Shown: in pieces, positions 1 through 44,486 of the stretch | Numbering within the stretch: the first letter of the stretch is position 1 | Layout: every line of letters starts with the position of its first letter | DNA from: a virus | IMG/VR virus record: IMGVR_UViG_3300023216_001153 | Coordinates: 1 to 44,486 of that record | Length of the DNA: 44,486 bases | Reading direction: 5' to 3' (one strand) | Program-made: the position numbers and the translations under genes | Notes under the pieces: model-generated | Databases searched by the model: none | What the model was told of the DNA's origin: nothing | What the model saw: only the letters and a program-made list of their open reading frames with translations

Positions 1-1040
1 ACGGAGCTACAGGCGCAACGATTGCAACTTCAACTATTAAAATGACTGGCTCTTTAAGTGGAGCATCTGGCCTTTCGGTTCCCGATGATATTACGGGAAT
101 GAAATACCTTGTTATTAATGCAACAACAGGGGGTCAAACCGTTACATTTAAAACAGCTGGTGGAACAGGAGTTGGGTGGTCTACTACAGAGGCGAAACTT
201 TTATACCACGACGGAACTAATATTGTTGATTCAGGACTTGGAATTGGCGATGTTACTCTTACTGGGACAGAAACTTTAACAAACAAGACTTTAACCGCTC
301 CTAAAATTGTATCCGGAGGTTTTATTGCAGATGCTGGGGGAGATGAAAACTTAGTTTTCACTGAAGTTGGTACTCCAGTTAATGAACTTAGAATAACGAA
401 TGCGGCTACGGGTTCAGGTCCAATTCTTGCAGCAATTTCTACCAGTACGACCGATTCAAATATTGATCTTAATATTGATCCTTTAGGAACTGGAGTTCTT
501 AAATCAGGAACAGCAGCTGTTAAAGTTGCAGGTAAAGAAACTATATGGGTTCCGGCTACCGCAATGTATGCGTCTACTACAAATGGAGCTGAAGCAACTC
601 AAACAGAATTAACGGCTGGACTTCCAGAATTAAAAACTTTTGATTTTGATACTAGTACAGCAGAATCAGTTCAGTTTAATGTCTCTTTTCCTGAATCGTG
701 GAATGCAAGTACAGTAACTTTTCAAACAATGTGGTCGGCATCTGGAACTGATGCAGGCACAGGGGGTTTCACACTAGCGGGATGTTCAGTAGCTAATAAC
801 ATAGATTACGATTTAGCATTTGGAACTCCTGTAGCTAATACAGCATTGGCCGCAAGTACAACGCAAGATGATTTAATGATCAATGTAGAAAGTGGAGTTG
901 TCACTATTGCTAGCGCAGCAGCTTCTACCAATACAATTTTTAGATTAGTGCGAAATACAGGCGTAGACACTAATACAGGTGATTTAAGATTAGTCGGAGT
1001 TAAAATATTTTATACTACAAACGCAGCTAACGACGCATAG
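1..1040 (+). CDS. Tail fibre-like structural protein, 5' end cut by window edge
   Basis: The frame is open from base 3 with no stop, so the gene enters from the left. The first in-frame ATG at 42 is probably internal. From that ATG to the stop there are 332 residues rich in Thr, Ala, Gly and Ser. Near residue 80 it carries the repeat-type motif TLTNKTLTAPKI, which I know from tail fibre and collar proteins of marine phages. The C-terminal third looks like a beta-rich domain. It is followed after 9 bp by another tail gene, so it belongs to a tail-fibre block. The exact role (fibre shaft or fibre base) cannot be told from this fragment. Confidence 0.75.
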   Translation, partial: GATGATIATSTIKMTGSLSGASGLSVPDDITGMKYLVINATTGGQTVTFKTAGGTGVGWSTTEAKLLYHDGTNIVDSGLGIGDVTLTGTETLTNKTLTAPKIVSGGFIADAGGDENLVFTEVGTPVNELRITNAATGSGPILAAISTSTTDSNIDLNIDPLGTGVLKSGTAAVKVAGKETIWVPATAMYASTTNGAEATQTELTAGLPELKTFDFDTSTAESVQFNVSFPESWNASTVTFQTMWSASGTDAGTGGFTLAGCSVANNIDYDLAFGTPVANTALAASTTQDDLMINVESGVVTIASAAASTNTIFRLVRNTGVDTNTGDLRLVGVKIFYTTNAANDA

Positions 1041-1049
1041 GAGAATTGA

Positions 1050-1982
1050 ATGGCATTTGGATATCAAGTTTTAGGATTTGGATCAGGAGGAGAAGCCGAA
1101 AGTGCGTACATCGTTGCGTGCGGAGGTTGTCAATCAACCGATGGTGATTATTATATTCATACGTTTTCAGGAGATGGAACATTTAATGTCACAGGTGCAG
1201 GACTATGTCGTGCAGCTTGTGTTGGTGATAATAAAATAGATTATTTAGTAATAGCTGGTGGAGGAGGATCCTTTACCAGTATTTCAGGTGGTGCCGGAGC
1301 AGGAGGTTATAGATATTCTTATCCAACTCCAGTAGCTTGCGCTCCACAGATTACTGCTACAGTTCAAGGTTATCCAATAACCGTCGGTGACGGAGGTGCC
1401 TTAGGCACCACTGGTTATCCTGGATCTGCAACACCAGGAGACGATTCAGTTTTTGCAACAATTACATCCGCTGGAGGTGGCAGAGGCACTACTACAGGAT
1501 CCGATGCTGCTGGTTCAGCAGGAGGATCTGGTGGTGGATGGGGACATCAATCAGGAGTTGGCGGAGTAGGAAATTGTCCGCCTACCACTCCCTCTCAAGG
1601 TAATTCTGCTGGAACTTCACAACCAGGAGTAGCAGGAGGATCTGGTGGCGGTGGAGGAGCTGGCGGAGCAGGTACACCTGCAACCCCAGGAATTTACCCT
1701 TCCAATTCTGGTCCAGGTGGACCAGGAGCAACAAATCTAATAGCTCCAGGCTATCCTCACGGAACACTACTCGCTGGAGGTGGCGGCGGAGGAGCTTATA
1801 TTCAAGGAGGAGGAAGTGGAGGCCCAGGTGGTGGTGGAGCAGGAGGCTTTCCATATGTCAATTCAGGTGCTCCAGGAACAGATGGTATGGGTGCTGGTGC
1901 AGGCGGAGGCGGTATGTCAGGACCGGCTGGAGGAACTGGCGGAAACGGAGTTGTATTTTTAAGATACAGGTTCCAAAATTAA
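1050..1982 (+). CDS. Glycine-rich tail adhesin-like protein
   Basis: A 310-residue protein that becomes extremely glycine-rich after about residue 65, with many runs of GGGG and GGxGG. The segment before it, with HTFSGDGTFNV near residue 37 and DYLVIAGGGGS near residue 64, is the start of the glycine-rich domain seen in many phage adhesins. The GAGAGGYR and ITVGDGG motifs are also typical. Known relatives are receptor-binding tips of tail fibres, where polyglycine loops form the variable binding surface. An RBS (GGAG) lies 7 bp upstream of the ATG. It sits between two other tail genes. Four Cys residues occur near the N-terminus. The receptor is unknown. Confidence 0.75.
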   Translation: MAFGYQVLGFGSGGEAESAYIVACGGCQSTDGDYYIHTFSGDGTFNVTGAGLCRAACVGDNKIDYLVIAGGGGSFTSISGGAGAGGYRYSYPTPVACAPQITATVQGYPITVGDGGALGTTGYPGSATPGDDSVFATITSAGGGRGTTTGSDAAGSAGGSGGGWGHQSGVGGVGNCPPTTPSQGNSAGTSQPGVAGGSGGGGGAGGAGTPATPGIYPSNSGPGGPGATNLIAPGYPHGTLLAGGGGGGAYIQGGGSGGPGGGGAGGFPYVNSGAPGTDGMGAGAGGGGMSGPAGGTGGNGVVFLRYRFQN

Positions 1983-1983
1983 C

Positions 1984-2505
1984 ATGGCACGTTTTGCAAA
2001 ATTAGACGAAGACAACACTGTATTGGGTGTTCACGTTATTGACGATAATAAAGTATCAAATGATGAAGGTGTCAGTGAAGCAGTTGGACAAAATATTTTA
2101 ACCAAAATACATGGCTGGTCAAAATGGGCATTAACTGACGGTCATACTGCAACGGGAAAGTATTATACTCCAGGTACAAGTGACCTAGATCCTGATCAAT
2201 CTAAAGCATTTAGAGGTAATAAAGCTAGTGCGGGATATATATGGGATCCAGCTAAAGAAATTTTTTATTCTAAACAACCTTATTCTAATTGGACATTAAA
2301 CGAAGCTACTGCATCTTGGGAAGCACCTGTTACATTTCCTACAATTGTAACTTATGAAGACGATAGAGCAAACCCCGGTGATCCCATTGCACCTTATGAT
2401 ATTAGTTGGGACGAAGTTGGTCAAAAATGGACTGCAAAAACTACAATTGCTCCTATCACATCCTTTAACTGGAATCCAAGCACATTAGCTTGGGATGCTG
2501 CTTAA
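1984..2505 (+). CDS. Tail fibre-associated protein of the marine-phage MARFAKLDE type
   Basis: The 173-residue product starts with MARFAKLDEDNTVLGVHVID and contains repeated Trp-based blocks: SAGYIWDPAKEIFYSKQPY, WTLNEATASWEAP, ISWDEVGQKW and FNWNPSTLAW. From memory this is the small protein often found beside fibre genes in T4-like cyanophages and pelagiphages, where the Y.WD....F...PYPSWTLNE pattern recurs. Its biochemical role is not established. It starts one base after the previous stop and ends 44 bp before the oxygenase cassette. It contains no catalytic motif I can see, so a structural role is the safest reading. Confidence 0.7.
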   Translation: MARFAKLDEDNTVLGVHVIDDNKVSNDEGVSEAVGQNILTKIHGWSKWALTDGHTATGKYYTPGTSDLDPDQSKAFRGNKASAGYIWDPAKEIFYSKQPYSNWTLNEATASWEAPVTFPTIVTYEDDRANPGDPIAPYDISWDEVGQKWTAKTTIAPITSFNWNPSTLAWDAA

Positions 2506-2549
2506 TTTTCATATTTACGAATCATTCATAGTCATTTATAGTTTCCTTA

Positions 2550-3065
2550 ATGCAGAAGAAAGTATTAGGAGAGACAAGTTTAACATGGGGATTTTTACCA
2601 AAACTCTCTTTAGTTGAAAACGATATTATACACTTTCATTTTTTTAATGACTTGGCATTACTATCTTTAAAGAAGAAAGAACGCGATAAATATAATGATT
2701 TTGAACTTTCCTATCATCAGCATCATTCATGGATCATGGATTATATTAGGGATAAATTCAAATTAGAGGAACATAAAATTTTAATTACACAAGCTACTTA
2801 TGGATCCATTCATTTTTTTGGAGAATCATCCTTAAAACGAAATCACATAAATTCTTCTTCAGATTTTACAGTCATCTATTTGGTGCATGGTGCAGGTAAT
2901 CTTATTCTTGAATGGAAAAACCCACAAAACAAAGAATGCGACTGGACCATTCCTATGATACCAGGTAAATATGTTGTCTTCAGTGCTCATCTAAATTATT
3001 CCTTTATTCAGAATGAATCTAAAGACATAAGAACAATTATCACTTGGAACTGTCAGATTAAATGA
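2550..3065 (+). CDS. Divergent double-stranded beta-helix protein, first gene of oxygenase cassette
   Basis: The product has 171 residues. The C-terminal half reads like the core of an Fe/2OG oxygenase fold: RNH followed by SSSDF (H99, D105), a beta-hairpin with GAGNLILEW, then PMIPGKYVVFS, and a final strand with R161 (DIRTIITWN). The usual distal His position is unclear because the segment reads AHLNYSF, with H147 shifted and Tyr where His is expected. It may therefore bind metal differently or be inactive. It overlaps the next gene by 4 bp (ATGA) and leads the cassette. No clear RBS precedes the ATG. Assignment to the family rests on fold-like spacing and neighbours only. Confidence 0.5.
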   Translation: MQKKVLGETSLTWGFLPKLSLVENDIIHFHFFNDLALLSLKKKERDKYNDFELSYHQHHSWIMDYIRDKFKLEEHKILITQATYGSIHFFGESSLKRNHINSSSDFTVIYLVHGAGNLILEWKNPQNKECDWTIPMIPGKYVVFSAHLNYSFIQNESKDIRTIITWNCQIK

Positions 3066-3580
3066 AAAAAAATAATAAATATCCCTACGTTCATCAATTT
3101 AATTTGAAAAAAGAATTAAAAGATAAAAAAGAGGAAATAGTAAAAGACATTTTAAAAGACAGGAAGAGAGAAAAATATGATTATAACTTTCAAGTATTCA
3201 CCAAATACAATGATTATTTGTATGATTTATTTATTAAAAAAAGTAGAAAATTGTTAAATCCTTTTACGATTAAGGACCCTCAATTAAAAGTTTGGTGTTA
3301 TTTTACAGGATTGGGTAATCATATAAATGAAGACATCTGGCACAACCACACCCGGACTTCTAATATTAACTCTGTCCTTTATTTAGAAACCGTAAAGAAT
3401 CATGGAATTAAATTTAAAATAGGCGAAGAGTCTTGGTATGTAGAACCACAAAATTTTGACTTGTTAATTTTCCCCGGATTTTTAAATCATTTACCTATTA
3501 CTTCAAAGACTCAACAAAGAATCTCTTTAAATTTAGAATTAAAATGTAACGAAGCGGATAAGGATATTTTTGGAATATGA
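3062..3580 (+). CDS. Putative 2OG-Fe(II) oxygenase
   Basis: A 172-residue protein with a lysine-rich N-terminal 70 residues and a C-terminal double-stranded beta-helix core. Candidate iron ligands are H94 and H96 in WHNHTRTSN (H-x-H rather than H-x-D) and H143 in FPGFLNHLP. R153 in QRISLNLE is the likely 2-oxoglutarate salt-bridge residue. The arrangement matches the phage family of putative 2OG-Fe(II) oxygenases with an H-x-H pair. Family knowledge: these enzymes couple 2OG decarboxylation to hydroxylation of a substrate. The substrate here is unknown. It overlaps both neighbours by 4 bp, implying translational coupling. Confidence 0.7.
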   Translation: MKKNNKYPYVHQFNLKKELKDKKEEIVKDILKDRKREKYDYNFQVFTKYNDYLYDLFIKKSRKLLNPFTIKDPQLKVWCYFTGLGNHINEDIWHNHTRTSNINSVLYLETVKNHGIKFKIGEESWYVEPQNFDLLIFPGFLNHLPITSKTQQRISLNLELKCNEADKDIFGI

Positions 3581-4119
3581 GATGGAACTACTGGTCTTGG
3601 AAGAAATTTATATCTATGGAAAATATTAAAGAAATAAATAAAAAAATAAAAACACATTCGGTAGATAAAAAAGATGTACCTTCAAGCTCTAAAAAGACTT
3701 CTTCTGTTAAGTTTATTAAATATAATACTATTAAGAAATATTTAAATAATAGTTTAACAGATCTTTATGACTGTAATGAAAAACACTTTGGATCTCATCT
3801 TCATGAATTTCCAGAGGATACTCTATTATTCTATAATATTTATGACAAAGGAAATGAATATCAATGGCATGTTGATGCCAACGATGAAAATGATGACTAT
3901 GATATTAAATTTACAGTTATTATTAATTTGTCTGACACCAAATATGAGGGGGGAGAGTTTAAAATATGGTGTCTTGAAAAACCACAAACAGTTAGAGAAT
4001 TAAATAATCCAGGGGATATGATTATGCTTAGATCCTATCATTTACATAAAGTAACTCCTGTTATAAAAGGAACAAGAAAAAGTCTACTAATGTTTTTAAT
4101 GGGGCCTCCTCTACAATGA
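3577..4119 (+). CDS. Putative prolyl-4-hydroxylase-like 2OG-Fe(II) oxygenase
   Basis: This 180-residue protein has a textbook H-x-D...H...R/K layout. H98-V-D100 is in YQWHVDAND, followed by KFTVIINLSDTKYEGGEFKI, the PGDMIML strand, H157 in YHLHKVTPV, and R167 in GTRKSL. The spacing and the YEGGEF motif are those of P4Hc/PKHD-type hydroxylases. Expected reaction: hydroxylation using O2 and 2-oxoglutarate. The substrate cannot be read from sequence. The first ATG at 3577 overlaps the upstream stop (ATGA). A second in-frame Met at residue 14 (base 3616) is an alternative start. It is the third gene of the cassette. Confidence 0.82.
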   Translation: MRWNYWSWKKFISMENIKEINKKIKTHSVDKKDVPSSSKKTSSVKFIKYNTIKKYLNNSLTDLYDCNEKHFGSHLHEFPEDTLLFYNIYDKGNEYQWHVDANDENDDYDIKFTVIINLSDTKYEGGEFKIWCLEKPQTVRELNNPGDMIMLRSYHLHKVTPVIKGTRKSLLMFLMGPPLQ

Positions 4120-4775
4120 ATTTTAAAAGTTTATATTGGTACTTTACATCTGTATTAACCCCACGGTTTTGTGATGACGTAATTAAGTATGGGCTTCAGC
4201 AACAAGAACAACCAGCTTTAACGGGACGTATGGGTACACATAGGGATATTAAAAAAGACCCATTAACGAAAGAGGAAAAATTACAACTCAAACATAAAAG
4301 AAGTTCGGATGTTGTTTGGTTAGCCGAACCATGGCTTTATAAAGAAATTCATCCCTATATCCATATAGCCAATAAAAATGCTGGCTGGAATTTTCAATGG
4401 GACTTTACAGAGCCTTGCCAATTTACAAAATATAAACTTGATCAATATTACGATTGGCACTGTGATAGTTGGGCCGAGCCTTATAAAAATGACAAAATTA
4501 AAAATAAGAATCTGGACGGTAAAATTAGAAAGCTCTCGGTGACCTGCCAGTTAAGTGATGGCTCTGAATATAAGGGCGGAGAATTACAATTTGATTTTAG
4601 AAATTATGAACCTCATTTACGAGATGAAATTGAACATTGTCATGTTGTTAAAGAAATATTACCACGAGGATCGATTATAGTATTTCCTTCTGAAGTATGG
4701 CATCGGGTTAAACCTGTTACCAAAGGCGTAAGATATTCCTTGGTGATGTGGAATTTAGGACAACCCTTTAAATGA
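4116..4775 (+). CDS. PKHD-type 2OG-Fe(II) hydroxylase
   Basis: A 219-residue protein and one of the clearest cassette members. The N-terminal part (residues 1-100) resembles the helical cap of PKHD-type hydroxylases found in cyanophages. The core shows H115-C-D117 in YYDWHCDSW, LSVTCQLSDGSEYKGGEL, PRGSIIVFPS, H196 in VWHRVKPVTKG and R206 (VRYSLVMW). All three iron ligands and the 2OG-binding Arg are present, so it should be active. It has 4-bp overlaps with both neighbours. Related bacterial enzymes hydroxylate peptides or siderophore-linked substrates, but no substrate is implied here. Confidence 0.85.
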   Translation: MNFKSLYWYFTSVLTPRFCDDVIKYGLQQQEQPALTGRMGTHRDIKKDPLTKEEKLQLKHKRSSDVVWLAEPWLYKEIHPYIHIANKNAGWNFQWDFTEPCQFTKYKLDQYYDWHCDSWAEPYKNDKIKNKNLDGKIRKLSVTCQLSDGSEYKGGELQFDFRNYEPHLRDEIEHCHVVKEILPRGSIIVFPSEVWHRVKPVTKGVRYSLVMWNLGQPFK

Positions 4776-5380
4776 TAAAGCATCCTAAAAATTTTGGATA
4801 TACGATGACTCAACTTCCAAAAGATTTATATACTTCTTTGTTAAAGGAATGCAACCTTGCTCAAGAAAAGAATAAAGAATTAACTACTGCCATTTCTGGG
4901 ACGAATACCCCCAAGCATTATTTAATTAAGGATAATCTTGTCGCTTTAATTCAATTTGTGAAAAAAACTGTTGACGAATATGATAAAGCTTTTCCTTCTT
5001 TAGGGGATATAGCGGTTTTAACAAAGAATGTTCCTTTTTATATAGAAACCCCCTGGGTGAATTTTCAAAAAAAACATCAGTTTATTCCTAATCATTATCA
5101 CGTAGGTATTTATAGCTATACGATCTGGATGGTAATCCCTTATGACATTGAAGAAGAATTAAAAAATAGTAAGGGAGGTTTAGGGGGTCATGCTTCTTGT
5201 TACGAACTTACTTATATAAACAGTATAGGAACAATTAACCATGAGATTATGAAAATAGGTAGAAAAGACGAAGGGACTATGATATTATTTCCAGCTAAAA
5301 TGCATCATTGCGTTTATCCTTTTTACACCAGCGATGCAACTCGTATTTCAATATCTGGCAATGTTTTATTAAAAGGATGA
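4772..5380 (+). CDS. Putative 2OG-Fe(II) oxygenase, paralogue of the gene at 7223
   Basis: This is a 202-residue protein with an H-x-H iron site. H108 and H110 lie in FIPNHYHVG, the distal His is H178 or H179 in AKMHHCVYPF, and R191 lies in TRISISGN. The block NFQKKHQFIPNHYHVGIYS plus TIWMVIPYDIEEEL is closely matched by the protein at 7223-7867 (NYQKQNEFNPIHDHSGVYS, VIWMQIPYDVKEQ). The C-terminal VYPFYTSDATRISISGN is matched by VYPFYKCSKERISINGN. The two are clear paralogues separated by three other oxygenase genes. It starts in a 4-bp overlap with the previous stop. Confidence 0.78.
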   Translation: MIKHPKNFGYTMTQLPKDLYTSLLKECNLAQEKNKELTTAISGTNTPKHYLIKDNLVALIQFVKKTVDEYDKAFPSLGDIAVLTKNVPFYIETPWVNFQKKHQFIPNHYHVGIYSYTIWMVIPYDIEEELKNSKGGLGGHASCYELTYINSIGTINHEIMKIGRKDEGTMILFPAKMHHCVYPFYTSDATRISISGNVLLKG

Positions 5381-5381
5381 A

Positions 5382-6014
5382 ATGAAGATAGATAATTATT
5401 TTGGTTCTCCTCTATGGAGTGAAGAAAAGCCCGATTTTATAAAGTCAACAATTAAAGCTACGGATAAATATATTAAACAAGCTCGACAAGTAAATAAAGT
5501 AGCTATTAAATCCACAGGAGATTTTGGTTTATCTCACCATTCAAAACAACTCCTATCGGATCCGGCTTTTAAAGATTTAATAGATTACATTGGTAATAAA
5601 GCATGGTCTTTTTTAGATTGGCACGGTTTTGATATGAGTCATTATCAGACTATGATTTCACAAATGTGGGTGCAAGAGTTCGCTAAAAAAGGAGGAGGAC
5701 ACCATTCCTTACATGTTCACCCAAATGATCATGTCGCAGGCTTCTACTTTCTAAAGTGCAGTATGAAGACTTCTTTTCCTATTTTTCATGATCCAAGACC
5801 AGGGGCACAAATGACAAAATTACTTTTAAAAGATCATACGAAAATTACACCGGGAACAGATACTATACATCGTAGACCTACACCAGGCATGTTAATGTTA
5901 TTTAATGGGTATCTTCCCCATGAATTTTCATTGGACGCAGGTCATGAGCCTTTTAGATTCATTCATTTTAACTTACAAGCTGTTTTAAAAGGAATGGCTA
6001 AAGATGTCGTTTAA
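5382..6014 (+). CDS. Putative 2OG-Fe(II) oxygenase (H-x-H type)
   Basis: The 210-residue product carries HHSLHVHPNDHVAGFYFLKC, giving H111-V-H113 as candidate iron ligands. Next come the DPRPGAQM segment, PGMLMLFNGYLPHEF with H180 as distal ligand, and R192 in EPFRFIHFNLQA. This matches the family annotated in phages as putative 2OG-Fe(II) oxygenase with a conserved HP.(S/N) turn and PRPG loop. It starts 2 bp after the preceding stop and overlaps the next gene by 11 bp. The protein substrate or small-molecule target is unknown. The catalytic set looks complete. Confidence 0.8.
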   Translation: MKIDNYFGSPLWSEEKPDFIKSTIKATDKYIKQARQVNKVAIKSTGDFGLSHHSKQLLSDPAFKDLIDYIGNKAWSFLDWHGFDMSHYQTMISQMWVQEFAKKGGGHHSLHVHPNDHVAGFYFLKCSMKTSFPIFHDPRPGAQMTKLLLKDHTKITPGTDTIHRRPTPGMLMLFNGYLPHEFSLDAGHEPFRFIHFNLQAVLKGMAKDVV

Positions 6015-6663
6015 AAAAAATAAGTTTTGTATTATTAAAAAAGCCATTGAGGCTAACCTAGCGGAATTCATTTATAATTATTTTCTAATTAAACAGGAGG
6101 TAGCAAAAACACTGTTTAAAACCAAATGGATCTCTCCTTTTGAAACAATTCTAGGTACATTTGATGATAAGCAAGTACCAAATTCATATGCCCATTACGC
6201 GGACATTGCCATGGAGACTTTATTAATAAAGCTGCAACCATTAATGGAAAAACACACAGGCTTAAAGTTACAGCCAGCTTATTCCTATGCACGGCTTTAT
6301 AAAAAAAATAATATCCTGAAAAGACATAAAGACAGGTTTAGTTGTGAAGTCTCTACAACAATGTTTCTAGGAGGAGATCCTTGGGATATTTATTTAGAAT
6401 CTTCTGGTAAAAAAGGAATGAAAGGAATTAAGATTGATTTAAAACCTGGAGATATGATGGTTTACAGAGGATGTGAAGTAGAGCATTGGAGAAATAAATT
6501 TAAAGGTAAAGAGTGCGCACAAGGATTTTTACATTATAATGCTATAACCACCTCAGGAGCTAAAACAAATATCTTCGATGGAAGACCTCATGTCGGAATC
6601 CCTGGTGGATTCAAAATATTTTCGGATCCAGCTACATATGGTTATAAAAGAAGTATAAAATAA
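6004..6663 (+). CDS. Putative 2OG-Fe(II) oxygenase (H-x-D type)
   Basis: A 219-residue protein with YARLYKKNNILKRHKDR giving H108-K-D110. This is followed by CEVSTTMFLGGDPWDIYLE, LKPGDMMVYRGCEVEHWR with H161 as distal ligand, and a final strand CAQGFLHYNA. I recognise this RHxDR...DPWDIY...GCEVEHWR pattern from cyanophage and pelagiphage proteins annotated as oxygenases. The C-terminal 40 residues (from about 180) extend beyond the usual core. It is encoded with an 11-bp overlap onto the previous gene and ends directly at the next start. The substrate is unknown. Confidence 0.8.
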   Translation: MSFKKNKFCIIKKAIEANLAEFIYNYFLIKQEVAKTLFKTKWISPFETILGTFDDKQVPNSYAHYADIAMETLLIKLQPLMEKHTGLKLQPAYSYARLYKKNNILKRHKDRFSCEVSTTMFLGGDPWDIYLESSGKKGMKGIKIDLKPGDMMVYRGCEVEHWRNKFKGKECAQGFLHYNAITTSGAKTNIFDGRPHVGIPGGFKIFSDPATYGYKRSIK

Positions 6664-7221
6664 ATGGAAATCATTGAAACTTTTAAAACGCCTATCGCAA
6701 AATTTTATTTACAAGAAAATTTAAAACTTCTAATAGAGTTTGTAAATAAATTAAAGAAAGAAGGTAGACAACAAAGTAATGAAGGTGGTTTTCAAAGTGA
6801 AGACTTGGATTTAAATCTTAAAGAACTACGTAGCCTTTCAAAAAATATAAGTGTCTATGCTAATGAGTTTAAGAAAAAATTTTATTATAAGAGTGATATT
6901 AAAATAATAAATATGTGGATTAATGTTAATCAAAAAAATAATTATAACTTAGTCCATAATCATCCTTTCTCCAGTTTTTCTGGAGTTTTTTATATTCAAA
7001 CTCCCGCAAATTGTGGAAACATTGTTTTTCGTAATGATTCTAAGATTGAACTTTTTATGCCTGTAGAAAACTTTACTAATTATGGTCACTACAATTCGTT
7101 ATCATGGACACTGCCCGTAAAAGAAAATATACTTTATTTATTTCCTGCTTGGCTCACACATATAGTTAAATCTAATCAAAGTAATGAGGAAAGAATTTCG
7201 GTTTCTTTCAATATACGATAA
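6664..7221 (+). CDS. Putative 2OG-Fe(II) oxygenase (H-x-H type)
   Basis: This 185-residue protein begins MEIIETFKTPIAKF, a start typical of the phage putative 2OG-Fe(II) oxygenase family. Iron ligands are probably H98 and H100 in NLVHNHPFSSFSG and H166 in FPAWLTHIV. R177 (EERISVSFNI) is the 2OG-binding residue. The segment SGVFYIQTPANCGNIVF is the characteristic strand pair after the first ligands. It abuts the preceding stop codon and is followed one base later by the last cassette gene. Codon use is as AT-rich as its neighbours, so there is no sign of very recent transfer. Confidence 0.8.
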   Translation: MEIIETFKTPIAKFYLQENLKLLIEFVNKLKKEGRQQSNEGGFQSEDLDLNLKELRSLSKNISVYANEFKKKFYYKSDIKIINMWINVNQKNNYNLVHNHPFSSFSGVFYIQTPANCGNIVFRNDSKIELFMPVENFTNYGHYNSLSWTLPVKENILYLFPAWLTHIVKSNQSNEERISVSFNIR

Positions 7222-7222
7222 G

Positions 7223-7867
7223 ATGCCACAAAATAAAAACATACTAGAGATTAAAAAGGTTATTCCCCATGTGGGGGGTTGGTTAAAAGTAAAACTTTCT
7301 AAACCGACGATAGATAAACTATGGACTTATGCTAAAAAAGCCAAAGAAGACTATCGAGGAAATTTAGCTGGCAATATTTCTAAAGAGTTTAAAATGATTG
7401 ATGAGAACAATTGGTTCTTTGATAGTGTTCTACAAGATTTGATAGGGGCATATCAAAAAGATTTTTCAAATTTAGGTGGGACCTTTCTCACACATGATCA
7501 TAAATATATTTTGAATCAATGGTGGATCAATTATCAAAAACAAAACGAGTTTAATCCTATTCATGATCATTCTGGAGTATATTCTTTTGTTATTTGGATG
7601 CAGATTCCATATGATGTTAAAGAGCAACGGGACCTTCCTTTTGTTAAAGGTTCTAATTCCCCACGCGCCTCTGTTTTTGAATTTACTTACATAGATATTT
7701 TAGGACATCTTTGCCACGGCCCTTATGACGCCGCAGAAGGCTATATGTTATTTTTTCCCTCAAAATTAAAGCATCAAGTCTATCCCTTTTATAAGTGTTC
7801 TAAAGAAAGAATCAGTATTAATGGGAATATTTATTTGAATTCAGATGCTAAACTTATTCGTGAGTGA
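7223..7867 (+). CDS. Putative 2OG-Fe(II) oxygenase, paralogue of the gene at 4772
   Basis: I chose the ATG at 7223 because the frame-open region upstream (from 7184) lies inside the previous gene and adds a non-conserved stretch. The 214-residue product has H114-D-H116 in FNPIHDHSGVYS, distal H184 in KLKHQVYPFY and R196 in KERISINGN. It is plainly related to the protein at 4772-5380 across the whole catalytic half. It is the last gene of the nine-gene cassette. A 48-bp gap with a candidate promoter separates it from the next structural gene, so the cassette probably ends a transcription or translation unit here. Confidence 0.78.
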   Translation: MPQNKNILEIKKVIPHVGGWLKVKLSKPTIDKLWTYAKKAKEDYRGNLAGNISKEFKMIDENNWFFDSVLQDLIGAYQKDFSNLGGTFLTHDHKYILNQWWINYQKQNEFNPIHDHSGVYSFVIWMQIPYDVKEQRDLPFVKGSNSPRASVFEFTYIDILGHLCHGPYDAAEGYMLFFPSKLKHQVYPFYKCSKERISINGNIYLNSDAKLIRE

Positions 7868-7870
7868 AGG

Positions 7871-7897
7871 TTGATACAGCCACACATTTAGTATAAT
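7871..7897 (+). promoter_or_regulatory. Candidate sigma70-type promoter before the structural block
   Basis: TTGATA at 7871-7876 and a perfect TATAAT at 7892-7897, separated by 15 bp (short of the ideal 17). It lies in the only sizeable gap between the oxygenase cassette and the large tail gene at 7916. Inference from sequence only. Confidence 0.45.
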
Positions 7898-7915
7898 TTA
7901 AAATTTGGAGCTTTT

Positions 7916-10108
7916 ATGTTAGCAAAGGTACAATTAATCCCTGGATTCGACAAACAAGTAACCGAAACGGGCGCAGAAGGGCGTTGGGTCGGAGGAGATT
8001 ATATACGGTTTCGTTACGGTTTACCTGAAAAAATAGGGGGCTGGGAACAACTTGGAACTACAAGCCTTGTGGGAGTGGCAAGAGACCAGCACGCCTGGTT
8101 TGATTTAGCAGGAAATAGGTATGCTGCCATAGGCACCGACAAAATTTTATATGTTTATTACGAAGGAACTTTTTTCGATATTCATCCTTTAGAGACCTCT
8201 CGCCAACAAGCTGGAATGACTAGCTGTTTTACTACCACTTCATCATCTGCAGCTGTGACTGTTACCTGTACAGGTTCTCATTCTTTAGCTGTGGGAGATA
8301 TGGTTGTATTTTCATCGGTCAGTTTGATTCCCGGGACCAGTAGTTTTATTGCTGCAGATTTTGAAAAAACGTTTGAAGTACAAACTGTACCCACCACCAC
8401 TACCTTTACCATCACCATGGCAGCAAATGAAACTGGCACACAGTTCTCGACTACCGGCACCGCGACCCTTGATTTCTATTATGTGGTAGGGCCAGCTTTG
8501 CAACTTCCTGGATATGGATGGGGAACCGGACAATATAGTGGTACTGTTACTGCAACTACTACAACAATGAATAATGGCGGCAATTTGTTAGTTGCTGCTA
8601 CTTCAGTTACCCTTACATCTAGTGCTGCTTTTCCAGCCACAGGAACATTACTTATAGATTCAGAACTTATGACCTACACAGGAAATGATACGGGAACTGG
8701 CGTAATTTCAGGTTTAAGTCGAGGATCAGGAGGAACAAGTGACGTTGAACACACTGATGGAGTAACTGTTACAGACGCGGCCGATTATGTGGGATACGGC
8801 AGTGCATCCGCTTTTGGAGTTATTATTGATCCTGCTCAATGGCGATTGACGAATTTTGGACAAAAACTATTGGCTTTAATTTTTGATAGTGTAGCCGTTG
8901 AATGGGATCCTTCTGTTGGGGATGCCTTAAATACACGAGCCACTCTAATAACGGGGGCTCCGACTGCTTCGCGAGACATGTTGGTATCCACCTCCGATCG
9001 ACATTTATGTTTTTTTGGAACAGAGACTACGATTGGCACTACCACTACTCAAGACGATATGTTTATAAGATTCTCTGATCAGGAAGATATCAACACTTAT
9101 ACTCCTACTGCTATCAATACAGCTGGTACACAGCGAATTGCCGATGGTTCAAAAATTATTGGGACATTACGTGGTCGTAACGGTAATTATATCTGGACCG
9201 ATACGGCTATGTTTACAATGAGATTTATTGGTGCCCCTTTTACTTTTGGTTTTGAACAAGTGGGAACTAACTGTGGACTCATTAGTCAACATGCGGCTAT
9301 TGAAGTGGATGGTATTATTTACTGGATGTCTGAAGATAGTTTCTTTTATTTTGATGGTGCGTCTGTGAAAAAACTACCGTGCTTGGTTGAAGATTACGTG
9401 TTCGATAGTCTTAACAACGATGCGGAACTTATTATTTATGCTGGAGTTAATGATAGATTTAATGAAATTAGTTGGTTCTATCCTTCTGGATCTGCCACTA
9501 CCTGTGATAGGTCAGTAACTTATAACACCAGAGATTCACAAAATATTCCGGGAGGTGTGTGGGTAACAAATGATGCTACTTTAATAAAAAGAACAACATG
9601 GGTGGATCAAGGAGTATTTAATTCACCATACGCTACTGCTTATGACACTGGCGAAACTCCTACCCAAGGATCCATTTCTGGAATTGGTACGGGAGCCACC
9701 ACTTATTATTCACAAGAAACAGGAACAGATCAAGTTAAAAGTGGAGGAGCAACGAGTGCCATTGCGGCTAATATTGAATCTGGAGATTTTGATATTGATC
9801 AAAATGCGAATGTTACAGGAGACGGCGAATTTATATGCCGAATTAGTCGTTTTATACCCGATTTTAAAAATCAGGTTGGCGATGCTGAGGTTTCTATTTT
9901 ATTAAGAGATTTTCCTGCGGACGCGAGAGCCGCATCGGCTTCGGGACCATTGATTTCAGGACCTTTTACTGTTACAACGAGCACTACCTACGTTAGTTGT
10001 AGGGCACGGGGACGAGCAGCTTCTTTCAAGATTGCTAATACTGGAGCTGGTCAAACGTGGAGATTTGGAACGTTCCGTGCAGACATTCATGCAGGAGGCA
10101 GAAGATAA
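7916..10108 (+). CDS. Large tail or head-closure structural protein
   Basis: This 730-residue protein starts MLAKVQLIPGFDKQVTETGA and continues with GRWVGGDYIRFRYGLPEKIGGW. I know this N-terminus from marine and soil phage proteins annotated as packaged-DNA stabilisation (P22 gp10-like) or tail proteins. The body is beta-rich and Thr/Ser/Gly-rich, with YIWTDTAMFTMRFIG and CGLISQHAAIEVDG in the middle. These resemble propeller-like repeats in tail hub or nozzle proteins. The RBS GGAG lies 8 bp upstream of the ATG. It opens a run of tightly linked virion genes through TAATG junctions. The specific position in the virion is uncertain. Confidence 0.7.
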   Translation: MLAKVQLIPGFDKQVTETGAEGRWVGGDYIRFRYGLPEKIGGWEQLGTTSLVGVARDQHAWFDLAGNRYAAIGTDKILYVYYEGTFFDIHPLETSRQQAGMTSCFTTTSSSAAVTVTCTGSHSLAVGDMVVFSSVSLIPGTSSFIAADFEKTFEVQTVPTTTTFTITMAANETGTQFSTTGTATLDFYYVVGPALQLPGYGWGTGQYSGTVTATTTTMNNGGNLLVAATSVTLTSSAAFPATGTLLIDSELMTYTGNDTGTGVISGLSRGSGGTSDVEHTDGVTVTDAADYVGYGSASAFGVIIDPAQWRLTNFGQKLLALIFDSVAVEWDPSVGDALNTRATLITGAPTASRDMLVSTSDRHLCFFGTETTIGTTTTQDDMFIRFSDQEDINTYTPTAINTAGTQRIADGSKIIGTLRGRNGNYIWTDTAMFTMRFIGAPFTFGFEQVGTNCGLISQHAAIEVDGIIYWMSEDSFFYFDGASVKKLPCLVEDYVFDSLNNDAELIIYAGVNDRFNEISWFYPSGSATTCDRSVTYNTRDSQNIPGGVWVTNDATLIKRTTWVDQGVFNSPYATAYDTGETPTQGSISGIGTGATTYYSQETGTDQVKSGGATSAIAANIESGDFDIDQNANVTGDGEFICRISRFIPDFKNQVGDAEVSILLRDFPADARAASASGPLISGPFTVTTSTTYVSCRARGRAASFKIANTGAGQTWRFGTFRADIHAGGRR

Positions 10109-10275
10109 TGGCAAAAATTAGTGAGATTGTATCTCAAGCAACCCCCCTTTATTCACCTGAAAATTTAAATCAGTTTGGACGAGACATTAATAATATTATT
10201 CAAAAACTTAATACTACCTATTCAGAACAAATAAACGATGAGATAGAAGCCGTTTCCTTTTTTCTAAGTGGGTAA
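10108..10275 (+). CDS. Small structural-operon protein, 55 aa
   Basis: The start at 10108 overlaps the previous stop as TAATG, which decides it over an upstream in-frame Met. The protein (MAKISEIVSQATPLYSPENL...) is mostly helical with an amphipathic segment near residues 18-40. No family is recognised. It lies between the large tail gene and a basic micro-protein. It could be an assembly factor or minor virion protein. Confidence 0.6.
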   Translation: MAKISEIVSQATPLYSPENLNQFGRDINNIIQKLNTTYSEQINDEIEAVSFFLSG

Positions 10276-10402
10276 AAAAGGTAACATTTTTGGTTACCGT
10301 CATGTTTACACAACGCGAAATAAGCGTCCGGGAAGGCATCGAAAAAAGCTTAACAAAGACCAGAAAAGAATGTATAAATCCTACCGTGGACAGGGACGCT
10401 AA
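10268..10402 (+). CDS. Basic micro-protein with GTG start, 44 aa
   Basis: A GTG at 10268 opens a 44-codon frame that fills the gap between its neighbours. It ends in a TAATG junction with the next gene, which argues that it is real. The product is strongly basic (GYRHVYTTRNKRPGRHRKKL, then KDQKRMYKSYRGQGR). It overlaps the preceding gene by 8 bp. Its charge suggests nucleic-acid or packaged-DNA contact, which is only inference. A micro-protein of this type occurs at similar places in marine phages as far as I recall. Confidence 0.6.
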   Translation: MGKKGNIFGYRHVYTTRNKRPGRHRKKLNKDQKRMYKSYRGQGR

Positions 10403-10743
10403 TGGCAAATAAATTCATAAATACATTTGTAGAGTTGACGACAACAGGTGTCATCGACATTTACACGTGTCCTGCAGCAACGGTAGCTTTGATTAAATCT
10501 ATTTCCGTTTATAATAATAATGTAGCTAGTGTTGATATCACGGTCTCAATTCAAGATAATAGTTCTTCAACCATTTTTCCTTATGCTCAAAAAGCAAATC
10601 TAGCCACCTTAATTAAGCAAGAATTCTTAGCGGGAGACGCAAGTAGTATTTTGATTCTAGAAGAATCCGACATTCTTAAGGTCCAGTCAAGCATAGCCGA
10701 CCCCGTAGTTACTCTTAGTATACTAGAGCAGGACCGAACTTAA
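10402..10743 (+). CDS. Structural-operon protein of unknown function, 113 aa
   Basis: A 113-residue beta-rich protein starting MANKFINTFVELTTTGVIDI. It includes ATVALIKSISVYNNNVASVD and a terminal VVTLSILEQDRT. The pattern of alternating hydrophobic and Thr/Val residues suggests a beta-sandwich, such as a decoration or tail-associated protein. No catalytic motif is visible. It is linked to both neighbours by overlapping stop and start codons, so it is co-translated with the structural block. Confidence 0.65.
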   Translation: MANKFINTFVELTTTGVIDIYTCPAATVALIKSISVYNNNVASVDITVSIQDNSSSTIFPYAQKANLATLIKQEFLAGDASSILILEESDILKVQSSIADPVVTLSILEQDRT

Positions 10744-10961
10744 TGGACTATGTAGATATTAAAGGAGAGAAAGTTCCACGAATGAAAGTGGAATCCAAAA
10801 CCGTTATTACCAACATTAGAACTAAACATATCTATAAGGACGAGGCCGAAGTCAAAGCTGAAATATTAAAACAAAATGCCAGCCCAAAAGATATTCGGAG
10901 AGACATTAAAATTATAATCCCCAAAGGACTCGATGTATTTGGAAAGAAGCCTTTGAAATAA
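10743..10961 (+). CDS. Unknown small protein before glycosyltransferase, 72 aa
   Basis: A 72-residue charged protein (MDYVDIKGEKVPRMKVESKT...) with alternating Lys and Glu and a C-terminal IIIPKGLDVFGKKPLK. I recognise no family. It overlaps both neighbours by one base, stop to start. This places it in the same translational chain as the glycosyltransferase that follows. Confidence 0.6.
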   Translation: MDYVDIKGEKVPRMKVESKTVITNIRTKHIYKDEAEVKAEILKQNASPKDIRRDIKIIIPKGLDVFGKKPLK

Positions 10962-11902
10962 TGGATCCTTTAGGTGGCACAGAGTTACAAATGGCCGAAC
11001 TTAAGAAAAGGCTATCTGAAGATTATTTTAAAAAAATAAAAATTACTCTGTCTATTCCTGAAAAGGAACCTATCGACCGAGATCGAATCAATGTTCTATG
11101 GATGAAAAATTCCTACGATCAGCCTAACATTGCTCCTTGGTTCAGCCAACCCGAAAACCTAAGAAAGTATGACTGGTACATCTTCAATAGCCATTGGAAC
11201 TATGAAAAATTCAGATATCTTTACAAAATGCCTACTCATAAATGTAGCGTCATTAAAAATGCTTTACCTACTATTAAATGGAAAGAACGTAAGCCTTGGA
11301 AACTGGAAGACCCAGTTAAATTGATTCATACTTCTACCCCTTGGCGGGGCCTTAATGTTTTATTAGGCGCCATGGAATTGATCAAAGATCCCAAAATCAC
11401 TTTGGATGTTTATAGTTCTACCCAAATATACGGAGATCACTTTAAAGAAGACAATGACAAACGCTTTCAACCTATGTATGAAAAAATGGAAAAAATGTCC
11501 AATGTTAATTATATTGGATATAAACCTAATCTAGAAGTTATTGACGCGATGCAAGAAAGCAATATGTTTGTTTATCCGTCTATTTGGGAAGAAACATCCT
11601 GTATTTCTGCAGTCGAAGCTATGGCTGCGGGTAATGTAGCAGTCGTTACCAATTTTGGAGCCCTGTTTGAGACGTGTACCGACTATGCCTATTACCTTAA
11701 TTATGAAACCAGCATTCATACTCTTGCTAAGAAGTTTCAAGTCATGGTTGAGTATTTAGCAAAACATCTCCACGAGCCTGAGCTTTTAGATCATTTAACA
11801 GCCCAACAAAAATATTACCGTCATTTCTATAACTGGGATATGAGAGCAGGGGAATGGGAAAGTTTCTTTAAACAAATTTTAAAAATAAAAGGAGTCGCGT
11901 GA
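10961..11902 (+). CDS. Glycosyltransferase, family 4-like (GT-B)
   Basis: This 313-residue protein opens with DPLGGTELQMAELKKRL, the GGTE loop found near the start of GT4 enzymes. Further on are FNSHWNYEKF, CSVIKNALPTIKW (the INGV-like motif) and LIHTSTPWRGLNVLLGAMEL. The nucleotide-sugar motif is FVYPSIWEETSCISAVEAMAAG, with the paired acidic E-x7-E region. It is shorter at the N-terminus than cellular GT4 enzymes, so part of the acceptor domain may be reduced. It sits with a second glycosyltransferase in the virion block. Transfer of sugar to virion protein, to DNA or to host surface are all possible. Confidence 0.8.
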   Translation: MDPLGGTELQMAELKKRLSEDYFKKIKITLSIPEKEPIDRDRINVLWMKNSYDQPNIAPWFSQPENLRKYDWYIFNSHWNYEKFRYLYKMPTHKCSVIKNALPTIKWKERKPWKLEDPVKLIHTSTPWRGLNVLLGAMELIKDPKITLDVYSSTQIYGDHFKEDNDKRFQPMYEKMEKMSNVNYIGYKPNLEVIDAMQESNMFVYPSIWEETSCISAVEAMAAGNVAVVTNFGALFETCTDYAYYLNYETSIHTLAKKFQVMVEYLAKHLHEPELLDHLTAQQKYYRHFYNWDMRAGEWESFFKQILKIKGVA

Positions 11903-12747
11903 ATTATAAGATTAATGAAAAAAGTATTATTAATGAGAAAAATATTTTTGAACAAAACACCAATAAAGGCAATGACACTATTGAATGGGACAAAAAGGTA
12001 GAAAATCCTCCGGTTAAATTGTTCTTCACTTCACCATGCCACGGAGGGGTGGACATTCATTATATGAGAGCTACCCTTGAACTTCAGGCTCTATGCCAAC
12101 GGAACAAAATGCCTGTTACCTTTCATTTGCTTCAGTCATCCATTGTCACCCAGGGACGCAACCTGTGTGTGGGCGCTTTCCTTAAATCTGGATGTACCCA
12201 TATGCTCTTTGTTGACACTGATATTGAATTTGATGAAACTTCCTTATTAACTATGCTCCAAGCTGACAAAGACATTGTCTTAACTCCATATCCAATGAAG
12301 GTGGTAGACTGGGACAAAGCCAAAGACATCAGTAAACGATCCGGACGTCACATCAGTAAATGTGGATACTATTACCCAATGGCTTTTCCGGACCCTGAAA
12401 ACATTATCATTGAAAATGGAGTAACCGAAATTACGCGCGGACCTGCCGGTTTCATGCTTATTAAACGTCAGGTCTTTGAACGTATGGGTAAAGCTTACCC
12501 TGAGATGAAAATTAAACAACAGACCATGTTGAATCAGCAAATGCATGAAACAGAACACTTTTGGAATTTTTTTGACACGGATTTCAACAAAGAAAAGGGA
12601 ACGTTTAAAGGGGAAGACTTCGCTTTCTGTGAACGCTGGACTAAAATTGGCGGTAAGATTTATGCCAATGTCGATGCCTATATTACCCATCACGGAGACT
12701 ACAGTTATAAGGGTAGGTTTATTGACGAAGGCGCAAAAATTAAGTAA
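11899..12747 (+). CDS. Glycosyltransferase, GT-A/GT2-like
   Basis: A GTG at 11899 overlaps the previous stop (GTGA). The 282-residue product contains LFFTSPCHGGVDIHYMRA and QGRNLCVGAFLKSGCTHMLF. These are followed by the metal-binding DTDIEFD, TPYPMK and GEDFAFCERWTKIGGKIYA. The DxD motif and ED near the C-terminus fit a GT-A fold. Similar proteins are frequent in phages as a partner of another glycosyltransferase. The first 40 residues are charged and poorly conserved-looking, so a later start is possible. A 34-bp gap with a small AT hairpin follows. Confidence 0.75.
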   Translation: MNYKINEKSIINEKNIFEQNTNKGNDTIEWDKKVENPPVKLFFTSPCHGGVDIHYMRATLELQALCQRNKMPVTFHLLQSSIVTQGRNLCVGAFLKSGCTHMLFVDTDIEFDETSLLTMLQADKDIVLTPYPMKVVDWDKAKDISKRSGRHISKCGYYYPMAFPDPENIIIENGVTEITRGPAGFMLIKRQVFERMGKAYPEMKIKQQTMLNQQMHETEHFWNFFDTDFNKEKGTFKGEDFAFCERWTKIGGKIYANVDAYITHHGDYSYKGRFIDEGAKIK

Positions 12748-12749
12748 AT

Positions 12750-12772
12750 TGTAAAATAACACTAATTTTACA
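12750..12772 (+). other. Small AT-rich hairpin before the next RBS
   Basis: TGTAAAAT at 12750-12757 pairs with ATTTTACA at 12765-12772 around a 7-nt loop. It ends just before the AGGAG of the next gene. It could modulate translation, but it is weak and could be chance in AT-rich DNA. Confidence 0.3.
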
Positions 12773-12781
12773 GGAGAAATT

Positions 12782-14269
12782 ATGACACCTCAAACAATGG
12801 CAATGATGTACGCAATGAACGTCGGAATAGGGGCGTTACGGGGCAAGCGAGGTAGTAATTTATGGAAAGACGCATTTAGAGACACCACTATAATGGCCCT
12901 CACTCAGGGAGCATTAGGACCTAAAGAAGCCGTAGGAGCTGATAAAGCAGTGATGGGGTTTGATCAAGGTGTCGCCCATCTACCTCAAGCTGGAACAGAA
13001 ACAATAACTGATATAGAAAAATTTAAAAAAGGGTTGCCTGTTTTAGAAGCCAGTCAAAAAACTTTTTCCGCAACACCAACTCCGCGCGAAGGATGGAGAG
13101 GTTATTGGGATAAAGCGGCAGGAATTTTTAAAAGTGAACAACCAGTAACCGGTCAAGGTGGCGCACAAATGCAAACAGTTAAAGATGCCGCAGGAAACAT
13201 GCGCCAGGTTCCTATAACCATGGCTCAGACCGATCCTCTTAAAGTAGGTCTAGGATCAATAGGACTCGGAGGAGGACTTTACGCAGCAGGAATGTTTGAT
13301 CCCGTAGATCCACCAGAACCGAAGTATCCGGGCTATAACTTATTTTATGCACAGAACCCAAGTCAATTCATGCCTTATGATGACCCTGATATTGCCCCAA
13401 TTGATTATTCCCAGTATCCGGACAAACCGTACAGTGGAATTCAACAAGGAGGCATTGTAGGATTAAAAGAAGGGGGACAATCTAAATCTAAAACATTTCC
13501 TCTTCCAGGATCACAAAGTTGGCAGCAACTTTACAACATGTATATAGCGCAAGGACTAAATCCTGCAGAGGCATCAGCTTCAGCAACAGCTACGGCTGAT
13601 CAAATGCCTGATATACAAGGTTTCTTTAAAAATAAACAAGAAGGAGGCATCGCTAGTTTTCAACGCGGAGGAAGAGCAGCTAATCAACCCAATCAAAATA
13701 TTATTGAAGCAACGAGTGAAGAAGAAGTAGAAAGATTAAGACGGTTAGAAATACCACATAGGTATTCCCCATCGCCCCAAGACATTATTCCAAGTAGACC
13801 ACCAGTAGAACGTCCACGGATTCCATTTGAAGATCAACCAATCGAAGAGAGAGGCTATGGACCAGGTAGATCAATTCCACTCTATCCAACACCTCAAATT
13901 GATCCACGGTGGTTTCACCCGGACAATCCAAGATTCAATGAAATGGATGTTAGAGGAGTCAAGGCAGGGAGCCTGATCGATCGTCTACCAAGCAAAACTA
14001 AAGTCGATGAAAACAACCCAACGAATTATAAAAGAACTTCAGGTAAACTGGTAGTTGATAGTGCGGGCAAAGGGTCCGAAAATAAAGACACCATGCTTGC
14101 CCAGCTTGCCGACGGAGAATTTGTAACCAAATCCAAAGCTGTAAGAGGCGCTGGATTGGCTTTAGGGGCCGACCCTAAGAACAAGAAACAACAAAAGGAT
14201 TTAGGAGCTAGATATTTTTACAAGCAAATGGCAGAGTTCAATAAGCTTGCAAAAAGTATGGCTTCATAA
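12782..14269 (+). CDS. Large virion-associated protein with GGI...GG motifs
   Basis: A 495-residue protein. The N-terminal 50 residues are hydrophobic and helical (MAMMYAMNVGIGALRGKRGS). The middle is proline-rich with two copies of a GGI-x3-L/F-x2-GG type motif (QQGGIVGLKEGGQ near residue 222, EGGIASFQRGG near residue 290). The C-terminus carries DTMLAQLADGEFVTKSKAVRGAG, a motif widely found in marine phage tail or internal virion proteins. The RBS AGGAG lies 6 bp upstream. It heads a run of five virion genes. A precise location in the particle cannot be given. Confidence 0.65.
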   Translation: MTPQTMAMMYAMNVGIGALRGKRGSNLWKDAFRDTTIMALTQGALGPKEAVGADKAVMGFDQGVAHLPQAGTETITDIEKFKKGLPVLEASQKTFSATPTPREGWRGYWDKAAGIFKSEQPVTGQGGAQMQTVKDAAGNMRQVPITMAQTDPLKVGLGSIGLGGGLYAAGMFDPVDPPEPKYPGYNLFYAQNPSQFMPYDDPDIAPIDYSQYPDKPYSGIQQGGIVGLKEGGQSKSKTFPLPGSQSWQQLYNMYIAQGLNPAEASASATATADQMPDIQGFFKNKQEGGIASFQRGGRAANQPNQNIIEATSEEEVERLRRLEIPHRYSPSPQDIIPSRPPVERPRIPFEDQPIEERGYGPGRSIPLYPTPQIDPRWFHPDNPRFNEMDVRGVKAGSLIDRLPSKTKVDENNPTNYKRTSGKLVVDSAGKGSENKDTMLAQLADGEFVTKSKAVRGAGLALGADPKNKKQQKDLGARYFYKQMAEFNKLAKSMAS

Positions 14270-14697
14270 TGGAACTGTTACGAATATGGAAACATAACGA
14301 AGTAGACAAGGTTTGGATTATGGTCAAGGACTCTATTCAAACTGCGTTGGACCGGTCAGGAGGATACGCTGACCATGACCATATTAAGGATCAGATTAAA
14401 GAAAATCTGATGCAGTTATGGGTTGCCTGGTCCGAAGACAAGAAGAAAGTGTATGCCGTAGGCGTCACCGAAATTAAACAGTATCCGAAGTACCGAACGT
14501 TGAATTTTCGGATTCTAACAGGAGGAGACAGAATTCAGTGGATTCGGTTTGCGGATGTGATTGAGGAGTGGGCAACGACACAAGGAGTTAAAAAGATGGA
14601 ATTATTTGCACGACCTGGATGGGAACGAGTTTTAAAGGCCAGAGGATATGTTAAAACTCATGTGCAATTAGACAAAGAATTAGGAGAACAAAAATGA
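14269..14697 (+). CDS. GNAT-like protein, possible internal virion component
   Basis: This 142-residue protein reads like a compact GNAT fold: helices around residues 8-50, strand LMQLWVAWSEDKKKVYAVGVTEI, RTLNFRILTGGDR, helix FADVIEEWATTQGVKKMEL, and a final ARPGWERVLKARGYVKTHVQL. The GWERVLKARGY segment is typical of the last strand-helix unit of phage GNAT-like proteins such as T7 gp13. Whether it acetylates anything is unknown, because no clear acetyl-CoA R/Q-x-x-G-x-G/A motif is visible. It overlaps both neighbours by 1-4 bp. Confidence 0.6.
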   Translation: MELLRIWKHNEVDKVWIMVKDSIQTALDRSGGYADHDHIKDQIKENLMQLWVAWSEDKKKVYAVGVTEIKQYPKYRTLNFRILTGGDRIQWIRFADVIEEWATTQGVKKMELFARPGWERVLKARGYVKTHVQLDKELGEQK

Positions 14698-15593
14698 GTT
14701 CAGGAGGTGGAGGAAGTGGTGTTCCAGCGGACACAACTAACGTTCAAACAATCAGAGAAGCACCAGAGATCGAAGCAAGACGATTAGGTCTTATGGATGC
14801 AGCAACGGAACTGGCAAAGAAAAAAACCAGTCCGCCAGCATTCCAAATTGCACCTATGTCTGCAGCCGAACAACAAGGTTTAACTTTAGCAGGTCAAACC
14901 GGAGCGGGAGCTGGAGCGATCACCGATGCTTATGCGGGTGTTACTGCAGCGGGACAAAATCTTACCGGAGCCACGACGGCGGCCGGGCGACAATTCAGTG
15001 CGACCGATGTTCAAGCAGCAATGAATCCCTACATTCAAAATGTAGTCAATAGAATAGGGGAAAGTTATGCAGCCAAAGAGACAGATCTATCTAGTAGAGC
15101 TATTCAAGCTGGAGCGTTTGGTGGAGGACGTGAAGGTGTGGGTATTGCAGAACTTCAACGACAAAAAGCGGACGTGTTAGGAGGAGTTTACGGACAAGGT
15201 TATACGTCAGCATTAGGAGAGCTTCAGACTCAAAGAGGTCTTGAAGCACAAACAGCACTTCAGGCCGGAGCTGGTCGTTTACAAGGAGCACAGACCCGTT
15301 TGCAAGGGGCTCAACTACAACAAGCAGGCCAAGCGCAAGATATACAAAGTTTAATGGGTGCTGGTGGAGTTGAAAGAGGAATTGCACAAGCACAGCTCGA
15401 AGCGACACGACAAACAGGATTACAAACTATTCAAGAACCGTATCAACGGGTAGCGTTTGTGTCTGACATTCAGTCAGGCGTACCAAGCGCTTCACAACAA
15501 CGGTTACAGACAACTTATGCACCGCAACCAAGTCCGTTAGGTCAGGCGGTTGGAACAGGAATTGGCGCGTATGCAGCATTTGCGCCGAAATAA
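14694..15593 (+). CDS. Candidate DNA-ejection or internal virion protein, Ala/Gln-rich
   Basis: This 299-residue protein is very rich in Ala, Gly and Gln. Long helical stretches occupy residues 140-250 (for example LQGAQTRLQGAQLQQAGQAQ). It includes FSATDVQAAMNPYIQNVVNR and AFGGGREGVGIAELQRQKAD, a segment I know from marine phage structural proteins. Ala/Gln-rich helical proteins between the tail genes and very large C-terminal genes are typical of the ejection proteins of podoviruses. That role is inference. It starts in a 4-bp overlap with the GNAT-like gene. Confidence 0.6.
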   Translation: MSSGGGGSGVPADTTNVQTIREAPEIEARRLGLMDAATELAKKKTSPPAFQIAPMSAAEQQGLTLAGQTGAGAGAITDAYAGVTAAGQNLTGATTAAGRQFSATDVQAAMNPYIQNVVNRIGESYAAKETDLSSRAIQAGAFGGGREGVGIAELQRQKADVLGGVYGQGYTSALGELQTQRGLEAQTALQAGAGRLQGAQTRLQGAQLQQAGQAQDIQSLMGAGGVERGIAQAQLEATRQTGLQTIQEPYQRVAFVSDIQSGVPSASQQRLQTTYAPQPSPLGQAVGTGIGAYAAFAPK

Positions 15594-15602
15594 AGGTGAC
15601 AA

Positions 15603-17609
15603 ATGATCAACAAATTAAAACGAAAACTTTCTGTTAAAAAGCTACAAAGTGGTGGCATTGGTTTATTGCCTCCTCCTAATCAACAACTTATGTTACCCCC
15701 GGGTAGCAGTGGAAATATAGCAAGACCAATTATAGGTGCCGCTGGAACTGGGATGGGAACAATTCCTTCATCACCTTATACAATGAGAGGATTTAGCCAA
15801 GCAGCAATGTCTGCGTGGCCGAAACTTAAAGGTGTTGGAACTCTTGGACTAAATTCACCCTACGGAAGAGCGCTATGGCTAGCTTCTCTGGGAATTCCTT
15901 GGGTAGCTAATCAATCCAGAAAAGCAGCTGAAAAAATAGGAGAGACGGAAACTATCTCTGTTAATGTGAGTGGTATTCCAAGAGCTATTGATATTCCTGT
16001 AGAACCACCCGTAAAACAAAATATAGAACAACAGTCAGTTACTGATTTAAATACTGCTTTTCCAGGAATGAGTAATACTCAAATTATAGAACAAGCTAAT
16101 GAAGAATCAGGCATTGAGATTTCTCCGAATCAGGTTGACAAGGTAGTCAACCAGGTTAATGAAAATCAAATTGATAATCCTGATGCTCCTCCTAAATTGG
16201 ATACAACGATAGTGGCTGACGACGAAGGAGACGATGGAGGACCCATTGTGAGTGCAGAATTAAACGCAGCGATTGCAAACGATGATGATCAAAATAAAGA
16301 AGCGGATCGAGTGTATTGGGATAGCATTGCAGCTAAAGAAGGTTCAGGAAGATCAGAGTTGGCTCTATCCCTCAATCAAACTGTATCCGATATTCTAGGA
16401 CCAAAGGGATCAAAATCAAAGAACCTTCTTCTGTTACAACTGGCAGCAAACCTTATATCAGGAAGAACCGATCAGCCTGGATTCAAAGGCTTTTTGGATG
16501 TCTTAGGACAAGCAGGACAAGACGTTATTCCTATGGCTATATCTTTGAACAGAGCGCGGGAAGAAGATGAACTGGAAATTAAAAAAGCCTTAATTACAGC
16601 TCAAGGAGAAACAGGAACCCCATGGGAGGGGTGGGGAGGTCTCGTCAATTTTACGGACGCATCTGGTGTATTTCATACAGGTCTACCCTATCGTTACAAC
16701 AAGAATGATGGCGAAATGTATGCTTTTGTCACTGATGATGATGGTCGAAATGGAAGAAATATTTTGGTTCCTGCACCTGATTCTACAGTAGACTCTGCGG
16801 ATTCCTCAACGATTAATAACTATACCAATACTGTGGACTTACTGACGAATGCCTTGCATAACGTCAATGATGCTTTGGATATCTTCATTCCCCATCCAGA
16901 GTTGATAGGACAAAAAGGAACGGTTACGAGAACTTTTCGAAAAATGGGAGATATACTTAAACAATGGACTGGTAATTTGGATTATTCCACTTTGCTGGCT
17001 CAGGTTGATCAACAAGAAACCGAAGCTTTAGTTAATGCTGAAACGCAACGAGACAAGAAAGAGATTGACCAAGAAGAGTATCTAAATTTAATTAGTAATA
17101 TTACTAATTACTTCGATAGCATAGATAAAGATAAAAAAATAATGCAAGAAGGAGGCGCATTAGCCGTTCAAGCTAAATTAAGAACCATTCAATTGATGAC
17201 GAGTTATGCCCTGGCCAATATTTTAAAAAACAAGGATCGTCTGGCCGTTCAGGATATTAAAAGAGCGGAACAATTAACCAAGATATTTGGTATTACAGGC
17301 AGTCCAACTATGATTATTAATCAGTATATAGAACTAAAAAAACAATTAACGGGTGCCCTGGAAGCTAAATTCAGAAAAGGTACTTCTTTGGGAATAGGCC
17401 AAAATACTATCAAGGAATTAAAGAACGTTGCCTACGGTCAAACAGAGATCAATAAAAGTTTAGCAAGGAAAATTGATAATCTTCTAGCAAGCCCTAATTT
17501 TGATACCAAGGAAGGTATGGATCAACTTTTAGACGTTCTGAATTTTGGTGACATACAAGTGATTGGTGATGATCAAAAATTTGAAGAAAAAGGAAGACTA
17601 AACAGATGA
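15603..17609 (+). CDS. Large internal virion protein candidate, 668 aa
   Basis: The 668-residue product begins with a basic segment (MINKLKRKLSVKKLQSGGIG) carrying the same GGI motif as the gene at 12782. The region around residues 140-240 is acidic and low-complexity. Helical segments with many Gln and Lys follow to the end. An RBS (AAGGTGA) lies just upstream of the ATG. Its size, helical content and position beside the 986-residue gene fit the set of internal virion proteins that podoviruses eject with DNA. No peptidoglycan hydrolase motif was found. It overlaps the next gene by 4 bp. Confidence 0.6.
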   Translation: MINKLKRKLSVKKLQSGGIGLLPPPNQQLMLPPGSSGNIARPIIGAAGTGMGTIPSSPYTMRGFSQAAMSAWPKLKGVGTLGLNSPYGRALWLASLGIPWVANQSRKAAEKIGETETISVNVSGIPRAIDIPVEPPVKQNIEQQSVTDLNTAFPGMSNTQIIEQANEESGIEISPNQVDKVVNQVNENQIDNPDAPPKLDTTIVADDEGDDGGPIVSAELNAAIANDDDQNKEADRVYWDSIAAKEGSGRSELALSLNQTVSDILGPKGSKSKNLLLLQLAANLISGRTDQPGFKGFLDVLGQAGQDVIPMAISLNRAREEDELEIKKALITAQGETGTPWEGWGGLVNFTDASGVFHTGLPYRYNKNDGEMYAFVTDDDGRNGRNILVPAPDSTVDSADSSTINNYTNTVDLLTNALHNVNDALDIFIPHPELIGQKGTVTRTFRKMGDILKQWTGNLDYSTLLAQVDQQETEALVNAETQRDKKEIDQEEYLNLISNITNYFDSIDKDKKIMQEGGALAVQAKLRTIQLMTSYALANILKNKDRLAVQDIKRAEQLTKIFGITGSPTMIINQYIELKKQLTGALEAKFRKGTSLGIGQNTIKELKNVAYGQTEINKSLARKIDNLLASPNFDTKEGMDQLLDVLNFGDIQVIGDDQKFEEKGRLNR

Positions 17610-20566
17610 CCCTAGAAGAACTACAAAACTCATTGAATTCTAATCGGATAGATTTACGAACTTTGAACGACGCCCAAAAAATGGTGATCGACAAACTCCA
17701 GAAGAAGGGACTTCTGGAAACAAAACCGTTGCGCCTGTTGGAAAGCGACCAGCTTAAAGCGGCCGAAGAATTAGCACACCAAAGAAATTTATACACCGAT
17801 CCTATCCAGGAGATGACGAGCGACACTTTGAATAGAGAGAGTGTGGCCATCTATACTGATTTAGGATTATTATTTTCTCAGTTACTCTTTGATCGAAAAC
17901 GAATGGCGAAGTACATGTTGAATCCGAGTAAGCTTGCCAAAGACATCGATAAAATTGCACCTAGTTTTAGGAACAAAACCTTAAATAAATTTACTATGGG
18001 TTTGAAACAACTCAAACAAATAGCAGGAAGATATTTAGGATCGACTGCTCCGGCAACCGCAGCCAATGTGGCTTCCCGATCGGCGATTACCGCAGCTATG
18101 GGATATACAGCAGGAGGTCTAGCCTATGATATGGCGGATGAAATTACTAGGGATCTACTCGATTTAAAAGCGAAGGTAGGAGATAAAACCTATAAAGAAA
18201 TGTCTGAAAAAAATCAGTTGGTCAGATCTCTGAATGATTTTAGAGTAGGATTGACATGGGGTGCAGGAGCAGAACTTTTAGGACCAATGATGTCGGGGGG
18301 CGCTTATGCGTTAAGAAAAATGTTTGGATTAGAAACACAGTACTCAAGAAATTTATCCGTCATTGCTAGAAATAAAAATCTTCCTGCAAACTGGATTATG
18401 TTGGCGGATCCTAACCATCTCGGTGGGTCTTTTATTAAAAAGCTAAACCGGGTATTCGGTCAGTTACCTTTTATTGGGGGACCGGCACGAAGAGCTCAGG
18501 AAGAAGCTATTGCATCGTTTAACAAAATTGCTGGTGACGCATTTAACGTTGAGCCGGGAATGCACCTTGCGACTCTCGCAACAGCATCGGAAGAAACTGC
18601 ACGGGCGGTTCTTAAAAATTATCAAAACTTTGCCAGTATGAATAAGATTAATTACAATCGGGCAATCGATATGGCAAAAGCGTACGGAGATCCTATGGTC
18701 ATCGAACTTAACCATGTTAAAAGAATGATGAATGCATTAGAAGCAGACGCTTTAACACCACCAGAAATCAAGGCAGGTTTTACAGGACCCGAAGCCTTAA
18801 AGACTCCTTTTGGACAATTCTACAACGCTTATAAAATGTTGGCTCAATCAGGAAGAAAGATTTCCATGACCGAATATATTGAACTACGAGAGCTTCTAAA
18901 CCAAACCACTAGTATGCTTTATAAAAATGACAAGGCGGTAAGCGTATTCAGTAAATTACAGAAGGCTCTGGAAACTGATTTTGCCTCAATGAATCTGGAT
19001 CCAGCTGCCAAAGTTTTCTTGAGGCATCCAGTGTTAAATAAAACACTTATTGATGCGAGCGGAGGAACAGCTCAAGTCGGAATGGCCGAAAGTACCGTAG
19101 GAAAAATACAACTTGATAATGCTGGCAAAATAGAGATTAAAAAGGCCATCGAAGATGCTTTCGAGTATTATGCCAATAACATCAAGACTTTTGAATCCAT
19201 TACCGCGAGAAAACTATCTGCTTTCGATCAAAACGCACTTAGCTTGAAAGGTTTACAGGGTTTTGAAAAGGCTGGCTCTATTCATAAAGACGCAATGTTA
19301 AGAACCCTTTCAAGAAACATTCTGCAAATGAAAGATGGTTTTAGTTTCGACGCCATTAGGGAATTGCAACAACTTGTGAAATCGGATGTTTATCACATCA
19401 CCCCCCGTATCAATGAATTAGGAGGAACCAGTTATAGTGTTAGGCTAGCGGAAAAAGGAACGAAGGAAGGAAACGCCGTTTTAGAAAAATTATGGGGAGC
19501 CCATGTTGGAGATGCCTATCAAAAATCATTTCAGCTGGTTAATAAACATCAGTTTGATGATTGGTTGGGATCGTGGCTATCTAAAGAAGGTAGAGCAGGT
19601 CAAGCAACAGGAATGTCCAAACAACTGGATGAAATGAAACTTCCCAATGGGCAAGCAGCTGATAATGTTGGAAAAGGAAATCGGTACTTCGATGCGGATA
19701 CTTTCCAAAGATTAATTTTACCTAACGAAGCAGCGCGGATACAGTTCTCCGCTGTCTTTGGACCCGAGAAAGCTAGATTACTTTTAAAACAATACGACGA
19801 TATGATGAGATATATGCGAATGGTTAAGTCTTATGCTGTACCGGATGCTAGTACCTTCTTGGCCAGAAGATTGGTTTTAAGCGGACCTGGACGGGCTCTA
19901 GCAGCTGGAGGAATGTATGGTGCAGGTTTCATTCCTACAGGTATGTATTTATTTTTAGGGAACTACGCCAATAAAATATTATCCAATCCTCACGCGTTGA
20001 ATTATATTAACAAAGGCTTCAAGCATTTTTTAGAAGATCCCTCAAGAACGGGTCTCGACACGTTTAGTCGTCTCTTGTTGAGTAGACTAGCAAACACTCT
20101 AATGACTCCTGACACCGGTAAAACTTATACTACCGACGATGTGGATATGATGGAAATTTATGAATTTCTAAACGATAGAAAAGTACCTATTGATCCATTA
20201 ACAGATCTTTATATGAATCCAAAAATGGAAGAACAGCTTTATCCTAAATTAACTAGGGAAGAGTATCTAAACAGTTTGGATACTTTACCTCCTCCAGAAG
20301 ATTTAGTGGCACAGATTGGAGGAATGCCGGCTAACCTTGAAGAAGAGGCGATGATAAAAAGAGCTGTGAATCAAATGCCTAAGAATCAACCTATTACTCC
20401 TACAACTCTACCGCGACAACCCGGATTGAGAATGCCAGGACCAGGAGTTCAGAAAACTGATTATTCAGCGCTCTTCCCTTTCGATCCAATAGGAAACCTA
20501 ATTTCTGATCGGAAAGAAGCAACTAGCCCACCAGGGCCGAATAGAAATGTCCAACAACAAGTCTAA
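17606..20566 (+). CDS. Very large internal virion protein candidate, 986 aa
   Basis: The largest gene in the window. The 986-residue product is mostly helical, with two hydrophobic Ala/Gly-rich stretches at roughly residues 150-180 (APATAANVASRSAITAAMGY) and 765-800 (RALAAGGMYGAGFIPTGMYL). These could insert in a membrane. The C-terminal 120 residues are proline-rich and probably extended. Podovirus ejection proteins of this size form the channel across the host envelope, and a similar role is inferred here. I found no lysozyme or transglycosylase active site. It overlaps the next small gene by 20 bp. Confidence 0.6.
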   Translation: MTLEELQNSLNSNRIDLRTLNDAQKMVIDKLQKKGLLETKPLRLLESDQLKAAEELAHQRNLYTDPIQEMTSDTLNRESVAIYTDLGLLFSQLLFDRKRMAKYMLNPSKLAKDIDKIAPSFRNKTLNKFTMGLKQLKQIAGRYLGSTAPATAANVASRSAITAAMGYTAGGLAYDMADEITRDLLDLKAKVGDKTYKEMSEKNQLVRSLNDFRVGLTWGAGAELLGPMMSGGAYALRKMFGLETQYSRNLSVIARNKNLPANWIMLADPNHLGGSFIKKLNRVFGQLPFIGGPARRAQEEAIASFNKIAGDAFNVEPGMHLATLATASEETARAVLKNYQNFASMNKINYNRAIDMAKAYGDPMVIELNHVKRMMNALEADALTPPEIKAGFTGPEALKTPFGQFYNAYKMLAQSGRKISMTEYIELRELLNQTTSMLYKNDKAVSVFSKLQKALETDFASMNLDPAAKVFLRHPVLNKTLIDASGGTAQVGMAESTVGKIQLDNAGKIEIKKAIEDAFEYYANNIKTFESITARKLSAFDQNALSLKGLQGFEKAGSIHKDAMLRTLSRNILQMKDGFSFDAIRELQQLVKSDVYHITPRINELGGTSYSVRLAEKGTKEGNAVLEKLWGAHVGDAYQKSFQLVNKHQFDDWLGSWLSKEGRAGQATGMSKQLDEMKLPNGQAADNVGKGNRYFDADTFQRLILPNEAARIQFSAVFGPEKARLLLKQYDDMMRYMRMVKSYAVPDASTFLARRLVLSGPGRALAAGGMYGAGFIPTGMYLFLGNYANKILSNPHALNYINKGFKHFLEDPSRTGLDTFSRLLLSRLANTLMTPDTGKTYTTDDVDMMEIYEFLNDRKVPIDPLTDLYMNPKMEEQLYPKLTREEYLNSLDTLPPPEDLVAQIGGMPANLEEEAMIKRAVNQMPKNQPITPTTLPRQPGLRMPGPGVQKTDYSALFPFDPIGNLISDRKEATSPPGPNRNVQQQV

Positions 20567-20759
20567 TCATAAAGTTTTAGCTCAACGAATGATCGACCAT
20601 GAGAAATTGTGCAGGATTATGCAGAAACAAACACATGCTAGAATTGTTAGCATTAAAAAACAAATCGAACGTTTAGAAAAAGTTGTTATTTCATCGGCAG
20701 CTTTTATTATTATAGGTCTCTTTACCATAATTTTAACTTTACTTAAGTTTCACTTTTGA
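20547..20759 (+). CDS. Coiled-coil single-span membrane protein, 70 aa
   Basis: A 70-residue protein. An N-terminal charged helix (residues 10-45, with heptad-like IKKQIERLEKVV) is followed by a transmembrane segment (SSAAFIIIGLFTIILTLLKF) at the C-terminus. This layout resembles tail-end phage membrane proteins such as holin accessory or spanin-like proteins, but it has no diagnostic motif. It overlaps the 3' end of the large virion gene by 20 bp. A protein of similar layout is at 32672. Confidence 0.6.
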   Translation: MSNNKSNHKVLAQRMIDHEKLCRIMQKQTHARIVSIKKQIERLEKVVISSAAFIIIGLFTIILTLLKFHF

Positions 20760-20771
20760 TAAAAGAGAAGG

Positions 20772-21452
20772 GTGAAGATCAACCACAAGTACGATTATAA
20801 AGACTACACTCGGACAACGGACCAGGGACGAAGAGTCTATCTCAATGGTAAAGAAAAATTACCCTCCGTTACAACTATCCTCAACAGAACCAAAGAAGAA
20901 TCGGCCGGTATTAAGGCTTGGAGACTAAGCAAAGGAGAAGCTGAAGCGAACAGGATCATGAAAGAAGCTGCTCAGCGAGGCTCAGAGATGCATGAAGCCC
21001 TCGAAGGGTATCTATACGGGCAAAAATTCGAGGCACCCACTCACGAAGCTCCTATAGCCCTTAAAATGGCTAATCTTATTATATCTAAAGGATTAATCTA
21101 TTTAGACGAGATATGGGGGGTTGAACAAACTTTGATCTATCCAGGAGAGTATGCAGGAGCATCCGATCTCATTGGTCTTTATAAACAGACCCCTACCATT
21201 TTAGATTTTAAACAAGCCAACAAACCTAAAAGGGAAGAATGGATTGAGGACTACTATATTCAGCTTGCAGCGTATATCTGCGCCCATGAAAAAGAATATG
21301 GAGAAATTAAGAAGGGTCAAATTCTTGTGGCAGTTAAAAATTTAACTTTTCAGGAGTTTGAAATATCCGGTAATCGGCTACTGGAGTACAAAGATAAATG
21401 GTGGAAACGCGTAGAAAAATTCAAAACCACTCTCGAACAACCTCTCCCATAG
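20772..21452 (+). CDS. PD-(D/E)XK exonuclease, RecB/Cas4-like
   Basis: A GTG start at 20772 follows a purine-rich RBS (GAGAAGG). The 226-residue protein has SVTTILNRT near the N-terminus and RGSEMHEALEGYL (the His motif of RecB-like nucleases). Next are EYAGASDLIGLY and TILDFKQANKP (the D...DFK catalytic strand), then IEDYYIQLAAYICAHEKEYG. This order matches the nuclease family used by many marine phages in recombination or DNA end-processing. Motif residues appear intact. Its 3' end overlaps the opposing helicase gene by 32 bp. It opens the replication block. Confidence 0.8.
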   Translation: MKINHKYDYKDYTRTTDQGRRVYLNGKEKLPSVTTILNRTKEESAGIKAWRLSKGEAEANRIMKEAAQRGSEMHEALEGYLYGQKFEAPTHEAPIALKMANLIISKGLIYLDEIWGVEQTLIYPGEYAGASDLIGLYKQTPTILDFKQANKPKREEWIEDYYIQLAAYICAHEKEYGEIKKGQILVAVKNLTFQEFEISGNRLLEYKDKWWKRVEKFKTTLEQPLP

Positions 21453-22845
21453 TCTTCGCCGAAAGCTTAAATTTAGTTTTCAAAGCCTCCAGAATCTTTT
21501 CATCAACCGTCTTGGGCGCTACCAAATCAATATACGTCACTTTCTTTTCTTGGCCAATTCGGTGAGACCGATCTTCCGATTGAACCCTATGCTCTGCATT
21601 ATAACTATTAGAATAATAAACCACGATTGAAGCTGCGGTTAAAGTAATGCCGAGACCTCCTGTTGCAGGATTAGCCACAAAGAATCTACACTTTGGATCA
21701 TTTTGAAAACGTTCAATAGCTTCCGTTCTTTTCTCCGAGGAAACAGCTCCATAAAAATCAACTGTAGAATCCACCCCGAATTTTTCTCCAAGAGTCTTGG
21801 TAATTTGTTCTACGTTATAAATATATGTCGCCCATATAATAATTTTGGCATCTGTATCTTCACATATTTCTAATAAAGTATCTAATCGTTTATTAGCTAC
21901 CGGCTCAATACTATTCTCCCTAGTTTTAAAAAATCCACAAGCTACTTGATGTAAACGCAAAATTTCAGTTATTACATTCGTTACAGTTAGTTCTTGTCCA
22001 CGCAAAGTCGCTCGGGCTTCTGTACGAATATCATCATAAATTCTAGTTTGCTCATCGGTAAACTCAATATTTCGTCTGACATAAATTTTCTCCGGCAGAT
22101 CCAAACATTCCTTTTTGGTTTTGCGATAAGCAAACTTCTTCAGCTTCATTTCAATCTCCGCTAAATTAGTAAATCCTACCGGGACACTGATCTGACGATT
22201 GCCAACCCAAATAGTTTCGAAAAAACAATATCGATTTCGAAATGCTACAATGGAATTAAAACCGAGATGATTAGGATTTAAAAAACTACATTGAGTATAA
22301 AGATCCAAAGGATTTTTAGGAGTCGGAAATCCTGACAGAATTCGCCTATAGTTAGAATACTTTCTTAATTTAATAATATTCTTGGTTCGCTTGGCGTTGT
22401 AATTTTTAACACAGGTAGATTCATCCACTGCAATCAAATTAATATGACGCTTACAAAATTCTTCCGCCCAAAAAGATCCTTTATCATTGGAAAAAGCCTC
22501 TACATTCATTACAAAAATCTTTAATTTAATAGAAGGTTTTTCAAAGAACTCACGAAGTTTCGCTTCTCTTAATGTGCTTTTCCACAGCAACATATCGTAT
22601 TCAATATTCAAATGTTTTGGAATTTCTGTATGGTACCATACCGTATATACAGATTTAGGAGCTATAATTAAGGCACCGTTAATAAGGTTTTGGCAACGTA
22701 AAGCTCCAAGATTATCGAGTAAAACCTTTGTTTTCCCAGTACCCATTTCCATGAATAAAGCAAAACTTTGTTTATCCCAAGACAGAGTTAAAGCCTCTTT
22801 TTGATGGGCATAAGGCTCAGTTTTAAAATTATATTTCGTTACCAT
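21421..22845 (-). CDS. SNF2-type superfamily 2 helicase/ATPase
   Basis: I chose the ATG at 22845, preceded by GGGAG, over an upstream Met because the first recognisable motif, EPYAHQKEALTLSW, begins at residue 10. The 474-residue product has Walker A (FMEMGTGKTK, residues 32-40), DEST as the DExx box (141-144), RILSGFPTPKNPLDLY, and the C-terminal motifs TGGLGITLTAASIVVYYSNS plus EDRSHRIGQ. These are SNF2-family helicase motifs. It is the only long minus-strand gene in the window. It is convergent with the exonuclease and divergent from the gene at 22912. Family roles include remodelling of DNA-protein complexes, branch migration and replication restart. Confidence 0.9.
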   Translation of the reverse strand: MVTKYNFKTEPYAHQKEALTLSWDKQSFALFMEMGTGKTKVLLDNLGALRCQNLINGALIIAPKSVYTVWYHTEIPKHLNIEYDMLLWKSTLREAKLREFFEKPSIKLKIFVMNVEAFSNDKGSFWAEEFCKRHINLIAVDESTCVKNYNAKRTKNIIKLRKYSNYRRILSGFPTPKNPLDLYTQCSFLNPNHLGFNSIVAFRNRYCFFETIWVGNRQISVPVGFTNLAEIEMKLKKFAYRKTKKECLDLPEKIYVRRNIEFTDEQTRIYDDIRTEARATLRGQELTVTNVITEILRLHQVACGFFKTRENSIEPVANKRLDTLLEICEDTDAKIIIWATYIYNVEQITKTLGEKFGVDSTVDFYGAVSSEKRTEAIERFQNDPKCRFFVANPATGGLGITLTAASIVVYYSNSYNAEHRVQSEDRSHRIGQEKKVTYIDLVAPKTVDEKILEALKTKFKLSAKTMGEVVREWF

Positions 22846-22865
22846 CTCCCACGAAGATATTATGC

Positions 22866-22893
22866 TTGACTTTAAAATGCAATAGTTTATTTT
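22866..22893 (+). promoter_or_regulatory. Candidate sigma70-type promoter for the replication genes
   Basis: TTGACT at 22866-22871 and TATTTT at 22888-22893 with a 16-bp spacer. It is located between the divergent helicase gene and the gene at 22912. The surrounding ATGCTTGAC(A/T)TTA(A/T)AATG is shared with the site at 31312. Confidence 0.5.
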
Positions 22894-22911
22894 ATTTATT
22901 GGAGGTCGATT

Positions 22912-23505
22912 ATGGCAATAGACATACAAAAAGTGTCTGAAGCTTCATTTATAAAAGCGACAGATGCACAAGTCAAAAAGATCTCAGTGAAGTGCACAGA
23001 ACTTCAGGAAAAAGAACAAGAAGTCGCGAATATCGAAGAACGATTAAAGAAAGTAAAAAAAGACGCCTTGTTCCTTTCTGAGGAAACAATTCCAAATCTG
23101 ATGCAAGAAGCTGGGGTTACCAGTCTTAATCTTTCCGACGGTACGTCGGTTACTGTGGCTCCTTTCTATGGTGCTAGAATTTCTAGCGATCGTAAAGAGG
23201 AAGCGTTTCAATGGTTGCGAGCAAATAAGTTTGCAGACTTGATTCGTAACAACGTGGGAGTTTCTTTCACGGCAGGCGACGATGTAAAGGCTCAACAAGT
23301 TCTGGAGCTTTTAAAGAAGGAAGGACATAGACCCGTTCAAAAACAAGAAGTGAACGCCATGCAACTTAAGCAGTGGGCACGGGAACAAATCGAAAAGGGC
23401 GTAATAGTACCTGTTGATTTGTTTAGCGTCTATGTAACTAATAGAACTAAACTCAAACAAAAGGCAACGTACGATGGCAAACGGACAAAGAACAACGCGC
23501 GTTAA
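22912..23505 (+). CDS. Coiled-coil protein of the replication block
   Basis: A 197-residue protein. Residues 25-70 form a likely coiled coil (QEKEQEVANIEERLKKVKKD), followed by TIPNLMQEAGVTSLNLSDGT, FQWLRANKFADLIRN and a C-terminal Lys-rich end. Similar proteins sit next to DNA polymerase and primase genes in marine podoviruses, but I do not know a tested function. The RBS GGAGG is 6 bp upstream of ATG. It overlaps the next gene by 32 bp. It could be a cofactor or DNA-binding accessory of replication. Confidence 0.65.
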   Translation: MAIDIQKVSEASFIKATDAQVKKISVKCTELQEKEQEVANIEERLKKVKKDALFLSEETIPNLMQEAGVTSLNLSDGTSVTVAPFYGARISSDRKEEAFQWLRANKFADLIRNNVGVSFTAGDDVKAQQVLELLKKEGHRPVQKQEVNAMQLKQWAREQIEKGVIVPVDLFSVYVTNRTKLKQKATYDGKRTKNNAR

Positions 23506-24301
23506 AAACGGCAACGGAAACGGTAAGAAAAACGGGAACGTCGCTAAACGACCACCTTTTAATCTCGCTATTAGTGGAGAAAAACTAGCGGATAAAGGGT
23601 TTGAAGAAATGGGAACAAAGGACTTAACTCTACCTTTCTTAAAAGTATTAGGTCAGTTATCTCCTCAAGTCATTCAAGGAGATCCTTTGTTTATTCCGGA
23701 GGCTCGTGCAGCGATGATTTACAATAATGTAACTCAAGCTCTGTATGATGGCACCAAAGGAATAGAGGTTATTCCTTGTTTCTACAAGTTACAATACCTT
23801 GAATGGCCTGATCGTAAAGAAGGTGTAAGTGCACCTGTTAATACGTATCCGGCTGATTCGGATATTCTTACTGAAACTACACGGGATGACCAGAACCTGG
23901 ACCGGTTACCTAACGGTAATTACGTGCAGGAAACAGCGTCTCATTTTGTAGTGAGAGTGGAAAATGGACAACCTAAGGAAACAGCACTCATCAGCATGAA
24001 AGCCACACAAAGAAAAAAATCTAAAATGTGGAATTCAATGATGAAAAGTCTGAAGGATGACCGTGCGGATGGTAAAGGTTTTTACACTCCAGCAATGTTT
24101 ACTCAAAGGTATCTTCTAACAACCGTTCTCGAAAAAAATGCAAAGGGAACATGGTATGGATGGAAGATTGGTCATATAGGACCTGTGCAAAATCAAATGA
24201 CACTTGATGGAGCAGAAGCTTTTTATGAACACTGTCTGAAAGGCAATGTAAAAGTTAAACATGAAGATGAAAGACAAATTAAACCGGCAACTCCCTTCTA
24301 A
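23474..24301 (+). CDS. Replication-block protein, candidate ssDNA-binding protein
   Basis: This 275-residue protein has a basic Gly/Asn-rich N-terminal arm (TRVKNGNGNGKKNGNVAKRP). A beta-rich body follows with LPFLKVLGQLSPQV, ALYDGTKGIEVIPCFYKLQY and MFTQRYLLTTVLEKNAKGTW, and the tail is acidic or mixed. A body of this kind with flexible ends, placed between a coiled-coil accessory gene and the primase, fits a single-stranded DNA-binding protein. I have no motif that proves it. It is joined to the primase gene by a one-base overlap (TAATG). Confidence 0.5.
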   Translation: MANGQRTTRVKNGNGNGKKNGNVAKRPPFNLAISGEKLADKGFEEMGTKDLTLPFLKVLGQLSPQVIQGDPLFIPEARAAMIYNNVTQALYDGTKGIEVIPCFYKLQYLEWPDRKEGVSAPVNTYPADSDILTETTRDDQNLDRLPNGNYVQETASHFVVRVENGQPKETALISMKATQRKKSKMWNSMMKSLKDDRADGKGFYTPAMFTQRYLLTTVLEKNAKGTWYGWKIGHIGPVQNQMTLDGAEAFYEHCLKGNVKVKHEDERQIKPATPF

Positions 24302-25833
24302 TGTTACAACGCTTCAAGGAGCTGTTCGGTGGGCTTGATGTAGCTTACGGAGAGTATTATCTCGACGGCGAAAGAGACAACAAGACCGGGAAAGAAAAAG
24401 GTAGGGCCACAACTAAACGTGGCCCTGTCACCGATGAATTGTTCCAACGCCATATCAATGGCGAAATTAATCTAGGTATTATTCCGATTCGATCGAACAA
24501 CACCTGTACCTGGGGGTGTATCGATGTTGATCGTTACGATCTCGATCACAAAACTTTAATTAAACTTATTCGAAAAAGAGGGTATCCTTTGGTCCCTTAT
24601 CGATCTAAATCCGGGGGGATGCATTTATTTCTACACATCCGACAACCGGTGACCGCGTCCGATATGATAGACAAACTTCATGAAATTGCAGCTGATATAG
24701 GACTCGCTGGCTGTGAGATCTTTCCCAAACAAAGAAAGATCATGGTTCATAAAAATGATTTAGGGAACTGGCTCAACATTCCTTACCAACGGGCAGCTCA
24801 AACTACACGACACGCTATCCATGACAATGGTATGGGAATCTCTATCGCCGAATTTTTTACTTGGGTAGAACGATATCGAATATCCAAATCAACTTTTGAA
24901 GCTTTGAAAATCACTAATGATGGTTTTACAGTCGAAAATGAATTTGATCAATATCCTCCTTGTCTTCAAGCCTTGATTCGTAACGGTTGTGAAAACGGTT
25001 TTAGAAACAATGCTCTAACTGCTTTTGCAACTTTAGCTAAGAAAAAGAATCCTGAAGGATGGCAAAAAGAATTATGGGAACGAAACGAAGGTTTCACTCA
25101 CCCTCTTCCTGACAGAGAAGTCCAGGCTTTAATAACTCAATACGAGAAAAAAGATTACTCCTACAAATGTAATGATGCTCCAATGAAGAATCATTGTAAT
25201 TCGGCAGTTTGTAAAACATTAAAATATGGAATTGAAAATATAGACTACATGCCTACAATGGATTCCTTTCAAGTTTTAAAAACAAAACCCCCTATTTATT
25301 TTTTAACCATTGATAAAAAAACAGTAGAGCTTACCGGAAAACAACTTAATCAACAACAACTTATATCGGAACAATTATTTGACCAGGCTGATATTGTTTG
25401 GCAAAAAGTAAAAGACAAAGATTATAGAGTGTTTTTAAATAAACTTAAAGGAATGCAACAGCCCATAGAGGGCTACGACGAAAGCAACGAAGCTGAAGAA
25501 GATTTTAAAGATACAATGATTCAATTTACTCAGGAAACTCAACAGGCAGATAATCCATCTCAAGTCGAAGCAGAAATGTGGTATCTTCATGAAAAGACTA
25601 TCTTCTTTAAGTATCGTACTTTTGAACGCTTTATTAAAAAGTCAGATAAAGCCGCTAAAAAATTTGAAATCATTAGTATGCTTAAGAAAAACGGATGCAC
25701 CAAACAGGACTACTCCGATAAACTTAAATTAAAATATGTATGGCTATGTAAGAAAACAGATGATCCAGTTATAGAAAGGTCTAATGTCAAATTTAAGCGA
25801 GTCAAAGCTCCTTTTGAAAAGCAAGACGATTAA
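24301..25833 (+). CDS. Archaeo-eukaryotic-type primase (AEP)
   Basis: The 510-residue product has the AEP signature in its first 200 residues. CTWGCIDVDRYD gives the acidic pair D75 and D77, and PYRSKSGGMHLFLHI gives the S-x-H-type motif with H108. CEIFPKQRKIM is followed by GNWLNIPYQ. This resembles the primase domain of TOTE conflict systems and many phage primases. The later part (DAPMKNHCNSAVCK) contains clustered Cys/His that may bind zinc, and the C-terminus is Lys-rich. It is not the T7-type TOPRIM primase-helicase. Priming for the PolA gene downstream is the likely job. It overlaps the following helicase gene by 50 bp. Confidence 0.8.
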   Translation: MLQRFKELFGGLDVAYGEYYLDGERDNKTGKEKGRATTKRGPVTDELFQRHINGEINLGIIPIRSNNTCTWGCIDVDRYDLDHKTLIKLIRKRGYPLVPYRSKSGGMHLFLHIRQPVTASDMIDKLHEIAADIGLAGCEIFPKQRKIMVHKNDLGNWLNIPYQRAAQTTRHAIHDNGMGISIAEFFTWVERYRISKSTFEALKITNDGFTVENEFDQYPPCLQALIRNGCENGFRNNALTAFATLAKKKNPEGWQKELWERNEGFTHPLPDREVQALITQYEKKDYSYKCNDAPMKNHCNSAVCKTLKYGIENIDYMPTMDSFQVLKTKPPIYFLTIDKKTVELTGKQLNQQQLISEQLFDQADIVWQKVKDKDYRVFLNKLKGMQQPIEGYDESNEAEEDFKDTMIQFTQETQQADNPSQVEAEMWYLHEKTIFFKYRTFERFIKKSDKAAKKFEIISMLKKNGCTKQDYSDKLKLKYVWLCKKTDDPVIERSNVKFKRVKAPFEKQDD

Positions 25834-27385
25834 GATCTTTGGTCCTCCAGGAACCGGGAAGACCGATACCCTTTTAAATAGACTCGATAAGTGGTTTAAC
25901 CGTGGAATCACTCCTAGGGAAATTGCTTACTTATCTTTCACCAACAAAGCAGTCAACGAAGGAAAGGTACGAGCCGAAAAACAGTTCCCGGATTGTAACG
26001 AGGATGATCTTAATAATTTTAGAACCATACACAGTTTTTGCAGACAATTCAGAAAACAGTTACCTGTCATTGATCCTCAAGTGGATATGGTAGAGTTTGC
26101 AGAAGGTTTAGGAATGGGTAAACCAGCCTATGAATCCTACGATGGAATCCAAGTCTTTAATGATTGGTCCTTAAGGATCTATGATAAAGCAAGAAATAAA
26201 TTAATTCCTCCTGAACAACAATTCGTGGAGGAAGTTTTTAAACGTGCTACTCTTCCTCGTTTTCAACTTATCTATCGGCAATATGAATTGTTTAAAGAAA
26301 ATCATCGCGTCGATTTCACCGATATGATTACTCATTTTATTGATAAGGAAGAAGCTCCTTATCTTAAAGTTTTAATGGTGGATGAAGCCCAGGACCTGAC
26401 TCCTTTGCAATGGAAAATGGTCGAGAAGCTCGCCCACAAAGCTGATCGTATCTACGTAGCGGGTGATGACGACCAGGCTATTTTTGAATGGAACGGTGCA
26501 AATGTAACTAACTATATTGATTTTCCGGGCAGAACGTATATCTTAACACAGTCTTTTCGTTTACCTCAGATTATTCACAACTTCAGTGGATATATCTCTA
26601 GCATGATTAAACCAAGAGTGCCTAAAAAATTTATAGCGTCTGATCAAAAAGGATACATTCAAACACATGCCCGCTTCAAAGAGATTGCTGCACAAATGCA
26701 TGAAAGAAAAGGAACCTGGTTCATTCTAGGACGCACTCAGGAAATTGTGAGAGAGCTCGAAGGATTCGCACGTATGTATGGAGTGTTCTTTCAAAATTCA
26801 AAAGGAAAACATTCATTTGACCTTAATAAATGGAACGCTATTCAATATTGGAAAAGACTCAGGGAAGGAGGAACTGTTACAAAAGAGGAAGCTGGAATTA
26901 TCTATACTTATATCAATGAAGTTGCTTACGGGTGGAGATCGATAGAAAGTAAACGCTGGAAAAATTTAGACGATAATAAAACCTATTCTCTTGATTTTTT
27001 ATGCACACTTGCAGGACTTTCAGCAAATCCTGATAAATGGCAACAAGTCTTTAATCGTAATTTTGCTGAAAAAGACAAACAATATTTCGAACAAATTATA
27101 GAAAAGAATATTGATCTATCCCTGGCTTCGAACATTATCATTGATACCATCCATTCCATCAAGGGAGGAGAAGCCCAACACGTTTGTGTTTATGAAAAAT
27201 CCAACTGGCCTGCTCATTTTGAAAATAAGGTGGGGCTTGCGCGAAGCTCTGAATCTAGAGTATGGTATGTTGCCGTGACACGGGCAAAAGAAAGTTTACA
27301 TATTCTACGGTCTTATCATGAGTATTTCTTCCCATTGGCACGGCTGTATAATCAGTTTATAAAGGAACATTATGGTTGTAGCTAG
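25784..27385 (+). CDS. UvrD/Rep-type superfamily 1 helicase
   Basis: A 533-residue protein with Walker A IFGPPGTGKTD (residues 20-27), AYLSFTNKAVNEGK (motif Ia), DFTDMITHF and VDEAQDLTPLQW (motif II, residues 199-210). It also has YVAGDDDQAIFEWNGAN (motif III), LTQSFRLPQ (motif IV), DTIHSIKGGEAQHV (motif V) and VWYVAVTRAKESLHIL (motif VI). All motifs are intact, so it should be an active 3'-5' DNA helicase. The 50-bp overlap with the primase gene suggests coupled synthesis. It is a plausible replicative or recombination helicase, since no DnaB-type helicase is seen in this window. Confidence 0.9.
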   Translation: MSNLSESKLLLKSKTIKIFGPPGTGKTDTLLNRLDKWFNRGITPREIAYLSFTNKAVNEGKVRAEKQFPDCNEDDLNNFRTIHSFCRQFRKQLPVIDPQVDMVEFAEGLGMGKPAYESYDGIQVFNDWSLRIYDKARNKLIPPEQQFVEEVFKRATLPRFQLIYRQYELFKENHRVDFTDMITHFIDKEEAPYLKVLMVDEAQDLTPLQWKMVEKLAHKADRIYVAGDDDQAIFEWNGANVTNYIDFPGRTYILTQSFRLPQIIHNFSGYISSMIKPRVPKKFIASDQKGYIQTHARFKEIAAQMHERKGTWFILGRTQEIVRELEGFARMYGVFFQNSKGKHSFDLNKWNAIQYWKRLREGGTVTKEEAGIIYTYINEVAYGWRSIESKRWKNLDDNKTYSLDFLCTLAGLSANPDKWQQVFNRNFAEKDKQYFEQIIEKNIDLSLASNIIIDTIHSIKGGEAQHVCVYEKSNWPAHFENKVGLARSSESRVWYVAVTRAKESLHILRSYHEYFFPLARLYNQFIKEHYGCS

Positions 27386-28244
27386 AGGAGATTGGGATTA
27401 TTCAGGGGATCCAAAACTACGGATTCTATCATTGGGAGCTGGGGTGCAATCTTCCACCATGGCACTCATGGCTGATGAGGGAGCCTTTGAATATAAACCA
27501 GATTACGCAATCTTTGCAGATACGGGATGGGAGCCCCGCAAAGTATATGAACATCTCGAGTGGCTTAAAACTCAGTTAAGTTTCCCTGTCATTGTCTGTA
27601 AAAATCATTTGAAGTCCGGCAATCTTAGACAGGACATGATTGACGAAGTTACTAAAGAGAAAGGATTTCTTCATATTCCTTTCTTTGCGCGTAATACCGT
27701 TACAGGTAAAATAGGAATTGGTCCGAGACAATGCACGCGGAATTATAAAATTACTCCTATCAATAGAAAGATTCGTCATCTTTTAAAACTCAAACATCGG
27801 CAACGATTCCCCAGAGAAATGTGGGTAGAAGTATGGGTAGGAATTTCAAAAGATGAAGCTACCAGGATGAAGCCTTCTAGAGAGAAATGGATCCAAAATA
27901 CATGGCCTTTAATTGATAAGGAAATGACCCGAGAGGATTGTTTGAAGTGGTATAATGGAAAAGATTATAGGACTCCGGCAAAAAGTTCTTGTATTGGTTG
28001 TCCTTATCATGATAATAATTTATGGAATGAAATCAAAATTAATACCCCTGAAGAATTTGAAGAAGCCTGCGAGCTTGACGACGTCATCAGAAATTCTGCC
28101 AGAGATCCCAACATTAAAAGATACCTTCATCGAAAAGGAATTCCTTTGCGTGATGTAGATTTCAATAAACTTTTAAAAGGTAAAAAGAAAGAAGATCAAT
28201 TAAATTTATTTGAAAACGAATGCGAAGGAATGTGTGGCGTCTAA
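27372..28244 (+). CDS. PP-loop ATPase, PAPS reductase-like
   Basis: The 290-residue product has the PP-loop LSLGAGVQSST (residues 19-29), DYAIFADTGWEP and GPRQCTRNYKI. It also has a two-Cys motif SSCIGCPYHDNNLW and a C-terminal pair of Cys (CEGMCGV). The family includes PAPS reductases and related N-type ATP pyrophosphatases that adenylate a substrate before thiolation or reduction. Phage members are common but their substrates are mostly unknown. DNA or nucleotide modification is one possibility. It lies between the helicase and polymerase genes, with overlaps on both sides, so it is expressed with replication. Confidence 0.8.
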   Translation: MVVARGDWDYSGDPKLRILSLGAGVQSSTMALMADEGAFEYKPDYAIFADTGWEPRKVYEHLEWLKTQLSFPVIVCKNHLKSGNLRQDMIDEVTKEKGFLHIPFFARNTVTGKIGIGPRQCTRNYKITPINRKIRHLLKLKHRQRFPREMWVEVWVGISKDEATRMKPSREKWIQNTWPLIDKEMTREDCLKWYNGKDYRTPAKSSCIGCPYHDNNLWNEIKINTPEEFEEACELDDVIRNSARDPNIKRYLHRKGIPLRDVDFNKLLKGKKKEDQLNLFENECEGMCGV

Positions 28245-28458
28245 AAAAGCATTAAATTATCAGAAAGGTGGAAATCACTACACCACCCTTGCGATTCAAC
28301 CAGTTGTTTATTGTTATAAAAATAAACTCAATACGATTGATTCTAATATTATTAAATATGCTACACGTACTAAGCCTGGAGAAACTACCAAAGATCGTTA
28401 TCTAAAAATTATTCATTATGCAAAACTTGGAATAGAATTAGATGGCTCATCATCTTAA
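28234..28458 (+). CDS. DUF3310-like small protein
   Basis: I prefer the GTG at 28234, with GAAGGA just upstream, over a TTG at 28210. The protein carries the diagnostic pattern KGGNHYTTLAIQPVVYCY, then NIIKYATRTKPGETTKDRYL and KIIHYAKLGIEL. That is the GG-x-HY ... IKY..R ... HY signature of DUF3310, common in phages and often annotated as a nucleotide-kinase-like protein without firm proof. About 74 residues. It is encoded between the PP-loop enzyme and the polymerase gene and overlaps both. Confidence 0.8.
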   Translation: MASKKALNYQKGGNHYTTLAIQPVVYCYKNKLNTIDSNIIKYATRTKPGETTKDRYLKIIHYAKLGIELDGSSS

Positions 28459-30322
28459 CTTTACTTTTCAAGAATCTGACTGGACCACTCCTACGGGGTA
28501 TCCAAATCTCAAGGACGCTGCAGTTGTAGCCATTGATCTAGAAACCAAAGATCCTGATATCAAAACCAAAGGACCTGGGTGGGCGAGTAAGAATGGTAAC
28601 ATCATCGGAGTTTCTGTCGCCACCGATAATTTCAAAGGCTATTACCCTATCTCTCATGAAACCGGTAGTAATATGGACGCTAAGATGGTTTTAAATTGGG
28701 TACAGGATATTTGTCGGGCTCCGGGTATTAAAGTCTTTCATAATGCATCGTATGACATTGGCTGGTTAAGAGCTCACGGCATTATTGTTTATGGAAAAAT
28801 AGCGGATACAATGATTGCTGCCGCTCTTATTGATGAGAATCGCAGAAACTACAGCTTAAACTCTCTATCCATGGATTATCTGTCGGAACTTAAATCAGAA
28901 GCCGACCTGAAAGAAGTAGCCAAAGAATGGGGAATTGATGCTAAAGCGGAGATGTATAAATTACCTCCTAAGTTTGTGGGTCCCTATGCAGAGCAGGACG
29001 CATCTTTAACGTTAAAACTGTGGCAACGTTTTAAAGTAGAAATTATAAAACAAAACCTGACTGATGTCTGGGAAATGGAAATGGAGCTTTTGCCCCTTCT
29101 TATCCAAATGAGGGCCAAAGGTATACGTGTAGATCTTGAAGGAGCCCGTAAACTTAAAATAGAATTCGTGAAAAAAGAAAAGCAAGCGCTGGTGAAAATT
29201 AAAAAGAGCGCGAGTACAGATATAGATATATGGGCAGCTCGATCAATCGCGAAAGCCTTTGATAAGCTCAAGATTCCTTATCCTCTCACCGAGAAGAGTA
29301 AGGAGCCCTCTTTTACTCAGAACTGGCTGACTAATTGTAAGGCACCCATAGCGACGTTGATTCGTGAAGCAAGGGAAGTGAGCAAGTTTCACTCTACTTT
29401 CATCGATTCAATATTTAAATTTGAACATGAAGGAAGGATCCATGCAGAAATAAATCAACTCAGGGGTGATTCTGGTGGGACCGTCAGCGGTCGCCTTAGT
29501 TACGCACATCCAAATTTACAGCAGGTTCCAGCCCGGAACAAAGACCTCGGACCCAGGATCCGTTCACTCTTTCTAGCTGACAATGATTGTCGATGGGGAT
29601 CTTTTGATTATTCTCAGCAAGAACCGCGACTTGTAGTTCATTATGCGTCTAGCATTGGTTTCGCTGGATCCGAAGATCTAATTAAAGCATATCAAAATGA
29701 AGATGCTGACTTTCATCAAACAGTTGCGGACATGGCAGGGATTCCTCGCTCTCAGGCAAAGACGATTAACTTAGGTATTTTCTATGGAATGGGAAAAAAT
29801 AAACTATCTAGAGAATTAGGAATTGATAAGCAACAAGCTGAACAAATTTTACAAGAGTATAACCAACGCGTTCCTTTTGTTAAACAATTGGCAAACAATG
29901 CTACAGAGGCAGCTGATAAAAATGGAGCAATCTGGACCCTCAAAGGAAGAAAATGTAGATTTGAAGAATGGGAACCTGCTTCTTTTGGTCTCTACAAAGC
30001 TACTACTTTTGATGATGCGGTCAACAAATACGGCCGGGGAAACATTAAAAGAGCATACACCTACAAAGCTCTTAACCGGTTAATTCAAGGCTCTGCCGCT
30101 GATCAGGTTAAACAAGCAATGATTGATTGTGCCAAAGCTGGATTTTATCCTATTCTACAGATCCATGATGAACTATGCTTTAATCTTAAATGGGAAGCTC
30201 TCGAGCCTCAATACAAACAAATTAAAAAGATTATGGAGACCTGTATACCCGAGTTGAAAGTTCCCTCAAAAGTCGATATATCTATTGGAAAGAACTGGGG
30301 AAATACCGATGAAATCACCTGA
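28442..30322 (+). CDS. polA: Family A DNA polymerase with 3'-5' exonuclease domain
   Basis: A 626-residue enzyme. The exonuclease domain has IDLETKD (D32, E34), HNASYDIGWL (D105) and YAEQDASL (D186). The polymerase domain has TVSGRLSYAHPNLQQVP, motif A FDYSQQEPRL (D389), motif B SQAKTINLGIFYGMG (K440, L444, Y448) and motif C IHDELCF (H575-E577). All catalytic acids are present, and there is no 5'-3' exonuclease domain, as in most phage PolA. L444 aligns with E. coli Phe762, so this is a Leu762-type viral polymerase. It overlaps the DUF3310-like gene by 17 bp. It is the likely replicative polymerase. Confidence 0.95.
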   Translation: MAHHLNFTFQESDWTTPTGYPNLKDAAVVAIDLETKDPDIKTKGPGWASKNGNIIGVSVATDNFKGYYPISHETGSNMDAKMVLNWVQDICRAPGIKVFHNASYDIGWLRAHGIIVYGKIADTMIAAALIDENRRNYSLNSLSMDYLSELKSEADLKEVAKEWGIDAKAEMYKLPPKFVGPYAEQDASLTLKLWQRFKVEIIKQNLTDVWEMEMELLPLLIQMRAKGIRVDLEGARKLKIEFVKKEKQALVKIKKSASTDIDIWAARSIAKAFDKLKIPYPLTEKSKEPSFTQNWLTNCKAPIATLIREAREVSKFHSTFIDSIFKFEHEGRIHAEINQLRGDSGGTVSGRLSYAHPNLQQVPARNKDLGPRIRSLFLADNDCRWGSFDYSQQEPRLVVHYASSIGFAGSEDLIKAYQNEDADFHQTVADMAGIPRSQAKTINLGIFYGMGKNKLSRELGIDKQQAEQILQEYNQRVPFVKQLANNATEAADKNGAIWTLKGRKCRFEEWEPASFGLYKATTFDDAVNKYGRGNIKRAYTYKALNRLIQGSAADQVKQAMIDCAKAGFYPILQIHDELCFNLKWEALEPQYKQIKKIMETCIPELKVPSKVDISIGKNWGNTDEIT

Positions 30323-30506
30323 GACCAAGGATATAAACATCAATGCAGGCGTATGTCCAACGTGCAATGAACGCACACATTTCATGCCTACCTATAGAAA
30401 ACATATTTTTCGTTGTGAAATTTGCTTGAACAAAGTTAAACAGCAAATGAATGGTAAGGTAATATATAAGGAAATTCCTATCCCTCAAATTTTACTTGAT
30501 TTTTAG
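30309..30506 (+). CDS. Small two-CxxC zinc-binding protein
   Basis: The ATG at 30309, 10 bp after GGGGAAA, overlaps the polymerase stop by 14 bp and is preferred over an in-frame Met at 30285. The 65-residue product has CPTCNERTHFM and FRCEICLNKV, two CxxC pairs separated by 16 residues, so it probably binds one zinc. Such zinc ribbons are often DNA- or polymerase-binding, but no partner is known. Its stop overlaps the stop of the opposing minus-strand gene by 4 bp. Confidence 0.65.
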   Translation: MKSPETKDININAGVCPTCNERTHFMPTYRKHIFRCEICLNKVKQQMNGKVIYKEIPIPQILLDF

Positions 30507-30709
30507 CAACCTGGATGCGGTTCCTGCTGCTCTGTTTCTAATTGAATCTTCGCATCCGTAACACATTGATCATTGATTTGTACTTTTAAATCTTTAACCT
30601 TTATATCCATCCACTGCATGCTGGGGGTTACCGTGTTCTGTTTCAACACTTGTTTTGCCCATGCGTGCTCTAAGTCCAGTTTCTCCTGAACTAACTTTTG
30701 TAGTGACAT
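30503..30709 (-). CDS. Small minus-strand protein, unknown function
   Basis: On the minus strand the ATG at 30709 is preceded by GAGGAGG with 9 bp spacing, a strong RBS, which decides the start. The 68-residue product (MSLQKLVQEKLDLEHAWAKQ...) has an N-terminal helix and an acidic C-terminus. No family is recognised. The upstream minus-strand frame (30594-30899) overlaps it by 116 bp in another frame, so at least one of the two ends is unusual. Confidence 0.5.
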   Translation of the reverse strand: MSLQKLVQEKLDLEHAWAKQVLKQNTVTPSMQWMDIKVKDLKVQINDQCVTDAKIQLETEQQEPHPGC

Positions 30710-30899
30710 CCGGCGATACCTCCTCATAGGTAATAAAGGTACGGTCGTCGTAATAAAACTTTTCGTCTAAGTCCGGGTGTGTTGTACCCTCATCAACCAT
30801 TTTTTTGAAGCTTAATAGCGCATCCTTATCGTTGTCTGCGTCGAGCCTAACAGTATGATATTCACCACTCGATCTAGCCTGGATACGATAGTGCTTCAT
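30594..30899 (-). CDS. Small minus-strand protein with candidate leaderless start
   Basis: The start at 30899 gives a 101-residue product, MKHYRIQARSSGEYHTVRLD... The first 60 residues look like a compact alpha/beta domain (DADNDKDALLSFKKMVDEG, EKFYYDDRTFITYEE). The remaining 40 residues are read through the next gene and look unstructured. There is no RBS before the ATG, but a TATACT box lies 5 bp upstream, suggesting a leaderless mRNA. A frameshift or a true long overlap would both explain the odd C-terminus. Function unknown. Confidence 0.5.
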   Translation of the reverse strand: MKHYRIQARSSGEYHTVRLDADNDKDALLSFKKMVDEGTTHPDLDEKFYYDDRTFITYEEVSPDVTTKVSSGETGLRARMGKTSVETEHGNPQHAVDGYKG

Positions 30900-30904
30900 A
30901 GGAC

Positions 30905-30935
30905 AGTATATGACGGAATGAGACAGTCTTGTCAA
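30905..30935 (-). promoter_or_regulatory. Candidate minus-strand promoter giving a leaderless transcript
   Basis: On the minus strand TTGACA (30935-30930) and TATACT (30910-30905) are separated by 19 bp. The -10 box ends only 5 bp before the ATG at 30899. Transcription would then begin at or on the start codon. Confidence 0.45.
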
Positions 30936-31003
30936 GCCCTACGTTTCGAGGGATACTTATCAAGATTACATCAGGTTTTACGCGGGTTTTTCGACCTTAT
31001 TAT

Positions 31004-31270
31004 TTAGATCGGTCGGCCTGATTGACCATTGGTTCCATTTGGCACTAATGGTGGAATTTTTAACACAGGGGTCACAGAACAAACAAATTTAATGTACGTT
31101 TGTGTACTATTTACAGTAACATCACCTAAATTTCGCATAATTAATAATGAATCTGCATAACCTGCACGCATACAATCCGACCAGGTATCATATCTGCCTA
31201 TACGTTGCATAGGTTCAAGGCACTTGCCCCCTATGGCAGAACACACAATCATTGTTAATATTATTTTCAT
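31004..31270 (-). CDS. Small secreted or periplasmic Cys-containing protein
   Basis: The ATG at 31270 is preferred because it gives a signal-like N-terminus, MKIILTMIVCSAIGGKC. A longer frame upstream would read across the divergent promoter. The 88-residue product has RYDTWSDCMRAGYADSLLIM and YIKFVCSV, with four Cys that could form disulfides, and a Pro/Gly-rich tail. No family is recognised. The YD..C...G...C pattern recalls the protein at 41298. A purine-rich GGGAGAAATAAAGGG lies upstream. Confidence 0.5.
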   Translation of the reverse strand: MKIILTMIVCSAIGGKCLEPMQRIGRYDTWSDCMRAGYADSLLIMRNLGDVTVNSTQTYIKFVCSVTPVLKIPPLVPNGTNGQSGRPI

Positions 31271-31311
31271 AAATATACATTGTATTCCCTTTATTTCTCC
31301 CTGTAAATAAT

Positions 31312-31345
31312 GCTTGACATTATAATGGGATTTATTGTAGTTTCG
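31312..31345 (+). promoter_or_regulatory. Candidate promoter for the accessory gene run
   Basis: ATGCTTGACATTATAATG at 31310-31327, with TTGACA at 31314-31319. The -10 box is not clear on this strand, but the element resembles the one at 22866 and shares AATGGGAT with the one at 39936. TATAAT is also readable on the minus strand here, towards the gene ending at 31004. Confidence 0.4.
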
Positions 31346-31361
31346 TGGGATTGGAGGATCT

Positions 31362-31706
31362 ATGTTAAATGAAGACTTTAAAAAAACGTTGGATAACATT
31401 AATGAATGTTATGCGGCAGGTGTTAAAGCAGGAAAGCAACAAGCTTTTAAAGAAGCCCAACAAATAGTAAGCAACATTTCTGAGCCGGTTAAACCGCCAG
31501 TCACTCCGGTGAACACAAAAAAATTCACCGTGAGTTATGATTCAACTTCGCAGACCATTACCCTAAAAGTAGGGGACGATGTACGGAATGTTCATAACAG
31601 CAATGTTCCACATCTTAAATTCGATACTGCTTTAGCTGCAGTGAAGGATCTGTTTGCTGAATGGAATGTAGTGCTGGGGAAAGGGAATGGTAACAAAAAT
31701 GACTGA
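31362..31706 (+). CDS. Unknown protein heading accessory gene run, 114 aa
   Basis: The start has a good RBS, GGAGG, 6 bp upstream. The 114-residue product has an N-terminal helix (FKKTLDNINECYAAGVKAGK), a proline-rich hinge (EPVKPPVTPVNT) and a beta-rich C-terminal half (KKFTVSYDSTSQTITLKVGD). I recognise no family. It is the first gene after the divergent promoter region and overlaps the next by 20 bp. Confidence 0.6.
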   Translation: MLNEDFKKTLDNINECYAAGVKAGKQQAFKEAQQIVSNISEPVKPPVTPVNTKKFTVSYDSTSQTITLKVGDDVRNVHNSNVPHLKFDTALAAVKDLFAEWNVVLGKGNGNKND

Positions 31707-31932
31707 GAAATATTTTATGGCAACCATGCATTACGATAAGCCCCACACTGATACATATTTGATAAAGAATGTAAAAGATGAAAAAGAGGCGACTTACATT
31801 GCTGAAAATCAAAATGCTGACCCAAAGTATAGTCAAGTATGGAAAGAAGATAGTGGAGATATTGAAAATGAAACGGTGACTGTTAAGGAAGTAGTGTGGG
31901 ATAGTGACAGGAAGGATTTTGTGAATAAATGA
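31687..31932 (+). CDS. Unknown acidic small protein, 81 aa
   Basis: This 81-residue protein contains KYFMATMHYDKPHTDTYLIK and KDEKEATYIAENQNADPKYS. The body looks like a small alpha/beta fold with an acidic surface. ATG 31687 follows GGGGAAAGGGA directly. ATG 31699 is an alternative. No family known to me. It is coupled to the next gene by a 4-bp overlap. Confidence 0.55.
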   Translation: MVTKMTEKYFMATMHYDKPHTDTYLIKNVKDEKEATYIAENQNADPKYSQVWKEDSGDIENETVTVKEVVWDSDRKDFVNK

Positions 31933-32195
31933 GTAGAAAAATACCAGCTACAAATGAAATAAAAATGTATTATCACTGTGGGATATGTTTAAAACAAAGA
32001 CCGAAAAACATTTCTCCTTCTGAATGGTGCCGAGTGGAGGTTGGTGCTACGAAACTTGGAATCCAGGTTTGGTGTAAAAGGCATCAAGCAAACATTGTAC
32101 ATGTTGACTTTCAAGGGAAAAAACATCCGGCTAATTTAATGTGTAAAAAAGAAGCTGTATTAAACCAAGAGTACCTACTTGAGAAGGTTCATTAA
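31929..32195 (+). CDS. Zinc-binding phage protein (HCGIC...WCKRHQ type)
   Basis: An 88-residue protein with YYHCGICLKQRPKNISPSEW, then VEVGATKLGIQVWCKRHQAN and VHVDFQGKKHPAN. Two Cys near the N-terminus and the C-K-R-H segment could form a zinc site. I recall this pattern as a conserved small phage protein without assigned function. Overlapping ATGA/TAATG junctions tie it to its neighbours. Confidence 0.65.
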   Translation: MSRKIPATNEIKMYYHCGICLKQRPKNISPSEWCRVEVGATKLGIQVWCKRHQANIVHVDFQGKKHPANLMCKKEAVLNQEYLLEKVH

Positions 32196-32470
32196 TGAGT
32201 AGACAAACAAACGGAACATCCCACTGCAACTGGGTCGCTTTTTCTAAAGCGGTGCACGACACCCTGAAGGAAGTGCCCACGATTGCAGCGGATGGCCTGG
32301 AGGTAACCGAGACTGATTTTCGCTGGGAGTACGCAGTTAAGAAATTAGTGGGAATGGTTTTTGAACCTGAGGGAGGAAAGCGGGGCTATCATTTCTTTGA
32401 CAAAGATGCAGCTCACGATCTTATTCAATCAGAGGTGGCTCGCAGGAAGCGTAATGAAAAAATTGACTAA
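32195..32470 (+). CDS. Unknown small protein, 91 aa
   Basis: A 91-residue protein starting MSRQTNGTSHCNWVAFSKAV. It includes TDFRWEYAVKKLVGMVFEPE and a C-terminal basic helix (IQSEVARRKRNEKID). No family is recognised. It overlaps the preceding gene by one base and the next by 17 bp, so it is part of the same translational chain. Confidence 0.55.
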   Translation: MSRQTNGTSHCNWVAFSKAVHDTLKEVPTIAADGLEVTETDFRWEYAVKKLVGMVFEPEGGKRGYHFFDKDAAHDLIQSEVARRKRNEKID

Positions 32471-32675
32471 AAAATTAACCATTGTAGCTGAAAAGATCAC
32501 TCTTCCTCAATGGAATTCCTTTGTCCTTGAAACCAATCTAATGATAGAGAATTGGGAGGGATTTGGCCCTCAATTTAAAATTCAAACTCCCGACCTCAAA
32601 AGAATTATTCAACGGGGAAAGCATAAACCGGGGAGAGGGGAAAAAGTTGGACCAAATCCTTGGGAGGAAAAATGA
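32454..32675 (+). CDS. Unknown small basic protein, 73 aa
   Basis: ATG 32454, preceded by AGGAAG, is preferred over an upstream in-frame Met at 32361 that lies deep inside the previous gene. The 73-residue product (MKKLTKKLTIVAEKITLPQW...) ends in GKHKPGRGEKVGPNPWEEK. No family is recognised. It ends in ATGA overlap with the next gene. Confidence 0.5.
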   Translation: MKKLTKKLTIVAEKITLPQWNSFVLETNLMIENWEGFGPQFKIQTPDLKRIIQRGKHKPGRGEKVGPNPWEEK

Positions 32676-32866
32676 CAGAGCAAGAACAAACAAGAAAGAT
32701 AAATCATCTAGAAGCATTTGTGGATAACGCTAATAGTTATGCTAATTCTCTAGAAAGAAGAATAGCGGATATAGAAAAACATAATAGAACATTTTTAACT
32801 TTGTATATTACAGGTGTGATTCTATTAATATTTACAATAGGGGCATTGATACTGGTGGCACAATGA
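32672..32866 (+). CDS. Coiled-coil membrane protein, 64 aa
   Basis: The start at 32672 follows GGAGG by 5 bp. Residues 5-40 form a charged helix (QEQTRKINHLEAFVDNANSY). A transmembrane segment follows at the C-terminus (FLTLYITGVILLIFTIGALI). The layout is the same as the protein at 20547. It overlaps a second, smaller membrane protein by 4 bp. A holin-type or membrane-anchoring function is possible but not shown. Confidence 0.55.
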   Translation: MTEQEQTRKINHLEAFVDNANSYANSLERRIADIEKHNRTFLTLYITGVILLIFTIGALILVAQ

Positions 32867-32970
32867 TTAAAGGCGTTCTTATAATGTTGGGGATTTTAGT
32901 AATTATATCACCCTTTTTTCGTATTCTAATGCTTGTTTTGATTGTATGCGGACTGTGGGCAATGGTATAA
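32863..32970 (+). CDS. Micro membrane protein, 35 aa
   Basis: A 35-residue, almost wholly hydrophobic protein (MIKGVLIMLGILVIISPFFR, then ILMLVLIVCGLWAMV) with one or two membrane spans. It overlaps the previous gene in an ATGA junction, which supports it. Such a small hydrophobic product beside another membrane protein may be a holin or antiholin candidate; this is inference. Confidence 0.45.
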   Translation: MIKGVLIMLGILVIISPFFRILMLVLIVCGLWAMV

Positions 32971-32972
32971 AG

Positions 32973-33158
32973 ATGGGATGGAAATATGATGATAAGCAAG
33001 CTGAAAAAATGTTTCTATTACATGAAAGAGAAGGTTTGGCCTACCGAACCATCGGACACCGATTCGGTACCGGTCCAGGACACGCGCGAAGCATCATCAG
33101 TCGATACCGTAGATCCCTACCTGGAGAAATTACTAAAACAACGAAAGGAGAAAAATAA
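32973..33158 (+). CDS. Small helix-turn-helix DNA-binding protein
   Basis: I chose ATG 32973, giving 61 residues, because the HTH segment begins soon after. The stretch EREGLAYRTIGHRFGTGPGH, then ARSIISRYRR, reads as a homeodomain-like or Trp-repressor-like HTH with a basic recognition helix. It is probably a phage regulator of a nearby promoter. It has no good RBS, and the distance to the previous stop is 2 bp, so it may be translated by coupling. Confidence 0.5.
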   Translation: MGWKYDDKQAEKMFLLHEREGLAYRTIGHRFGTGPGHARSIISRYRRSLPGEITKTTKGEK

Positions 33159-33163
33159 AAAAA

Positions 33164-33400
33164 ATGGACACGAATAAATGGAAATCAGTTGCGGTGCGAA
33201 AGCCTACCTGGAGCCTGTTGCAGGTCCTGTGTTTTAAAGAATACCGGAACCCTGCTTCTTTTATCGAACTTTTGGTCGATAAAGAAGTAGAAAGACGGGC
33301 TAAAGAGAAAGGCATGAAAGCTGTTGAATACCAAACAAAAATCGAAAAGGAGTACGAGAATGGAGAAAAAGGAAACAAAACTAAGCCTCGACGAAAATAA
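33164..33400 (+). CDS. Ribbon-helix-helix-like regulator
   Basis: A 78-residue protein. KSVAVRKPTWSLLQVLCFKE, then YRNPASFIELLVDKEVERRA, matches the beta-helix-helix pattern of RHH (CopG/Arc-type) DNA-binding proteins. The second half is Lys/Glu-rich. It follows an HTH gene in a cluster of small regulators. The target operator is unknown; the iteron-like repeats at 36903-36987 are one candidate. Overlaps the next gene by 41 bp. Confidence 0.5.
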   Translation: MDTNKWKSVAVRKPTWSLLQVLCFKEYRNPASFIELLVDKEVERRAKEKGMKAVEYQTKIEKEYENGEKGNKTKPRRK

Positions 33401-33572
33401 GATATGCTCCAAGTGTAAGGGTAATGGATACCTTCCGCTGGATCCGAGAAAAAAGGACTTGTATAAAAGCGAAGAAAACTTTATATCTTGTCCTATATGC
33501 ACTCTAGAAGGTGCTAGAACAACGGACAACGGACCAGTATCTAATACTACACTAGGGGCAGCATATCAATGA
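33360..33572 (+). CDS. Small zinc-ribbon protein
   Basis: ATG 33360 follows AAAGGAG by 8 bp, which decides the start over an upstream Met. The 70-residue product has KICSKCKGNGYLPLD and ISCPICTLEG, i.e. CxxCxGxG plus CxxC as in DnaJ-type zinc ribbons. It probably binds one zinc ion; the partner is unknown. Confidence 0.6.
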   Translation: MEKKETKLSLDENKICSKCKGNGYLPLDPRKKDLYKSEENFISCPICTLEGARTTDNGPVSNTTLGAAYQ

Positions 33573-33620
33573 GTTACCATCATCGATCTTCCAAATTCTG
33601 CCCCTGGTTAAACAGGAGCT

Positions 33621-33941
33621 ATGATTACGACATTACCCGAAGAACGACTTTGGAAAGCAGTACTATGGAGAGCTTTTGATGATTGTACTTATCAAGGATA
33701 CGAACGGACTCTCGTTGTTGCTAAAGACGAAGCCATCAAATGGTTCAAGAAACAAACTCAAGATTTTATCGATGTATGTAATTTCTCTAATTTTGATCCC
33801 AGTTATATTTATCGCAACTACCTTAAACTTTGGAAAATAAAAAAAATAAAATATGAATCTCATCAAACAAAATATCTTAAGCAAAGAGAAAAATATTTAA
33901 ATGATCGAAGGAGACAGCAAGGACTATCCTCTTCTCACTAA
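33621..33941 (+). CDS. Conserved phage protein of unknown function, 106 aa
   Basis: A 106-residue protein with ERLWKAVLWRAFDDCTYQGY, TLVVAKDEAIKWFKKQTQDF and IDVCNFSNFDPSYIYRNYLK. I recognise this pattern (AVL..A..D.. then A..WF....DF..VC) from small phage proteins, but no function is established. The C-terminal tail is basic. RBS AGGAG lies 3 bp before the ATG. It overlaps the next gene by 41 bp. Confidence 0.65.
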   Translation: MITTLPEERLWKAVLWRAFDDCTYQGYERTLVVAKDEAIKWFKKQTQDFIDVCNFSNFDPSYIYRNYLKLWKIKKIKYESHQTKYLKQREKYLNDRRRQQGLSSSH

Positions 33942-34509
33942 CGCAGCGGAACGCGTAGCTAAGCTAGAATCAAAACAACCGTTACTTACAGCTGAAATCG
34001 GAGTCAGACGAGGACTCGGTAGTAAGCTGATTATGGAGTATATCCGACCAATTTACTCGGGATTACATTTCCATATCGGAATCGATCCTTATGGGGACCT
34101 TTGTTATTCTCACAGAGATACAATCCCAAAACCCTTAACTGTGGACTACAGTAATAAGATGCTGAGGGAACACCTTAAAGATTTTGCTGAAATGAAGAGA
34201 TATAAACTTATGAATATGACAGACACGCAGTTTTTTGAAACATACTTTAATGGAGTTCCCTTCTATGAAGATGGTATAGAATATAAACTCAATACTTATC
34301 ATCTAGTCCATTTTGATGGGCCTCACATGACCCCTACAGTGGTAGCAGAGACTGTTTTCTTTGCGCAACGATCTGTGGTAGGGTCAATATTTATTTTTGA
34401 CGACTGGCAGACATACGACTCTCAACTCGTTAAAAATGTAGCTGCATCCTTTGGTTTTGAATTCATTGCCAATGGCGACCGTAAAATGATTATGGAGAGA
34501 AAAAAATGA
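33901..34509 (+). CDS. Class I SAM-dependent methyltransferase-like protein
   Basis: A 202-residue protein. LTAEIGVRRGLGSKLIMEYI (motif I-like) is followed by HFHIGIDPYGDLCYS. It also has HLVHFDGPHMTPTVVAETVF and VGSIFIFDDWQTYDS. This acidic-turn pattern (E-x-G-x-x-x-G, IDPYG, FDGPH, FDD) fits Methyltransf_24-like enzymes, which are often encoded near sugar or oxygenase genes in marine phages. The substrate is unknown. The start codon lies in a long overlap with the previous gene, so an internal start is possible. Confidence 0.6.
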   Translation: MIEGDSKDYPLLTNAAERVAKLESKQPLLTAEIGVRRGLGSKLIMEYIRPIYSGLHFHIGIDPYGDLCYSHRDTIPKPLTVDYSNKMLREHLKDFAEMKRYKLMNMTDTQFFETYFNGVPFYEDGIEYKLNTYHLVHFDGPHMTPTVVAETVFFAQRSVVGSIFIFDDWQTYDSQLVKNVAASFGFEFIANGDRKMIMERKK

Positions 34510-34748
34510 TAAAGAAACTAATTCTATTGGGAGGTCTCTCAATGGTGTGTACCAGTTGCTCTCAGTTTGCTCTTTTAAGCAGTGCCGGAGGTGTGGCCCT
34601 TAGCCAAAATTCTTATGCAAAATTTTATAATGGAATAGATATTTTAAGCATTGTAAGTACAGAAAAAAGTATAAAAAACCATATTTATGACAAAGGAAAA
34701 ACCAACCTATACAAACGTGACCTGGAAACCCTTAGACGACCCCGATAA
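34506..34748 (+). CDS. Small lipoprotein
   Basis: This 80-residue protein starts MIKKLILLGGLSMVCTSCSQ, a lipoprotein signal peptide with a Cys at residue 15 or 18 as the possible lipidation site. SQFALLSSAGGVALSQNSYA, IDILSIVSTEKSIKNHIYD and a basic tail follow. The layout recalls small lipoproteins of marine phages with unknown function. It overlaps the methyltransferase-like gene by 4 bp and the next gene by 62 bp. Confidence 0.65.
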   Translation: MIKKLILLGGLSMVCTSCSQFALLSSAGGVALSQNSYAKFYNGIDILSIVSTEKSIKNHIYDKGKTNLYKRDLETLRRPR

Positions 34749-35139
34749 ATTTCGGGACATGGATCGATTAGAGGAAGCACAGAGAATTCCTCTGACCGAA
34801 GCTCAGGAAAAAATCCAAGAAGAAGAGAACGATCCTACTTTGTTTGACATCCTAAAAAAAAATCCAAAGATGACTTATAATGAAGCAAATAAAGTTCTGG
34901 AAGATATAAAATTAAAAAAGGAAACGGGTGCTTGTATAACGGCAGGTATGAAAAGAGATAGGAATGCTACGGATAAAATGAAAAACAAGAAAGAGTTTAA
35001 AAAGGAAATTGATTATCACAGATACTGGAAAGACATGTATGAGAAGGAACATAAGCTGGTCGAGCAAATGAAAAAAGATCATCAATACGATAGCTCGGTA
35101 TATAAAAAAGAATTAGATATGCTGCGAAAAGGTAAATGA
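34687..35139 (+). CDS. Charged, helical protein of unknown function, 150 aa
   Basis: A 150-residue Lys/Glu-rich protein with WKPLDDPDKFRDMDRLEEAQ, TYNEANKVLEDIKLKKE and a C-terminal helical stretch YEKEHKLVEQMKKDHQYDSS. No recognised family. The long 62-bp overlap with the lipoprotein gene is in another frame. ATGA coupling to the next gene supports its expression. Confidence 0.55.
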   Translation: MTKEKPTYTNVTWKPLDDPDKFRDMDRLEEAQRIPLTEAQEKIQEEENDPTLFDILKKNPKMTYNEANKVLEDIKLKKETGACITAGMKRDRNATDKMKNKKEFKKEIDYHRYWKDMYEKEHKLVEQMKKDHQYDSSVYKKELDMLRKGK

Positions 35140-35447
35140 AGGCGAGTATGCAGGATCTAGAACAAATGATAGCGACAGTAAAAAAGGATACTAAATGGAG
35201 AGATATCCATAAGATTGTGGATGAAGCCTTGCGAAGGCTCAGAGAAGGACAAACACCAGATCCTAAGTTTATGACCAGTGTGGAGGACCTACCTACTTAT
35301 ATTAGACATTGGGAGGAAGCAAAACCTGATGGCTATCAAATACGAATCCTATCAGAAACTGGACTCCGAATTATCAACTGTAGATGGAACAACTACAAAC
35401 GAAATAATCTCTTGAAAGAGGAAAAAGAAAACGATAAAAAGAAATAA
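35136..35447 (+). CDS. Unknown protein, 103 aa
   Basis: A 103-residue protein with MQDLEQMIATVKKDTKWRDI, RRLREGQTPDPKFMTSVEDL and YQIRILSETGLRIINCRWN. It ends in a charged tail EEKENDKKK. No family is known to me. It starts in ATGA overlap and is followed by a 65-bp gap that contains a GC-rich hairpin. Confidence 0.55.
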   Translation: MKASMQDLEQMIATVKKDTKWRDIHKIVDEALRRLREGQTPDPKFMTSVEDLPTYIRHWEEAKPDGYQIRILSETGLRIINCRWNNYKRNNLLKEEKENDKKK

Positions 35448-35472
35448 GGTACATATAATGTGTGCTCTTTTC

Positions 35473-35504
35473 AGGGGGCGGAGCGGGAGACTTAACCGCC
35501 CTCT
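35473..35504 (+). other. GC-rich stem-loop, possible attenuator
   Basis: AGGGGGCGG (35473-35481) pairs with CCGCCCTCT (35496-35504), nine pairs with one G-U, around a 14-nt loop. No T-run follows, so a rho-independent terminator is unlikely on this strand. It lies just before the lysine-rich micro-genes. Confidence 0.4.
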
Positions 35505-35512
35505 AATATAAG

Positions 35513-35680
35513 ATGGTCATAAGCGAAAAAGATTATTATCAATTAAATTATGACTCGAAAGGAAGATTAAGAAAAGAATTTTTTTACGAAGGTAATAAAT
35601 GGAAGGAGGAAATAGTGGCTACTAAGAAAAAGAAAAAAGGCAAGAAGAAAAAAGCAACCAAAAAAAGAAAGAAGAAATAA
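35513..35680 (+). CDS. Lysine-tailed micro-protein, 55 aa
   Basis: A 55-residue frame with an ordinary N-terminal half (MVISEKDYYQLNYDSKGRLR) and a poly-Lys C-terminus (ATKKKKKGKKKKATKKRKKK). There is no recognised domain. It lies two bases before the next micro-gene. Lys-rich tails suggest nucleic-acid binding, which is inference. Confidence 0.5.
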   Translation: MVISEKDYYQLNYDSKGRLRKEFFYEGNKWKEEIVATKKKKKGKKKKATKKRKKK

Positions 35681-35682
35681 TA

Positions 35683-35775
35683 ATGCCAACACACTATAAA
35701 GGTAAAAAAGGAGCAGCTCGTACAAAAGCTATGAAAGAACATAAAGCTGCTGCTAAAAAGAAAAAGAAAAGATAA
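35683..35775 (+). CDS. Basic micro-protein, 30 aa
   Basis: A 30-residue protein (MPTHYKGKKGAARTKAMKEH, then KAAAKKKKKR), also ending in a Lys run. It starts 2 bp after the previous stop and ends one base before the next ATG. The tight order of three such frames makes chance less likely. No family known to me. Confidence 0.45.
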   Translation: MPTHYKGKKGAARTKAMKEHKAAAKKKKKR

Positions 35776-35776
35776 T

Positions 35777-35908
35777 ATGAATAAGATAGCTAAAAAACTG
35801 AGAAAGCTTAAAGCGCAACTGGACAAACTAGAGGAAAAAGAACACGAGATTCTAGATCAAATAGACGACGCTATTGAGGAACTAGAAGAAAATAATAGCG
35901 ACGATTAA
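35777..35908 (+). CDS. Coiled-coil micro-protein, 43 aa
   Basis: A 43-residue protein with heptad-like leucines (KLRKLKAQLDKLEEKEHEIL) and an acidic C-terminal half (DDAIEELEENNSDD). The strong charge asymmetry (basic N-terminus, acidic C-terminus) is opposite to the two preceding micro-proteins. This could let it pair with them. It is followed one base later by a GTG start. Confidence 0.5.
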   Translation: MNKIAKKLRKLKAQLDKLEEKEHEILDQIDDAIEELEENNSDD

Positions 35909-35909
35909 T

Positions 35910-36116
35910 GTGAAAAGTTTCGTTGAAAGTTTCATTGATGTCGGATCCGGGTTTATTCTAGCGATTTTAATACAAATTTATATCTTCCCTTTTTTTGGGC
36001 TCTACCCGACAATTTTGGACAGCATAGGAATCGCTTTGATCTTTACCGGTGTAAGTATTACCCGGTCATGGATTTGGCGCTTGTTTTTTAAAAGAGTTAG
36101 TGTATATAAGAGTTAG
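35910..36116 (+). CDS. Two-span membrane protein of a conserved phage family
   Basis: A GTG start at 35910. The 68-residue product has two hydrophobic segments (FILAILIQIYIFPFFGL and ILDSIGIALIFTGVSI), followed by TRSWIWRLFFKR. The pattern G..LA.L.Q...FP.FG ... IFT..S..RS...R..F is one I remember for small phage membrane proteins (possibly DUF7220; not verified). The family function is unknown. Confidence 0.65.
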   Translation: MKSFVESFIDVGSGFILAILIQIYIFPFFGLYPTILDSIGIALIFTGVSITRSWIWRLFFKRVSVYKS

Positions 36117-36236
36117 AAGATTTTCATAATAGCCTCAAAACAATTTGTGAATATCCCACTCAGGCGAGCAATGATTGATAGCTTTTGTTGCTCGCCTGTT
36201 GATAATCCGTTCCATGAACGGACCAAGAATACAACT
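36117..36236 (+). other. Stem-loop region, candidate small RNA or attenuator
   Basis: CAGGCGAGCAA (36161-36171) and TTGCTCGCCTG (36188-36198) form a perfect 11-bp stem with a 16-nt loop. A second perfect hairpin, TCCGTTC/GAACGGA (36206-36222, loop CAT), follows. No T-run follows either. This could be an ncRNA, a processing site or a translational control of the micro-gene at 36237. Confidence 0.45.
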
Positions 36237-36314
36237 ATGACTATTAAGATCGTTCTACTTTTATTAACAGCAGCCTACTGGGGCTGGGCGATCTACTATC
36301 TGGAAGCGTTCTAA
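36237..36314 (+). CDS. Micro membrane protein, 25 aa
   Basis: A 25-residue hydrophobic frame (MTIKIVLLLLTAAYWGWAIY, ending YLEAF) with one membrane span. It lies just after the two hairpins, with no clear RBS. It fits a pattern of tiny membrane proteins in this genome (32863, 39393, 40248). Expression is unproven. Confidence 0.35.
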   Translation: MTIKIVLLLLTAAYWGWAIYYLEAF

Positions 36315-36336
36315 CTTTATAGACCAGGTCTAGTTT

Positions 36337-36384
36337 CCCCAGATAACTTTTTTCATAGGATTGTCCGATACTGGTTACCTGGGG
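36337..36384. other. Long inverted repeat 3' of the minus-strand gene
   Basis: CCCCAGATAAC (36337-36347) and GTTACCTGGGG (36374-36384) pair with one mismatch around a 26-nt loop. It lies between the ends of converging transcripts. It may act as a bidirectional terminator or RNA stabiliser, although no clean T-run is present. Confidence 0.4.
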
Positions 36385-36391
36385 TATTTAT

Positions 36392-36730
36392 CTAGATGGA
36401 CCTCTGTTTAGATTCGAGGGGTCTTTCAATATTATAGCAGTATTTCCATATACCATTATAATCCTTGGTTTTTTCAAAGAATCCTACTTCAGTCAGCCGG
36501 TTTAGACCCTGCATGACCTGAATGTAAGGAACATTGTAGCCTACCAGCTCATCCATTTTCAGCTTAACGTATCTAGCGCCAAAATTGGCGTATTCGTATT
36601 CATTATCAGTCACACACTTACTGAGTGTAATCATGATAGCTAAATGGATAGCGGAGAGGCCGTGCCCTCTGGTGTAGTCTTTTCGTGCCCTGGTTGAGAG
36701 TACGAAAAAGAATTTCACTATTTTTTCCAT
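36392..36730 (-). CDS. Winged-helix-like DNA-binding protein
   Basis: A 112-residue minus-strand product with an ideal RBS (AGGAGG) upstream. HGLSAIHLAIMITLSKCVTD is followed by YVKLKMDELVGYNVPYIQVM, QGLNRLTEVGFFEKTKDYNG and WKYCYNIER. That is helix-helix-recognition helix-wing order, as in winged-helix regulators or replication-initiator domains. It faces an intergenic region with direct and inverted repeats, which could be its binding sites. It is the only long minus-strand gene in the right half of the window. It may be a switch regulator. Confidence 0.6.
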   Translation of the reverse strand: MEKIVKFFFVLSTRARKDYTRGHGLSAIHLAIMITLSKCVTDNEYEYANFGARYVKLKMDELVGYNVPYIQVMQGLNRLTEVGFFEKTKDYNGIWKYCYNIERPLESKQRSI

Positions 36731-37080
36731 ATTTAATACCTCCTTTCGGTTGTTGAGTTAGCTAATAGGGGAACTTTATTGTCGTAAAGTGTCCACTTGT
36801 TTAGTATGTCTATAGTGGCACCTATTCATTTTCGGGGGAAACTTGGCTGTCTATATAGATACTCTGAAGTATAACACCTCTCTCAAGTACTTTTACCTCG
36901 ATAGTACACAGAAACACAGAAAAGTACTAATAACATAACCATACCAACAGTTATTCTTTCATGGTAGTACACAGAAAGTACACAGAATTTCATACTACTA
37001 TAGGTAAGTCTAGAGGACTGGTGACCTTTTGCTTCTTATGATATATATTTAGTCTAGATTATCTTATACAGGAGCTTTAA
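36731..37080. promoter_or_regulatory. 350-bp divergent control region with iteron-like repeats
   Basis: No gene is seen here. It holds three copies of AGTACACAGAA (36903-36913, 36966-36976, 36977-36987), the last two in tandem, plus a partial ACACAGAAAAGTAC (36914-36927). An inverted repeat AGTACTTTT/AAAAGTACT lies at 36886-36894 and 36920-36928. It separates the minus-strand winged-helix-like gene from the small terminase gene and probably carries both promoters and their operator. An origin-type iteron cluster is an alternative. Confidence 0.55.
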
Positions 37081-37614
37081 ATGGACAGGACGGGTTTAAC
37101 AATACCTAACAGGAAAAAGACTTTTTTACATTTGACACCTAAGCAACGTACGTTTGCGGAGGTCTTTGTCGCCAATTACCCAGACATCACCAAGAAGAAA
37201 GCAGCGGAGAAAGCTGGCTATGCTCCCGACACTTGTGAGAAGTGGGGCTCGCTCCTAACTAATTCTGATAAATATCCCCACGTGGTTTCTTATATTGAAT
37301 CCATGCGTGAGAAGGGCGTTAAGTATTATAAAGATTATCTCCGCCATTTAAAACGTCTAGATAATTTGTCGGATACTGCTGAAGGAAAAGGCCAGATGGC
37401 CGCAGCTATCAACGCTGAGTTTAGACTTGGCCAGGCAGCAGGTTTTTATATTGACCGGAAAGAAATTAAAACGCAACATTTATCTGCATTGAGCAAGGAA
37501 GATTTAATAAAGGAGATAAGGAGCCTGAATCATGAGCTTGGCGAGAACAAAGTTATCGAGATTTCAGCAGAGGAAGCTAAAGTCGTTGAAGCAGACGATG
37601 CAGAGAACAAATAA
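37081..37614 (+). CDS. terS: Terminase small subunit
   Basis: A 177-residue protein. LTPKQRTFAEVFVANYPDIT, then KKKAAEKAGYAPDTCEKWGS, matches the N-terminal HTH of Terminase_2-type small subunits (LT.KQ..F...Y......AA..AGY). The middle helices and an acidic C-terminus (EENKVIEISAEEAKVVEADD-like) would mediate oligomerisation and contact with the large subunit. The RBS AGGAG lies 6 bp upstream of ATG. It should bind the packaging site. Unusually, it lies 4.2 kb before the large subunit gene. Confidence 0.75.
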   Translation: MDRTGLTIPNRKKTFLHLTPKQRTFAEVFVANYPDITKKKAAEKAGYAPDTCEKWGSLLTNSDKYPHVVSYIESMREKGVKYYKDYLRHLKRLDNLSDTAEGKGQMAAAINAEFRLGQAAGFYIDRKEIKTQHLSALSKEDLIKEIRSLNHELGENKVIEISAEEAKVVEADDAENK

Positions 37615-37714
37615 GTTTTCTGATTTTCTTGCTGTTTTAAATTTCATAAATAATCCCGACATGGTAAGGATGCATGTGGGAGAGGTTATTGTGCATGCTG
37701 AAAAGAAGAATTAA
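37595..37714 (+). CDS. Possible micro-protein, 39 aa
   Basis: A 39-residue frame (MQRTNKFSDFLAVLNFINNP, then DMVRMHVGEVIVHAEKKN) that bridges the gap between terS and the metallopeptidase-like gene, overlapping both by 20 bp. It has an amphipathic helix and no recognised family. It may be real because it fills the gap exactly. Expression is unproven. Confidence 0.35.
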   Translation, partial: TMQRTNKFSDFLAVLNFINNPDMVRMHVGEVIVHAEKKN

Positions 37715-38147
37715 AATTGGATATGAGAACTTAGGAATTAAACGTGTTATTTTTAAAGATAAGGGCGCAGATAAGACGCTAGGAGAATATGATTCGGAAG
37801 CTAAAAAGATTTACATTAAGAAAACTCTTACGGGTGTTGAGGAAGGTAATACATTCTTACACGAAGTATTGCATGCCGGGTTGGAGATTTCGGGGTTAAG
37901 TGCTGATGGTGGTCCACTCAAAAATCAAAAGCAGGAGGAGCTTACAGTTAATGCGTTGACCAATTTATTGACTCAAGTTATTCGTGATAACAAATGGTTC
38001 TTACCTTATCTTTTTTCTGCAATTAATGGAGTAGTCAATGCCAAAAGGTCCAGAAGCAAAGCTCTGGCAACAACTCAAAAAAGGTTTAAAAAACTCGCAT
38101 TTAGTACGAATCGAAAGTCGAGTCGACCCAGGTGTACCAGACGTTAA
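37695..38147 (+). CDS. Metallopeptidase-like protein with HEVLH motif
   Basis: ATG 37695 gives 150 residues. H56-E-V-L-H60 (TFLHEVLHAGLEISG) is a zinc-metallopeptidase motif, and E81/E82 (KQEELTVNALTNLLTQVI) could be the third ligand as in gluzincins. The domain seems complete by about residue 113 (FLPYLFSAINGVV). The last 37 residues are read through the next gene in another frame and look random and basic. A frameshift near 38030 or a real 110-bp overlap could explain this. The substrate is unknown. Confidence 0.6.
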   Translation: MLKRRIKIGYENLGIKRVIFKDKGADKTLGEYDSEAKKIYIKKTLTGVEEGNTFLHEVLHAGLEISGLSADGGPLKNQKQEELTVNALTNLLTQVIRDNKWFLPYLFSAINGVVNAKRSRSKALATTQKRFKKLAFSTNRKSSRPRCTRR

Positions 38148-38445
38148 TGGGTGTACTAATGGACAGACATATTGGTTAGAGCTTAAGGTAAGTAAAGGAA
38201 ACCACATCCGCCTTTCAAAGTATCAAAAGGCTTGGATTTACGAGCGTTCTAAATTTGGAGGTAAAGTTTTTGTGTGTGCCCGAGCCCTCCCTTTGTCGCC
38301 CTTAAAGGTTTACGATAGTAGCATAGTCCGCGGTCACGGAACCCCGTTTCCCGTTTTGACGTTACAGCACCCGTATGACTGGTCTAAACTAGAACAGTTG
38401 CTGGGCAGCAGCCAGGTCCCTTCTGAAAATCCCGTTTCTCGTTGA
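38038..38445 (+). CDS. VRR-NUC domain nuclease
   Basis: A 135-residue protein. RIESRVDPGVPDVNGCTNGQ is followed by TYWLELKVSKG. It carries the VRR-NUC catalytic set D35 and E48-x-K50, followed by LSKYQKAWIYERSKFGGKVF. The family acts as structure-specific or Holliday-junction-type nucleases in phages. The C-terminal 40 residues extend past the core. The stop codon falls inside the first copy of the repeat array, so its 3' end is shared with that element. Confidence 0.75.
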   Translation: MPKGPEAKLWQQLKKGLKNSHLVRIESRVDPGVPDVNGCTNGQTYWLELKVSKGNHIRLSKYQKAWIYERSKFGGKVFVCARALPLSPLKVYDSSIVRGHGTPFPVLTLQHPYDWSKLEQLLGSSQVPSENPVSR

Positions 38446-38500
38446 CAGCCAATGATTCTAGGAGCTTTGTTTATACATCGGTCTCCGGCGCCGGCGGCAG
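38425..38500 (+). repeat. Array repeat unit 1
   Basis: Box A AATCCCGTTT at 38428. TTTATACAT at 38470 stands for the AT box. The GC palindrome CCGGCGCCGG is at 38485-38494. It overlaps the VRR-NUC stop codon. Confidence 0.55.
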
Positions 38501-38522
38501 CAGGACAGCCGTGAAAAAAAAT

Positions 38523-38551
38523 TTGACATTACATTGTAGATGGGCTATCGT
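38523..38551 (+). promoter_or_regulatory. Candidate sigma70 promoter, possible small RNA start
   Basis: TTGACA at 38523-38528 and TATCGT at 38546-38551 with an ideal 17-bp spacer. It is followed at 38569-38598 by a hairpin (CTATAGAAAT against ATTTCCTATAG). There is no gene for several hundred bases downstream, so a small RNA is plausible. Confidence 0.45.
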
Positions 38552-38626
38552 GGGATTGGGTGGCTGAGCTATAGAAATGCCTTAAAAATTTCCTATAGGT
38601 GAATTGATCACACCGAATAAATGCCC

Positions 38627-38712
38627 AAATTCCCGTATTCCCGTTCCCGTTTACACCAACAATCTTGTGGTTTTTAAATAATATATATGAAGAGTTCCCG
38701 CGGGCTCCGCGC
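38627..38712 (+). repeat. Array repeat unit 2
   Basis: Box A ATTCCCGTTCCCGTTT at 38637. AT box TTTAAATAATATATA from 38673. GC palindrome CCCGCGGG at 38697-38704, followed by CTCCGCGCG. Closest in its 3' half to unit 6. Confidence 0.6.
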
Positions 38713-38788
38713 GACGACCTGCGAAGAAGTCCGTGCTTCCTCACTTTTTTTAACGCAGATGAGTTTCGCCACAGGCGTCTTCAGGATC

Positions 38789-38881
38789 GGAGATGGAAAT
38801 CCCGTAATCCCGTTCTGTTTCCTAGTGTTTTGGGGTTGCTGTTTAACATATATAAAACCGGGGTGAGCGCCTGGTCCGGCT
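38789..38881 (+). repeat. Array repeat unit 3
   Basis: GGAGATGG precedes a doubled AATCCCGT (38799-38814). AT box TTTAACATATATAA at 38842-38855. GC-rich CCGGGG...CCGG follows. Confidence 0.55.
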
Positions 38882-38887
38882 GGGCAG

Positions 38888-38923
38888 AAGGTGGTGGAGG
38901 TGAATAAGGTGGTGGAGGTGAAT
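38888..38923 (+). repeat. Perfect 18-bp tandem duplication containing an RBS
   Basis: AAGGTGGTGGAGGTGAAT occurs twice in a row (38888-38905 and 38906-38923). Each copy contains GGAGGTGA, a full match to the 16S anti-Shine-Dalgarno core. The second copy lies directly upstream of the start of the small frame at 38922. Confidence 0.85.
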
Positions 38924-39056
38924 GGAGAAAATGATTGACTTCGAGATGGGATATGATAAGCTTTTCAATGGTAGCTCATTAAGATTTCTAAACATTCATA
39001 TGTTTGGCTCCTGTTTCTTGGTGGGCTGCCTAATGAAAGGAGCATATGGATATTAA
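38922..39056 (+). CDS. Possible micro-protein, 44 aa
   Basis: ATG 38922, or the in-frame ATG 38931, follows GGAGGTGA, a very strong RBS. The product (MEKMIDFEMGYDKLFNGSSL...) has a hydrophobic C-terminal half (IHMFGSCFLVGCLMKGAYGY) with two Cys. It overlaps the next gene by 11 bp. The RBS and the overlap favour a real gene, but no family is known to me. Confidence 0.45.
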   Translation: MEKMIDFEMGYDKLFNGSSLRFLNIHMFGSCFLVGCLMKGAYGY

Positions 39057-39381
39057 AGATTGGTTACTTAAGGAGGAAAAGGAAGAGGTCTTCCTGATCC
39101 AGGACATTTCAAAGCATGGCTGCAGTGGAGGCGTCTGTGGTATCATCTACTACAATGAGACCGTGAAGTTCCACGACGATCATGAGAGAGAAATTTGGGA
39201 CCTGTTACATGAGTACGCGCAAAACGAAGGCGAGAAGCTGATAGACAAGGTTGCGCAGGTATCCAAGGATGTCGGATCGCTGACCCAGTTGAAGAATGAA
39301 CTGGTGTGGTGGGCCGTTGAAGTCAGAGCTCACGAGATCTGCAGTGAGCGTGAAAGGTATAGTGCTATAGGCGCAGCTTAA
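39046..39381 (+). CDS. Conserved-looking phage protein of unknown function, 111 aa
   Basis: A 111-residue acidic protein with an RBS AAAGGAG 4 bp upstream. MDIKDWLLKEEKEEVFLIQD is followed by HGCSGGVCGIIYYNETVKFH, a helix-rich C-terminal half and WWAVEVRAHEICSERERYSA. The CSGGVCG...Y..T..F.D.H..EIW pattern is one I have seen in small phage proteins without a function. It is the best-supported gene within the repeat region and separates units 1-3 from 4-7. Confidence 0.7.
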   Translation: MDIKDWLLKEEKEEVFLIQDISKHGCSGGVCGIIYYNETVKFHDDHEREIWDLLHEYAQNEGEKLIDKVAQVSKDVGSLTQLKNELVWWAVEVRAHEICSERERYSAIGAA

Positions 39382-39445
39382 TCCCGTTTATAATGAAAAC
39401 GTTTGCTATAGTTCTAGCTGTATTATTAATTACTAGATCCGGCCG
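39380..39445 (+). repeat. Array repeat unit 4 (degenerate)
   Basis: AATCCCGTTT at 39380-39389, then AAAACGT at 39396-39402, a weak AT box near 39424 and GC-rich CGGCCG at 39440-39445. The micro-gene at 39393 starts inside it. Confidence 0.4.
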
Positions 39446-39500
39446 CATCCTGCTGCTGGTGGGGATCACGAGCTTTGCATGGTGGTTGCACCTTCAGTGA
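39393..39500 (+). CDS. Micro membrane protein, 35 aa
   Basis: A 35-residue hydrophobic frame (MKTFAIVLAVLLITRSGRIL, then LLVGITSFAWWLHLQ), one or two membrane spans. It starts within the degenerate repeat unit 4 and ends one base before box A of unit 5. No RBS is visible. It may be a coding version of the repeat. Confidence 0.4.
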   Translation: MKTFAIVLAVLLITRSGRILLLVGITSFAWWLHLQ

Positions 39501-39590
39501 AATTCCCGTTCCCGTTTCTCACGTCAGATGTCATGTTAATCCTTAATATATAGACCGCTTCGCTCGCGCCAGCGCCCTCGCGCTGACGAA
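39499..39590 (+). repeat. Array repeat unit 5
   Basis: Box A ATTCCCGTTCCCGTTT at 39502. ACGTCA at 39521-39526, 17 bp before TAATAT at 39544-39549. GC hairpin CAGCGC/GCGCTG (39570-39585, loop CCTC). Confidence 0.65.
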
Positions 39591-39639
39591 AAGAGTTAGC
39601 ATTACCAACACTTTTTGAATTACGAAGTGTTCCCTTCAG

Positions 39640-39722
39640 GAAATGAAAATCCCGTTGCCGTTTAAAACGTCAGTGTTTATGTGGGGTATTTAATATATAA
39701 GAAGTCTCCGCGGGCGCGGCAG
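39640..39722 (+). repeat. Array repeat unit 6
   Basis: Box A AATCCCGTTGCCGTTT at 39648. AAAACGTCA ending 39672, 18 bp before TAATAT at 39691-39696 within TTTAATATATAAGAAG. Palindrome CCGCGG at 39708-39713. Confidence 0.65.
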
Positions 39723-39805
39723 CGCAAATCCGTTTACCAAGAAAGAAAACGCAAGTTAAATCAATACTTTTTCATTGATCCTTCTCCCCCACCAAACAGA
39801 TGTCT

Positions 39806-39899
39806 GGAGATGAGAATCCCGTTCCCATTCAAAACGTCAAGGTTTGCGTGGTTTTTAATATAAGAACTGGGGAACGGGCCTGGCCCGACCAGTTCCCCT
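39806..39899 (+). repeat. Array repeat unit 7
   Basis: GGAGATGAG, then box A AATCCCGTTCCCATT at 39815. ACGTCA at 39834-39839, 16 bp before TAATAT at 39856-39861. A strong nested hairpin follows: AACTGG/CCAGTT (39865-39870, 39889-39894) around CGGGC/GCCCG. Confidence 0.65.
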
Positions 39900-39935
39900 G
39901 CATCTTAAAAAATTTCAAGCTGTTGAATATATTTG

Positions 39936-39965
39936 TTGACTTATCTTAATGGGATAAGGTAAGAT
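39936..39965 (+). promoter_or_regulatory. Candidate promoter for the gene at 39991
   Basis: TTGACT at 39936-39941 and TAAGAT at 39960-39965 with an 18-bp spacer. It is followed by an RBS and ATG at 39991. It shares TTGAC...AATGGGAT with the site at 31314. Confidence 0.5.
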
Positions 39966-39990
39966 AATAATTGAAAGGAGTACAAACATT

Positions 39991-40251
39991 ATGGCGACTA
40001 ATCAAATTGTTGAACTCAAGTCATTAGTTATGACAAGTAAAAACAATAATGAAATAGTTGAACGATTAAAATCTTTTCTTGAAAAAATGAGTAAAGAGAA
40101 AAGAGTTAATTGGCAAATGTTGGCTTGTTATTTAGATGGTAAAATATTTGAATTTATACAAGCTAACCAAGACAATGAGGTAGTAATGAAATTTGCTACT
40201 GAACTTGTCGGAGAACTTGCTGACCAGTTCAACCTAACACGCAACATATGA
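39991..40251 (+). CDS. Unknown helical protein, 86 aa
   Basis: An 86-residue helical protein (MATNQIVELKSLVMTSKNNN..., then RVNWQMLACYLDGKIFEFIQ) with its own promoter-like sequence and the RBS AAAGGAG 11 bp upstream. No family known to me. It overlaps a tiny membrane protein gene by 4 bp (ATGA). Its stand-alone promoter suggests it is expressed independently of the late block. Confidence 0.6.
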   Translation: MATNQIVELKSLVMTSKNNNEIVERLKSFLEKMSKEKRVNWQMLACYLDGKIFEFIQANQDNEVVMKFATELVGELADQFNLTRNI

Positions 40252-40325
40252 TTATAGATAATCCATTTATATTCTATCCATTAATATTTATAATTGGATT
40301 AATCATTATATATTTATATGGTTAA
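40248..40325 (+). CDS. Micro membrane protein, 25 aa
   Basis: A 25-residue hydrophobic frame (MIIDNPFIFYPLIFIIGLII, ending IYLYG) coupled to the preceding gene by ATGA and followed at once by a terminator. The combination of overlap and terminator supports expression. One membrane span. Function unknown. Confidence 0.5.
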   Translation: MIIDNPFIFYPLIFIIGLIIIYLYG

Positions 40326-40360
40326 CTAATTCCATAGACCTAACAAGCCAAAGGAATAGA

Positions 40361-40400
40361 ACGCAACGCGACTTAACAATCGCGTTGCGTTTGTTATTTA
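40361..40400 (+). terminator. Rho-independent terminator
   Basis: ACGCAACGCGA (40361-40371) and TCGCGTTGCGT (40380-40390) form a perfect 11-bp stem with an 8-nt loop, followed by TTGTTATTTA. It ends the two-gene unit starting at 39991. Confidence 0.75.
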
Positions 40401-40605
40401 TAAAGTAAGGTATCCACCTAAACCCCAAAATCCATTAAGCCCAATCTCAACCCCCCATTACCCCCTTTTGCGTTGATGTTGCTTATAAAGAGCGCTAGAG
40501 TGCAAGATAAACGCAAACAATTCTGAAAAAATACTTATGAAAAAGGATGCTTAAAAGGATGCTTAATTTCCTACATTTTATAAAAAATATTTTACTTTTA
40601 ATAAT
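40401..40605 (+). other. Intergenic region with 12-bp tandem repeat
   Basis: AAAAGGATGCTT occurs twice in tandem (40541-40552 and 40553-40564), shortly before the methyltransferase gene. The rest is AT-rich without a convincing gene. It may carry the promoter of the downstream block. Confidence 0.45.
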
Positions 40606-41301
40606 ATGATGCAATCTTTGGGGGATGGAAGCGTGAGATTTAAAAAGAAGTATCATGCTCCTTTCTCTGAAACGTACACTATTCTTAAGGAACTGCTTAA
40701 AGGCAAAACAAAAATTCTAGAAGTGGGCCCTGGCAGAATACTTAAATTTCCCTTAGCCACGCATTCGTGTGGTTCTGAAAGCTGCGATTTTTCAGCAGAT
40801 CCATTGCCTTATAAGGACAAGGAATTTGATTTCGTTTACTGTCGTCATGTGGTGGAGGATCTATACAATCCTTTTTTATTAATGCAAGAAATGAGCCGTA
40901 TAGGAAAGGCGGGGTATATTGAAACACCATCGCCCTTGGTGGAGATGACCCGTGGAATAGACGGTAAGGAAGGTGTTCCTACGAGCCAGTGGAGAGGATA
41001 TCATCACCACCGTTATTTTGTCTGGAATCATGAAGATGTTTTAAATTTTTTAACTAAATATCCTGTTGTTGAATATGCTCAAACCAACGATGCGGAAATG
41101 GAAAGGGTTTTAAACAAGCATCCTTTTACCTGGCAAACCTATTATTTATGGACAGATAAAATTAAGTATCACCATTTTCAACATCATTTGGATGCAAGTA
41201 TGGTTCAAGGGAAATATACTGCCTTGATTGAAAAGGCAGTACAACAAAGCAATACTAACTCTTACCATTTTTTTAAAGATAGGAAGGAATTGTTTAAGTG
41301 A
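40606..41301 (+). CDS. Class I SAM-dependent methyltransferase
   Basis: This protein has TKILEVGPGRILKFPLA (motif I, E-x-G-x-G), SCDFSADPLPYKDKEFDFVY, CRHVVEDLYNPFLLMQEMSR (motif IV/post-motif) and GKAGYIETPSPLVEM. This is the Methyltransf_11-type order ending in QWRGYHHHRYFVW. The frame starts at ATG 40606 without an RBS. A GTG at 40633 after GGGGGATGGAAGC is an attractive alternative start (222 residues). Related phage and bacterial enzymes act on sugars or lipids. It lies far from the glycosyltransferases. Overlaps the next gene as GTGA. Confidence 0.7.
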   Translation: MMQSLGDGSVRFKKKYHAPFSETYTILKELLKGKTKILEVGPGRILKFPLATHSCGSESCDFSADPLPYKDKEFDFVYCRHVVEDLYNPFLLMQEMSRIGKAGYIETPSPLVEMTRGIDGKEGVPTSQWRGYHHHRYFVWNHEDVLNFLTKYPVVEYAQTNDAEMERVLNKHPFTWQTYYLWTDKIKYHHFQHHLDASMVQGKYTALIEKAVQQSNTNSYHFFKDRKELFK

Positions 41302-41510
41302 GTCCAATGTCAATATTAGTCGTCATCCTATTGAGTGTAAATCTTGAATATACGTATTATCCGATGGGTGAATATGATAATTGTTTTGACAGCGGTATGC
41401 TTATAATTGAAGAGATTGCACAGCATCATACACAAACAAAAGACAAAAATCAGGGTTATTATACGAAGGATGGAAAATTAGTAGTGGGGCATTACTGTCA
41501 AAAAAAATGA
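41298..41510 (+). CDS. Small, possibly exported protein
   Basis: GTG 41298 overlaps the methyltransferase stop. An ATG at 41307 is also possible. The 67-70-residue product has a short hydrophobic N-terminus (MSILVVILLSVNLEYTYYPM), EYDNCFDSGMLIIEEIAQHH and a terminal GHYCQKK. The C...C spacing recalls the minus-strand protein ending at 31004. Its last codons are partly duplicated at 41765. Confidence 0.5.
   Translation: MSPMSILVVILLSVNLEYTYYPMGEYDNCFDSGMLIIEEIAQHHTQTKDKNQGYYTKDGKLVVGHYCQKK
41474..41508 (+). repeat. Imperfect direct repeat, copy 1
   Basis: About 34 bp around AAATTAGTAGTGGGGCATTA, closely matching 41765-41798. The two copies bracket the Lys/Tyr-rich gene. Confidence 0.6.
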
Positions 41511-41809
41511 GAGAATATTATATCCAGAACAAGGAACGGATCAAAGCGTACGGCAGGAACTACTACTATCAGCATCAAGAACAGGTGAAGAAGTACCGGG
41601 TAAAGCACAGAGAAAAAATGATGGCATATAGTAAAAAATACTCCCTGGAAAATAGGGAAATGATGAAAGAATACAGGTTAAAGAACAAAGAACGGTTCAA
41701 AGAGTATCACAGAAAATACTATCAAAGAAATAAAATACGGATAAAGGAAAAATATTGCCAAAAGAAATTAGGAGTTGGGGCACTACTGTCAATAAATGCA
41801 GTGTTATGA
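41507..41809 (+). CDS. Lys/Tyr/Arg-rich repeat protein, 100 aa
   Basis: A 100-residue protein built of a repeated unit of the form KxRxKEYxRKYYxxN: MREYYIQNKERIKAYGRNYY, YRVKHREKMMAYSKKYSLEN, EYRLKNKERFKEYHRKYYQR. Such repeats occur N-terminal to HNH endonucleases in phages, but no HNH domain follows here. It may be a remnant. The C-terminus (KYCQKKLGVGALLSINAVL) derives from a DNA copy of the end of the preceding gene. Confidence 0.5.
   Translation: MREYYIQNKERIKAYGRNYYYQHQEQVKKYRVKHREKMMAYSKKYSLENREMMKEYRLKNKERFKEYHRKYYQRNKIRIKEKYCQKKLGVGALLSINAVL
41765..41798 (+). repeat. Imperfect direct repeat, copy 2
   Basis: AAATTAGGAGTTGGGGCACT and onward, the second copy of the repeat at 41474, with one extra T and a few substitutions. 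Confidence 0.6.
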
Positions 41810-41838
41810 TAAAAGAATAAAGGAGCTAGAGATCAAAT

Positions 41839-43317
41839 ATGGAATTAGAACTTCTTCCAAGAGAAAAATTAGAAACCATTAAAAAATATCTGGACGCACA
41901 AAAAATTCTCATGAGCCGAGAAAATTTTATCTATTTTGTACTCCAGGTATGGCCTGACTTTGTTTATCGAAAAGGAACTATTAAAGCGAACTGGGGCCAC
42001 CATCAGCTGGTCGCTGAAAAGTTTACCCGTATCGCGAATGGGACGCTAAAACGATTGATCGTCAACATGCCTCCGCGTCACACTAAATCTGAATTTGCTT
42101 CCTATCTTCTACCCGCATGGATCATTGGTAGGAACCCTAAAGCCAAGATTATGCAAGTTTCACATAATGCAGAATTATCCCAACGTTTTGGTCGGAAGGT
42201 GAGAAACCTTGTTGACTCTGACGAATACAAAGAAATTTTCCAGAACGTTTCGCTCTCCCCCGATTCGAAAGCAGCGGGACGTTGGGAAACTAACCAAGGA
42301 GGTGAGTACTATGCAGCGGGTGTAGGAGGATCAATCACAGGTCGTGGAGCAGATGTCCTGATCATTGATGACCCTCATACTGAACAAAATACGGGGTCCA
42401 AGGATTCGTTTGAAAAAACGTACGAGTGGTATACGTCGGGTCCGCGTCAACGTCTACAACCCGGTGGCGCTATTGTCCTGGTTATGACGAGATGGGCAAC
42501 CAACGATCTTACGGGGAAACTTCTCCGCGAACAGCGGAACCCAGGAGCCGATCAATGGGAAGTGATTGAGTTTCCTGCGATCCTTCCTAACGAGAAACCG
42601 GTGTGGCCAGAATACTGGTCGATCGAATCTTTGTTGGGAACTAAATCTTCCATTCCTGTGACCAAATGGAATGCCCAGTATATGCAGAATCCCACTTCGG
42701 AAGAAGGGGCGATTCTTAAACGACAATGGTGGGTACCATGGGAAGAAGACCGTCTGCCTAAGATTAGTCATATTATTCAAAGTTATGATACCGCATTTTC
42801 TAAAAAGGAAACGGCGGACTATTCAGCTATTACCACGTGGGGTGTCTTTACGCCGTACGAGGATTATAAACCCGCTTTAATTCTGCTGGACGCTTTAAGG
42901 GGACGGTTTGATTTCCCAGAGCTCAAGCTGGTGGCTTTTGACCAGTACAAATACTGGGAACCGGAAACCGTGGTCATTGAACGGAAGGCGACGGGCGAGC
43001 CACTCATCCAGGAGATGCGTAAAATGGGGATACCCGTTGTGGACTTTGTTCCTGTTAAAGGAAAAGACAAGCATGCACGGGTTCACGCGTGTGCACCTGT
43101 CTTTGAATCCGGTCAGGTCTTCTATCCTGCCGAAGAGAAATTCGCCGAAGATGTCATCGAGGAATGCGCTTCGTTTCCCTTCGGAGATCATGATGACTAT
43201 GTCGACAGCACTACACAGGCTGTGTTAAGATACCGGAAAGGTAACTTTGTCAGTTTGTTTACTGACGAGGAAAGAGAAAAAAAAGTTAAGGGGGAAAGGC
43301 CCAGATATTATTTTTAA
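41839..43317 (+). CDS. terL: Terminase large subunit
   Basis: The 492-residue motor-nuclease. ATPase: VNMPPRHTKSEF (Walker A-like, residues 76-86), ADVLIIDDP (Walker B, D177-D178) and VLVMTRWATNDL (coupling motif). Nuclease: SYDTAFSK (D317), VVIERKATGEPL (E381) and FGDHDDYVDSTTQAV (D452-D453). All catalytic acids are present. RBS AAGGAGC lies upstream. This type is a Terminase_6-like large subunit. It packages DNA into the prohead together with the small subunit at 37081. The following genes go on into the head block beyond the right edge. Confidence 0.95.
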   Translation: MELELLPREKLETIKKYLDAQKILMSRENFIYFVLQVWPDFVYRKGTIKANWGHHQLVAEKFTRIANGTLKRLIVNMPPRHTKSEFASYLLPAWIIGRNPKAKIMQVSHNAELSQRFGRKVRNLVDSDEYKEIFQNVSLSPDSKAAGRWETNQGGEYYAAGVGGSITGRGADVLIIDDPHTEQNTGSKDSFEKTYEWYTSGPRQRLQPGGAIVLVMTRWATNDLTGKLLREQRNPGADQWEVIEFPAILPNEKPVWPEYWSIESLLGTKSSIPVTKWNAQYMQNPTSEEGAILKRQWWVPWEEDRLPKISHIIQSYDTAFSKKETADYSAITTWGVFTPYEDYKPALILLDALRGRFDFPELKLVAFDQYKYWEPETVVIERKATGEPLIQEMRKMGIPVVDFVPVKGKDKHARVHACAPVFESGQVFYPAEEKFAEDVIEECASFPFGDHDDYVDSTTQAVLRYRKGNFVSLFTDEEREKKVKGERPRYYF

Positions 43318-43319
43318 TC

Positions 43320-43493
43320 ATGCCTAAAGGGAAGAAAAGACGAAGTAAAAGAAAATACATTGTTCATTCTAAAGGACCAATTATTCCTATTGATGAATGG
43401 CCAAATCCAGGATTTGGTAGAATTAAAAAACCAACTTTACACGCAAAAGGCGGTTTAATGAGAAAACCTAAACTAGCGAAAAGAGGATTCTAA
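43320..43493 (+). CDS. Basic micro-protein after terL, 57 aa
   Basis: A 57-residue basic protein (MPKGKKRRSKRKYIVHSKGP, then IIPIDEWPNPGFGRIKKPTL) ending in KLAKRGF. It starts 2 bp after the terL stop and overlaps the next start (TAATG). Similar short basic proteins between terL and portal are seen in marine phages as I recall. No function is known. Confidence 0.65.
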   Translation: MPKGKKRRSKRKYIVHSKGPIIPIDEWPNPGFGRIKKPTLHAKGGLMRKPKLAKRGF

Positions 43494-44486
43494 TGCCAAT
43501 CGATCAGTTATCTAAATATCCAATTGTACCCGAAGTTCCTGCACCAACAGGAATTGATAATCTTGATGAAGAGGTTGTTGAAGAAGAAGAAGTTACATGG
43601 AAAGATTTTCCTGCTCCAGGAACAATTTTTCAACGTAATCTTAACGAGCGGGAAAAAGTAGCCGTTAAGAATTTTGGTCAGGGACTTGTCAATTTTCAGG
43701 AACAACTGTCTTTGGACCTTATTCCAGGCCTCGGTGAACAGCGAATGGCCGGATATGGTACTGAAGAAGTTCAACTTATGATTGAAGCTGCCAAACGTAA
43801 GGATGTGCCATCAACCATCGTTCACGGTGTTGGAGTTCCTATCATGGCTGCGGGAACGTTTCCATGGTGGTTCGGTATTCCGGGTAAATGGGCGGCTAGG
43901 GCTTATCGAGCAGCAACGGCTCCTTTCAGACAAAAGGCTAGAGGCTATTTTACCGCAACCGCAGAAATGATTGGGTCAGGACAGTATTCATTTGTTGCTA
44001 ATGCTTTGAATACTCCACAAAAAAGGGTAGCGTACGAACACTGGTTAAAAGGATTACCTGAATATCGTTCAGTGGCTGATCAGGAAATGATCCGAAGAAA
44101 CATTGACGAGTTCCTACAACTTCCTCCAGAACGAATTCAACTAGGGGTAGTCTCTGAAAATAAAAGATTAGTTAAAGAACAGACAACCCAACATCAAATC
44201 GCCGTTAAAGATAAAACAGAGATGCTGCAAAGCGGATCGGTTCCAACCAGGATTACTGAGAAGTTTAGTTTAGGGGAGAGTCTCGCGCCTGTTCGAACGG
44301 GAGCGCAGGCAACAACCAGTGAATTTTTAGGTTCGCATGCCTACGACGTGATTGGCATGGCCAACTTTAATCAGATGCCGGTTAAAAATATGGTGGAGTA
44401 TTTAGCCGGGATGGTTCGATCGGGTAAATTGAAAAAGGAAGAATTATTCGATGCAGGACTGTTAAAACTTGATGCGGCTAATAAGC
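43493..44486 (+). CDS. Large virion protein candidate, 3' end beyond window
   Basis: The frame is open from ATG 43493 to the right edge (331 codons seen). The product starts MPIDQLSKYPIVPEVPAPTG and has an acidic patch (LDEEVVEEEEV). Around residues 110-140 there is a hydrophobic stretch (HGVGVPIMAAGTFPWWFGIP). The rest is helical, with an alanine-rich middle. Position after terL and the micro-protein suggests a structural or ejection protein. It is not recognisable as portal from this part. Confidence 0.55.
   Translation, partial: MPIDQLSKYPIVPEVPAPTGIDNLDEEVVEEEEVTWKDFPAPGTIFQRNLNEREKVAVKNFGQGLVNFQEQLSLDLIPGLGEQRMAGYGTEEVQLMIEAAKRKDVPSTIVHGVGVPIMAAGTFPWWFGIPGKWAARAYRAATAPFRQKARGYFTATAEMIGSGQYSFVANALNTPQKRVAYEHWLKGLPEYRSVADQEMIRRNIDEFLQLPPERIQLGVVSENKRLVKEQTTQHQIAVKDKTEMLQSGSVPTRITEKFSLGESLAPVRTGAQATTSEFLGSHAYDVIGMANFNQMPVKNMVEYLAGMVRSGKLKKEELFDAGLLKLDAANK

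Follow-up and report, generated by a model that had tools for sequence, protein, structure and literature searches.

What is a long run of oxygenase genes doing among the structural genes of a phage? The question is raised by the stretch of 44,486 nucleotides analysed here as a whole (IMG/VR record IMGVR_UViG_3300023216_001153, hereafter the window). The window is a fragment of an HTVC023P-type pelagiphage, as its DNA polymerase and terminase are 60% and 63% identical to those of HTVC023P, in both cases the best hit; the host group is represented by SAR11 ocean bacteria. Phages of this type are said to be widespread and to count with the most abundant pelagiphages (PMC9599517), and their clusters of 2OG-Fe(II) oxygenase and 'ferrochelatase' genes have been published (Wittmers et al. 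2022, PMC9599517). Lineage, kinds of genes and location are the same in HTVC023P and in the window. The HTVC023P cluster is made of four genes, of which gp64 is the orthologue of the first gene described below, or leader, and gp65-67 form a short array; the window hosts nine members.

Organization of the array

Nine ORFs, all on the plus strand, are packed tightly between positions 2550 and 7867, and the first-pass annotation had rightly described them as consecutive short genes with mostly small junctions. ATGA overlaps of 4 bases are found at four junctions; the remaining ones correspond to a 1-base gap, an 11-base overlap, a junction of 0 bases and an apparent 38-base overlap. The latter becomes a 1-base gap if the last gene (7184-7867) starts at ATG 7223, which is probably the case. 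In a promoter and terminator scan of the region, promoter-like sites were more numerous than in shuffled sequences. Since they are spread over both strands of AT-rich DNA, the array is not claimed to be a transcription unit.

Alignment of the nine proteins revealed a HxD or HxH pair and a distal His in all the eight ORFs spanning 3062-7867. An Arg follows the distal His in seven of them, and is missing at this position in 6004-6663; the same counts had been obtained at first pass. Two ORFs, 3577-4119 (HVD...H...R; PF13640 E 3e-13, phrog_61 E 3e-18) and 4116-4775 (HCD...H...R; PF13640 E 1.5e-13, phrog_61 E 2e-36), are of the PF13640 type. Four are of the PF13759 type: 4772-5380 (HYH...H...R; PF13759 E 2.3e-8, phrog_81 E 5e-22), 5382-6014 (HVH...H...R; PF13759 E 8e-11), 6664-7221 (HNH...H...R; PF13759 E 4e-22) and 7184-7867 (HDH...H...R; PF13759 E 1.7e-8, phrog_81 E 1.6e-28). 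Of these, 5382-6014 and 6664-7221 also fit the TIGR02466 model, the former under the cut-off (E 8e-15), the latter over it (E 9e-29). No Pfam match above cut-off was obtained for 3062-3580 (HNH...H...R) and 6004-6663 (HKD...H). All eight match PHROG 61, 81 or 2954, the weakest match being that of 3062-3580 (phrog_81, E 1e-7). Profiles and iron triad combined thus place the eight genes in the 2OG-Fe(II) oxygenase superfamily, as had been supposed, and they are predicted enzymes. Structure models were made for the leader and 6004-6663; for the other seven members, all with a triad, a double-stranded beta-helix (DSBH) is predicted from profiles and motifs. Array proteins are only 11-18% identical to the first one, and are therefore not recent duplicates, in line with the earlier view that they are not simple copies.

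A conserved leader lacking the iron site

The first gene (2550-3065, plus strand) had been left outside the family at first pass. This has to be corrected. The encoded protein aligns with the oxygenase family both by profile (phrog_81, E 4e-4) and by iterative search, and its AF2 model (pLDDT 87.4) matches the DSBH structures 3bvc (E 1e-6) and 2rg4 (E 3e-6), with Z 15.7, rmsd of about 3 and 162 aligned in the VIA comparison. Search and predicted fold rule out that it is an unrelated hypothetical protein; the fold is predicted to be a double-stranded beta-helix. None of the 132 aligned orthologues keeps the iron triad, which is intact in 584 of the 591 other oxygenase ORFs. The distal His is changed to Tyr in 124 orthologues, and the Arg to Asn in 120. 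The gene is first in all the 151 runs found, and its family exhibits a median dN/dS of 0.12 (144 pairs). The leader is a conserved oxygenase homologue that has lost the iron site, and is not classed as an oxygenase.

A viral protein, the N-terminal domain of vaccinia C16, turns up at rank 34 in the list of structures resembling the leader. This domain is PHD-like, and binds a host hydroxylase. Vaccinia is an unrelated virus, and for the leader C16 is only a lead on how an iron-less member could work.

The gene annotated as ferrochelatase

ORF 6004-6663 matches phrog_2954 (E 7e-47), which is named ferrochelatase in PHROGs and has been taken as such in PMC9599517 and PMC11561400. No ferrochelatase model matched the protein in Pfam (E 1) or NCBIfam (E 10). 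Residues H108, D110 and H161 are invariant in 45 out of 45 relatives. The AF2 model (pLDDT 85.8) finds its best Foldseek match in the P. putida prolyl-4-hydroxylase (P4H; E 7e-9), with Z 16 in the VIA comparison, and is a beta-helix to which prolyl hydroxylases match across residues 1-203, not the two Rossmann-type domains of the chelatase fold. Profiles, invariant triad and predicted P4H-like fold argue strongly against a ferrochelatase, the label is probably a misannotation, and 6004-6663 is, according to its model, a prolyl-hydroxylase-fold 2OG oxygenase. The leader and 6004-6663 were the two least obvious members, and structure prediction, which had been proposed as a check, gave a DSBH for both. 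Fold and iron triad are shared with P. putida P4H, PHD2 and PBCV-1 vCPH, which act on proteins. In a sequence search of solved structures, the two profiles used gave no useful match.

Turnover of array members

Array sizes range from 1 to 9 in the loci surveyed, and in HTVC023P-type phages runs of 4-8 are ordinary. Homologues are found together widely; the refuting case put forward at first pass, in which they would never co-occur in other phages, did not arise. The leader always comes first and the 6004 type is usually last; both are near-constant, whereas the content between them turns over quickly. At 45% identity the middle genes fall into 57 clusters versus a single one for the 6004 type. 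Some middle members are common, as 4116-4775 (a cluster of 139 members) and 5382-6014 (104 members). Of 136 close pairs, 104 do not share the same array content. L010, the relative closest to the window, differs from it by one exact gene-for-gene swap: the 3062-3580 slot is filled in L010 by a different oxygenase, 27% identical, with borders lying exactly at the gene ends. Cluster counts and swap agree with the earlier suggestion of a library of variable modifiers. In the SAR11-type loci having halogenase genes, these adjoin the oxygenases.

Genes flanking the array

Upstream of the leader lie, on the plus strand, a gene for a glycine-rich fibre-type protein (1050-1982; PF21722 Gly_rich_2, E 6.5e-13) and one for a small Trp-rich protein of unknown function (1984-2505; phrog_7759, E 4e-24), possibly associated to the fibre. 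The Gly-rich ORF comes first, then the Trp-rich gene, the leader, the oxygenases and, usually, the 6004 type, and this order is kept: in 94 of the 96 relatives that could be tested, the ORF directly upstream of the Trp-rich gene has a Gly content of at least 18%, and in 65 of the 68 loci retrieved by using the leader as query the Trp-rich gene directly precedes the array. The vicinity to fibre-type genes remarked at first pass is therefore conserved, yet it could merely reflect a tolerant insertion site. Homologues of the Trp-rich gene are found without any oxygenase in the fetched flank at 48 of 79 loci, so the Trp-rich protein does not need modification. Array content seemed to vary with the Gly-rich fibre (72% versus 58% identity in raw pairs), but the association vanished in a permutation test allowing for leader distance (partial r 0.01, P 0.55). 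For the Trp-rich protein a weak association was seen across all pairs (r -0.22, P 0.002), and none among close pairs.

On the 3' side the array is followed by a virion structural protein gene (7916-10108, plus strand; phrog_3287, E 1.6e-85). Of the two downstream glycosyltransferases formerly listed, 10961-11902 is a clear call (PF00534, E 1.5e-15), while 11899-12747 is a weak one. The pair is kept in HTVC023P, but structural genes and about 3 kb separate it from the array, so there is no reason to link it to the oxygenases, and a surface glycan as target of the array finds no specific support.

Related arrays in cyanophages

The block had been regarded as unusual for its size. It is no record, being equalled in the cyanophages Syn10 and S-CREM1 (Kyanoviridae), where about nine successive oxygenase-type genes similarly follow Gly-rich fibre genes, and a phrog_2954 member is found at one end. 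These arrays differ from that of the window because they include JmjC_2 and DUF6445 members and halogenases, and belong to another viral family and host; a leader orthologue was searched for in both phages, and none was found. In Syn10 two Gly_rich_2 proteins are followed by a small gene, two Trp halogenases and about ten genes, mostly of the 2OG/JmjC type. The small gene beside the halogenases takes the place of the Trp-rich gene, but encodes a different protein, which by profile is no homologue. In cyanophage S-SCSM1, 24 2OG-Fe(II) oxygenase genes make up a large divergent set; they share their Pfam families with those of the window, and were interpreted by the authors as host-metabolism genes (PMC9602691). 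Oxygenase clusters are thus already on record in pelagiphages (Wittmers et al. 2022) and cyanophages (S-SCSM1 and S-CREM1), and an array as such is not novel. The novelty lies in the fixed architecture headed by a leader without iron site, in the revised identity of the 'ferrochelatase' and in the swapping of slots. PMC9599517 accepts the ferrochelatase and describes the oxygenases as nearby 'although not adjacent'; no mention of the iron-less leader was found in its accessible text.

Possible functions of the array

In the likeliest reading, to which we assign an even chance, the block is a swappable protein-tailoring array that hydroxylates the neighbouring fibre proteins and features a non-catalytic leader. 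Enzymatic activity, substrate, role of the leader and benefit to the phage are what we infer. The eight oxygenases, prolyl-hydroxylase-like and TIGR02466-like, would hydroxylate fibre side chains stepwise during virion assembly, the candidate substrates being the Gly-rich fibre, the Trp-rich protein, or both; in some relatives a flavin halogenase added to the array would provide halogenation too. As the leader keeps the oxygenase fold without the iron site, its role should be non-catalytic, and it may hold the substrate or pair with active enzymes. The exchange of middle genes one for one would quickly change the modification pattern among close relatives. Protein hydroxylases, namely P. putida P4H and PHD2, rank with the structures nearest in fold to the two modelled members. 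In a more specific form, possible but doubtful, a dead oxygenase leader recruits changing hydroxylases, and halogenases in some lineages, onto the phage's own receptor-binding fibre.

Alternatively, the oxygenases could act on small molecules or drain 2-oxoglutarate, altering the nitrogen or energy metabolism of the infected cell. A role of this sort has been proposed for cyanophages (PMC3037559), PHROGs class these oxygenases as auxiliary metabolic genes, and host iron and central carbon genes are reported up in HTVC027P infection (PMC12753301). We consider it unlikely. As many as nine dissimilar enzymes are not required to consume one co-substrate, a conserved member without iron site is hard to reconcile with such a role, and in podo- and myoviruses the array is located behind fibre genes within the structural block, not beside metabolic genes.

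That host proteins or the host surface are modified (e.g. ribosomal proteins, EF-Tu or the outer envelope), favouring infection or excluding other phages, is likewise unlikely. P. putida P4H, the closest fold to the 6004 type, has been solved in complex with EF-Tu, and cyanophage arrays feature JmjC_2 proteins, a family known for the hydroxylation of ribosomal proteins. Yet fast one-for-one replacement of members is unexpected if the host targets are conserved, and fibre genes are the constant neighbours.

High turnover and the wide range of array sizes would also be seen if oxygenase genes were frequent passengers, piling up and turning over in a tolerant spot as a neutral or selfish hotspot. 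Such an origin is improbable, because the array genes are under purifying selection (dN/dS 0.12-0.38 for the seven comparable with L010, and the low leader median given above), order is near-constant, and the inserted genes, where examined, proved to be oxygenases or halogenases, not random genes.

That TET/AlkB-like enzymes, together with a glycosyltransferase, modify bases of DNA or repair it is very improbable: AlkB is among the folds closest to the leader, a glycosyltransferase lies downstream, and a DNA repair role was once suggested for cyanophage oxygenases (PMC3037559), but no array member matched TET/JBP or AlkB models in Pfam, NCBIfam or PHROGs, the array sits away from replication genes, and the AlkB-like leader has no iron site. 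A haem or iron unit, in which a ferrochelatase encoded by 6004-6663 gives iron chemistry to the neighbouring oxygenases, follows the PHROGs label and the papers that adopted it, and can be dismissed on the profiles, triad and fold of that protein.

The corrected annotation touches a gene used as an ecological marker, as seasonal enrichment has been reported for the phrog_2954 'ferrochelatase', taken as a metabolic gene (PMC11561400). If the block is read as a tailoring array for fibre proteins, a vague story of 'auxiliary metabolism' becomes directly testable on two named virion proteins. Were the leader to recruit the changing enzymes onto the fibre, close relatives would differ in the chemistry of the tip, not only in its sequence, and this would be a new phage route to diversify receptor binding or to evade recognition.

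The oxygenase gene array

Nine ORFs running in the same direction, almost without gaps, fill the interval 2550-7867, as described in the first-pass annotation. Its claim that eight of the products carry an HxD/HxH...H motif, followed in seven by a downstream Arg, was borne out by the alignment of the nine proteins. Profile matches in Pfam, NCBIfam and PHROGs assign the eight motif-bearing ORFs to 2OG-Fe(II) oxygenase types. The gene starting at 3062 matches phrog_81, those at 3577 and 4116 are of the PF13640 type, those at 4772, 5382, 6664 and 7184 are PF13759/TIGR02466-like, and that at 6004 matches phrog_2954. The window, a viral record of 44.5 kb and possibly a fragment, is assigned to an HTVC023P-type pelagiphage, because Pelagibacter phage HTVC023P has the closest matches to its polymerase and terminase (60% and 63% identity, respectively). 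A glycosyltransferase gene is paired with a phrog_1574 gene about 3 kb from the array (10961-12747), and the pair seems to be conserved in HTVC023P (gp77-gp78). The genome is otherwise plus-strand, but a DNA helicase gene (21421-22929; phrog_62, E 3e-115) is encoded on the minus strand. A phosphoadenosine phosphosulfate reductase-like gene (27372-28244; phrog_424, E 1e-43) is located between helicase and DNA polymerase.

An iron-less relative heads the array

The first gene (2550-3065, hereafter the leader) had been left outside the oxygenase family; iterative profile searches revealed its homology to PF13759 types. Leader orthologues, HTVC023P gp64 included, form a tight group in marine viral contigs. 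None of the 132 aligned has an intact iron triad: the first His is mostly replaced by Leu or Arg, the distal His by Tyr (124/132), and the Arg by Asn (120/132). The triad pattern is matched by 584 of 591 other oxygenase ORFs. The AlphaFold model, built from 50 orthologues, is confident (pLDDT 87.4) and matches oxygenase beta-helices, with E 1e-6 for 3bvc, E 3e-6 for 2rg4, and a VIA Z of 15.7. A median dN/dS of 0.12, from 144 pairs that are not independent of one another, shows purifying selection on the leader. Homology, lost triad, modelled fold and selection therefore mark it as a conserved, presumably non-catalytic relative of the enzymes it heads. At one locus a triad-intact PF13759 relative resembling the leader (L033 1458-2012) lies directly upstream of the iron-less one; the two may be ancestor and descendant, the intact gene plausibly resembling the form from which the leader arose.

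Among 84,980 species genomes scanned, the leader turned up once, together with an apparent short array, on a 59.5-kb contig of a SAR11 single-cell genome (QCMS01000007.1, Pelagibacteraceae AG-422-I02). The contig is probably an infecting phage caught in its cell, and thus a natural host link.

Fixed ends and variable middle

When the leader family served as query, the leader opened its run in all 80 loci retrieved, and a Trp-rich gene lay directly upstream in 65 of the 68 complete on that side; these and the following architecture counts are of non-independent events, since contigs were dereplicated by removing known duplicates only. An independent fetch with the 6004 type as query gave 58 runs with a complete 5' side; 44 of these start with the leader, 42 of the 44 being preceded by the Trp-rich gene. 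All sets pooled, it is first in 151/151 runs and duplicated in none. Of 96 testable loci, 94 have a Gly-rich ORF immediately before the Trp-rich gene, whereas about 10% of ORFs of similar size are Gly-rich in general. In the window these are the fibre-type genes 1050-1982 (Gly-rich) and 1984-2505 (Trp-rich). Complete runs have one to nine members, mostly four or five. The 6004 type is present in 70 of 88 complete runs, and is the last gene in 56. The nine genes of the window are the longest run of the SAR11/leader type sampled; the sole other nine-member run is on a contig matching the window's query proteins at 100% identity.

Genes between the ends are exchanged. Neighbouring genes common to the window and its closest relative (L010) encode proteins with 83-97% identity, but in L010 another oxygenase, with 27% identity, occupies the position after the leader; the exchange has exact borders at the start and stop overlaps on either side. 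Clustering at 45% identity yields 57 clusters of middle genes, 5 of leaders and 1 of the 6004 type, and array content differs in 104 of 136 pairs with leaders 85-99.5% identical. The array thus has near-fixed ends enclosing an exchanged middle.

Arrays in other phages

Similar runs, lacking a leader detectable by profile, are found in the cyanophage and pelagiphage myoviruses S-CREM1 (nine consecutive genes annotated as 2OG oxygenase or JmjC), Syn10, HTVC008M (five) and Mosig (six). In Syn10, two Gly_rich_2 proteins and a small gene precede two adjacent tryptophan halogenase genes (L258 1697-4802) and about ten genes, most matching oxygenase or JmjC profiles, with phrog_2954 at the end. A Syn10 halogenase, VirX1, has been characterised, with no known native substrate. 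Where SAR11-type loci contain halogenase genes, these lie next to or among the oxygenase genes, as does the flavin-dependent tryptophan halogenase inserted at L013 7372-8883 (PF04820, E 2.5e-109). Published work describes oxygenase clusters in the HTVC023P-type lineage as well as large sets of oxygenases in cyanophages (PMC9599517, PMC9602691, PMC9964418). The literature searched, mostly open-access, gave no account of a leader lacking the iron site, of a constant gene order behind the two fibre genes, of slots being swapped, or of phrog_2954 as an oxygenase.

Probably misnamed genes

PHROGs labels phrog_2954, hence the 6004-6663 product, as ferrochelatase. Across 45 sequences of this type, His108, Asp110 and His161 never vary; the model is a prolyl-hydroxylase-type beta-helix (pLDDT 85.8) matching P. 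putida P4H (E 7e-9), with a VIA Z of 16.0 over 161 residues, and ferrochelatase models in Pfam and NCBIfam gave no match. A ferrochelatase function was thus rejected, and the family name appears wrong for PHROG 2954 and 3531. In the record of phage 023Pt_psg01 the label is already a guarded one, "putative ferrochelatase / putative Fe(II) dependent oxygenate superfamily protein". The name is in use in published ecology. On the same evidence, the haem interpretation of a phage "ferrochelatase" gene in PMC9599517 and the seasonal marker of PMC11561400, explicitly phrog2954, are very probably based on a misnomer. Two more names in cyanophage arrays are probably wrong, because the genes match oxygenase profiles: "minor coat protein" is the name of phrog_1644, which overlaps DUF6445 and PF13640, and "DNA endonuclease V" that of phrog_274. 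Such genes, with DUF6445 or 2OG oxygenase profiles, are L257 15043-15654 and 18595-19386, and L096 7892-8674 and 11050-11667.

A possible role in fibre modification

Candidate substrates of the array enzymes would be the Trp-rich protein (array-linked homologues contain 5.2% Trp) and the Gly-rich fibre. Testing whether array content co-varies with fibre sequence gave a negative result for the Gly-rich protein and a mixed one for the Trp-rich protein. The leader may act as a docking or specificity partner; precedents exist for iron-less partners. Many dissimilar but related protein-hydroxylase-like enzymes sit in a structural block after the same fibre-type pair, arrays occur in more than one viral family, halogenases join in places, and members are rapidly exchanged. 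The best reading of these features, in which substrate and steps beyond gene content and fold are those we infer, is that the array would modify virion fibre proteins.
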